Of a stretch of 43,983 nucleotides of DNA, positions 1-43,983 are shown piece after piece. Made by a program: the position numbers and the translations under genes. The stretch spans positions 1-43,983 of the forward strand of contig JALZVU010000262.1 of NCBI GenBank assembly GCA_023301795.1, read 5' to 3'. How positions within the stretch are numbered: position 1 is the stretch's first letter; each line of letters starts with the position of its first letter. The DNA comes from Granulosicoccus sp. GTDB lineage: Bacteria > Pseudomonadota > Gammaproteobacteria > Granulosicoccales > Granulosicoccaceae. The notes below the pieces were generated by a model, which was not told where the DNA came from, made no database searches, and saw only the letters and a program-made list of their open reading frames with translations.

Positions 1-18
1 CCAACTGCTAGCAGTTGG
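1..18. repeat. 18-bp perfect palindrome downstream of rpsU
   Basis: CCAACTGCTAGCAGTTGG is its own reverse complement. As RNA it could fold into a 7-bp stem with a CTAG loop. It lies 19 bp past the rpsU stop codon, on the side where dnaG often follows rpsU in related genomes. There is no U-tract on the rpsU strand within the window. It may be a processing site, an attenuator or a protein site; the left side is cut off by the window edge. Confidence 0.6.
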
Positions 19-37
19 CACGGCGGATCAAACTGAC

Positions 38-253
38 TTAGTACATCCGTACGCGACGTGAAGATTCCTTCGACACCTTCTTCTGGTGACGCTTAACAGC
101 CGCAGCAGCTTTACGCTTGCGTTCTGTTGTAGGCTTTTCATAGAATTCGCGACGGCGTGTCTCAGTGAGAACACCGGCTTTTTCACAAGAGCGCTTGAAT
201 CGGCGCAGGGCCATCTCGAAAGGCTCGTTTTCTTTAACTCGTACTGAAGGCAT
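38..253 (-). CDS. rpsU: 30S ribosomal protein S21
   Basis: Small basic protein of the 30S subunit that helps translation initiation. The 71-residue length is exactly that of the bacterial bS21 family. The start [20 protein letters not shown], the central [14 protein letters not shown] segment and the Lys/Arg-rich C-terminus ending RRVRMY are all family signatures. It is transcribed leftward and diverges from tsaD, an arrangement known from enterobacteria, where rpsU heads the rpsU-dnaG-rpoD operon. The downstream neighbour lies outside the window. A good sigma-70-type promoter is visible upstream on the minus strand at 302-331. Identity is essentially certain. Confidence 0.98.
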
Positions 254-301
254 TAATGAATACTCTGCTTAGCTATGAGGCTGAACGGCGGAAAGCCCTA
301 T

Positions 302-331
302 ATCATAACTGCTTTCATGCCAGAAATTCAA
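302..331 (-). promoter_or_regulatory. Probable sigma-70 promoter of rpsU
   Basis: On the minus strand, TTGAAT (plus 326-331) and TATGAT (plus 302-307) are separated by 18 bp. This matches 4/6 and 5/6 of the -35 and -10 consensus. Transcription would start near 295, about 40 nt before the rpsU ATG. Seen by eye only. Confidence 0.5.
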
Positions 332-356
332 ACAGACAGCGAATTAATTGACATCA

Positions 357-1400
357 ATGATAACCCTTGGCATCGAAAGCTCTTGTGATGAGACCGGATT
401 GGCGCTCTATTGCAGCGAAAATGGCCTCCTGGCGCACACGTTATTCAGCCAGATCGATCTGCACGCGCTCTATGGCGGTGTCGTGCCCGAGCTTGCCTCG
501 CGAGACCATATCAAGCGCCTGGTGCCACTAACCCGTGAGGTCTGCGCGATGGCTGGCATTGATTTGTCACAAATTGATCATGTAGCCTACACCCGTGGGC
601 CGGGTTTGGCTGGTGCTCTGCTTGCAGGTTCCATGATGGCTCGCTCAGTGGCCTGGTCGTTGGGTATCCCTGCGTTAGGTGTCCATCATCTGGAAGGGCA
701 TTTGCTGGCACCCATGCTGGAGGACAATCCGCCCTCATTTCCATTCGTTTGTCTATTGGTCTCTGGCGGTCACACGCAATTAATTCAGGTGCGTGGATTG
801 GGCGATTACACATTAATGGGCGAATCCATCGATGATGCGGCGGGCGAGGCCTTCGATAAAACCGCCAAAATGATGGGAATGGGCTATCCCGGTGGTGCCG
901 CTTTGTCCAGGTTGGGGGAGTCGGGAGATGCCTCGGCTGTGAAACTGCCGCGGCCGATGATGGACAGGCCTAATCTGGATTTCAGTTTCAGTGGATTAAA
1001 GACTGCAGCTATTACGCGATGGAAGGCCTTCGAGGGCAGCGAGTCAGAGCGCCCAGGCTTCACGGCCGATCTGGCTGCAAGCTTTGAGCTTGCTGTTATA
1101 GACGTGCTGGTCGGTAAAAGTGTTAAAGCTTTGCAGCAGAGTGGTTTGAGCACGCTTGTTATATCAGGCGGTGTCAGCGCAAATCGAACCTTGCGCGCCA
1201 GAGCAGATGCATTGGAAGCCAGAGGTGAGCTCAAGGCGTTTTATCCACGGCTCGAGTTCTGTACCGACAACGGCGCCATGATTGCCTTGGCAGGTTCACG
1301 CAGATTGATGCTGGGGGAGTGTGACGATTTGTCGGTAACCGTTATGCCGCGCTGGCCCTTGGAAGATTTGCCTAGTCTTAGTACTAGCCTCAGTAATTGA
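357..1400 (+). CDS. tsaD: tRNA N6-adenosine threonylcarbamoyltransferase
   Basis: Transfers the threonylcarbamoyl group to A37 of ANN-decoding tRNAs (t6A), working with TsaB, TsaC and TsaE. The 347-residue product has the ASKHA/Kae1 features. These are IESSCDETG at the N-terminus, the metal-binding HHLEGH (His111 and His115, at the same positions as in E. coli TsaD), [10 protein letters not shown], the [14 protein letters not shown] segment, [10 protein letters not shown], and the C-terminal [10 protein letters not shown] and [10 protein letters not shown] chose ATG 357 ([12 protein letters not shown]) because it matches the family start. An in-frame TTG at 348 would add three residues. No clear Shine-Dalgarno sequence precedes either. 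The 3' end overlaps the convergent diguanylate cyclase gene by 11 bp. Confidence 0.97.
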
Positions 1401-2487
1401 GTGCGGTGGCGCTGTTGCGTTTAGTGGTGCTTTCATTGCCGCTTTCGTTCGCTGAAAAGTCATCGCGTGATAGTGGCAATGGTTCTAGATCGATTTCACC
1501 ATCTGACACTACGCAGTTCCGCCCGTTGCGCTTCGCTGCATACAGCCGGTTATCGCTGCGGCGTGTCCAGCTTTTTTCGTCGTCGGTGATATGTAGATTT
1601 GCCGTGCCGATGCTTGCGCTTATAGGGTGACTTTGAAGAATGGCAGTGTCAGCAATAGTTGCCCGTAACGATTCTGCGCGGTTATAGGCGGTAGCTTTTC
1701 CGTTGTCGGTTAGTAGGATCAGAAATTCCTCACCCCCCAGACGAAACGCTGTGCCATCGTGCGCCACATGTTCCTTCAGCAATCTTGCAACTTCGCACAG
1801 CACAATATCGCCGCCGTCGTGACCAAAGCGATCGTTAACGCTTTTGAAGTGATCAAGGTCAATTGCAATAAGCGTGGCGGGTATCGAGCTGTCCTTGTAA
1901 GCGCTGATGGCAGCCTGAAGTTGAGCTTTCAGCGACGTACGATTCAGGAGTCCTGTCAGTGGGTCATGGTTGAGCTGGTATCTGAGTCGTAGCTGTTGCG
2001 CATCAATCTCACGTACCAGAATGTTGGCAAACAGGCTGACGCATAACAAGCTTGCGGATAACCTGGCAGCATCCACCGGGTCAAGAGTTAGCCACATCAT
2101 AGGCACGGCAACACTCATGATCATGGTGTTAGCTACGATTGCTTTGCGTCTGCTTAGCATGCAGTAGCATGCAAGAATTGAAGGGAAGCACCAGACGCTT
2201 GCCAGGTTGCCATCAACGGTATACGAAAGCGCCATACAAACGATGCCGCCAGGGATCAGTGCATACAACGTCATTGGCTCATGGTTGCGGCCATGAGCAA
2301 TTAGCACGGTATTGATCACTAGAATGGTGTTTATATAAGCTCCACCAAAGCCTGCGACATAATTGCCGCGAAGTAAGGCGTAAAGCGTGAGGGGTAACAT
2401 TAGCATCAGGACGGCAAGAGCTACGGCCCTTGTCGCCTTCACTCTGTAGTCGCCTTCTGCCTCCAAGATGCGCGTACCGCCGCTCAT
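1390..2487 (-). CDS. Membrane-bound diguanylate cyclase (GGDEF)
   Basis: Makes cyclic di-GMP from two GTP. The 365-residue protein has a hydrophobic N-terminal half with roughly five or six membrane segments between residues 20 and 158. The sensor fold is not one I can name (MASE-like by layout). A standard GGDEF domain follows (about 170-345), starting [29 protein letters not shown] contains the metal and substrate residues, and the active-site loop is GGEEF at 251-255. The inhibitory RxxD site upstream of the loop is absent (sequence [11 protein letters not shown]), so product inhibition through that site is unlikely. Ends with the usual [10 protein letters not shown]. Convergent with tsaD, overlapping by 11 bp. 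Expression is probably from the symmetric promoter at 2562-2592. Confidence 0.92.
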
Positions 2488-2830
2488 GTAAATACTTCCG
2501 TGGCCTGTTAGGTCGACAACAGTTCCGGGAAGATTGTTCCGCAGTTCAGTCAGCGACTGTGTATTGACACTAGGTAGTATCCGGTGTCAATAGAAATACG
2601 ACCGTATGAAACATGGCGACCACTTGTACGATCCGCGTTGTTGGTGTTATGAATTAAAGGCACAGGAAGAATAGTGCCTCTACAGAAGTTACAACATTGT
2701 ACGGCGGCGTTTTGCGGTGTCTGTGGAATACGATAGTTGAATAATACAACCAGCGCTAAGTGTGGATGTTGTCGGGGTGGTTACATCTGCCTTAGGTCTG
2801 GTTCTCCATGAGGCCTGGCTTGGCGACAGC
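2488..2830. other. 343-bp intergenic region between GGDEF and HNH genes
   Basis: No credible coding frame. It holds the symmetric promoter (2562-2592). It also holds a small dyad AGGCAC (2658-2663) / GTGCCT (2674-2679) which, read on the minus strand, is followed by TTTAATT. That dyad could be a weak terminator for the HNH gene that ends at 2831. I see nothing else clear. Confidence 0.5.
2562..2592. promoter_or_regulatory. Symmetric promoter/operator with 9-bp inverted repeat
   Basis: TATTGACAC (2562-2570) is repeated inverted as GTGTCAATA (2584-2592) with 13 bp between. Because of the symmetry, each strand reads TTGACA, then 17 bp, then TCAATA. That is a perfect -35 box and a moderate -10 box at ideal spacing in both directions. 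The minus-strand promoter would start near 2555 and serve the diguanylate cyclase, whose ATG is at 2487. The plus-strand copy points toward the 3' end of the convergently placed HNH gene. The same dyad could also be a repressor site. Confidence 0.55.
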
Positions 2831-3196
2831 TTATTCCTCTGATGGCTTACCCAGCATCGACTTCAAATCGGCAAACGGATTGTGCATGGCCGTCTCGCCG
2901 GTTTCGCGTTCACCGAAAGTGACTTGCTCGATATACCGCTGATGCTCGTTGTCGTGGCAGTAGACGCAGAGTAACTCCCAGTTTGTGCCATCATTTGGAT
3001 TGTTGTCATGATTGTGATCACGATGGTGCACAGTTAATTCTTGTAGATTAGCCTGGGTAAATTCGCGCATGCAGCGCCCGCATATCCATGGATAAAGTTT
3101 GAGGGCGCGCTGGCGGTAGCCGTTTTCACGTGTGGCGTAGTCAGCTCGCGCTGATGCCACCAATTTATCGAGCTTTGCGGTGTTGGGCTTTTTCAT
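2831..3196 (-). CDS. yajD: YajD-family HNH protein
   Basis: A 121-residue protein with an HNH (treble-clef) nuclease fold, close to E. coli YajD in sequence and length. The zinc knuckle cysteines are in CGRC and CVYCH, with HHRDHNHDNNP between them, which is the HNH core with the conserved Asn. It ends with the family motif NPFADLKSML. The biochemical role of YajD is not established; a nuclease activity is inferred from the fold. Lies 15 bp downstream of nadE on the same strand, so the two are probably co-transcribed. Confidence 0.9.
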   Translation of the reverse strand: MKKPNTAKLDKLVASARADYATRENGYRQRALKLYPWICGRCMREFTQANLQELTVHHRDHNHDNNPNDGTNWELLCVYCHDNEHQRYIEQVTFGERETGETAMHNPFADLKSMLGKPSEE

Positions 3197-3211
3197 AATG
3201 TACGTTTGGGA

Positions 3212-5257
3212 CTAGTAAAGTGCCTTTCCTCCGGTATCAACGGCGGTGGTGGAAGGAGGGCGCCAGGCGGCGATATCGGCAAGCCAGGTGTCGGGTTTTG
3301 CATCGGACGGCATGCGCCAGTCGCCTCGAGGCGACAGTGCTACGTTACCAACCTTCGGGCCGTCGGCTGTGCATGATCGCTTGAACTGATGCATAAAGAA
3401 ACGTTTGATGAACAGTGTTAGCCACTTCTTTAACGTATCGTCGTCGTACTGATTTTTGTCGAATGCCACACGTGCAAGATCAAGGATACGACCTGGGCGC
3501 GCACCATGTCTGACGAAGTGATAGAGAAAGAAATCATGCAGCTCGTACGGACCAATGCGTTCTTCGGTGAGTTGCGCTATTTGGCCATCAGCGTCGGCCG
3601 GCAGAAGCTCTGGCGAGATGGGGGTGTCCAGAATGGCAAACAGTGTTTCGCGCAAAGTGGCGCTATCGCTCCAGGTGCTGGCGCGTTCATTGGCCACCCA
3701 GCGGATAACGAATTGGATCAATGTTTTTGGTACCCCGGCATTCACGTCGTACATGGCAATGTGGTCACCTGCGTAGGTAGACCATCCCAGAGCCTTTTCT
3801 GACAGATCGCCAGTGCCCACAACTAGCCCCCCGTTCTGGTTTGCTAGCGTCATGAGTAGCAAGGTGCGAAGTCGCGCTTGGACATTTTCGAGCGTGACAT
3901 CGCCAAGTTCCGGGTGTGATCGCAATTGATCAATAAGTTGTTCGACGGTGCTTACATTCTCGGTAGCTGGATGTTTAATGGCTTCTAGCACGGTTCGGCT
4001 GGCATCTGAAATGCTGACCTGACTGAACGTAGCGCCCAGGCACACGGACAAGGCTTCTGCATTGTCACGTGTGCCGTCAGAAGTGCCAAAGCCTGGCATC
4101 GTGATGCACAGAAGGTCTGTGCGTGGTTGCTTGCACAGATCCAGAGCCGCTGCTGCAACCAGAGCCGCGTGGGTGGAATCCAGTCCGCCAGAAACCCCTA
4201 GCACCAGTTTAGGTTTGCCAATGGCGCGCATGCGCGTGGCCAAAGCATTACTTTGTATTTCGAACATCTCCCAACATCGGTTGGATAACGTTTCAGGATC
4301 CCGTGGCAAAAACGGTGTGCGCGATACATTTCTGACAATGCTTACCGGCATTCTGGATGTGAAATTGATGTGCCGGGATGTTGAATGGTGTTGATTGGCG
4401 CAATCGCCAAAGGTAGTGGTGGATCGTCTTTCAAACGCCAGGAGCTCAAGGTCGACATCTTGCACAATCATCTGGCCTTGTCGGGCAAAGCGTTTGGACT
4501 CGCACAGCAGATTACCGTTCTCGCAAATGAACGCATCTGCATCAAAGCTAACATCGGTGGACGACTCGCCAGGACCTGCAGCAACGTAGACGTATGCACA
4601 CTTGCCGCGATCGGACATTGAGCGCGCGAGTAACCGGCGTAGCTCGGCTTTGCCGATGGTAAAGTTGGAGGCAGACAGGTTGCAAATTACGGTTGCACCG
4701 TTAGAGACCTGATAGCTGCTGGGTGGTACCTGAACCCAAGTGTCTTCGCAGATTTCGATGCCGACTGTCAAGCCTTTTAAATCGCTGTTAAACAAGAGGT
4801 CCAGTCCGAAAGGAGCCTGGTATTTTTCGATGTTAACGACGGAGTTTTCGGGTACATCAAAACCTGAGCGGAACCAGCGAGCTTCTTCAAACTCCCGGTA
4901 GTTGGGCAAATATGCCTTGGGTACGACACCCAGTAATTTACCTTGATGGATAGCGGCGGCTACGTTGTACAGGCCATGGTTGAACCTGACGGGTAGGCCG
5001 ACTATGGCCATGGGCTCGAACGCGCTGCTGGCTTCTATCAATTGCACCAGAGCTGCTTCGCAGGCATCAAGCAGTGTGGTATTCATGCACAAGTCACGAA
5101 TACTGTAGCCGCTGAGTCCAAGCTCCGGGAATACCACAACGTTGACGCATGCGGTATCAGCTTCACGCCAAAGCGCGAGAATGTTGTCGCGATTAGTATC
5201 AATATCGGCGACGGCAGCTGAGGGTACAGCCGCAGCAATTCGTGCATATCCTTTCAT
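3212..5257 (-). CDS. nadE: Glutamine-dependent NAD+ synthetase, long form
   Basis: Last step of NAD+ synthesis: ATP-dependent amidation of nicotinate adenine dinucleotide, with ammonia taken from glutamine. The 681-residue length and layout match the mycobacterial two-domain enzyme. The N-terminal nitrilase-type glutaminase (1-300) has a visible Glu45-Lys114-Cys170 triad, in FPELGLSGYS, VPKAYLPNYREF and EICEDTWV. The C-terminal synthetase has the pyrophosphatase P-loop SGGLDS at 356-361, GTGDLSEKALGWSTY and NVNAGVPKTL. It differs from the short, ammonia-dependent NadE of E. coli. No Shine-Dalgarno sequence precedes the ATG and a -10-like box ends six bases before it, suggesting a leaderless message. 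Confidence 0.96.
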   Translation of the reverse strand: MKGYARIAAAVPSAAVADIDTNRDNILALWREADTACVNVVVFPELGLSGYSIRDLCMNTTLLDACEAALVQLIEASSAFEPMAIVGLPVRFNHGLYNVAAAIHQGKLLGVVPKAYLPNYREFEEARWFRSGFDVPENSVVNIEKYQAPFGLDLLFNSDLKGLTVGIEICEDTWVQVPPSSYQVSNGATVICNLSASNFTIGKAELRRLLARSMSDRGKCAYVYVAAGPGESSTDVSFDADAFICENGNLLCESKRFARQGQMIVQDVDLELLAFERRSTTTFGDCANQHHSTSRHINFTSRMPVSIVRNVSRTPFLPRDPETLSNRCWEMFEIQSNALATRMRAIGKPKLVLGVSGGLDSTHAALVAAAALDLCKQPRTDLLCITMPGFGTSDGTRDNAEALSVCLGATFSQVSISDASRTVLEAIKHPATENVSTVEQLIDQLRSHPELGDVTLENVQARLRTLLLMTLANQNGGLVVGTGDLSEKALGWSTYAGDHIAMYDVNAGVPKTLIQFVIRWVANERASTWSDSATLRETLFAILDTPISPELLPADADGQIAQLTEERIGPYELHDFFLYHFVRHGARPGRILDLARVAFDKNQYDDDTLKKWLTLFIKRFFMHQFKRSCTADGPKVGNVALSPRGDWRMPSDAKPDTWLADIAAWRPPSTTAVDTGGKALY

Positions 5258-5263
5258 GTGGCT

Positions 5264-5269
5264 AGTATA
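5264..5269 (-). promoter_or_regulatory. -10-like box directly before nadE
   Basis: Minus-strand TATACT (5/6 match to TATAAT) ends six bases before the nadE ATG, so transcription would begin at or next to the start codon. I find no good -35 box at 16-18 bp. The call rests on one hexamer plus the missing ribosome site. Confidence 0.3.
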
Positions 5270-5473
5270 AGCGGCAACTCATGACATTGATACTTGCTTG
5301 GCGCAGGAGCTAACCCGTATATTATTGGCCACGCCTTCTGGCATGCCGATGACGACCTGGTCGCTAAAGGGCAGTCCATTGCGAACCGTGCAGAGTGATT
5401 ACAGGTGTGACGCTACAGCGCAATAACCTTGTGTAGGTTTATGGCTCTGTTGCGCCACACCTGGCCCGATCCC

Positions 5474-7222
5474 CTATAAGCTCTTTAAATATTCAACCAA
5501 CGCCTGTTTCTCGGCCTCGGATAGCTGTTCTACAATTCGCCCTGAATAGGTATCCATCACATCCAATAGCGTCTCTGCGCTATCGTCATGAAAGTAGGGC
5601 GCTATGTGTGAAACGCCGCGAAGTCCTGGCGTTTTGACGCCATCAGCCAATACGCCCAGGGGTGGTTGTAGCACGATGTCAGCTGAGCGTTCCGGGCCTG
5701 TGAAATCGGGCGTGATATGGCAATTGGCACATTGAGCATGTGTGGCATCGTTGAACAGTTTAAAGCCGGCTTCTGCCAGTGCCTCGTCAAATTCAACTGG
5801 TGCAGGGCTCGTGATACTTCGTTGCCAAGCCTGTATGTCCAGTAGTGATTGCTGGTCAATATCGTTGCCAGGGGTTTGATCCTCTGCAGCTACAAAGGCG
5901 TCAAGCAGTGCTTGGGCTGGAAGAAAGCTTAACTGCGCAGGGACTCCCGAAGACTCGGTGCCGAAGGCGCCGTTGGCGTGCATCACCAAGTCATAAACCA
6001 ACTCTGCACGACTCGCTAGCGCATTGTTCGGGTCTTCGGTGCTAGCGAATTGACCGTCCCAGTTCAAGCCGTATCCTTGTTCTTCAAGGTCGATAAAATT
6101 CCATAGCGGGGGAATGCTGGTGGGGTTGAGTAAGCCATCTTCCAAGGGGTTATCGGGCAAGGCGCGAGCATCGAAACGGCCAGGGCCAAATGCCTGTAGA
6201 AAATCAACTGTCTCTTGTCCGGCGTTGACTGCAAAGGGTGTCAGCGACAATATTGTTCCCACATCAATTTGTCTATTCGGAACGCCATCAAGATTAAGTG
6301 GGCCAATAAACAATGGCGTCAGTACACCTTCGGATAACTCAAAATCTGTACTGTCGACACGTGCGTGGCACACAGCACAGGTGATGCCTGCCGAGGTGGC
6401 CAATTCACTTAAGCCATCTTCTCCAAACGTTGCCTTAACACCAACAACTGCATCTGCACGAAGCAGTGCACGCGTTATTTCGGGAGAGTCGAGCGCTACT
6501 TGTTTGGCCGTAAAATCGTCACTGAGCAAAACGTCCACAATCTCTTGTGGCACTTTGGTAACGTCAATGTGTGCGCCCACGCTGACCGCCTGTGCTGGAG
6601 TAAGATCATTGAGTAATTCGTGTAAGCCGACAACACCACCGAAGAAGTTTTCATTATCAAACGTCTCGTTCAGAAATATGTCTTCACCACGAGTAACGGC
6701 ATCTCCAGACTCTGTTTGTAGCGTGCGGTAAGCCGCCTGATACACTCCTCCCGAATTGACTAGTCCGATGAGCGTGTTGTCTGATTTGCGGAAAAAATTT
6801 GCATTGGTGCTGTTCCATACGTCGTTTTCGAATACGGATAACTCTGCAAGCGTTGGATGAGTGGGTGGTAAATCAATAAGCATGTCGATTTGCATGGCAG
6901 CATTGAGCGATGCACTGAGGTCGATATTAAATGCATCCCCAGCGCTAGCAAGATTGCCAGAAGGCAGAGTTGTTGGATTGATCGCTGTGACGGCTAACGA
7001 GGCATCTTCGGATAATGCGCCCGCGGGGATGGTCACTCGCAAGCGACCGTCAGGGACGACAAAGGTTCCGCCTTCTGCTGAGCTTACTTGAACATCGATA
7101 AGTGGGGCGACTGTGTCCGACAAATTATTGTCATTACTGTTGGAGCAGCCGTATAATGCAGAGGCTGAAAACGCAATGAGCGTTAGAGTGCGGGGCAATG
7201 AGCCTAGAGTTTGAAACTTCAT
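5474..7222 (-). CDS. Di-haem cytochrome c lipoprotein, MauG/CcpA-like C-terminus
   Basis: A 582-residue exported lipoprotein. The start at 7222 is preceded by a GAGGAA ribosome site and gives a lipoprotein signal with lipobox LYGC (Cys26). A longer frame to 7306 lacks such a signal. Residues about 45-110 contain GGTFVVPDGRLRVTIPAGAL, which resembles a ZU5-type beta domain. Two c-type haem motifs follow: CAVCH at 282-286 and CANCH at 498-502. The end, TPGLRGVSHIAPYFHDDSAE, is typical of bacterial di-haem peroxidase/MauG relatives. Its real reaction (peroxidase, cofactor maturation or electron transfer) cannot be told from sequence. Divergent from a TetR regulator whose likely operators overlap this gene's promoter. 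Confidence 0.85.
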   Translation of the reverse strand: MKFQTLGSLPRTLTLIAFSASALYGCSNSNDNNLSDTVAPLIDVQVSSAEGGTFVVPDGRLRVTIPAGALSEDASLAVTAINPTTLPSGNLASAGDAFNIDLSASLNAAMQIDMLIDLPPTHPTLAELSVFENDVWNSTNANFFRKSDNTLIGLVNSGGVYQAAYRTLQTESGDAVTRGEDIFLNETFDNENFFGGVVGLHELLNDLTPAQAVSVGAHIDVTKVPQEIVDVLLSDDFTAKQVALDSPEITRALLRADAVVGVKATFGEDGLSELATSAGITCAVCHARVDSTDFELSEGVLTPLFIGPLNLDGVPNRQIDVGTILSLTPFAVNAGQETVDFLQAFGPGRFDARALPDNPLEDGLLNPTSIPPLWNFIDLEEQGYGLNWDGQFASTEDPNNALASRAELVYDLVMHANGAFGTESSGVPAQLSFLPAQALLDAFVAAEDQTPGNDIDQQSLLDIQAWQRSITSPAPVEFDEALAEAGFKLFNDATHAQCANCHITPDFTGPERSADIVLQPPLGVLADGVKTPGLRGVSHIAPYFHDDSAETLLDVMDTYSGRIVEQLSEAEKQALVEYLKSL

Positions 7223-7287
7223 GATGATTCCTCTTTTGGAATGATGGCATCTGTTGAGCAGATGTAGATTGACTTTTCCGTGAGTTA

Positions 7288-7331
7288 TTGACTGTTCGGT
7301 CAACAAACATACTTGTTGATTGATCGGTTGT
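7288..7331. promoter_or_regulatory. Two operator-like sites between the cytochrome and tetR genes
   Basis: TTGACTGTTCGGTCAA (7288-7303) is a near-perfect 16-bp palindrome with 5-bp perfect outer arms. A related sequence, TTGATTGATCGGTTGT (7316-7331), matches it at 11 of 16 positions with a 28-bp offset. Palindromes of this size in a divergent intergenic space are typical TetR-family operators. Binding by the adjacent regulator is inferred. Confidence 0.5.
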
Positions 7332-7334
7332 CAT
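7306..7334 (-). promoter_or_regulatory. Probable promoter of the di-haem lipoprotein gene
   Basis: Minus strand: ATGACA (plus 7329-7334, 5/6), 17 bp, TATGTT (plus 7306-7311, 4/6). The predicted start near 7299 lies inside the first operator and the spacer lies over the second, which fits simple repression. The leader to the ATG would be about 77 nt. Confidence 0.4.
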
Positions 7335-7367
7335 TTACTTATTTGTAAGAAGAGCGTTCTCAGAGCA

Positions 7368-7952
7368 ATGGCAAGACCTCGAAAATACGATCACGATGAG
7401 GTGGTCGAAAAAATGACGCTGGCGTTCTGGGAGCGTGGGTACAACGGCATTTCTATGGATGACATAGGCCGCATCACCCAATTGAACCGAGGCAGTATTT
7501 ACAATGCGTTTGGTGATAAGCGCGCTTTGTATCTGTTGGCACTGGAGACGTACGCACAGCAAAGCTACGGAGGAGCGGCGCAGCTAGTGCAGGATGCGCC
7601 GAGCACGGAGATGGCAGTGCGTAGTTTGTATCAAGCCGCTTTCAAGGGTCTCAGCGGTGAGCAGACGCGCTGGGGGTGTCTCCTTTGTAATGCCGCGGTG
7701 GAAGTCGCACCTGTCGATCAGGAGGTGTCTGATACCGTGAAGAAATATCTGGGGCTTTTATCCAGAGCGTTTGTGACATCTTTGAAAGTGTCATCGCCAG
7801 AGGCTAGCGATGCCAGTCGTGTGAAAAACGTGGCAGAGCAATTAACGGCCAGTTATGTTGGCTTTAATATCATGGCAAGAGCGGGTGTGAGCACTGCCTG
7901 TTTGCAGCGAGTATCAGAGTCTGCAATAGATATGACATTGGTGAAGCAATAG
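7368..7952 (+). CDS. TetR-family transcriptional regulator
   Basis: A 194-residue DNA-binding repressor. The N-terminal helix-turn-helix spans about 28-49 (ISMDDIGRITQLNRGSIYNAFGDK), the classic TetR pattern. The ligand domain contains WGCLLCNAAVE, a motif found in a large TetR subgroup (TetR_C with the GCLL-N signature). I start at ATG 7368 (MARPRKYDHDEV), which matches the usual family N-terminus. A TTG at 7320 would extend the protein through the likely operator. It is divergent from the di-haem lipoprotein gene and probably controls both. The inducing ligand is unknown. Confidence 0.92.
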   Translation: MARPRKYDHDEVVEKMTLAFWERGYNGISMDDIGRITQLNRGSIYNAFGDKRALYLLALETYAQQSYGGAAQLVQDAPSTEMAVRSLYQAAFKGLSGEQTRWGCLLCNAAVEVAPVDQEVSDTVKKYLGLLSRAFVTSLKVSSPEASDASRVKNVAEQLTASYVGFNIMARAGVSTACLQRVSESAIDMTLVKQ

Positions 7953-8045
7953 CATCACGGATCTTCATGAACATTCCCTTTTTACCGTGTTTCTGATTGG
8001 TCTGTTTCAGGGAGTTGGCAACGAAAGATTCCTGTCATTGTTAAG

Positions 8046-8059
8046 CCGATCTAGATCAA
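8046..8059. promoter_or_regulatory. FNR/ANR-like half-conserved site
   Basis: CCGATCTAGATCAA matches 8 of 10 specified bases of TTGAT-N4-ATCAA, with the right half perfect. It lies about 240 bp upstream of the DUF481 -10 box, which is far for direct activation. It may be chance. Confidence 0.2.
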
Positions 8060-8068
8060 CGTAGTTGC

Positions 8069-8089
8069 TACACAAAATTAATTTGTGTA
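8069..8089. promoter_or_regulatory. Inverted repeat TACACAAA-N5-TTTGTGTA
   Basis: Perfect 8-bp arms around ATTAA, a 21-bp dyad. Its shape fits a dimeric regulator site or a small hairpin. No matching known operator was recognised. Confidence 0.35.
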
Positions 8090-8241
8090 AGTGCTGATGC
8101 GTGTGTTGCGGGTTGATTTTTACAATGATTGTTATTCAATGTGGTGAATGCAAATTGTCATGCATTTGTATATGTCATAAGTGATCCATATGCATGCGTA
8201 AGGCTGGTTTTTTTACCGTAAAATTTACCCCTGTTGCTCTG

Positions 8242-8256
8242 CATTGTTAAACAATG
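8242..8256. promoter_or_regulatory. 15-bp palindrome upstream of the DUF481 promoter
   Basis: CATTGTTAAACAATG has perfect 7-bp arms around one base. It ends 31 bp before the -10-like box TATACT (8288-8293), so it covers or abuts the expected -35 zone. It is a good candidate for an operator. Confidence 0.4.
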
Positions 8257-8324
8257 TGTACCTACAGTTATGAGCAGATTCTGTACGTATACTCCCAGCC
8301 TCACTACAACGGATAGGTATTAAC

Positions 8325-9167
8325 GTGCAACAACATATTTACAAAATTTCTGCTGCTTCAGTGTTGCTTGGTAGCGCTTTGATGTTCTCATCAGTTGTTG
8401 CGGCACAAGATGAAAAAAGTGCCGGATTTGGAAGTACGTTTTCAGGCTGGAGTGGTACCGCCTCTTTGGGTGCTACCAGCTCAACAGGAAACTCTGAAGC
8501 TAGCAATATCAATGGCTCTATTCGACTTGCCAAGACTGTCAATCGTTGGGAGCATTTAGTTTTTGGTACTGTATTTAAAGGCAGTTCATCCATTGTTATT
8601 GTCGAGCGTGATCAAAATGGTGATCCAATACTTGGCGACGATGGGCGGCCACAACGAACAATCGTAAACGGTGACAATTCTGATCGCATAGCGCTCGGTT
8701 ATCAGCCCAAGTTCTATTACACGCCCAAGACCTACTTTTTTGGCATTCTCGACTGGGAGCAGGATGAACCCGCTAACATCGATACAGGAACTCGCCAGAT
8801 TGCGGGTGTTGGTCATCGGTTCTTCAAGAACGAAACTGGATTTCTGACCGCTGAGGTTGGGTTTGGTAACAAGACTACTGACCTGGTGTTCGGGGATGAT
8901 GTTAACGGTGGGGTCGGTTACCTGGGGCTAAACTATCTAAACAAAATCACAGACGAAGTAACATTCAATGCTGATCTGCGAAGTGACTTTGGCAGTGACA
9001 ATACATTTGTAGAGATCGGTTTGGGAGTCGCTTTCAAGGTCTCTGACAAGCTTGCATTCAAGGTTGCTCACTTCTCACGCAGTAACAGTGATTTATCTTC
9101 TGGAGACAGCCCTTTGAGTACAAATAGTGACAGCGTCACCAGCCTGAATCTTGTATTGGATATTTAG
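8325..9167 (+). CDS. DUF481-family outer-membrane protein
   Basis: A 280-residue exported protein with a Sec signal peptide (hydrophobic 8-22, cleavage after about Ala27). The mature start WSGTASLGATSSTGNSEASN matches the DUF481 (YdiY-like) family, in which W-x-G-x-x-x-x-G-x-x-x-x-x-G-N opens a small beta-barrel. Alternating polar and hydrophobic strands continue to the last residues (TSLNLVLDI), as expected for an outer-membrane protein recognised by BAM. The start is GTG 8325, with GGATAGG as ribosome site seven bases upstream. Function is unknown in the family. It is monocistronic, with a long palindrome-rich leader. Confidence 0.85.
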   Translation: MQQHIYKISAASVLLGSALMFSSVVAAQDEKSAGFGSTFSGWSGTASLGATSSTGNSEASNINGSIRLAKTVNRWEHLVFGTVFKGSSSIVIVERDQNGDPILGDDGRPQRTIVNGDNSDRIALGYQPKFYYTPKTYFFGILDWEQDEPANIDTGTRQIAGVGHRFFKNETGFLTAEVGFGNKTTDLVFGDDVNGGVGYLGLNYLNKITDEVTFNADLRSDFGSDNTFVEIGLGVAFKVSDKLAFKVAHFSRSNSDLSSGDSPLSTNSDSVTSLNLVLDI

Positions 9168-9178
9168 TCAGAATTATC

Positions 9179-9225
9179 CATGAACCCACTCAATCACTTG
9201 CAGTGAAAGGATTGGGCGTTTCATG
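9179..9225 (+). terminator. Imperfect stem-loop after the DUF481 gene
   Basis: Outer pairing CATGAA/TTTCATG and inner pairing CAATC/GATTG, beginning 12 bases after the stop codon. No U-tract follows, so terminator function is a guess from position. Confidence 0.3.
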
Positions 9226-9314
9226 AATAGTCCAAGCTAGACGAATCTTGGTTTTACACTTGCGCAGTGTCATGCGTAGGTGTGCAGTTGCATTATTTTT
9301 AATATAGCTTTTCA

Positions 9315-9350
9315 CTAGGGGCACTTGCTACTTGTTTGTGGGTGCCCTAG
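9315..9350. repeat. Strong stem-loop CTAGGGGCAC/GTGCCCTAG
   Basis: Left arm 9315-9324 and right arm 9342-9350 form nine pairs with one bulged G, around a 17-base loop. No U-tract on either strand. It could be a structured terminator or a leader element. Confidence 0.45.
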
Positions 9351-9530
9351 GCGCCAAATGATGGCCGCCCATCCGCTATCGGCAGGCTTGCAGATATTGG
9401 CTTGCCTCAGAAGTATCGTGTTCTTGAACTCTGTCATTAGTTGGGCCTATACATTCAGGCCCTGATAAAAACTTGACACAGTGAGGCACAACGATTCACT
9501 ATCCACCAATGATTTGTGATCGTTAGCCAT

Positions 9531-10037
9531 ATGCCCAGATTCCTTTCGACGTTTGTGCGGGTCGTCGAGGCCATCAACTATCGCCTGGGGCGAGTTATGA
9601 TGTATTTCATCTTCGTGATGATTGGCATCCTGCTGTGGTCCTCGATATCCAAGACTTTTTTTCTACCTTCGCTGTGGACGCTGGAGCTTGCCCAGTTTTC
9701 CATGGTGGCCTACTTTCTACTGGGTGGGCCGTATGCACTACAAATGGGCGCCAATGTGCGGATGGATCTCCTGTATGGCGGATGGTCTGTCAGAAAGAAA
9801 GCCTGGGTAGACGCCTTCACTGTTTTTTTTCTGATCTTTTATCTGGGCGTGCTGCTCTACGGGGGCATCGAAAGCCTTGCCTATGCGCTGGAGTACAACG
9901 AGCGCAGTCCCACCGCATGGCGTCCATACATGTGGCCGATAAAATCGCTGATGTGTCTGGGCGTGTTTCTCATGCTGCTGCAAGCTCTGGCTGAGCTGAT
10001 CAAAGACATTGCTCGTCTTCGTAATGTGGAGCTCTGA
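9531..10037 (+). CDS. TRAP transporter small permease (DctQ family)
   Basis: Small membrane subunit of a tripartite ATP-independent periplasmic transporter, 168 residues. Four hydrophobic segments are visible. The DctQ-type stretch WTLELAQFSMVAYFLLGGPYAL and the following GANVRMDLLYG are family hallmarks. Its stop codon abuts the large permease ATG (TGA then ATG), so the two are translated together. I prefer ATG 9531; GTG 9516 would add five residues, and neither has a clear ribosome site. The substrate is not given by this subunit. Confidence 0.9.
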   Translation: MPRFLSTFVRVVEAINYRLGRVMMYFIFVMIGILLWSSISKTFFLPSLWTLELAQFSMVAYFLLGGPYALQMGANVRMDLLYGGWSVRKKAWVDAFTVFFLIFYLGVLLYGGIESLAYALEYNERSPTAWRPYMWPIKSLMCLGVFLMLLQALAELIKDIARLRNVEL

Positions 10038-11360
10038 ATGTCGTACGAGCTAATAGGCATCATGATGTTCTCATCCATGATGTTGATGATGTTGACCGGG
10101 CAGCGAGTGTTTGCTGCTATCGGCGCTGTCGGTGCCATTGCAGCAATTGCTCTATACGGTACTGGAGGGTCAGATTTCGCTTTTTCAGCAGCCATGAAAC
10201 TCATGAAGTGGTATCCGCTGCTCACGCTGCCCATGTTTATTTTTATGGGTTATGTGCTGTCGGAATCAGGTCTTGCAGATGATCTGTACAAGATGTTTCA
10301 CATCTGGATGGGTGGGCTGAATGGTGGGCTGGCCATCGGCACTATTGGTCTGATGGTCCTCGTGTCTGCCATGAATGGCTTGTCGGTTGCTGGCATGGCG
10401 ATCGGAGCCACCATTGCGCTGCCAGAACTGCTGCGCCGTGGTTACGATAAACAGATGGTGACAGGCGTGGTGCAGGCTGGGTCATCATTGGGCATTCTCG
10501 TGCCGCCCTCCGTGGTGCTTGTGTTGTACGCCATGATTGCCCGTCAGCCCGTGGGACAATTATGGCTGGCTGGCATTCTGCCCGGTTTGATGATGGCTGC
10601 CATGTTCATCATCTACATCGCAGTCAGGTGCAAGTTGCAACCGCACCTGGGGCCTGCTTTACCGGCTGAAGAGCGCCAGGTATCCAAGCGCGAGAAATAC
10701 CGATTGTTGGGTGCGGGGCTGCTGCCATTAGGTATCTTCGCTGCCATGATGATACCGTTCATTAATGGCTGGACGAGCCTTGTCGAGAGCTCGGCTGTGG
10801 GGGCACTAGCAGCATTGTTTGCAGCTATTGCCAAAGGCCGAATGAACAAGGTGGTGTTTGAAACATCGGTGCGTCAGACACTGGCAATCAGCTGCATGTT
10901 CATGTGGATTATTATGGCGGCCTTGTGTTTTGGAGCCGTGTTCGACGGACTGGGCGCTGTGCGTGCCATAGAGAATCTGTTTACCGAGCAGCTGGGCTTG
11001 AGTCCGTGGACCATTCTCATTCTCATGCAGCTGTCATTTATCCTCATGGGTACGTTTCTGGACGACACCGCCATGCTAGTTATCGTTGCACCTTTGTACG
11101 TTCCACTAGTGGGCTCACTCGGGTTTGACCTTATCTGGTACGGCGTGCTGTATACAATGACAACGCAAATTGCCTATATGACGCCGCCTTTTGGCTATAA
11201 CTTGTTTCTGATGCGAGCCATGGCCCCACCAGAAATTTCGTTAAGTGACATCTATCGATCCATCGTGCCGTTTGTCATTGTGATGCTGATAGGTCTGGCC
11301 ATTGTCATGCGATTTCCGGATATAGCGTTGTGGTTGCCCGCGCTTGTTTATGGATCGTAG
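10038..11360 (+). CDS. TRAP transporter large permease (DctM family)
   Basis: Channel-forming subunit that uses the sodium or proton gradient to bring the substrate across the inner membrane. The 440 residues and about 12 membrane segments fit the family. GVVQAGSSLGILVPPSVVLVLYA and the mirrored second-half motif FLDDTAMLVIVAPLYVPLV are diagnostic of DctM. YMTPPFGYNLFLMRA near the end is also typical. It directly follows the small permease. The binding-protein gene follows after 119 bp, giving the order Q-M-P, which differs from the P-Q-M order of classical dct operons. Confidence 0.95.
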   Translation: MSYELIGIMMFSSMMLMMLTGQRVFAAIGAVGAIAAIALYGTGGSDFAFSAAMKLMKWYPLLTLPMFIFMGYVLSESGLADDLYKMFHIWMGGLNGGLAIGTIGLMVLVSAMNGLSVAGMAIGATIALPELLRRGYDKQMVTGVVQAGSSLGILVPPSVVLVLYAMIARQPVGQLWLAGILPGLMMAAMFIIYIAVRCKLQPHLGPALPAEERQVSKREKYRLLGAGLLPLGIFAAMMIPFINGWTSLVESSAVGALAALFAAIAKGRMNKVVFETSVRQTLAISCMFMWIIMAALCFGAVFDGLGAVRAIENLFTEQLGLSPWTILILMQLSFILMGTFLDDTAMLVIVAPLYVPLVGSLGFDLIWYGVLYTMTTQIAYMTPPFGYNLFLMRAMAPPEISLSDIYRSIVPFVIVMLIGLAIVMRFPDIALWLPALVYGS

Positions 11361-11479
11361 TTGGCTTAAGCGATTGAGACAGCACACAGAATTTATTAGG
11401 TTTAATAATACACAGAGCACTAGCAGTAAAGACAGACTAGCAGCACACATCATTTCGATCACTGTAGAGGGAGAAGAGA

Positions 11480-12529
11480 ATGAGTACACGTCGCAAGTTT
11501 CTAAGTAAGGCTGCCGTTGGTACGGCCGCGGTAGGTACCGGTACAATTTTGGGCGCCCCCGCCATTCATGCGCAGTCCAAAATCAAATGGCGTATGCAAA
11601 CCTACGCTGGTCCTGCATTAGCTGAACATGTCATCAAGCCTGCTATCGATTCGTTTAATAAAATCGCTGGCGATGAGATGGAGATCGAACTATATTTCGC
11701 TGATCAGCTAGTGCCCACCGGTGAGCTGTTTCGCGCTTTGCAAAAAGGTACCATCGATGCGGTTCAATCTGATGATGACTCAATGGCATCTCCCACTGAG
11801 GTGACGGTTTTTGGTGGCTACTTTCCGTTTGCCAGTCGTTACTCGCTCGACGTTCCAGTGCTGTTCAACCAGTATGGCCTGGACAAAATCTGGTCTGAAG
11901 AATACGAAAAGGTAGGCGTAAAATGGTTGTCCGCTGGCGCATGGGATCCCTGTCATTTTGCAACCAAAGATCCTATCCGTAGTCTGGAGGATCTGAAAGG
12001 TAAGCGTGTATTTACGTTCCCGACGGCTGGTCGCTTCATGAGCCAGTTTGGCGTTGTACCTGTGAGCTTGCCGTGGGAAGACATAGAGGTGGCAGTCCAA
12101 ACCGGTGAGCTTGATGGTATCGCATGGTCTGGTATCACTGAGGATTACACCGTGGGTTGGGCTGACGTAACCAACTACTTTCTGACAAACAATATATCTG
12201 GTGCATGGGCCGGTTCGTTCTATGCGAATATGGATAAGTATCAGGAGCTTCCACCGCATTTACAGGAGCTTCTCAAGTTGACAATGGACAGCTCGCATTA
12301 CTATCGCCAGTGGTGGTACTGGGGCGGTGAAGCTGACTTGCGCGTAAACGGTCCAAAGATGGAGCTCACTACCATTCCTGACGAAGAGTGGGCCACTGTT
12401 GAATCAGCAGCATTGAAGTTCTGGGACGAAATTGCTGAGGAATCTGAAATCAAGGCCAAAGTCGTTGGCATCTTCAAGGAATACAACGCTGTTATGGAGA
12501 AGGCTGGACGGCCTTATCGATACAGTTAG
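11480..12529 (+). CDS. TRAP transporter substrate-binding protein (DctP family), Tat-exported
   Basis: Periplasmic binding protein of 349 residues. The N-terminus STRRKFLSK followed by an Ala/Gly-rich stretch and AIHAQ is a twin-arginine signal, so it is probably folded before export. LKGKRVFTFPTAGRFMSQFG carries the conserved Arg (about residue 176) that binds substrate carboxylate in this family. Next comes VAVQTGELDGIAW, the usual Q-x-G-x-x-D-G motif. It resembles the TakP/2-oxoacid type in general layout, but I cannot fix the ligand. It has a strong ribosome site (GAGGGAG) and is followed by a large hairpin. Confidence 0.92.
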   Translation: MSTRRKFLSKAAVGTAAVGTGTILGAPAIHAQSKIKWRMQTYAGPALAEHVIKPAIDSFNKIAGDEMEIELYFADQLVPTGELFRALQKGTIDAVQSDDDSMASPTEVTVFGGYFPFASRYSLDVPVLFNQYGLDKIWSEEYEKVGVKWLSAGAWDPCHFATKDPIRSLEDLKGKRVFTFPTAGRFMSQFGVVPVSLPWEDIEVAVQTGELDGIAWSGITEDYTVGWADVTNYFLTNNISGAWAGSFYANMDKYQELPPHLQELLKLTMDSSHYYRQWWYWGGEADLRVNGPKMELTTIPDEEWATVESAALKFWDEIAEESEIKAKVVGIFKEYNAVMEKAGRPYRYS

Positions 12530-12586
12530 TTCAGGATAGAACTCTTGGCGCTTTAGATTATTTAAATCGAGTGCTGTGACGCAAGA

Positions 12587-12650
12587 TGACTTCTGATGGC
12601 TTGGTTTTACTTTACATTGGCCAATGTATTGCCGTCAGAAGTCAGTTTTA
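12587..12650 (+). terminator. Nested hairpin terminator after the TRAP binding-protein gene
   Basis: Arms TGACTTCTGATGGC (12587-12600) and GCCGTCAGAAGTCA (12631-12644) pair over 14 positions with a single G-U. The right arm is followed by GTTTTAT. The 30-base loop contains a second, perfect 14-bp palindrome, ACATTGGCCAATGT (12614-12627). It is likely a terminator or partial terminator separating transport from catabolic genes. Confidence 0.65.
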
Positions 12651-12746
12651 TAGGTAAAAGTTTTATAGTTTAAAGTGCGCTTTGAAAACCTACTGGCGGC
12701 GCTTTTAACTCCTCATCAATTTAACGTCATTATCGACGGAAACATC

Positions 12747-14126
12747 ATGCCCGGTAATCTGAGTTTTGATTCTCTAAAAAATGCTGCTGCGGATGGTAGC
12801 GTTGATACGGTCGTTGCGGTCATCGTGGATATGCAGGGTCGCTTGATGGGTAAGCGGTTCCATGTTCAGCACTTTATTGAAAGCGCCGTGACAGAGACGC
12901 ATTGTTGTAACTATTTGCTAGCGACAGATCTGGAGATGGCAACTCCAGATGGGTATGCCTCTACAAGCTGGTCCAGTGGCTACGGCGATTACATCATGAA
13001 GCCTGATATGAGTACGCTAAGGCTTACGCCGTGGGCGCAGGGTGCTGCGATGGTGCTATGTGATGTCATTGATCATCACACGCTTGAGGATGTACCGCAT
13101 TCCCCACGAGCAATTTTAAAAGCACAGGTTGCACGTCTTGAGTCAATGGGCATGCAATGCATGGCCGCCACGGAGCTTGAGTTCTTTGTGTATCGTGAAA
13201 CCTTCGAACAGGCACGCGAAAAAAAGTACCAATCGCTTACGCTGTCAAGTCCTTACAACGAGGACTATCATATTTTTCAGACAGCCAAAGAAGAGGGATT
13301 TATGCGGCCTCTGCGCAATCAATTGTTTGATGCGGGCATCCCGATAGAATGCACAAAAGGTGAGGCGGAAGCCGGGCAGGCAGAGCTGAATATCCGTTAT
13401 TCGGATGCGCTTGATATGGCCGACAACCACAGCGTTGCAAAACATGCCACGAAGGAGATTGCTCTGGCGGCAAATTGCAGTGTGAGTTTTCTGGCAAAAG
13501 TGCAAGAGAATCTAACCGGATCTTCCAGTCATGTGCATCAGTCACTACGAACTCTTGATGGCAAACCTGTATTTTTTGATCCAGACGCTAAGCACGGAAT
13601 GTCTCAAACCATGAAGCACTATCTCGCTGGGCAGCTGGCCTATGCGCGCGACACCACAGTGTTTCTTGCGCCTTACATTAATTCTTACAAGCGCTTTGCG
13701 GCTGGAACGTTTGCACCAACGCATATTGTCTGGTCAATTGATAATAGGACGGCAGGTTTTCGTATTGTCGCTCCTGGTTCTTCTAACGTGCGCGTTGAGT
13801 GCCGTGTGGGTGGTTCAGATTTAAACCCGTATCTCGCTATGGCGGCTCAGATTGCTGCAGGTATTGCAGGTATTGAACAAAAGCTGGAACTGCCCGACGC
13901 CTATGACGGAGATGCCTACAGCGTTGATGAACTGGCGGTAAAGGTGGATCAGATTCCCGGTAACCTGCGCGATGCCACCCAAGCCTTACATGGCAGTACC
14001 ATGCTTCGACAAGCTATGGGTGATGAGGTGATCGATCACTACGTTCGGGCAGCCAAATGGGAGCAGGAAGAATTCGATCGCGTGGTTACCCAGTACGAAA
14101 TTAATCGAGGGTTTGAGCGCGCCTAG
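12747..14126 (+). CDS. Glutamine-synthetase-like gamma-glutamyl-amine ligase
   Basis: ATP-dependent ligase of the glutamine synthetase fold, 459 residues. The opening VDTVVAVIVDMQGRLMGKRF is typical of the PuuA/GlnT-type branch, which joins glutamate to amines other than ammonia. Metal and nucleotide motifs are present: ELEF (143-146), GEAEAGQAELN (205-215), SSSHVHQS (about 259-266), NSYKRF (312-317), and DNRTAGFR with CRVGGSDLNPYLA near the end. The adenylylation Tyr region of true GlnA is not recognisable. I start at ATG 12747; a GTG at 12675 would add 24 unlike-family residues. The exact amine is unknown. The neighbours (two dehydrogenases, TRAP) suggest it activates an imported amine for oxidation. 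Confidence 0.85.
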   Translation: MPGNLSFDSLKNAAADGSVDTVVAVIVDMQGRLMGKRFHVQHFIESAVTETHCCNYLLATDLEMATPDGYASTSWSSGYGDYIMKPDMSTLRLTPWAQGAAMVLCDVIDHHTLEDVPHSPRAILKAQVARLESMGMQCMAATELEFFVYRETFEQAREKKYQSLTLSSPYNEDYHIFQTAKEEGFMRPLRNQLFDAGIPIECTKGEAEAGQAELNIRYSDALDMADNHSVAKHATKEIALAANCSVSFLAKVQENLTGSSSHVHQSLRTLDGKPVFFDPDAKHGMSQTMKHYLAGQLAYARDTTVFLAPYINSYKRFAAGTFAPTHIVWSIDNRTAGFRIVAPGSSNVRVECRVGGSDLNPYLAMAAQIAAGIAGIEQKLELPDAYDGDAYSVDELAVKVDQIPGNLRDATQALHGSTMLRQAMGDEVIDHYVRAAKWEQEEFDRVVTQYEINRGFERA

Positions 14127-14281
14127 CGGAAGAGCCTGTCCGAGAATAATGGTCTTGTCTCGTCAGTCTGCTTTGTGACAGATGCCTGGGAGGCTCTGCT
14201 GCGTTGTAAAATGTCCTGACGCTACACACTGACAATATCAATAGCTTTTTCCATATATCAATCACCTGTAGAGATTCCAAC

Positions 14282-15667
14282 ATGACCCGCAGTACAAAGC
14301 TTGACTGTGTCTCGCCAGTTGACGGCACGGTATACGCCAGTCGCTCGGTGCTATCTGAAGAAGCGGCGCAAGCTTGCGTGAATCGAGCTCGTACCGCACA
14401 GATTGATTGGGCGGCAAAATCGCTTACCGAACGAATTACGCTGGTACAACGTGGTATCGAGATACTGGGCACACAAACAGATGCAATCGTGCCTCAGCTA
14501 GCATGGCAAATGGGTAGGCCTGTACGCTATGGTGGCGAGCATGGTGGTGTGCTTGAGCGTTCAAGCCGTATGGCGGAGCTTGCTGAGGAATCACTTGCAC
14601 CGCAGCTTATCGAATCCAGCGACGCCTTTGAAAGGCGCATAGAGCGCCAACCTCACGGAGTGGTATTAGTGGTTGCCCCTTGGAATTATCCCTATATGAC
14701 GGCGATTAACACGGTGGTGCCAGCCCTGATTGCCGGTAATTCGGTGATGCTCAAACACGCCACCCAAACGTTGTTAGTGGGCGAGCACCTGGCCAGTGCG
14801 TTTCACGAGGCAGGTGTTCCTGAAGATGTTTTCCAGAATGTCTTTCTAAGCCATGCTCTAACCAGCGAGCTGATTAGTCAGCGATCCTTTGGTTTTGTAA
14901 ATTTCACAGGTTCTGTAGCTGGTGGTCAAGCCATGGAACAGGCCGCAGCGGGTACGTTCACCCAGCTTGGTTTAGAGCTCGGTGGAAAGGATCCAGGCTA
15001 TGTCATGGAAGATGCAGATCTTGATGCCGCTGTGGACACGCTTATCGACGGTGCCATGTTTAATTCAGGCCAGTGTTGCTGCGGTATTGAACGAATTTAT
15101 GTTGTCGAATCGTTGTTTGATGCCTTTGTCAGTAAAGCTGTGGATATTGTGTCGGCCTACAAGCTGGGCAATCCCTTGAACGCTGACGTTACATTAGGGC
15201 CTATGGCACATGCGCGATTTGCAGCGCATGTTCGTGCGCAGACTCAAGCCGCCGTGGACGCGGGCGCTAAGGCACTTATTGATCCCGCGCTGTTTCCTGA
15301 AGATGATGGCGGTGCCTACCTCATGCCACAAATTCTGATAGATGTTACTCACGACATGAGTGTCATGCGTGATGAGTCGTTCGGTCCTGTGGTGGGTATC
15401 ATGAAAGTACAAGACGATACGCAAGCATTGCAACTGATGAACGATAGCCACTACGGGTTGACGGCATCATTGTGGACACAAAACACCGAGCGTGCAGCAG
15501 CGTTGGGCAGGCGTATAGAGACGGGCACTGTATTCATGAACCGCTGCGATTACCTGGACCCTTCTCTATGCTGGACAGGGTGTAAGGACACAGGCCGTGG
15601 TGCGGGATTATCAACGCTTGGTTACCATAGCGTGACACGCCCTAAATCCTTTCATTTAAAAAAATAA
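14282..15667 (+). CDS. NAD(P)-dependent aldehyde dehydrogenase
   Basis: Oxidises an aldehyde to its acid. The 461 residues fit the short class without a long N-terminal extension. APWNYPYMTAINTVVPALIAGN forms the Rossmann/cofactor entry. The general base is Glu232 in LELGGKDPG, and the nucleophile is Cys266 in NSGQCCCG, where three cysteines in a row surround the active site. DESFGPVVGI and the C-terminal GLSTLGYHSVTRPK are also family features. It starts 155 bp after the GS-like gene and 21 bp before the iron alcohol dehydrogenase. The three therefore look like one pathway in which this enzyme takes the aldehyde made by its neighbour. The substrate is not known. Confidence 0.93.
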   Translation: MTRSTKLDCVSPVDGTVYASRSVLSEEAAQACVNRARTAQIDWAAKSLTERITLVQRGIEILGTQTDAIVPQLAWQMGRPVRYGGEHGGVLERSSRMAELAEESLAPQLIESSDAFERRIERQPHGVVLVVAPWNYPYMTAINTVVPALIAGNSVMLKHATQTLLVGEHLASAFHEAGVPEDVFQNVFLSHALTSELISQRSFGFVNFTGSVAGGQAMEQAAAGTFTQLGLELGGKDPGYVMEDADLDAAVDTLIDGAMFNSGQCCCGIERIYVVESLFDAFVSKAVDIVSAYKLGNPLNADVTLGPMAHARFAAHVRAQTQAAVDAGAKALIDPALFPEDDGGAYLMPQILIDVTHDMSVMRDESFGPVVGIMKVQDDTQALQLMNDSHYGLTASLWTQNTERAAALGRRIETGTVFMNRCDYLDPSLCWTGCKDTGRGAGLSTLGYHSVTRPKSFHLKK

Positions 15668-15688
15668 ACAGCTTACGGACCATTAGCC

Positions 15689-16834
15689 ATGCAACTAACC
15701 GGTAACTGGCATTACCCCACCCCCATGCGTTTTGGTGCTGGGCGTATTGCTGAAATTGTAGATGCTTGCACAAGCGTTGGTATCGCGCGCCCGCTGTTTG
15801 TTACTGACCGCGGGCTGCGAGATTTGCCGATTACACAGGCAGCGCTGGATTTGCTTGAAGCCGGTGGTTTGGGTCGTGCCTTGTTCGCTGATGTGGATAT
15901 GAATCCGACGGGCGAAAATGTGGAAGCCGGTCTGCGCGTCTATCGCGAAGGTGGGCATGATGGTGTGGTCGCGTTTGGTGGCGGTTCGGCGCTTGATCTT
16001 GGTAAAACGCTGGCCTTCATGTCAGGTCAGACTCGCCCCGTCTGGGATTTTGAGGATGTTGATGATTGGTGGACACGCGCAGACCCTGCCGGTATCGATC
16101 CGATTGTGGCGGTACCCACCACTGCTGGTACAGGTTCTGAAGTGGGCCGAGCCAGTGTCATCACTAACAGTGATACTCACGAGAAGAAAATCATCTTCCA
16201 TCCGCGTATCTTGCCAGCTCTGGTTATTTGTGACCCTGAATTAAGTGTAGGAATGCCGGCTGTAATAACAGCAGGCACCGGTATGGATGCCTTCGCTCAC
16301 TGTCTTGAAGCATTCTGTTCACCGCATTATCATCCGATGAGTCAGGGCATTGCGCTGGAAGGCATGCGGCTGGTGAATGAATACTTGCCAGTAGCGTATG
16401 AGAACGGCACTGATATCGAAGCACGCAGTCACATGATGAGTGCGGCGGCCATGGGTGCTACTGCTTTTCAAAAAGGCTTGGGTGCCATTCACTCACTGTC
16501 TCATCCTATCGGTGCCACATTTAACACCCACCACGGCACCACCAATGCGGTCGTCATGCAGCGCGTGCTTGAGTTCAACCGCAATGCTGTGCAGCATAAG
16601 CTGGGTAGAGCGGCCGACTATCTCGGTATTCAAGGCGGGTTTGATGGATTTCATGCGCGGGTGGGAGAGTTGAATCGCTTGTTCTCGATACCCGAAAATC
16701 TGACAAAGCTGGGCGTGGTAAATCCGGATCTGGACAAGCTGAGCGCTAGTGCGCTAGCGGACCCGAGTACCGGTGGTAACCCTGTGGTCATGACGCTTGA
16801 GAACACGCGAGAACTGCTGGAAGCGTGTTTATAG
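15689..16834 (+). CDS. Iron-containing (group III) alcohol dehydrogenase
   Basis: NAD(P)-dependent interconversion of an alcohol and aldehyde, 381 residues. The cofactor motif is FGGGSALDLGK (96-106), followed by VPTTAGTGSEV. The metal ligands are all present by spacing: Asp200 and His204 in DAFAHCLEA, His268 and His282 in the HSLSHPIGATFNTHHG region. Lies 21 bp after the aldehyde dehydrogenase and is almost certainly co-transcribed. In a gamma-glutamylation pathway it would oxidise the terminal hydroxyl of a glutamylated amino alcohol. The reverse (aldehyde-reducing) role cannot be excluded. Confidence 0.93.
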   Translation: MQLTGNWHYPTPMRFGAGRIAEIVDACTSVGIARPLFVTDRGLRDLPITQAALDLLEAGGLGRALFADVDMNPTGENVEAGLRVYREGGHDGVVAFGGGSALDLGKTLAFMSGQTRPVWDFEDVDDWWTRADPAGIDPIVAVPTTAGTGSEVGRASVITNSDTHEKKIIFHPRILPALVICDPELSVGMPAVITAGTGMDAFAHCLEAFCSPHYHPMSQGIALEGMRLVNEYLPVAYENGTDIEARSHMMSAAAMGATAFQKGLGAIHSLSHPIGATFNTHHGTTNAVVMQRVLEFNRNAVQHKLGRAADYLGIQGGFDGFHARVGELNRLFSIPENLTKLGVVNPDLDKLSASALADPSTGGNPVVMTLENTRELLEACL

Positions 16835-16925
16835 TCGGATGTTTTGAATAGCGGATATGCCCTGAAAGCCGAAACGAGGCAATGTCGTAATATACTGAAC
16901 ACCGGACTTATTAAAAAGATGCTCA

Positions 16926-17873
16926 ATGACCGACTCGCTCAGTACGCTATCCGAGCCGTTTGCCGATACGCTCGCGGCTCCTACGGTGTTGGAACTTCAG
17001 TCGCTGAAGAAAACCTATGGCTCACTACAGGTGCTCGATGGGCTGAGCATGTCCGTAAAACGCGGTGAGGTGTTCGGTTTTCTCGGGCGAAATGGTGCGG
17101 GCAAATCCACAGCTATCCGTATGGTCATGGGTATTACCCGGGCGGATGCTGGTGGCATCGAGGTATTCGGGCAACCCTTGCATACCAATCTTATTGCTAC
17201 ACGCCAGAGGATCGGCTACGTAGCGCAGGATCAGAACATGTATCCGTGGATGTCGCCTAAGGTCATATCGCGCTTTGTTCGTGGTTTCTACCCACAATGG
17301 GATGAAACTCGCTACCGGCAGCTACTTGACGATTTCAGCCTGCCTCCCAAACGACGGATTGGTACGTTTTCCGGGGGTATGAAAGCCAAGCTAGCGTTGA
17401 CGCTTGCGCTCGCAACGCGCCCTGAATTATTGATCCTGGACGAACCTACAGCCGGAATGGATCCGGTTGCACGCCGCGAGTTTCTGGATCTTGTGCGTGA
17501 GCAAACTGCTAGAGATGGGGCCACAACCTTCTTTTCTACCCATCTGATTGATGAGATAGAAGCTATCGCTGATCGCATTGGTATTGTTGAAGGCGGACGT
17601 ACGATGTACGAGGGCGAATTGGATCCACTGCGCAACAGCATAGGCACATGGTCCATCGATAGTCGCGACCATACCCCGGGCAGCATACCGGGCGAATTTG
17701 CGCGGCAAAGTATTCGCGTGCTCAGTGAGGTTGAGCGGCGAGGGCGCTGGGTCGTGACCTTGCAGTTTAAAGAGGAGACATTGGCGACGCATGAGATAGT
17801 GCTCTATCCGGGGTGGCGCCATGATGCGATGTCTCTTGAGGATGTGTTTATTGCCATTGTGTCAAACCGTTAG
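16926..17873 (+). CDS. ABC transporter ATP-binding protein of an ABC-2 type system
   Basis: ATPase subunit of 315 residues that should power the two membrane/peptidase proteins encoded next. Walker A is GRNGAGKST (54-62), the Q-loop VAQDQ is at 99-103, the signature is FSGGM (148-152), Walker B is LILDEP (about 169-174) and the switch His is His206 in FFSTHL. A C-terminal extension of about 90 residues is common in ABC-2 exporters. The next gene begins 11 bp downstream. A possible -10 (TATACT in TAATATACT, near 16890) precedes it, without a good -35. No adjacent gene indicates what is moved. Confidence 0.95.
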   Translation: MTDSLSTLSEPFADTLAAPTVLELQSLKKTYGSLQVLDGLSMSVKRGEVFGFLGRNGAGKSTAIRMVMGITRADAGGIEVFGQPLHTNLIATRQRIGYVAQDQNMYPWMSPKVISRFVRGFYPQWDETRYRQLLDDFSLPPKRRIGTFSGGMKAKLALTLALATRPELLILDEPTAGMDPVARREFLDLVREQTARDGATTFFSTHLIDEIEAIADRIGIVEGGRTMYEGELDPLRNSIGTWSIDSRDHTPGSIPGEFARQSIRVLSEVERRGRWVVTLQFKEETLATHEIVLYPGWRHDAMSLEDVFIAIVSNR

Positions 17874-17884
17874 GCGAGCACATC

Positions 17885-19804
17885 ATGGCAATTTACTCAC
17901 TGCTGGCTAAAGATTTACGTGAGCACCGAATTGCAGCATTGCTGCTGGGTGCGGGTTGTCTTGTGGTTGTTCTGTTGTTACTCGCACAAAACTCCGTGGC
18001 GGCCTACAGCATGAGCGCTTTCGAGATTGTGCGCTTCTCGCTTATCGGCTTTCTACCGTTGGTGGCGTTGATCGTTGGCAACCGCCTTGTGGTCAATGAG
18101 TACCTGAGTGGGACGCGGTTGTTTGTTGAAGCCCTACCCGTAGGTATCGTACTGCCTCTGGTGTTGAAGTATTTTTTAGGGTTTGGCTATATAGCGCTTA
18201 TTGCCACGGCCATGGTGCTGCTGGCTGGACAGCAGGCTGGCATCGCAGATGACGTAACACCCGACTATTTGCTGTTGATTCTTGCGAAAACCTGGGTGAT
18301 GGTATCGCTGTACTGGAGTCTGGTTTTCTGTTTCAGCCTGTGCGGCTATCTTCGTATTGCCTTGTATCTGATGAGTGCTGCCATCATTGGGGTGCTTGCC
18401 TACTATCCGGGGTTGGATGCTTCGGGCTTCGCACCCATGGCCTTGATGGATAGTCAGTTGTTTGTTTATGAGCGCGACATCATTCCGTGGAAGCAAATGG
18501 GAATAACGTTGCTTATTTCTCTGGCTTTTACGGTTGCAGGCTTTTTGCTCACAAGACTGGGCGAAGGTTCTGTTATCGAACGTCTGGCCAAACCTATGAC
18601 GCGTCGTGACTACGTAGCTCTTGGTGTGTTAGCAGCGTCAGGACTGGCACTGGCAGCAACACTTATAGAACGAAACCAGCGCGATCCGATTGATTTTTCA
18701 GCAAGCTCTGTTGTGCGATTAACAGACCCCGACGTCTCGGTGTTGTATCTTTCTGAGCAGTACGAAAAAACGGCCATTGAATTCGCTGAACGGGTTTCTC
18801 AATCGTTAGCCGCACTGCAGGCAACGCTTGGGTTGCCTGCACTTCCAACTGTCAGGCTGGCATTGTCTCCGAGCAGAGACAAGCATGACATCGACTACGC
18901 TACCAATGATGGCGTGTTTATCACCGCTAATTGGCTGGAGCATGACAGTTACGATAACGCTATTCTGGACTCCGTCATTTTGCATGGTGTTCTAAGCGCG
19001 CAAACCAACGGTCGTAGTGTGTTCGAACCTTACCACTGGGTACTGGACGGCTTTACGCGCTGGTGGGTAGAGCAGGGCACCACACCTTTAAATAGCGCAC
19101 ACAGCCATGAGCTTGTAGCGCGCGCCTTGCTAACACTTGAGCGCGACCCTGAAGCCATGCAGCTTATTGATCGATGGCAGTTCATCGCTGACCGCTTCTC
19201 ATATCCCAGTGCCGAGGCGCTTGCGTGGGCTGCCATGAGCTACCTTGAGCAGATCCGTGGGCGAGATGCAGTGGTATCGCTTGCTACCGAATTTCTTACC
19301 CAGCCCGTCGGCTCAACGGCATTTGCCTCGTTTAACGATAACGTGAGTACGGCAAAAGCGCGTGTGGAGACGATAACCGGTGTGCCGATGCAGGAGTTTC
19401 ATGCAGCTTGGGTGCAGTGGTTGGAGGCGCAGCGTGACGCTCCCGAGGTGCAGCGTTTTCTTGATGCGGTGCCAGCTCTCGCAGGTGATGTCTCGACAGT
19501 TATTGAAAGTAATGGAGTGAGATCATTGCAGGCCACGTATTTGGCAGCTCCACAATTTTCAGGTACTGCGGATGGATTGACTGGTCAATGCGTTATGAAG
19601 CACGACTACATTGGACCTTTCGATACTGAGTTTGATGTAACAGACGATTACGAAGATGTATCAGTCTGTCCTCAAGATGGCATTGCGCACTCGCTAGGCA
19701 GTACCTATGCGTCAGGGGATCGTGTCTTTGTCGCACTTGATCATGAAGGCGGTTTATTCCACCAGCCATTCAGATTACACGCGCAACGGTTGTACATCCC
19801 TTGA
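17885..19804 (+). CDS. ABC-2 permease fused to a degenerate gluzincin (peptidase MA-like) domain
   Basis: A 639-residue protein in two parts. Residues 1-225 form a six-segment ABC-2 permease. A seventh helix (about 244-260) leads into a periplasmic domain of about 375 residues. Aligned by eye with the next gene product, the zinc motif HExxH is replaced by SVILH (363-367): only the second His remains. The third ligand Glu is Asp388 in VLDGFTRWWVE. The surrounding helix pattern (ILDSVILHGVLSA, then HWVLDGF) is kept, so the fold is probably intact but without catalysis. It is the likely heterodimer partner of the following protein. The C-terminus has a small domain with two Cys that may form a disulfide. 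Confidence 0.75.
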   Translation: MAIYSLLAKDLREHRIAALLLGAGCLVVVLLLLAQNSVAAYSMSAFEIVRFSLIGFLPLVALIVGNRLVVNEYLSGTRLFVEALPVGIVLPLVLKYFLGFGYIALIATAMVLLAGQQAGIADDVTPDYLLLILAKTWVMVSLYWSLVFCFSLCGYLRIALYLMSAAIIGVLAYYPGLDASGFAPMALMDSQLFVYERDIIPWKQMGITLLISLAFTVAGFLLTRLGEGSVIERLAKPMTRRDYVALGVLAASGLALAATLIERNQRDPIDFSASSVVRLTDPDVSVLYLSEQYEKTAIEFAERVSQSLAALQATLGLPALPTVRLALSPSRDKHDIDYATNDGVFITANWLEHDSYDNAILDSVILHGVLSAQTNGRSVFEPYHWVLDGFTRWWVEQGTTPLNSAHSHELVARALLTLERDPEAMQLIDRWQFIADRFSYPSAEALAWAAMSYLEQIRGRDAVVSLATEFLTQPVGSTAFASFNDNVSTAKARVETITGVPMQEFHAAWVQWLEAQRDAPEVQRFLDAVPALAGDVSTVIESNGVRSLQATYLAAPQFSGTADGLTGQCVMKHDYIGPFDTEFDVTDDYEDVSVCPQDGIAHSLGSTYASGDRVFVALDHEGGLFHQPFRLHAQRLYIP

Positions 19805-19883
19805 GCGTGCACGTGATGTCAAGGCAACAGGCAAGCTTGTCAAGTGCGTGCCAATACGGCGATAACGAGGGCGTGGGTTGCAC

Positions 19884-21779
19884 ATGGTAAGGCTTATCTT
19901 TAAAGAAGCACGGCAGCTGTGGCCCATTGCTGGATTGTGGTTGGCGGTGTTGGTGCTGAACTACGCTATTCAGTTAGCCACCGAACGGTTTGATGAACAA
20001 ACGTTCACTGGCTGGTGTGAGGGATATTGCGACTACAACAGTAGCGCCACTATAATTATTTTTACTGCGTTAATTGCATTGGTAACAGCCTACAGCCTGT
20101 TCCCGCGCGAGCATGATGATGCCACCATTGATTTTCTGCGGGCATTGCCGATATCGCGTCGCTCTGTGTTCATAGCGAAAGTTTTCGCCGCATGGGGGTT
20201 GTTGTGTCTCATCAACGTTCTGAGTTACGGCCTTGATGCGTTTCTTCTAAGCACCAATCCTGAATCCATTGGCGGTCGTTTCTACCCTCAGGTTTGGACC
20301 ACTCTGCTATGGCGTGACTGTCTTGTTGCGTTCATTATTCTGTCACACGGTGTGCTGTTGTCCTGGTTCCGAACTATCGGTCTGCTTATTTACGCCATCT
20401 ATCTTCTGGCGCTGATGTGGGCAGAAAGTGCGTTGGGAACTACTGGTGTGTGGAGTATTCTTTCGCTGTTGAGTAATGAGTATGATGGCTCGACGCTTAT
20501 TGTTGACACTCGCGCATTAAGTATTCACACAGGCGTTGCCTTTCTGGCTCTGTTTATTGCCTATCACCTGTGGAGTCGTACCGATTCCAGTGTGTCCGGG
20601 GCTAAACAGGCAACCTTGGGTCTTAAGGTGTTTAAAGGCTTGCTCAGCTTTTCAGGCTTTGCAATCCTTGCGCTTGTGCTGGCGTATCAAGTGGGCGTGG
20701 GTACCGGTAGTGCTGGTACGCAGAGCCTTCGGGTGGCCACGACCGAGCACTACCGCTTCGTCTATCCTGCGGCACGCGAAGACACCATGCAGTACATACT
20801 GGAATATGCTGAATCAGACTACGCAGCATTGGGTGAGCTACTGGCGGTACCTGATCTACCCAATATCCGTGTGGACCTCTCAGCACAAAGCGAACACGCT
20901 GCGGGGCTGGCCACTTGGAAAAAAATTCAGATGGACTTGAATGCCTTTAGTGCTGATGTGTCGCAGCGACGGGTGCTTAGCCATGAGACCACCCATGTTC
21001 TGCAAGCCGTGGAATCTGATCGTGCACTGTCTCGTAACTATGGTGCTGTAAAGTTTTTCATTGAGGGTATGGCTCAGTACACCTCGTTTGAAGTGGTGCC
21101 AGAGGAAGCCAGGCGTCAGAGTAACTGGGCTTTGGCGGCTGTATCGTGGAAGCGCCAGAATATAGAATTTATTGACTTGATAGATGAGGCGGGCTTTACA
21201 GATCAGTACGATCCGGAGTTGCATTACAGTCTTGGCGACCTATGGACGCGTGCGTTTGTCAGCAGTTGTGGTCCTGAAGCTCTGGGCGACTTTCTGCGTG
21301 CTTCAGGACGAGAAGGCGCTGTGCAGAATCTGCCTCCCGCAATATTCTGGCGCGACACCACTCGGCAATTTGATTGCGATCTAGATTCTGTTAATGAACT
21401 TTGGCGATCACAAATGCAAACTCTGTATGAGTCGGTTCAACAGTCCAGATTTCCGGTTTATACCGATGTGGTTGCTAGCGTGAATGAGGCAACCGGGCAG
21501 GTTGTTATCAACGCCAAGCTGGTTGCTCACGAATCTGCTGATGCAGTTGATTTGCCTGATCGCGTTATTGTACGCATAGGGGCTTCATCAACCCGACTGG
21601 CCGCAGGCGTTGATCCGGTGTATCGCGGTCAGGTGACACAGCTTGCTGACGGGGCGAAAGTTAGTTTCACAGTTCCACGGGCAGCGATCGATGGAAACCG
21701 GTTTAGGTATCAGTTGGGCCTAACGCCCTCGGATGGCTCTCGTTATTACTATGAGTCGTGGCGGCGAGGGAGCTTATAG
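19884..21779 (+). CDS. ABC-2 permease fused to an intact gluzincin (peptidase MA-like) metalloprotease domain
   Basis: A 631-residue protein laid out like its upstream neighbour. It has about six membrane segments (15-230), a tether helix near 252-272, and then a periplasmic domain. This domain has a complete gluzincin zinc site: HETTH (367-371) and, 23 residues later, Glu394 in FFIEGMAQYTSFE. That is the pattern of Peptidase_MA-type metalloproteases. Residues from about 520 form a beta-rich C-terminal module. The start is ATG 19884; a TTG at 19878 would add two residues. Convergent with the GGDEF/EAL gene, 5 bp apart. The fusion suggests export coupled to cleavage, or a protease gated by ATP hydrolysis. 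The substrate is unknown. Confidence 0.8.
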   Translation: MVRLIFKEARQLWPIAGLWLAVLVLNYAIQLATERFDEQTFTGWCEGYCDYNSSATIIIFTALIALVTAYSLFPREHDDATIDFLRALPISRRSVFIAKVFAAWGLLCLINVLSYGLDAFLLSTNPESIGGRFYPQVWTTLLWRDCLVAFIILSHGVLLSWFRTIGLLIYAIYLLALMWAESALGTTGVWSILSLLSNEYDGSTLIVDTRALSIHTGVAFLALFIAYHLWSRTDSSVSGAKQATLGLKVFKGLLSFSGFAILALVLAYQVGVGTGSAGTQSLRVATTEHYRFVYPAAREDTMQYILEYAESDYAALGELLAVPDLPNIRVDLSAQSEHAAGLATWKKIQMDLNAFSADVSQRRVLSHETTHVLQAVESDRALSRNYGAVKFFIEGMAQYTSFEVVPEEARRQSNWALAAVSWKRQNIEFIDLIDEAGFTDQYDPELHYSLGDLWTRAFVSSCGPEALGDFLRASGREGAVQNLPPAIFWRDTTRQFDCDLDSVNELWRSQMQTLYESVQQSRFPVYTDVVASVNEATGQVVINAKLVAHESADAVDLPDRVIVRIGASSTRLAAGVDPVYRGQVTQLADGAKVSFTVPRAAIDGNRFRYQLGLTPSDGSRYYYESWRRGSL

Positions 21780-21784
21780 CGCAC

Positions 21785-24277
21785 CTATCCCGCCAGACGC
21801 ATAGTCGTTCGTGGGGCCATAGCTTTGCCCAGGCCCGTGAGTCTGGTTTGTCCCCATCGAGTGACAAAGTCAATACCGGTGACATACTGCTCAAACAGAC
21901 TACCTTGAAACTGGGTGACACCCAATGCATGAAGTTGCGATAGCTCTTCCCGGGTTGTGACGCCTCTCGCCATAACATCAACATGGAGATTTTTACAGGT
22001 GTCCATCAGATGAGGTAGAACAACGGTGTCATCAAGTACAGGTTTGCCGATAATGGCGAGTGAGGGCAGGCTGGCTGGGACATGCCGAAGCAAGTTAGGT
22101 TCGTTGGCTACACCATTGGCTACCAGCGGTACGCCTATCTCACGTAATGCAGACAATACTTCCTCGTTATAAGGGCTTGAACACGTTTTTAGTTCGATCT
22201 GTATTTGTGTTGGCAGCACCTTAAGCTCAGTCAGCTTGTTTTCAAGCAAAATGGGGAATATCGGATTGTTCAGTGTTTGTTCGGAGAGAGTCAGACAAAG
22301 CCTGAATCGATTGTCAACGATTTCAGCGTCAGACCAGCGCCGCAGAGCTCTCAGCGACAGATCGACTGTATGTTCGTCGAGCTGGTTGAGAATAGACGTG
22401 CCTTCTAGGTCGTTCATGAATTCATCTGGCATAACATAGCCACCCGCACTGGTGCGAATACGCAATTGTGTATCGGCACCAATGAGTGCGTAGTTGCCTG
22501 GCCGTTCGATGCGTACTACAGGTTCAAACCACATCTCCACGCGATTCTCTGTCAATGCCCGTTCGGTGCTACGCGTTGCCATGCCTCCTTTGCTTCGATG
22601 AGAGCTCTGGAGCTTCTTCTGTTCATACATTAGCGTGTCAGCTTCAATGAGTGCATCATCCAGAGATTTCTCTCCACTGGAGGTTGCAAGCCCAATGCTG
22701 CAACTCATGTGATGGTTGCCTTCTCCACTGTTCACGGGTTCATCGAACGCGTTGTGCAGCGCCAGAGCCAAAGTGGTTGCCTGATCTTCACTGGCTCCAG
22801 GTAGAATGACGACGAATTCGTCACCACCCCAACGAGCAAGTGTGGACCCTTGTGGGACTTGCTTGGACAGTCGTTGTGCAATACTTTTTAGTACGACATC
22901 GCCAGCAGCATGACCGTACAAGTCATTGACATCCTTGAAGCCATTCAGGTCAAGGAACATCACCGTATTTTCCTGGTTGTTGTCATCGCTCAGTTGTCGG
23001 ATAACCTTGTTCGCGTGCTTCCTGTTTAGTAGGCCTGTCAGCTCGTCATGCAATGCCTGATGGCGAAGTCGTGCTTCAACCTCGCTGCGCATTTTCTGAT
23101 CTTCTTCAAGATCCCTTGCCAGCGAATTAATGCTGGATACAAGTTCAGTTATTTCATCGGAGCTGGTGTCTACAACCCGCGCAGAGAGATTACCGTCCAT
23201 GATTTGTCGGGCGGCCATTGCGGCTCGCTTGAGTCGTCTGGCTATTGGCGCCAACAGAAAGAGGTAGAACGCTGCAACAAAGCCTATGGAGGCGATAGTA
23301 GCCCAGGTAAGCCAGCTGCGCAGCTCTATGGCAGGCGCGAAAGTTTCTGCTGAATCGATTTTCACGATCAGCCCCCAACCTGTGCTCGGGATAGTCTGAT
23401 AGGCCAGAAAAGAATCAACCCCGCGGTAGTCAAGGGCCTTCACCACTTGACTATCAGGTGAACGTAAGGCGTCGTTTACGGGCTGTTGCTTCTCTTCCGG
23501 GACAATTTTTCTGAACGCTGCCGTACGATCGAATCGTAGCGGTGTAATGAACTGAGCAGCACCCTCTGGCGTGGATTGAGCAATGTGCGCTTCAATCGAT
23601 GATCCCATGCGTTCGTGCTTGGCAATCATATTAGTGACAGGGCGTAGCCTGGATTCCATCACCAATGCACCAACGACCTCGCCGTCGAAACTGATAACCG
23701 GGGAGACGATGCCCAGTCGATGCATCTCATCCGGGTTGACGAACGCATCTCCAAAATAGGTTTTTACGGTGCGCATGGAGCGACTTACCAGCTTCTGGTC
23801 AGCAGCAACCCAGCTGAATCCCATCGTCTCGCCTAATGTGTCTCCACTTTGGTCCACCAGCCTGAGTTCAACGATTGAGGAGCCAATGATCCCGGCCTTG
23901 CGTTGCAAGGACAGCGCTAGCTGTTGCAGCGGCCAGCTTGCGTCTGGATCGATGATGGCAAACCCATCTTCCCCGCCGATGTAGTCTTGGCGCGCGTCCG
24001 AGTCTGTCGATTCTGCGTCGTGATAGGCCTGCAGTTTGGTGAAAAAATCGCGTACGTGCCCACCAGATGCCAATGTTCGGGCATGGTTGGCATAGGTATC
24101 AAGGATCTGGTTGATACGTTCCGCTTCCAGCCTTTGGGTGGTAGCGAGGGCCGCGGTGGTCCGTTCGGCCATTTGTCGGTTGAGCAGGTGGGTGGCAAAC
24201 GTTCCCACCGCCACCAGTGGAAACAACACCACGAGCAGGCAGAGTACAAGTTTGTTCCTGATTCCCATCGCATACAT
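21785..24277 (-). CDS. Sensor protein with HAMP, intact GGDEF and degenerate EAL domains
   Basis: An 830-residue inner-membrane protein. A helix at 10-27 is followed by a large periplasmic sensor (about 30-320, Cache-like by position), a second helix (322-342), a HAMP linker, and a full GGDEF domain. In the GGDEF domain, DLNGFKDVNDLYGHAAGD carries the metal residues and GGDEF is at 484-488. The EAL domain (about 578-820) has lost key residues. The EAL signature is ADT (601-603), the usual AEGVE reads ARGVT, and the LEITE-type Glu segment reads IELKTC. It should therefore make, not break, cyclic di-GMP, with the EAL part perhaps binding it. An alternative ATG lies three codons downstream. Confidence 0.9.
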   Translation of the reverse strand: MYAMGIRNKLVLCLLVVLFPLVAVGTFATHLLNRQMAERTTAALATTQRLEAERINQILDTYANHARTLASGGHVRDFFTKLQAYHDAESTDSDARQDYIGGEDGFAIIDPDASWPLQQLALSLQRKAGIIGSSIVELRLVDQSGDTLGETMGFSWVAADQKLVSRSMRTVKTYFGDAFVNPDEMHRLGIVSPVISFDGEVVGALVMESRLRPVTNMIAKHERMGSSIEAHIAQSTPEGAAQFITPLRFDRTAAFRKIVPEEKQQPVNDALRSPDSQVVKALDYRGVDSFLAYQTIPSTGWGLIVKIDSAETFAPAIELRSWLTWATIASIGFVAAFYLFLLAPIARRLKRAAMAARQIMDGNLSARVVDTSSDEITELVSSINSLARDLEEDQKMRSEVEARLRHQALHDELTGLLNRKHANKVIRQLSDDNNQENTVMFLDLNGFKDVNDLYGHAAGDVVLKSIAQRLSKQVPQGSTLARWGGDEFVVILPGASEDQATTLALALHNAFDEPVNSGEGNHHMSCSIGLATSSGEKSLDDALIEADTLMYEQKKLQSSHRSKGGMATRSTERALTENRVEMWFEPVVRIERPGNYALIGADTQLRIRTSAGGYVMPDEFMNDLEGTSILNQLDEHTVDLSLRALRRWSDAEIVDNRFRLCLTLSEQTLNNPIFPILLENKLTELKVLPTQIQIELKTCSSPYNEEVLSALREIGVPLVANGVANEPNLLRHVPASLPSLAIIGKPVLDDTVVLPHLMDTCKNLHVDVMARGVTTREELSQLHALGVTQFQGSLFEQYVTGIDFVTRWGQTRLTGLGKAMAPRTTMRLAG

Positions 24278-24769
24278 CCTATGTCAATACAAGCTGATGC
24301 GACATTGAAGTGGACCGGTACAGGCACTTTTGCAATCGCAGACTACAACAGGGTGTTCGCAGTTTTCATGCCTGAAATGTTAACTAGTAAGAACTTCTGA
24401 CATTTTTTTTCTCCTATGCGGGTTACATGGCATGGCAATCTTTTGAAACAGTGGCCTCGTCAAAAAAATGTCGATGTTACGGTGATGTGGCAAGCTCTAA
24501 AGGTCGTAGGGGGAAGGTGAAAATTTATACTGATGTAACAAAAGCATTTTGCAGCTGCTTTTATCGTGAGCAATATTGAGATTTTGACACCCGTTGACAG
24601 GAAGCCGTCAAAAAAGTGTGTATCCGGTCGTTAGCGCTTGATAACTAACGCTCTTGTCGCGTCAGAAACTCGCCTGAGCTTGCAATCGACACACAAGAAA
24701 CCATGATTGCAACATGTCTATATAAATATATGTTTATATTGTATGTTCAATAGCAATCAGTTATCACCG
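24278..24769. other. 492-bp divergent region between the GGDEF/EAL gene and metH
   Basis: No credible coding frame. Elements seen: a hairpin followed by T's (24540-24562); two TTGACA boxes near 24584 and 24594 without good -10 partners; a dyad CGTTAG/CTAACG near 24633-24655; and an AT-rich dyad ATATAAA (24720-24726) / TTTATAT (24733-24739) close to metH. No SAM or cobalamin riboswitch was recognised. Confidence 0.45.
24540..24562 (+). terminator. Small hairpin with T-rich end upstream of metH
   Basis: AAAAGCA (24540-24546) and TGCTTTT (24556-24562) form a 7-bp stem around nine bases, and the right arm ends in TTTT. It could end a short leader or small RNA on the plus strand, but no matching promoter was found. 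Confidence 0.3.
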
Positions 24770-27700
24770 ATGGGCACGCCACTCACTCAATCAGTTGAAC
24801 AACGTCTGCGATCACTACTAAGCGAGCGCATTTTAGTCCTCGATGGCGCCATGGGCACCATGATCCAGGGTCACAGCCTGGATGAAGCCGCTTATCGCGG
24901 TGATCGCTTCAAATCCTGGTCTGTGGATCTGAAGGGTAATAATGATCTGCTGTCTATTACCCGTCCTGATCTGATTACAGACATCCATGAGGCATTTCTG
25001 GCTGCCGGTGCCGACGTTATCGAGACCAATACCTTTAACGCCAACAGTGTGTCGATGGCGGACTACGAGATGGAGGAGTTGGTTCGCGAACTCAACATCG
25101 AAAGCGCCCGCCTGGCACGTAAAGCTGCTGACAAAGCCACTGAGAAAACACCTGATAAACCGCGATTTGTGGCTGGCGTAATAGGCCCAACCAATCGCAC
25201 AGCCTCGCTGTCTCCTGAGGTGGAGGATCCGGGTTTTCGTAACATCACGTTCAACGATCTGGACAACAGCTATTACGAAGCTTGCGATGCGCTGATGGAA
25301 GGGGGTGTTGATATCATTCTGATAGAAACCGTGTTTGACACCTTGAATGCAAAAGCGGCAATTTTTGCTGTCAACCGAGTTTTCGATGATCGTGGTATCC
25401 GTCTGCCTATCGCTATTTCAGGCACCATTACCGATGCGTCTGGTCGAACACTGTCTGGTCAAACACTTGAGGCGTTCTGGAATTCGGTACGCCATGCCAA
25501 GCCATTGTTCATCGGGCTTAATTGTGCCTTGGGTCCTGCTCAGCTGCGTGAGCACGTACAGGAACTCTCAACGATCGCTGAAACCTTCGTCAGTGTGCAT
25601 CCGAATGCGGGATTGCCGAATGCCTTCGGCGGCTACGATGAGTCCCCACAGCAGATGGCTGAAGAGATTGCGGACTGGATTCGCGGTGGCTACATCAATA
25701 TGATCGGTGGGTGCTGCGGGACAACGCCTGCCCACATTGAAGCGTTTGCCAGCATCGCGGAGCAAGAGAGTCCTCGACTGGTGCCCGAGCCTGCTGGCGC
25801 TTGTCGTCTGTCAGGTTTGGAAGCTTTCAACATTGACGACGCTTCGTTGTTTGTTAACGTGGGTGAGCGAACCAATGTGACAGGATCAGCCAAGTTTCTG
25901 CGTTTGATCAAAGAGATGAAGTACGAGGAAGCGCTTGATGTTGCCCGGCAGCAAGTCGATGATGGTGCTCAGATTATTGATGTAAATATGGATGAGGGCT
26001 TGCTTGATTCTGCCGCTGTGATGCAACGTTTTTTACACCTGATTGCAGCTGAGCCTGACATCTGCCGTGTGCCTGTCATGATCGATTCATCCAAATGGTC
26101 GGTTATCGAGGCGGGCTTGCATTGTCTACAAGGCAAGTGCGTTATTAACTCCATCAGCATGAAGGAGGGCGAAGAGGAGTTCCTTCGGCAGGCCTCGCTT
26201 GCACAGCGCTACGGTGCAGCCATAGTAGTGATGGCTTTCGATGAGGAAGGTCAGGCAGATACCATTGAGAGAAAAGTAACAATCTGCCAACGGGCTCATG
26301 ATCTTCTGCGTGAAAAGCTGGATTTTGATCCACGCGATATCATCTTTGATCCAAACATTTTTGCTATTGCCACCGGCATCGATGAGCACAATGAATACGG
26401 CATCGCTTTTATAGAGGCGACCCGTCAAATTCGTGCGGCCATGCCTGAGGTGCAGATTAGTGGTGGTGTATCGAACGTGTCGTTCTCGTTCAGAGGCAAC
26501 AACACGGTGCGCGAAGCAATTCATGCCGTGTTTCTGTATCACGCTATTCAGGCGGGCATGACGATGGGCATTGTTAATGCCGGTCAGCTGACCGTAATGG
26601 AGGAGCTGCCAGACGCGCTACGCGAAGCGGTCAATGATGCTGTTTTTGCAAGAACCGATGCAGCCACAGACAATCTTATTGATCTGGCGGAGAGCTATCG
26701 TGACACACATCAAGTGGTCAGTAAAAAAGATGACAGCTGGCGAGAAATGCCGGTATCCCAGCGTCTCAAGCATGCGTTGGTTAAAGGCATTGATAGTCAT
26801 ATCGAACTGGATACAGAAGAGATGCGGCTGGCTATGGATAAGCCTCTGCACGTCATAGAAGGACCGCTAATGGATGGCATGAACCACGTGGGTGATCTGT
26901 TTGGTGCCGGTAAGATGTTTCTGCCGCAAGTGGTTAAATCAGCACGTGTCATGAAAAAGGCTGTTGCGCACTTACTGCCTTACATGGAAGAGGATGATGA
27001 AGGCTCGCGAACTGCCGGCAAGGTACTGATGGCGACAGTCAAGGGCGATGTTCATGACATTGGCAAAAACATCGTGGGTGTTGTTCTGCAGTGCAATGGT
27101 TATGAGGTTATCGATCTGGGCGTGATGGTGCCCGCTAGTCGGATTCTTCAGGAAGCGAAAGACCATAATGTGGATCTGATTGGTTTGTCGGGGCTTATCA
27201 CGCCTTCGCTGGAAGAGATGGTGCATGTTGCAAGTGAGCTACAGAGAGAGGGCTTCACCACGCCATTGTTGATAGGCGGTGCGACTACATCGCGCATGCA
27301 CACAGCGGTAAAAATCAGCGACAGCTACCAGCAACCTGTTGTACATGTGGTGGACGCGTCTCGCTGTGTGCAGGTGGCAAGCTCTTTACTAAGCAGCGAT
27401 CACCGAGGTAGGTTTGAAGAGGAGTTGATAGAGGATTACGAGCGTTACAAAAAACGCTTTGCCGACAAAACCAGTCAGGTTGAACTGATGGATATCGCGC
27501 GCGCACGCGACAATGGATTGCAGATTGACTGGCAAACGTCGGCTATCAAACGGCCGGAGCACATGGGCATCACAGTGATAGACGATGTCTCGCTTGAGAT
27601 GCTCGTTGACTATATCGACTGGACGCCGTTCTTCCATGCCTGGGAGCTGCGAGGCAAGTATCCGCGGATTCTCAAGGACCCGACTATCGGCGAGGAGGCG

Positions 27701-28462
27701 CGGTCACTGTTTAACGACGCCAAGCTAATGCTCAAGAAATTTATCGATGATGGGCAGGTGACTGCCAAAGGGGTTATCGGTTTGTTTGAAGCCAACAGTA
27801 TCAATACTGACGATATCGCGATATTTGCCGATGGTTCCGAAGAGCAGCCTACCGAGGTTGTTCATTGTCTCAGGCAGCAGCGGGCTTTCCCCGATGGACG
27901 TCCCAATTTATGTCTGGCAGATTTTGTAGCGCCCGCTGATCTGGGTATTAAAGATTATGTGGGTATGTTTGCGGTCACCGCAGGTCTTGGGTTGGATCCT
28001 CTAGTGGAAGAGTTTGATCGTCAGAATGATGTCTACAGCAGCATCATGGCTAAAGCGTTGGCTGACAGACTGGCTGAGGCGTTTACCGAGTATTTGCACG
28101 AACGGGTGCGCAAGCATTATTGGGGTTACGTTGATGATGAGGCGCTTGCGAACGATGAGTTGATTAAAGAACGCTATCAGGGTATCCGGCCTGCCCCTGG
28201 TTACCCGGCTAACCCTGATCATCGCCAAAAAGAAGTGATCTGGCGGATGCTTGACCCCGAAGCCAATGCTGGCATCAGTGTGACGGAGAGTCTGGCTATG
28301 CTGCCAGCGTCCTCAGTGAGTGGATTCTTTTTCGCTCATGAGCAAAGCCGCTACTTCGGCCTTGGGAAGGTGACGCGCGATCAGGTGGAGGATTATGTCG
28401 CACGCCGTGACGAGCCTCAGGAGCTGTCGGAGCGCTGGCTGGCGAGCTCGTTGGCGTATTAG
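24770..28462 (+). CDS. metH: Cobalamin-dependent methionine synthase
   Basis: Transfers the methyl group from 5-methyltetrahydrofolate to homocysteine through B12. The 1230 residues cover all four modules. The homocysteine domain opens with [13 protein letters not shown] and has the zinc cysteines Cys252, Cys315 and Cys316. The folate domain contains [16 protein letters not shown]. The cap/B12 domain contains [12 protein letters not shown] with the cobalt-binding His762. The AdoMet reactivation domain ends with [12 protein letters not shown]. Every motif lines up with E. coli MetH. I use ATG 24770 ([13 protein letters not shown]); in-frame ATG 24743 and TTG 24707 would add residues not typical of the family. 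It stands alone, divergent from the GGDEF/EAL gene. Confidence 0.98.
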
Positions 28463-28506
28463 TTGGTATCAAATCCCACTGTAAGGTAATTTTTCTGTCT
28501 CGACAG

Positions 28507-28535
28507 TTGGCGCGAATCAGAAAATTGCGTATCAT
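28507..28535 (+). promoter_or_regulatory. Probable sigma-70 promoter of the rpsP operon
   Basis: TTGGCG (28507-28512), 17 bp, TATCAT (28530-28535, 5/6 match). The start near 28542 gives a leader of about 60 nt before the rpsP ATG. Confidence 0.5.
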
Positions 28536-28603
28536 TGGGAGTTACCCTCCGGCTGAGTGCATGCGCATCAGCTTTGCAATATCAAATTTGGAAGTCTAGT
28601 CCC

Positions 28604-28864
28604 ATGGTCACAATTCGCCTTTCACGCGGCGGTGCCAAGAAGCAGCCGTTCTACCACGTGGTTGCTACTGATAGCCGCGCACGTCGCGACGGTCGTTATA
28701 TTGAGCGCCTCGGTTACTACAACCCGGTAGCACGCGGAAGCGCTACTGAAGTTTTGGTTGATCTCGAGCGTGTTGATTACTGGATAGGTGTTGGTGCTCA
28801 GATGAGCGACAGCGTCAAGAAAATCGTAAAAGACCACCGTAAGGCAACTGCTGCTGCGGCTTGA
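28604..28864 (+). CDS. rpsP: 30S ribosomal protein S16
   Basis: Small-subunit protein important for 30S assembly. The 86-residue product [20 protein letters not shown] and [14 protein letters not shown] are textbook bS16 sequences. I start at ATG 28604; the frame stays open upstream to 28535, but those residues do not belong to the family and would overlap the promoter. First gene of the conserved operon rpsP-rimM-trmD-rplS, which ties ribosomal proteins to rRNA/tRNA maturation factors. 104 bp separate it from rimM. Confidence 0.98.
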
Positions 28865-28968
28865 TCGGGCGTACAGACTGATTCAGTAAAGCTCGGACGT
28901 GTCGGGCATTCCATCCGTAAGGGTGGAGCAAGGTTGTCGTAAAATGCTGATTCGTCGAGATTTGTCTC

Positions 28969-29523
28969 ATGCTGGATAGTCAATCAGAACGTATTTTTCT
29001 AGGGCACGTCACTGGAATATCCGGTTTGAAAGGCTGGGTGAAGATTCATTCCGACACCAACCCGCGCGAAAATATTGTTTCTTTCAAGCGGTGGGCGATT
29101 GAGCAGAACGGCACTTGGCGTGACGTTAAAGTTGTAGGCGGTCGGCCGCAAGGTAAGACTATTGTCGCGCAGATCGAAGGTGTGTCGGATCCCGATCAGG
29201 CCAGTCTCCTTATCGGTGCGAAGATAGCGGTAGATCGAAAAGAGCTGCCTCGCCTGTTGCAAGACGAGTATTACTGGACAGATCTAGTCGGAATGCATGT
29301 CAAGTGCGTCGATGGAATCGATGTTGGGCCCGTTGATCGGATGTTCGAAACAGGCGCCAATGATGTGATGGTTGTCAGTGATCAGCGAGACGGTGACGAC
29401 GATTCGGGTAAGTCCGGTGGTGCAGATAAGGAAGTGCTGGTGCCATGGCTGGTACCTGACGTTATCAGGGAAGTGAATATGGAGTTGCGTGTCATTACGA
29501 TCGATTGGGATCCGGATTTTTAA
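28969..29523 (+). CDS. rimM: Ribosome maturation factor RimM
   Basis: Helps process 16S rRNA and assemble the 30S head, binding S19. The 184 residues divide into an N-terminal RimM barrel (FLGHVTGISGLKGWVKIHSDT) and a C-terminal PRC barrel starting about residue 95 (DEYYWTDLVGMHV) and ending VLVPWLVPDVIREVNMELRV. An acidic, Gly/Ser-rich insert (DGDDDSGKSGGADK) interrupts the PRC part; this loop is longer than in E. coli. The stop is followed after two bases by the trmD start. Confidence 0.96.
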   Translation: MLDSQSERIFLGHVTGISGLKGWVKIHSDTNPRENIVSFKRWAIEQNGTWRDVKVVGGRPQGKTIVAQIEGVSDPDQASLLIGAKIAVDRKELPRLLQDEYYWTDLVGMHVKCVDGIDVGPVDRMFETGANDVMVVSDQRDGDDDSGKSGGADKEVLVPWLVPDVIREVNMELRVITIDWDPDF

Positions 29524-29525
29524 GG

Positions 29526-30302
29526 GTGCGCATTGGGGTAGTGACGTTGTTTCCGGAAATGATCGAGCAATCGCTTGAGTTCGGAGTTGTGGGGCGGGCA
29601 AAGGCTGCCGGTCAGTTGGTTGTAGAGTTGGAAAATCCCAGAAACTGGGCGAAAGACAAACACAGAACAGTGGATGACAGGCCGTTCGGCGGCGGGCCGG
29701 GTATGGTCATGAAGCCTGAACCTCTTCGCGATGCGATCGTCGCATTGAAGGAGAAAATGGGTGGGTCAGCCTCGGTTGTATATTTAAGTCCTCAAGGACA
29801 AGTTTTTGATCAAGCCATGGCACGCGAGTGGCAACGGCAGGGATCAGTCATCTTGATCTCGGGCAGGTATGAAGGCATTGATGAGCGAGTTATTCAAACC
29901 GCCATTGATGAAGAAGTATCACTGGGTAATTTTGTGCTCAGTGGCGGTGAGTTTGCGGCTTTAGCGATTATCGATGCGGTAACGCGACTGGAGCCGGGAG
30001 TGTTAGGTGATCCACTGTCATCGGAGGAAGACTCTTTTGGCGATAGTGGGTTGCTCGATTGCCCGCATTACACGCGTCCTGAGGACTATCAAGGTCTCAA
30101 GGCTCCGCAGGTTTTGCTCTCAGGTGATCACAAAGCTATTGCTCTCTGGCGTCGCCAGCGAGCAATAGAGAAAACATGGCAATGCCGTCCAGAGTTGCTT
30201 GAAAGCGCAGTGCTGACGGATGAAGACGAGATTTTTTTAACAAGCCTTAAAAAGCTGCAAGCGCGTAAAGACGACGCGACACAGCCGACCAAGGGCATAT
30301 AA
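29526..30302 (+). CDS. trmD: tRNA (guanine37-N1)-methyltransferase
   Basis: Methylates G37 next to the anticodon using SAM, which prevents +1 frameshifting. The 258-residue enzyme of the SPOUT class has the trefoil-knot motifs [17 protein letters not shown] and the [10 protein letters not shown] segment. [17 protein letters not shown] and [10 protein letters not shown] are also present. The start is GTG 29526 (read as [12 protein letters not shown]), two bases after the rimM stop; the reading frame extends further into rimM without family similarity. Translationally coupled to rimM and followed by rplS after 11 bp. Confidence 0.97.
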
Positions 30303-30313
30303 CGAGTAGAGAC

Positions 30314-30658
30314 ATGAGCAAGATCATCGACGAAATCAATGCCGAACAAATGGGCAAAGAGGTCCCAGTGTTCTCCGCCGGTGACACGTTGGTAGTGCAG
30401 GTGCGCGTACGTGAAGGTGATCGCGAGAGACTTCAGGCATTCGAAGGCGTTTGTATCGCCAAGCGTAATCGTGGATTAAATTCTGCGTTCACAGTGAGAA
30501 AGATCTCTCACGGTGAGGGTGTAGAGCGGGTTTTTCAAACCTACAGCGCGTCGGTTGCTGCCATCGAAGTCAAGCGTCGCGGTGATGTTCGACGTGCCAA
30601 GCTCTACTACCTGCGTGGTCTTACAGGTCGTGCAGCACGAATCAAAGAAAAGCTATAA
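30314..30658 (+). CDS. rplS: 50S ribosomal protein L19
   Basis: Large-subunit protein at the 30S-50S interface. The 114-residue product shows [44 protein letters not shown] and the end [17 protein letters not shown], all diagnostic of bL19. Last gene of the rpsP operon, followed by tandem hairpins at 30715-30754. Confidence 0.98.
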
Positions 30659-30714
30659 GGCACTTTGCAAATCCTGGCCACAGCCCTTGGGGTTTGAGGT
30701 AGGCATTTGTAGTC

Positions 30715-30754
30715 ATGTGGTTCCACATCGCCTCGGTGCACTTACCCCGAGGCG
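30715..30754 (+). terminator. Tandem hairpins ending the rpsP operon
   Basis: ATGTGG-TT-CCACAT (30715-30728) is directly followed by CGCCTCGG (30729-30736) paired with CCGAGGCG (30747-30754), a perfect 8-bp GC-rich stem. What follows is TTGTCGTGTC rather than a clean U-run. Confidence 0.55.
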
Positions 30755-30830
30755 TTGTCGTGTCTGACTTCATGGTTTTTCCGCGTAACCTGATACGTTT
30801 GCCGGTGGGTAGGAAGGCCGACGTACATCT

Positions 30831-30859
30831 CTTGAATTTTGTGCGCCCAGTCCCGATCT
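30831..30859 (+). promoter_or_regulatory. Sigma-32 (RpoH)-type promoter of htpG
   Basis: CTTGAA (30831-30836), 15 bp, CCCGATCT (30852-30859). This matches the heat-shock consensus CTTGAA-N13-15-CCCCATNT with one mismatch in the -10. It lies 130 bp before the start of htpG, a known heat-shock gene in other bacteria. Confidence 0.6.
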
Positions 30860-30989
30860 TTCATCGAACAACGGGCGCAACATGATCCAGTATCGGTTTT
30901 GTGCAGTCCTCGCCCAACCTACGCTTTCAAACAAATTTAATCTGCAACTCGCGTCGTGTGGCAGATAACGATATTCGGAGACATTGCGC

Positions 30990-32957
30990 ATGAGCGACAC
31001 ATCCCAGGAATCTACTAAAACACCCGCCAGTGGCGAAAAAATGGTGTTTCAGGCTGAGGTTAATCAACTGCTTCAGTTGATGATCCACTCCCTATACAGC
31101 AACCAAGAGATATTCCTGCGTGAGCTTGTGTCCAACAGCTCAGACGCCTGTGACAAACTGCGATTTGAATCTATCGCTGATGCGGCTCTTCTCGATAACG
31201 ATTCTGAGCTGAACATTGTTATCAGCGTTGATGAAACTGCCAAAACCGTTACCATCAAAGACAACGGTATTGGTATGGATCGCGATGAGGTCATTGCCAA
31301 TATCGGTACTATTGCTAAGTCTGGCACCAAGCAGTTTCTGGAGACTCTTACGGGCGACCAAAAAACTGATGCAAAACTGATTGGACAATTCGGTGTTGGG
31401 TTTTACTCAGCATTCGTCGTTGCGGACAATGTCGTTTTGACTACGCGCAAGGCGGGCGACCCTGCCAGCGCTGGTAGTCGCTGGGAGTCGGATGCTAGCG
31501 GAGGCTACACACTCTCGGACGTCGAGAAGGAGTCTCGCGGCACCGAAATCACGCTGCATATCAAAGACGACAGCAGCGAGTTTCTCAGCGCTCATCGCCT
31601 GCGCAATATCATCAAGAAATATTCTGATCACATAACATTCCCCATCATGATGCTTGGGGAAGTGCCGCCTGTTCCAGAACCTGAAGAAGGCGAAGAGGCT
31701 GCCCTGCCAGAAGCTGCAAAGCTTGAGCAAGTGAACGACGCTTCGGCGCTCTGGACTCGCCCCAAGTCAGATATCAGCGACGAGGAATACGTCAGCTTTT
31801 ATAAATCTGTGTGCAATGATTTCGAGGACCCGCTGGTCTGGGCTCACAACCGTGTCGAAGGTAATCAGGAATACACCTCTCTATTGTTCCTGCCTAAAAA
31901 GGCGCCATACGATCTGTATGAGGGTAACCACCAGAGAAATGGTATCAAGCTGTTCGTACAGCGTGTCTTCATCATGGATGAGGCTGAGAAGCTCATGCCG
32001 CGTTACCTGCGCTTTGTGCGTGGGCTTGTTGATAGCAACGATTTACCGCTGAATGTCTCACGTGAAATACTGCAAAACAACAAGATCATTGAGTCCATCC
32101 GCAGTGCGTCAGTCAAACGTGTGTTGGGACTGCTGGAAAAAATGGCTAAAAACGAGCCGGAGCAATATGCTGACTTCTGGACTGAGTTTGGCAACTGCCT
32201 GAAAGAAGCTCCCGGGGAGGATTTTGCCAATCGTGAGCAAGTAGCAAAGCTCTATCGCTTCGATACTACTCACGAGGACGCCAAGGGCACTCACACAGGT
32301 CTTGATGATTATCTGGCGCGCATGAAGGTAGGGCAGGACAAAATATTCTTCATCACTGCCGATAGCTATGCTGCTGCGAAAAACAGTCCTCATCTGGAGG
32401 TATTTCGCGACAAAGGCATTGAAGTGCTTCTGATGCATGATCGGGTGGATGAATGGATGATGTCCTACCTGCACGAGTATGAGGGCAAATCATTCGTCTC
32501 CATCGCCAAGGGAGATCTCGACCTTTCGCCTATTGAAGGGGTTAACGAGGACTCTGAAGAGGAGCGCTCTGAAAAAGAGAAGAAGGCTGCAGCTGTTGCT
32601 CCCACTATTGAGCGAATCAAGGAAGTGCTGTCTGAGGTTACTAGTGATGTCAAAGTCTCTACTCGTTTGACATCCTCACCTGCCTGCGTGGTCATGGGTG
32701 AGCACGATATGGCTCTGCACATGCAGCAATTGCTCAAGCAGGCTGGCCACGAGTTACCCAGCACTCAGCCAGTTCTCGAGGTGAATCCAACGCATCCGAT
32801 ACTTGAGCTGATGGATTCAGAGCAGGACGACGATCGTTTCAAGAATTGGGCACATCTTCTGCTTGATCAAGCCTTGTTGGCCGATGGCGGGCAGCTTGAA
32901 GACAGCGCGGGCTTCGTGAAGCGAATGAACGATATGTTTATCGCACTCAAGGCCTGA
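30990..32957 (+). CDS. htpG: Hsp90-family chaperone HtpG
   Basis: Cytosolic ATP-driven chaperone working with DnaK. The 655-residue protein has the GHKL ATPase domain with FLRELVSNSSDACDKLR, DNGIGMDRDEV, GTIAKSGTK and GQFGVGFYSAFVVAD. The middle domain contains LPLNVSREILQ, and the C-terminal dimer domain follows from about 530. A Glu/Ala-rich linker (PEPEEGEEAALPEAAK) sits near residue 235. The start is ATG 30990 with GGAG nine bases upstream; TTG 30984 is too close to that site. Preceded by a heat-shock-type promoter. Single gene, followed by a compact stem-loop. Confidence 0.98.
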   Translation: MSDTSQESTKTPASGEKMVFQAEVNQLLQLMIHSLYSNQEIFLRELVSNSSDACDKLRFESIADAALLDNDSELNIVISVDETAKTVTIKDNGIGMDRDEVIANIGTIAKSGTKQFLETLTGDQKTDAKLIGQFGVGFYSAFVVADNVVLTTRKAGDPASAGSRWESDASGGYTLSDVEKESRGTEITLHIKDDSSEFLSAHRLRNIIKKYSDHITFPIMMLGEVPPVPEPEEGEEAALPEAAKLEQVNDASALWTRPKSDISDEEYVSFYKSVCNDFEDPLVWAHNRVEGNQEYTSLLFLPKKAPYDLYEGNHQRNGIKLFVQRVFIMDEAEKLMPRYLRFVRGLVDSNDLPLNVSREILQNNKIIESIRSASVKRVLGLLEKMAKNEPEQYADFWTEFGNCLKEAPGEDFANREQVAKLYRFDTTHEDAKGTHTGLDDYLARMKVGQDKIFFITADSYAAAKNSPHLEVFRDKGIEVLLMHDRVDEWMMSYLHEYEGKSFVSIAKGDLDLSPIEGVNEDSEEERSEKEKKAAAVAPTIERIKEVLSEVTSDVKVSTRLTSSPACVVMGEHDMALHMQQLLKQAGHELPSTQPVLEVNPTHPILELMDSEQDDDRFKNWAHLLLDQALLADGGQLEDSAGFVKRMNDMFIALKA

Positions 32958-32973
32958 AAACTGACGCCATCCT

Positions 32974-32995
32974 TGCGGATGTAGTTACATTCGCA
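32974..32995 (+). terminator. Stem-loop after htpG
   Basis: TGCGGATGTA (32974-32983) and TACATTCGCA (32986-32995) pair over ten positions with one G-U and a two-base loop. It starts 17 bases after the stop codon. No U-tract follows. Confidence 0.4.
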
Positions 32996-33113
32996 GGGGA
33001 ATTAAGCCAATCAACGGTTGGTTCTAGTGTGCGCAACAGCTAGAATTAAGCAAGCAGGCGGCATCTTGATGATGTTGCCCCTATTGTTAAAGAATTTTGG
33101 TACAGAATATTCG

Positions 33114-33497
33114 ATGATATCTCCGGGTGATAGGGCCAACGGTCGGTTGGTTAACGCAAAGCGTTTAGTGTCGCAACTTGCAGCACAGAGTGCTTTATGT
33201 CTGTTGCTTGTTACTGCTGCGGGTGGCTCACAGGCTGCAGGTGATGCGGCGGCAGGTGAACAGAAGGCCTATACCTGCCTAGGATGTCACGGGGTAAAGC
33301 ATTACGTAAACACCTACCCTTCGTATCATGTACCCAGAATAGCGGGCCAACATACCGAGTATCTAGTGGCTGCGTTGCAGGCTTACAGGGCGAAAACTCG
33401 CTCACATCCCACCATGCAGGCAAACTCTGCCCTGCTCAGTGATCAGGATATTGAAGACATCGCTGCATGGTTTTCTGCTCTAGGTGTTTCAAACTGA
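33114..33497 (+). CDS. Class I cytochrome c (single haem, c4/c553-like)
   Basis: A periplasmic electron carrier of 127 residues. The signal peptide's hydrophobic core SALCLLLVTAAGG ends at SQAAG. The haem motif is CLGCH (55-59), and the distal Met is Met101 in HPTMQANSALL, followed by the C-terminal helix SDQDIEDIAAWFSALG. The start is uncertain: ATG 33114 gives a long but normal signal, while ATGs at 33069 and 33072 or TTG 33147 are possible. The stop overlaps the next cytochrome's start (TGATG). The two products resemble the two halves of a di-haem cytochrome c4. Confidence 0.85.
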   Translation: MISPGDRANGRLVNAKRLVSQLAAQSALCLLLVTAAGGSQAAGDAAAGEQKAYTCLGCHGVKHYVNTYPSYHVPRIAGQHTEYLVAALQAYRAKTRSHPTMQANSALLSDQDIEDIAAWFSALGVSN

Positions 33498-33832
33498 TGA
33501 TTAATCGAACAATTTCTGCCTTACTAATTGGTATCGCACCGCTGCTTTTTACTGTTGCTCATGCCGGTGATCCTGTAGCGGGTGAGCAAAAAGCTGCAAC
33601 GTGCGCTGCTTGCCATGGGGCTAACGGCATTTCAACGATCGCCAGCAATCCTATTCTGGCTGGACAATACCCAAGTTATCTGGAGCATGCGCTGAGAAGT
33701 TACCGCGATGGTTCCAGGCAAAACGCCATAATGGCAGGGTTTGCTGCTCAGCTATCCGACGAAGACATCGAAGATCTGGCTGCTTGGTTTTCATCTCAGC
33801 CCGGTCCATTACAAACTGCACCAAGACCTTAA
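33497..33832 (+). CDS. Class I cytochrome c (single haem, c4/c553-like), second of pair
   Basis: 111 residues. The signal peptide (hydrophobic ISALLIGIAPLLFTV) is cleaved after AHA. The haem motif CAACH is at 36-40, the distal Met79 is in NAIMAGFAAQL, and the C-terminal helix is SDEDIEDLAAWFSSQPG. GDPVAGEQKAATCAACHGANG is characteristic of c4/c5-type domains. The start ATG 33497 overlaps the upstream stop (TGATG), so translation is coupled and the two proteins should be made in similar amounts. Partner oxidase or reductase not in the window. Confidence 0.88.
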   Translation: MINRTISALLIGIAPLLFTVAHAGDPVAGEQKAATCAACHGANGISTIASNPILAGQYPSYLEHALRSYRDGSRQNAIMAGFAAQLSDEDIEDLAAWFSSQPGPLQTAPRP

Positions 33833-33847
33833 TGGTTTGTGCGTGTT

Positions 33848-33878
33848 TTGGCCGTTTCTGCCAGGCAGTGACGGCCAA
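33848..33878. terminator. Bidirectional hairpin between cytochrome c and ycgL genes
   Basis: TTGGCCGT (33848-33855) pairs with ACGGCCAA (33871-33878), and inside it CTGCC pairs with GGCAG around one A. It lies between convergent genes. There is no U-run on either side. Confidence 0.55.
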
Positions 33879-33909
33879 GCGCAATTACGCTTAACGAATT
33901 TGTTAGTTT

Positions 33910-34194
33910 TCACAAAGCACCCTTTAACGATGCCTCATGCGCAATTGAGGCCAGAATCTGTTCGACATCCTTCGGCATTTGTAGATGAAATCCTTGTTTT
34001 TCCAGGTTTTCAAGAACTGTTTCGACGTTTTCCTGGCCTAATTTACGATCAGCGCTGAGATCCAGGGTCATGGCAAATTCTGGAACACCTAACTGTTTCT
34101 TTACCGGTGGTGGTAATTTATCGACTCCGTCTTCCTCGGCAAGGTAGACGTACAGTCCGTCTTTTATCGAACTCCGATAGATATAACACTGCAT
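33910..34194 (-). CDS. ycgL: YcgL domain-containing protein
   Basis: A 94-residue protein of the YcgL (DUF709) family, which is nearly confined to gammaproteobacteria. The start CYIYRSSIKDGLYVYL, the centre LGVPEFAMTLDL with KLGQENVETVLENLEKQGFHLQMP, and the length match E. coli YcgL. Function not established. Divergent from hslR with 24 bp between start codons, so their promoters must overlap neighbouring sequence. Confidence 0.9.
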   Translation of the reverse strand: MQCYIYRSSIKDGLYVYLAEEDGVDKLPPPVKKQLGVPEFAMTLDLSADRKLGQENVETVLENLEKQGFHLQMPKDVEQILASIAHEASLKGAL

Positions 34195-34218
34195 TACGTG
34201 GTTCCTGATTCGAGATCA

Positions 34219-34635
34219 ATGGTAGATAAGGTCAGAATAGACAAGTGGCTGTGGGCAGCTCGTTTTTTTAAAACACGCTCCATTGCTAATGAGGCAATCG
34301 CCAAAAATCATGTCCGTGTGGGTGGTCAACGTATCAAGCCCTCACGTCTGGTTCTGGTAGGTGACGAGATTACCATCGAAAAAGTGCCTTATGAGTTTCA
34401 TGTAAAGGTGTTGGGCCTGAACGATCAGCGGCGACCTGCTGCTGAAGCTGCCCATTTGTACGAAGAATCAACAAAGAGTATTGATGCCAGGGAGAATCTG
34501 CGTGAACGGCTGCGTAGCGATTCCATTGCCCGTGTGGGACTGGCAGGCGACGGTCGCCCGTCTAAAAAACAAAGGCGTCAGATTATCAGGTTTCAGAACC
34601 TGAACGAGTCATCGGATACTAGCGATGACGATTGA
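34219..34635 (+). CDS. hslR: Heat-shock protein 15 (S4-domain RNA-binding protein)
   Basis: Binds free 50S subunits carrying stalled nascent chains (ribosome recycling after heat stress). The 138-residue product has the S4 domain at the start (VRIDKWLWAARFFKTRSIANEAI, then NHVRVGGQRIKPS) and a basic tail with KKQRRQIIRF, as in E. coli Hsp15. I start at ATG 34219; the frame runs back to 34198, but VDKVRIDKWLW is the family beginning. pcnB begins three bases after the stop, so the two genes are coupled. Confidence 0.93.
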   Translation: MVDKVRIDKWLWAARFFKTRSIANEAIAKNHVRVGGQRIKPSRLVLVGDEITIEKVPYEFHVKVLGLNDQRRPAAEAAHLYEESTKSIDARENLRERLRSDSIARVGLAGDGRPSKKQRRQIIRFQNLNESSDTSDDD

Positions 34636-34638
34636 TGC

Positions 34639-36138
34639 ATGGAGAATGGATTGCTGAAGAAACTGAGTGGGCTGTCGCGTGCTGCGATGCACAAGGGACG
34701 TTCGCTATTGAATAAAAAGGCTGCAACTGGCCACATCCCTCAGGCCGGTAAGAAGTCTGAGGTTTTGATTGTTCCAGCCGGTGAGCATTCGGTGACGCGC
34801 AAGGCAATTGGCCGTTCAGCGCTTAAAGTCCTGGACAAACTACATGAGGCCGGTCATTCGGCGTATCTTGTGGGCGGTGGTGTTCGCGATGCTCTGGTGG
34901 GCCTTAAGCCAAAAGATTTCGACATTGCAACTGACGCTAGCCCCGAAACGATCAGATCGTTATTCAGAAACTCTCGAATCATAGGCAGACGATTCAGGCT
35001 TGTGCATGTGGTTTATGGTCGGGAAATCATTGAGGTTGCCACATTTCGTGCTGCACATAGCAAAGGCGCGGGTGGTGAAATAGGCGCTGCTGGCCGTATT
35101 GTACGTGACAATGTATTCGGCTCTATCGAAGAGGACGCCTACCGGCGTGACTTTACCGTAAATGCGCTGTACTACAACATCGCCGATGATTCTGTCGTGG
35201 ATTATGTGGGTGGGCTTGCCGATCTGGAATCGGGCACATTCAGACTCATTGGAGATCCGCTGACTCGCTGCGCCGAGGATCCTGTGCGTGTTCTTCGCGC
35301 TGTCAGACTGGCGGCCAAGCTGGAGTTTGAGATAGATCCAAAGACGCTCTCAGCGATGGAGCAGATCGCCACTGAGCTAAAATCCACGCCGCCAGCACGC
35401 CTTTTTGAAGAGGTGCTCAAGCTATTTCAGGGTGGCTACGCGCTGCGCAGTTTTCGATCAATCCGTGAGCACGATCTGTTACGTTTTTTGTTTCCACTAC
35501 TCGACAAGCGCTTGAAAGCGGGCGCCCCGGAACTGGAAGGAATGATTGATGCGGCATTGATCAACACTGACAAGCGAGTAGCGGCAGGAAAGCCCATCAC
35601 CCCAGCCTACTTGCTAGCGTTCATGCTCTGGCCAGACGTAGAAGAGTACGCCATGCTAGACAGTGAGAAAGGCATGCCTATTACTGATGCCCTGCAGCTG
35701 GCTGCGGATTCTGTACTCTCCACGCAGCTTCGCATCACCTCCATCCCACGGCGTTTTTCGGGCCCGATGAAGGAGATCTGGCAAATGCAGCCGCGCCTCG
35801 AGAGATTGCGTGGTGCTCGAGCGCTAAAACTGATGGAAGACAGGCGGTTTCGCGCGGCGTATGACTTTTTGTGTTTACGTGCAACCGTGGATGATCGTCT
35901 GAAAGAGTCCGCATCCTGGTGGACGAAAGTACAGACACTACCTGAAGAACAGAGAATTGATGCCGCAGCCAAGCGTCCTGTCGCTCTGGATATCTGGCCG
36001 TCAGATATTGGCGCAGATGTCGCTCCTGGTGAAGAGAGTGCTGCTTCCGCTACCGCAGGCGGACCTGCCAAGAAAAAACGTCGTCGCAGAAGGCGGCGCA
36101 AGCCGGCTGGTGATAAGGGCGCGACGCCTTCATCGTGA
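34639..36138 (+). CDS. pcnB: Poly(A) polymerase I
   Basis: Adds 3' poly(A) tails that mark RNA for decay. The 499-residue protein has the class II nucleotidyltransferase head AYLVGGGVRDALVGLKPKDFDIATDA with catalytic Asp93 and Asp95, then RFRLVHV and RRDFTVNALYYN. The neck is DPVRVLRAVRLAAKLEF. The C-terminus is strongly basic, with a run of arginines and KPAGDKG, as in other gammaproteobacterial PcnB rather than CCA-adding enzymes. Coupled to hslR upstream; folK follows after 69 bp, a common neighbour. Confidence 0.95.
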   Translation: MENGLLKKLSGLSRAAMHKGRSLLNKKAATGHIPQAGKKSEVLIVPAGEHSVTRKAIGRSALKVLDKLHEAGHSAYLVGGGVRDALVGLKPKDFDIATDASPETIRSLFRNSRIIGRRFRLVHVVYGREIIEVATFRAAHSKGAGGEIGAAGRIVRDNVFGSIEEDAYRRDFTVNALYYNIADDSVVDYVGGLADLESGTFRLIGDPLTRCAEDPVRVLRAVRLAAKLEFEIDPKTLSAMEQIATELKSTPPARLFEEVLKLFQGGYALRSFRSIREHDLLRFLFPLLDKRLKAGAPELEGMIDAALINTDKRVAAGKPITPAYLLAFMLWPDVEEYAMLDSEKGMPITDALQLAADSVLSTQLRITSIPRRFSGPMKEIWQMQPRLERLRGARALKLMEDRRFRAAYDFLCLRATVDDRLKESASWWTKVQTLPEEQRIDAAAKRPVALDIWPSDIGADVAPGEESAASATAGGPAKKKRRRRRRRKPAGDKGATPSS

Positions 36139-36207
36139 TCATGAGCTTGCGCGGCTCAAGAAGGGCTGCGCACAGTCGATTTATCTCTGTGACACAGGCT
36201 CTTGGTC

Positions 36208-36723
36208 ATGCCTAGAGTCTTTGTTGCGTTAGGCAGTAATCTGGGTGATAGAGAGGCCCACTTACTACAGGGAGCCTGCGACATCTGTGATGTGGCCGGA
36301 TGCTCTGATCTAGTGAGCTCCTCCATTTTCCAGACCGCCCCTATGGGTCCGCAGGATCAGCCGGACTATCTGAACAGCGTCTGTGCGTTTGAGTGTGGTT
36401 TGGAGCCCCATGTGTTGCTCGGTGAACTGCAAGCTATCGAGCTTAAGCACGGGAGGGTGAAAAACACTAAGCGCTGGAGTGCCAGGCCATTGGATCTGGA
36501 TATCCTATTGTATGGCACCAGCCAGATAGCAAGCGTTGATCTGACTATTCCGCACATTGGTATTGCGCAGCGTTCGTTCGTTTTATGGCCGTTGGCGGAA
36601 TTGGACAGTGAGCTAGATGTACCCGGACTGGGAGGGGTTCAGGCACTTATGGTCGATTGCGAGCGGTTTGGTATTCAGCGCTATCGCACAGGGCCCGGGG
36701 AGTCTGTCCAAGATGCAAAATAA
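36208..36723 (+). CDS. folK: 6-hydroxymethyl-7,8-dihydropterin pyrophosphokinase
   Basis: Transfers pyrophosphate from ATP to the pterin in folate synthesis. The 171 residues start MPRVFVALGSNLGDREAHL, with SSIFQTAPMGPQDQPDYLNSV and the metal/ATP signature KRWSARPLDLDILLYG, followed by IPHIGIAQRSFVLWPLAEL. ATG 36208 is used; TTG 36202 would add two residues. Sits between pcnB and a deoxynucleoside kinase. Confidence 0.96.
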   Translation: MPRVFVALGSNLGDREAHLLQGACDICDVAGCSDLVSSSIFQTAPMGPQDQPDYLNSVCAFECGLEPHVLLGELQAIELKHGRVKNTKRWSARPLDLDILLYGTSQIASVDLTIPHIGIAQRSFVLWPLAELDSELDVPGLGGVQALMVDCERFGIQRYRTGPGESVQDAK

Positions 36724-36747
36724 ATTTATGCAGCTAGACTGTACTAT

Positions 36748-37383
36748 ATGAAATATCAGTTCATTGCCATAGAAGGCCCAATAGGCGTCGGAAAATCAAC
36801 GCTCGCCAGACAGCTTGCCGAATCATTCAAAGCTCATTATCTGAGTGATACTCAGGGCGGTAATCCTTACTTAAGCGCATTCTACAAAGACCCGCGTGCC
36901 AGTGCATTGCACACTCAATTGCACTTTCTCGTATCGCGGCTCAAGGTGCTCACTAATCCTGCAGTTCTGAAACCGACACAGCCTATCGTTGCCGACTTTA
37001 TGCTGGACAAGGATCGCCTATTTGCCGAGCTGACACTCGATCATACTGAGTGGTGGATGTACTCGCATCTGTACGACCAACAGGTGAGAGATGTTCCGAA
37101 GCCTGATCTGGTGATTTATCTTCAGGCTCCGCTAGAGCGACTTATCGAGCGTATTGAGCGACGGGGAATTTCGCATGAGCAGCGAATCGACAGTAACTAT
37201 CTGCAGCAGCTAAGCTCGCTCTACGAGCGTTTTTTTCATAGTTATGTCGAAACACCGTTGTTAATTGTGAACACGTCTGACATTAATTTGGCGGATGATG
37301 TCCGTGAGGTGGAGAAGCTGAGTAAAATGGTGTCTGAGCTTGAAGGTGGTCGGCATTTTTTCAACCCCATGGTCGCCAGTTAA
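36748..37383 (+). CDS. Deoxynucleoside kinase (dCK/dGK family)
   Basis: Salvage enzyme phosphorylating deoxyribonucleosides, 211 residues. The P-loop is GPIGVGKST (10-18). DFMLDKDRLFAE holds the family's Asp-Arg motif, PDLVIYLQAPLERLIERIERRG forms the Walker-B-like strand and lid arginines, and SSLYERFF follows. The precise base specificity (dA, dG or dC) cannot be read from this. It follows folK by 24 bp and probably shares its transcript; folK-kinase pairs occur in several bacteria. Confidence 0.9.
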   Translation: MKYQFIAIEGPIGVGKSTLARQLAESFKAHYLSDTQGGNPYLSAFYKDPRASALHTQLHFLVSRLKVLTNPAVLKPTQPIVADFMLDKDRLFAELTLDHTEWWMYSHLYDQQVRDVPKPDLVIYLQAPLERLIERIERRGISHEQRIDSNYLQQLSSLYERFFHSYVETPLLIVNTSDINLADDVREVEKLSKMVSELEGGRHFFNPMVAS

Positions 37384-37468
37384 CGTGATGCAGTTCTATG
37401 CCGCGTGGTATTGCACTTATAGGCACATTAGGTAACACTCTGCGCACGATAAGGAAAAGTGGCAATTC

Positions 37469-38173
37469 ATGAGCGAAAAGCGAAATCTGCGTATAGCATT
37501 ACTGGAAGACAATCACGAGCAGGCCGCTCGTGTTCTGCGCTGGATTGAAAGCAACGGATACCATTGTTCCGTGTTCAATACGGCTGATGAATTCCAGCGA
37601 GGATTCCGGAAAAGCAGTTTCGATGTGGTGGTGTTGGACTGGATGCTTGAGGGCACCAGTACGGGTCTTGATGTGCTGGAATGGATCAGAAAGACGCTCA
37701 CAAGCGATATCCCGGTCATTTTTGCCACATCACGACAAGCTGAAGAAGACATCGTGACAGCGTTGCGGGCCGGTGCCGATGACTACCTTGCGAAGCCTGT
37801 CAGGCAGCATGAGTTGCTGGCGCGTCTGTATGCGCTTGCGCGTCGTGCGCAGCCCGAAACCGAGTTACTGGAATGCCCGCCTTACGTGTTCGATACTGCG
37901 AACCGTGAAGTCCGTATGAATGACGACCCGGTCAAGCTCACTGAGAAGGAATACGAGTTGGCTTTGTTTTTATTCCGTAATCGAGGGCGAGTTCTGTCGC
38001 GTCAGCATCTGCTGACCTCGGTGTGGGGCACATCTGCAGAACTGAACACCAGAACCGTGGACACTCACGCCAGCAGGTTGCGCAAAAAACTCAATTTGCT
38101 AGCGTCTGAGCGCTGGAAACTGACGTCGATCTACCAGCACGGGTACCGACTTGAGGAACATACCAGCCATTAG
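37469..38173 (+). CDS. OmpR-family response regulator
   Basis: A 234-residue two-component regulator. The receiver domain has the acidic pair at Glu13-Asp14, the phosphorylation site Asp57 in VVLDWML, and Lys109 in DDYLAKPV. A winged-helix DNA-binding domain follows from about residue 135, with KLTEKEYELALFLFRNRGRVLSRQHLL and RTVDTHASRLRKKL. The kinase gene follows 18 bp later, so it is the cognate pair. The target genes are unknown. Confidence 0.94.
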   Translation: MSEKRNLRIALLEDNHEQAARVLRWIESNGYHCSVFNTADEFQRGFRKSSFDVVVLDWMLEGTSTGLDVLEWIRKTLTSDIPVIFATSRQAEEDIVTALRAGADDYLAKPVRQHELLARLYALARRAQPETELLECPPYVFDTANREVRMNDDPVKLTEKEYELALFLFRNRGRVLSRQHLLTSVWGTSAELNTRTVDTHASRLRKKLNLLASERWKLTSIYQHGYRLEEHTSH

Positions 38174-38191
38174 CGGGCACCTCGGGTTAGT

Positions 38192-40846
38192 ATGATTCCG
38201 AAGTCTCCACGGGCAGGTGGTGCACGGCTGTACTCTGCCAGCCAAGGTCGTGGAGTTACTCTGCTTGGGCTAGTCGTTTTTTTCTGCACACTGCTGTGTT
38301 TGACTACAGTGTTGGTTTGGAGTGATGCCACCCGTAAGGTTGATCGTTTGTTGCACGATAGCTGGGTACGTCACGATGAACGTGTTGTGCCGCCAGATAT
38401 CGTCATAGCAGCCATCGATGCTGGCAGCCTCAATGAGTTAGGCCGTTGGCCCTGGCCTCGTGATATTCAGGCTCAGCTGTTTGAACGGCTGGCAGAGTAC
38501 GGCGTCAAAATAGCGGTCATCGATCTTCTCTATACAGAGGAATCAGAGCTGCGAGCCGATGATATTCGACTGGGCACCGCCATAGCCGGGTTGCCCTTGT
38601 CAGTCCTGCCAGTATTGACTGAAAAGGGTGCGGGCCAGGCATCGCTTGAATCCTTACCTGTGCCAGATATCCTGCGTCATGTGGATTCGTTGGGCCATGT
38701 GTTCTTGCCCATTGACGATGATGGTATTGTCCGCCGTGTTCACTTGAAAGCAGGTATCAATCAGGCCCACTGGCCATCATTGTCGCTTGCGGCACTTGAT
38801 TTGTTATCCCAGCGGCCGGATCCGTTGCCAGGGCTAGTAAAGCCGGACAATGAATCGGTTGGTCAATGGGAGCTCAACAATGAAGTGTTCATCCCGTTTT
38901 ATGGCTCAAATGGTTCATTTCCGCGCATCTCTGCAGTCGATATTATCCGTGGAACTGCCTCTCCAGATGCGCTGCGAGGGCGGGTTGTTTTTGTTGGCAT
39001 GACCACAACCGGGTTGGGTGATGTGGTGCCAACACCGGTATCAGCGCTTGATCAGCCTGTTCCGGGAATTGAGATTCATGCCAATGTCTTTGGTGCCTTG
39101 CGCAACGGAGATATGGTGACGAGGGTGAATCCTTATTTTTCATTGCTGGTAGCCTTCATCCTTTTGCCACAAATGCTGCTTGTCTACTCCAGAGCACCGC
39201 CAGAGTGGGGCGTTGTCAGTGCAGCTGTGGGATCGACGGTCCCTGTCATTGTCAGCTACCTTTTGTACCAGTTCGCTGATGTGTGGCTGGCACCGCTACC
39301 GGCCAGCTTGCCGGTGTTTATCAGCTACTTGTTCTGGAGTCGCCATCGATTAAAATACGTTAACCGGTTTCTGGAGAAAGAACAGCAACGCTCCGCCAAG
39401 CTTCTGCCTCAGCGTTTGATCAGTGACAATGAAGCTCTGGAGAATTTTTTCAACAGTGCCTCTCGTCACCTTCCCATCAGTGCGTGGCGGTTTTCAGTGG
39501 CGCAAGAGCAATACAGCAGCGGATCTGATTTGCCGATGTCTCTGCCCGCAGGCATTGATACGCGTTGGGTGACGAAGGACGATGTTTACGTTCGTCGTTA
39601 TCCTGCAGCTCAAGGGCTGTTAATTGAAATGCAGATCACAGATTCTACTGTGGGCGCGCAGATTACCGAGTACGTCAATTCTCTAGCCAGAGTGCGTGCC
39701 AGGGAGCACGCTAACCTGTTGACAGGCTCCATTGAACGCCTGCAAACCAATGTCGTCAATGTCAGTGAGCAGCTTGAGTGGCTGCGCAACATCAAGGTGT
39801 TTTCAGACACGATATTGGCTGCTGCGCCTGCAGGGTTTGCAGTCTGGAATGCTGCTGGGGAAAGTATTCGTGCCAACGCTTTGGTAAACCAGCTAGTGGA
39901 TGGGCTATCTAAGGAGGGGGACTTGCTCGAATTCGTTACCTGCCTGGGGCGTGATCCGGGTGCGGGGGAGGATGCTGAACATTTTCGCGATTTGATTTTG
40001 AACAAGAAACCTTGGCAAATTGTTTATCGAGAAAACGAGCGTGAGTTGATTGTCAGTATCCGGGCGGTAGGTGAGAGACTGGCCCAACGATTGATCTGTG
40101 CCACTGTAGTCGACGTTAGCGATATCCGCTCGGCGGAAAAAGCCCGTGCAGAGATGGTGGATTATCTGTCTCACGATCTGCGCTCGCCATTGATTTCGGC
40201 GCTGTATTTACTGGAAGCTGAGGCTGACCCTGCCATTGCGAATAATATTAAGCAAAGTCTTTCGATGATGGACGACCTGCTACATGTCGCGCGTGCAGAC
40301 AATCTTACCGAATCGCGTTTTGAGCCTTTACTGTTGAATGCTGTGCTTGGCAACACGCTGGATCAGTTGTTGCCACAGGCGCGCAATCAAGGCATCGCGT
40401 TTTCGATAGAAACAGAAGACGACGATTTGTGGGTGGTGGGGGACGCTACCTCTTTGGAGCGCGCGTTTACCAATATTGTGGGTAACGCCATAAAGTACTC
40501 AACAGCGGGCACCAATGTGACCATCAGCCTGAACCGATCTGCTCAGATTGCCAGACTGACGATTGACGACGAGGGTGTCGGTATAGACCCTGCCATGCTC
40601 GATCAGTTGTTTACCCGGTTCAAGCGCGCCGAAGCCACCGCCAGCTCACATAAAGGTATGGGCTTGGGTCTGGCGCTCGTAGCGCGTGTTGTCAGCCTGC
40701 ACAATGGGCATGTTCGCGCCAACAATTTACCGGTTGGCACTCGAATTACGGTTGAGCTACCCTTAGAGCAGGAAGATTCCGTGTTGCCCGATGCCGAGCT
40801 GCCTGAAGAGCTAGAGGCGCGAGTTGCCTTGCGCCAATTGCCATAA
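38192..40846 (+). CDS. CHASE2-domain sensor histidine kinase
   Basis: An 884-residue inner-membrane sensor. A first helix (22-43) leads to a periplasmic CHASE2 domain (about 50-310; DSWVRHDERVVPPDIVIAAID and GRWPWPR are characteristic). Three helices follow between 314 and 383, then a PAS-like segment around 535-645. The kinase core has His661 in YLSHDLRSPL, the N-box NIVGNAIKYS, and the G-boxes DDEGVGID and GMGLGLALV. All catalytic parts look intact. It phosphorylates the OmpR-type regulator encoded 18 bp upstream, by inference from operon order. The signal is unknown. Convergent with rpiA (11 bp apart). Confidence 0.92.
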   Translation: MIPKSPRAGGARLYSASQGRGVTLLGLVVFFCTLLCLTTVLVWSDATRKVDRLLHDSWVRHDERVVPPDIVIAAIDAGSLNELGRWPWPRDIQAQLFERLAEYGVKIAVIDLLYTEESELRADDIRLGTAIAGLPLSVLPVLTEKGAGQASLESLPVPDILRHVDSLGHVFLPIDDDGIVRRVHLKAGINQAHWPSLSLAALDLLSQRPDPLPGLVKPDNESVGQWELNNEVFIPFYGSNGSFPRISAVDIIRGTASPDALRGRVVFVGMTTTGLGDVVPTPVSALDQPVPGIEIHANVFGALRNGDMVTRVNPYFSLLVAFILLPQMLLVYSRAPPEWGVVSAAVGSTVPVIVSYLLYQFADVWLAPLPASLPVFISYLFWSRHRLKYVNRFLEKEQQRSAKLLPQRLISDNEALENFFNSASRHLPISAWRFSVAQEQYSSGSDLPMSLPAGIDTRWVTKDDVYVRRYPAAQGLLIEMQITDSTVGAQITEYVNSLARVRAREHANLLTGSIERLQTNVVNVSEQLEWLRNIKVFSDTILAAAPAGFAVWNAAGESIRANALVNQLVDGLSKEGDLLEFVTCLGRDPGAGEDAEHFRDLILNKKPWQIVYRENERELIVSIRAVGERLAQRLICATVVDVSDIRSAEKARAEMVDYLSHDLRSPLISALYLLEAEADPAIANNIKQSLSMMDDLLHVARADNLTESRFEPLLLNAVLGNTLDQLLPQARNQGIAFSIETEDDDLWVVGDATSLERAFTNIVGNAIKYSTAGTNVTISLNRSAQIARLTIDDEGVGIDPAMLDQLFTRFKRAEATASSHKGMGLGLALVARVVSLHNGHVRANNLPVGTRITVELPLEQEDSVLPDAELPEELEARVALRQLP

Positions 40847-40857
40847 GTACGGTGCTG

Positions 40858-41520
40858 CTATTTTGCTGCCGTGCGAGTGCTGGCCTCGCCGTTATCGTGT
40901 CCAATGATCAGTGTGTCGGCTGGGCGACGTGCGAATAGCCCATTGGTGACAACGCCCGGTATGGCATTGAGTTCAGCCTCCAGAGCACGGGGATCTGTGA
41001 TGTTGAATCCGTAGCAATCCACGATGACATTGCCGTTATCGGTAGGTGGTGCTTCTCGGTATTCGGGGTCGGCTCCAAGGCGTACAATTTCGCGTGACAC
41101 GAAGCTGCGTGCCATCGGTATGACCTCGATAGGCAGAGGGAATTCGCCCAGAACGTTAACCTCCTTGGTGTGATCAGCGATGCAGACGAATCGTGTGCTG
41201 GCACCGGCGACAATTTTTTCGCGTGTCAGTGCGCCACCGCCACCTTTGATCAGATTCAACTGAGGATCCACCTCGTCAGCACCATCGATGTACAGCTCCA
41301 ATTGTCCAGCCAGATTCAAGTCCATAACGCGGAAGTGGTGTTTCTCCAGCAGTTTGGCCGTCTTGACTGAGCTGGCAACGCAGCCCTCGATTCGAATCCC
41401 TGACTGCGCCAGCAATTCGATAAAGATATTAACCGTGGAACCGGATCCCACCCCCAACAGTGAGTCGTGTTCGACATGTTTGATGGCCGCAAGGGATGCC
41501 GCTTTTTTTCCGGGGTGCAT
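40858..41520 (-). CDS. rpiA: Ribose-5-phosphate isomerase A
   Basis: Interconverts ribose 5-phosphate and ribulose 5-phosphate in the pentose phosphate pathway. The 220 residues match RpiA: LGVGSGSTVNIFI (phosphate loop), YIDGADEVDPQ with catalytic Asp82, LIKGGGGALTREKIVA with Lys92 and Glu101, and PLPIEVIPMA near the middle. Divergent from ilvA with 119 bp between start codons, a pairing seen in other gammaproteobacteria. No strong ribosome site precedes the ATG; a run of C's lies there instead. Confidence 0.97.
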   Translation of the reverse strand: MHPGKKAASLAAIKHVEHDSLLGVGSGSTVNIFIELLAQSGIRIEGCVASSVKTAKLLEKHHFRVMDLNLAGQLELYIDGADEVDPQLNLIKGGGGALTREKIVAGASTRFVCIADHTKEVNVLGEFPLPIEVIPMARSFVSREIVRLGADPEYREAPPTDNGNVIVDCYGFNITDPRALEAELNAIPGVVTNGLFARRPADTLIIGHDNGEASTRTAAK

Positions 41521-41639
41521 AATTTTGGGGGGTATTCCAGGTGTGTTCTGTTAGGTCGCAAACGGTGTGTCTAGCACAAGCCGCTCAAACGGGGTACATT
41601 GTGCCACTTGAATTTACACTCTAACCCGAAGCACGTTTC

Positions 41640-43160
41640 ATGAGTCCGCTGCACGACGAGTATATCAAACGCATCCTGTCTGCCCGCGTCTACGACGTCT
41701 CGATAGAAACCCGTTTACACGAAGCGCCCTTGCTGTCCACGCGCCTGGATAACAACGTGTTGCTAAAGCGAGAGGATGAGCAAAGCATCTTCTCGTTCAA
41801 GTGCCGAGGTGCGTTCAATCGCATCCACAAGCTGATGCAAGAGCAGTCGTTGGACGGAGTGGTTGCGGCCTCGGCAGGTAATCACGCACAAGGTGTTGCG
41901 TTAGCGGCTAAAAAGCTGGGGCTTGTGGCGGTTATCGTGATGCCACAAACCACTCCTGGAATCAAGGTGGATGCGGTGCGAGGTCTGGGGGGAGAGGTGA
42001 TTTTGCATGGCGATGATTTTGACGCCGCTCTGGAATATGCGCTGACGCTGGTTGATCAGCGTGGTTATCCGTTTATCCACCCGTTTGACCATCCAGACAC
42101 CATCGCAGGTCAGGGCACGGTGGGCGTGGAGCTATGTCGTCAGCATCCGGGAGCATTGGACGTTGTGTTTGTTCCTGTGGGTGGTGGGGGCTTGGCATCA
42201 GGCGTCAGCGCCTACATGAAGTATCTGCGACCAGACGTCAGAATGGTCGGAGTAGAGCCTATTGATGCCGCATCCATGCACGATGCACTGCAGGCTGATG
42301 AGCGTATTACTCTGCCTGAAGTAGGATTGTTTGCAGACGGTGTTGCTGTCAAACAAGTAGGCGGGCACTGCTTTGAGGTGTGTCGCGAGTTTCTCGATGA
42401 GGTCATTCTGGTCAGTGTTGATGAGATGTCAGCGGCTATCAAAGATATTTTCAATGAAACCCGTACGCTGACAGAACCTGCTGGTGCCCTGGCGGTTGCG
42501 GGCATGAAGCGCTATGTGCGTGAGCGTGGAGTCACGGGGCAGACAATGATTGCGGTCAATTCTGGCGCCAATATCAACTTTGACAGGCTCCGGCATGTAG
42601 CGGAAAGAGTGGAGATTGGTGAGAGTCGTGAAGCCTTGCTGGCTGTCACCATTCCGGAGGAGCCTGGTAGTTTCCTGAGGTTCTGCAATACCTTGGGCAA
42701 ACGTGCCATCACAGAATTCAACTATCGTTTCAGCGATAACAAGCTTGCTCAGGTTTTTGCAGGTGTGCAGCTAGCCGGTGATCAGAGTGAGCGTGAAGAG
42801 CTGATTCAGACGTTGCGCTCTGATGGATACCACGTGCTGGATATGACGCATAACGATGCCGCTAAATTGCATTTACGGCACATGATTGGTGGTCACGCTG
42901 AATTACCACAGGAGCGGCTATATCGGTTCGTGTTTCCAGAACGTCCCGGAGCACTACCAACATTTCTGGCGGCTATGGGCGAACGCTGGAATATCACCTT
43001 GTTCCACTACCGTAATCATGGCGCAGCCTATGCACGTGTACTGGTGGGTATGACGCTACCCGAAGGTGAAGAGCAACAGATGCACGACTTCATTCAAGAT
43101 CTGGGTTACAAGGCTGAGGAAGAGTCTGGAAACGAGGCGTATTCGTTATTCTTGCGCTGA
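41640..43160 (+). CDS. ilvA: Threonine ammonia-lyase, biosynthetic
   Basis: First committed step of isoleucine synthesis: threonine to 2-oxobutanoate. The 506-residue length is that of the allosteric biosynthetic enzyme. The PLP lysine is Lys54 in FSFKCRGAFNRIH (Leu is usual where Cys stands here). ASAGNHAQGVALAA and the phosphate-binding PVGGGGLASGV follow. Two ACT-like regulatory domains lie in the last 175 residues (LLAVTIPEEPGSFLRFC and YRFVFPERPGALPTFL), implying isoleucine/valine control. It ends before a perfect 21-bp hairpin. Confidence 0.97.
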   Translation: MSPLHDEYIKRILSARVYDVSIETRLHEAPLLSTRLDNNVLLKREDEQSIFSFKCRGAFNRIHKLMQEQSLDGVVAASAGNHAQGVALAAKKLGLVAVIVMPQTTPGIKVDAVRGLGGEVILHGDDFDAALEYALTLVDQRGYPFIHPFDHPDTIAGQGTVGVELCRQHPGALDVVFVPVGGGGLASGVSAYMKYLRPDVRMVGVEPIDAASMHDALQADERITLPEVGLFADGVAVKQVGGHCFEVCREFLDEVILVSVDEMSAAIKDIFNETRTLTEPAGALAVAGMKRYVRERGVTGQTMIAVNSGANINFDRLRHVAERVEIGESREALLAVTIPEEPGSFLRFCNTLGKRAITEFNYRFSDNKLAQVFAGVQLAGDQSEREELIQTLRSDGYHVLDMTHNDAAKLHLRHMIGGHAELPQERLYRFVFPERPGALPTFLAAMGERWNITLFHYRNHGAAYARVLVGMTLPEGEEQQMHDFIQDLGYKAEEESGNEAYSLFLR

Positions 43161-43190
43161 GCCTTGGCCCGAGCGTTTGGTGCAGCTTGC

Positions 43191-43234
43191 AAGCTCCAGT
43201 CAGGACTATTCGTGAATAGTCCTGACTGGAGCTT
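43191..43234. terminator. Perfect 21-bp inverted repeat between ilvA and fau
   Basis: Left arm 43191-43211 and right arm 43214-43234 are exact reverse complements, around a two-base centre (GT). Key parts are CCAGTCAGGACTATTC and GAATAGTCCTGACTGG. The left arm also overlaps a 12-bp palindrome AGCTTGCAAGCT (43184-43195). Its position between two convergent genes indicates a bidirectional terminator, but neither side has a U-run. Confidence 0.65.
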
Positions 43235-43815
43235 CACTTCTGGCGTTTGATAATGCGTGATTCGGTAACCACATAATCTAGCGGCACGTCCCACTCTTGA
43301 GGATGCACTGTATCGACGCACTGCAGCTCAAAGGCTACCCCGATGAGCAATGGACGATTATCAATGCCGGCTTTGTGCTCAAAGCAGCGATCGTAGTATC
43401 CGCCGCCCATGCCCATACGATTACATAGAGGATCAAAACCGACTAACGGAACCAGGACAGCATCCAGCGCTGTACCTGCGACAAACGTGCTTTTATCGGC
43501 ATCGGGTTCTCTAATGCCGTAACGGTTTATCGTCACAGATGTGTCATTGGTGACAGGTGCAAATTGCATTTGGTAGTCAGGTAGGGCAACGGGTACGTAG
43601 TTAATTTGCCCACAGGCATCGCGCGCCGTCATCAGGACTGTCAGGTCAACTTCAGCGCCAAAAGCATAGTAAGTGGCTACATGCTGGGCGTCGGCAACCA
43701 GTGTGGTGGCTTGCGTGCAGATGCTGAAAGATTTGTTGCGCACCTGAGACTTGCTAAGCGCACTGCGGGCGGCGCGTAAGGATTTTCGCAATTCAGTGCG
43801 TTCGTTTTCACTCAT
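43234..43815 (-). CDS. fau: 5-formyltetrahydrofolate cyclo-ligase
   Basis: Also called ygfA. Converts 5-formyl-THF to 5,10-methenyl-THF with ATP. The 193 residues begin with the basic helix RTELRKSLRAARSALSKSQ. VLVPLVGFDPLCNRMGMGGGYYDR carries the nucleotide and product loop, and GVAFELQCVDTVHPQEWDVPLDYVVTES the end; all are family features. It is transcribed leftward immediately after a 6S RNA gene, the same order as ssrS-ygfA in E. coli, where they share a transcript. The stop codon touches the terminator hairpin. Confidence 0.95.
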   Translation of the reverse strand: MSENERTELRKSLRAARSALSKSQVRNKSFSICTQATTLVADAQHVATYYAFGAEVDLTVLMTARDACGQINYVPVALPDYQMQFAPVTNDTSVTINRYGIREPDADKSTFVAGTALDAVLVPLVGFDPLCNRMGMGGGYYDRCFEHKAGIDNRPLLIGVAFELQCVDTVHPQEWDVPLDYVVTESRIIKRQK

Positions 43816-43837
43816 GGCTTTTGTTCAGGCGATGAAT

Positions 43838-43983
43838 GAGTGTATCAACCACGAGTGCCGTCTTGGTGTGCTACCTTGAACCAGTCGGTTCAGGTGGGAA
43901 CGGCTGGAACCGTATCAGGCTTTCCGCCGTAACGGACATGCACAACAACAGCGACCAGACCACTCCCGGGGTGAGAAATTAGG
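43838..43983 (-). ncRNA. ssrS: 6S RNA, 3' part (runs off the window)
   Basis: 6S RNA binds the sigma-70 RNA polymerase holoenzyme and lowers transcription in stationary phase. On the minus strand, CACCTGAACCGACTGG then TTCAAGGTAGCACACC match the conserved apical stem of gammaproteobacterial 6S (in E. coli CACCUUGAACCAAGGGUUC). GCATGTCCGTTACGGCGG then AAAGCCTGA matches the region after GCAUGCUCGG. The hairpin TGAACC/GGTTCA is kept. The 5' arm lies beyond the right edge and the 3' end is approximate. Synteny with fau supports the call. Confidence 0.8.

Follow-up and report, generated by a model that had tools for sequence, protein, structure and literature searches.

Proteins in which an ABC-2 permease and an M1 aminopeptidase share one chain are presumably a known kind of fusion, annotated in genomes. 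Two of the eight M1 loci that we fetched for comparison encode such fusions (L114:6520-11031 and L115:3250-7796, in class genomes G059 and G186), and the other six encode other M1 proteins. Each fusion lies behind an ATPase gene and forms a 1200-residue chain with an ABC-2 permease and a Peptidase_M1 domain, carrying HEAAH or HEVAH, a Glu after a spacing of x19, and Y-x-K-G. By eye, SESIGF or SEGIGF occupies the GAMEN position of M1 aminopeptidases in these chains. At L116:5275-8616 and L117:4218-7703, an M1-like domain (HEILH), an M28 peptidase and a PDZ domain lie in one chain. According to their abstracts, the YbbAP-TesA complex is proposed to pull out hydrophobic molecules and offer them to a hydrolase in the periplasm (PMC12646458), and PCAT is an ABC exporter with two peptidase domains (PMC6959990). 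The titles and opening abstract text of the open-licence papers that our searches listed hold no description of a split, paired layout or of an ABC-2/peptidase fusion, and within those sources nothing contradicts an earlier sequence-only reading, which did not recognize the pairing described below as one already described.

The window analyzed here is a 43,983-nucleotide stretch of a Granulosicoccus genome (contig JALZVU010000262.1). At 16926-21779 it holds three consecutive open frames on the + strand, as the sequence-only reading had reported in naming one ATPase and two long proteins of 639 and 631 residues:

16926-17873, + strand: ABC ATPase, first gene (315 aa; PF00005, E 4.1e-29)
17885-19804, + strand: permease A (639 aa; ABC-2 half with a predicted C-terminal pseudo-peptidase domain)
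19884-21779, + strand: permease B (631 aa; ABC-2 half with a predicted C-terminal gluzincin-fold peptidase domain)

Structural models indicate that this trio encodes a membrane machine in which an ATP-driven transporter is joined to two outward-facing peptidase-like domains. The first gene product carries the Walker A motif, signature and H-loop of an ABC ATPase: Walker A is present in 28 of 29 relatives (the exception, L054, is truncated by a contig end), and both the SGG signature and [ST]TH occur in all 29.

Hydropathy and AlphaFold2 models predict seven transmembrane (TM) helices in each permease, and hydropathy places both proteins N-in and C-out with positive-inside loops. Given these seven helices and the excess of Lys and Arg in the predicted inner over the outer loops of A and B, the C-terminal 358-376 residues should be extracytoplasmic. 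Each C-terminal domain contains an invariant Cys pair (Cys462 with Cys498 in B, Cys569 with Cys595 in A), which would suit periplasmic disulfides.

Both half-permeases are predicted to adopt the ABC-2 fold. AlphaFold2 models built on the family alignments have mean pLDDT values of 83.5 (A) and 80.0 (B), and VIA-align superposes residues 1-227 of A on NosY with Z 17.5 and rmsd 3.4 over 222 aligned residues, and B on NosY with Z 17.0 and rmsd 3.8 over 223. The best VIA-align fold match of A is a mycobacterial efflux pump (Z 17.9), and the ABC-2 folds that A matches also include the exporters PmtCD, KpsM, TarG and ABCG. By Pfam, B matches PF12730 (ABC2_membrane_4) with 37.9 bits, above the cut-off of 27. 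The window copy of A has no ABC-2 Pfam match, and PF12730 is found at E<=1 in 21 of 26 A family members.

Beyond the half-permease, B comprises the following elements:

20628-20699, + strand: TM7 tether helix of B (residues 249-272; hydropathy peak)
20721-21452, + strand: predicted gluzincin-fold catalytic domain of B (residues 280-523; VIA-align to 1sqm)
20982-20996, + strand: HETTH of B (residues 367-371; HExxH in 32/32 relatives)
21063-21065, + strand: Glu394 of B, third predicted metal ligand (HExxH-x22-EG in 32/32 relatives)
21225-21227, + strand: Tyr448 of B, predicted transition-state Tyr (Y-x-x-G)
21456-21776, + strand: C-terminal beta domain of B (residues 525-631; strands in the model)

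The tether is modeled as a helix spanning residues 245-273, with low local confidence at its end. The top Foldseek matches of B are M1 peptidases (best E 1.9e-4, probability 1.00). VIA-align fits model residues 281-524 to the LTA4 hydrolase 1sqm with Z 15.6 and rmsd 3.9 over 214 aligned residues, and gives Z 15-16 for M1 peptidases, 15.4 for the M30 lugdulysin and about 14.7 for collagenases. M30, collagenase and M61 folds are also among the B matches, and M1 is not singled out by fold; the gluzincin fold itself is firm for B in the model. HETTH lies within helix 358-377 and Glu394 within helix 386-404, the order expected of gluzincins, with His-Glu proximity judged from secondary structure and alignment ranges. 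Structure prediction agrees with the gluzincin site proposed earlier for B, setting the HETTH helix in a gluzincin fold and the Glu in the next helix, and the spacing that the same reading had noted holds throughout the family.

Conservation of the putative active site is complete. The motif Y-x-x-G-[DE] stands 50-56 residues past EG in all 32 B relatives, and for Tyr448 we take a transition-state role from the M1 pattern. H367, E368, H371, E394 and Y448 are kept in 27 of 27 aligned rows (the alignment holds 27 of 32, near relatives of kept rows and cut rows having been left out), and the catalytic set is kept in every one of the 32 relatives, down to about 31% identity. HExxH with a Glu in the next helix identifies B as a predicted gluzincin (clan MA), and we infer that it binds zinc and acts as a peptidase. 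The presumed GAMEN Glu position (residue 344, placed by spacing) is non-acidic in 27 of 27 rows, which mildly favors an endopeptidase over an aminopeptidase. The invariant residues of the B domain are spread along it, 6110 of 20000 random placements clustering as well (not significant).

Assignment to a peptidase family is less direct than assignment to a fold. The sequence-only reading had called the domain peptidase MA-like; the Pfam search with the window copy of B returns no peptidase family at its cut-off, with no Peptidase_MA_2 match listed at E<=1, and M1 accounts for most fold matches of B, alongside M30, collagenase and M61. PF01433 (M1) is absent from the matches of the window copy at E<=1 and from the families listed (25 of 29) for 27 B members. 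Family M1 has the spacing HExxH-x18-E, from which the x22 of all 32 B relatives differs. DUF6055 matches 22 of 27 B members at E<=1, the window copy falling below the cut-off. A PDB sequence search with B also matched YTH domains, nanobodies and a ribosomal protein, which were dismissed as chance (E 0.26 or worse).

The outer domain of A is a different case:

18668-19801, + strand: predicted extracytoplasmic pseudo-peptidase domain of A (residues 262-639; M1 Z about 12)
18983-19051, + strand: former active-site stretch of A (H367, R377, E381, H384, W385, D388, G389)

Foldseek matches A to LTA4 hydrolase (M1) with probability 1.00 and E 0.023, ranked after mycobacterial efflux-pump chains, and no Foldseek match of A reaches E 0.001. 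The VIA-align Z of about 12 against M1 peptidases is near the tool's range for helical arrangement alone, and we regard the gluzincin fold as probable for A. HExxH plus Glu occurs at the site in none of the 31 readable relatives (29 of the first set plus G009 and G032, read from other contigs; rows L055 and L066, which are cut by contig ends and lack the site, are excluded from motif counts). In the 26-row alignment, G, H or Q stands at position 368 and S, T, L or Q at position 371, and Asp388 occupies the expected Glu position. The layout that the sequence-only reading had drawn, an ABC-2 permease and tether helix leading to an extracytoplasmic gluzincin-fold domain, is thus borne out by the models firmly for B and probably for A. 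Its text placed the motif in B only; its title, which gave both permeases gluzincin-type domains, holds for the predicted fold of A and B and fails for the catalytic residues of A, and its notion of a protease fused to each half has to give way to a pseudo-peptidase on A. In one A relative, L060, an HEKPH lies some 85 residues beyond the site (residue 471 of that frame).

Seven of the 15 invariant residues of the A domain (H367, R377, E381, H384, W385, D388 and G389, each kept in 26 of 26 aligned rows) fall within a 23-residue window, a clustering equaled in 10 of 20000 random placements. This clustering argues that the old active site is not drifting freely and that A is a pseudo-peptidase, as judged from its alignment, with another conserved cluster in place. 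The most distant A relative, G032, has lost H367 and H384 and keeps the E, W, D and G. The alignment comprises 26 of 31 rows, near relatives of kept rows and cut rows being left out.

A and B travel together. Of 48 family genomes, 32 carry A by profile search, and these same 32 carry B: 25 of 27 within the genus, including the genome analyzed here, and 7 of the 21 others. An ATPase gene lies ahead of A in 31 of these 32 genomes, G009 and G032 among them; the contig of G041 stops within A. Every one of the 31 loci showing both genes encodes A and B as separate frames. With predicted starts, 22 of 28 loci have a 4-nt overlap between the stop of A and the start of B, which suggests coupled translation. 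The 79-nt gap in the window is the widest of the six spacings of the non-overlap type. Flanking genes differ between trio loci, which marks the trio as the unit. Profile comparison shows A and B to be homologs along their length (hhalign 97.7%, E 2e-12, 593 columns), and the B sequence weakly finds the A of G032 directly (14.3 bits, E 2.8e-5, few frames searched). The outer domains alone give a weak profile match (prob 3.7%, E 0.012); since this is unconvincing, the relation between the two domains rests on fold and order. One active-looking and one catalytically lost domain, together with co-occurrence, gene order and the 4-nt overlap, indicate that the trio probably works as a heterodimer of one active and one repurposed dead domain.

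Among the candidates scored, the B outer-domain profile matches three class genomes out of 369, each a member of this genus, and one phylum genome out of 299, the genome analyzed here; the profile searches span one phylum and scored part of the candidates in each genome (in the analyzed genome, for instance, 3-6 of up to 17). A species-wide scan with single-sequence patterns returned six B loci, all in Granulosicoccus MAGs, and 72,556 plasmid records contain no plasmid-borne copy of B. Full-length B profile matches in 20 other phylum genomes (of 398) were rejected as generic ABC-2 hits, all lying within permease positions 53-160, as was a likewise generic match in G311 of the class sample. An anti-phage role was also set aside: the permeases have no PADLOC match, and those of the ATPase look generic.

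Immediately ahead of the trio and on its strand, window positions 9516-16834 hold a run of TRAP transporter genes for DctQ, DctM and DctP, a glutamine-synthetase-type gene, an aldehyde dehydrogenase and an iron alcohol dehydrogenase, which looks like a cluster for amine or alcohol uptake and oxidation. A convergent HAMP-GGDEF-EAL gene (21785-24277, - strand) ends 5 nt from the trio; its GGDEF motif looks intact, and by eye the EAL motif seems absent, with ALIGAD instead. The commonest trio neighbors are a downstream GGDEF/EAL gene, at 12 loci including the window, and a gene judged by eye to be MetH-like, at 9 loci. Neither accompanies the trio at every locus, and both were rejected as members of it.

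What might such a machine do? The complex would combine two ATPases with the unlike half-permeases A and B, and the seventh TM helix of each permease would hold an M1-like domain in the periplasm. Domain B would be a zinc peptidase, and domain A a pseudo-peptidase retained either for binding or as a partner of B. Driven by ATP, movement of the permeases could lift a peptide-like substrate, membrane-embedded or newly exported, to the periplasmic face, where the pair of domains would receive it and B would cut it: an extract-or-export-and-cleave device. We favor ATP-driven delivery of such a substrate to the A/B pair tentatively, at somewhat short of an even chance; it draws on the co-occurrence of A and B with the ATPase, the 4-nt overlap, the B motifs, the A cluster, the ABC-2 and M1 folds, and the YbbAP-TesA precedent. 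Counting against it are the lack of a cargo gene among the ORF clusters described below, the non-acidic residues at the presumed GAMEN position, which bear on peptidase specificity, the weak profile match between the outer domains together with the modest M1 score of A, and the fact that the NosY complex is not known as a plain exporter, so that transport would have to be assumed. More specifically, the conserved H, R, E, H, W and D cluster in the old active site of A could mean that the A half has been rebuilt as a substrate receiver that passes the ATP-lifted peptide to the active B half, an asymmetric arrangement that we consider unlikely in this exact form. In mitochondrial processing peptidase, two subunits divide the labor; the receiver proposed here would be comparable, but built into a transporter.

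Next to delivery and cutting we rank a gated protease without transport, in which ATP binding in the cytoplasm would shift the permeases and thereby turn peptidase activity in the periplasm on or off by mechanotransmission. This is distinctly less probable. NosDFY is a precedent for mechanotransmission, and NosY is among the permease matches. A cargo gene is missing from the 12 largest clusters of ORFs near the trio at 28 loci (25-110 aa, from 1500 bases before the trio to 1000 after it), which by eye look like shadow ORFs of flanking genes. FtsEX systems, however, are type VII, with a permease fold different from ABC-2, and the ABC-2 folds matched here also include exporters, both of which count against gating. 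Control of periplasmic hydrolases by FtsEX mechanotransmission is described in the literature, in the titles and abstract openings searched, and favors it.

A further possibility, overlapping the other readings, concerns origin: the trio could have arisen from the one-chain ABC-2/M1 fusion by fission and duplication and still do the same job. The L114 and L115 fusions likewise follow an ATPase gene and end in permease, TM helix and M1 domain, and residues 51-306 of B align with the second half-permease and tether of a fusion (hhalign 90.5%, E 1.3e-6). This alignment nevertheless ends before the peptidase, and A aligns weakly with the fusion permease (prob 4.1%). The fusions also differ in having, by eye, roughly 250 more residues from tether to catalytic domain, a spacing of x19 where B has x22, a Pfam M1 match that B lacks, and one peptidase domain instead of two, all of which makes this origin doubtful. 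Least likely is an ordinary ABC-2 exporter of a drug, lipid or peptide whose outer domains are scaffolds or docking sites and whose HExxH is a relic or binds a structural metal: the loss of catalytic residues from A in 31 of 31 readable relatives and its efflux-pump fold match fit this improbable reading, but the full catalytic set of B, retained across such divergence, is unlike a relic.

One active-looking and one catalytically lost domain on an ABC transporter suggest, then, an ATP-powered "deliver and cut" device. With A and B as separate genes, one bearing an active and the other a dead domain, either half can be deleted or mutated on its own. The split lineage thus offers a clean genetic handle by which the coupling of ATP hydrolysis, delivery and cutting becomes testable.

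Among the closest known systems are the ABC-2/M1 fusions, with which the trio shares an upstream ATPase gene, an ABC-2 permease, a tether helix and then an M1-fold metallopeptidase. Each fusion, however, is a single chain of 1200 aa whose one peptidase domain matches Pfam Peptidase_M1, whereas the trio has two chains and two domains, one of them dead, and its window copy lacks the M1 match; no trio protein combines both half-permeases and one M1 domain. NosY of NosDFY is among the nearest solved permease folds to A and B (Z about 17), but it has no peptidase domain and its partner NosD is separate. B shares its catalytic fold and its HExxH, Glu and Tyr-x-x-G with M1 peptidases such as LTA4 hydrolase, ERAP and aminopeptidase N, and differs from them in its x22 spacing, the lack of an acidic residue at the presumed GAMEN position and the little space between tether and catalytic domain for the M1 N-terminal domain. 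The peptidase of PCAT is of the cysteine type, lies on the cytoplasmic side and cuts before export, unlike that of the trio. The likeness to PCAT lies in two peptidase domains on an ABC transporter (PMC6959990), and that to YbbAP-TesA in an ABC complex handing molecules to a periplasmic hydrolase, as proposed for the trio; YbbAP-TesA, by contrast, has a type VII permease and a separate esterase, and its abstract names no fused peptidase (PMC12646458). The ABC-2/M1 fusion is a known kind of protein; the split, paired layout of one active-looking and one inactive domain appears to be a new form of it.
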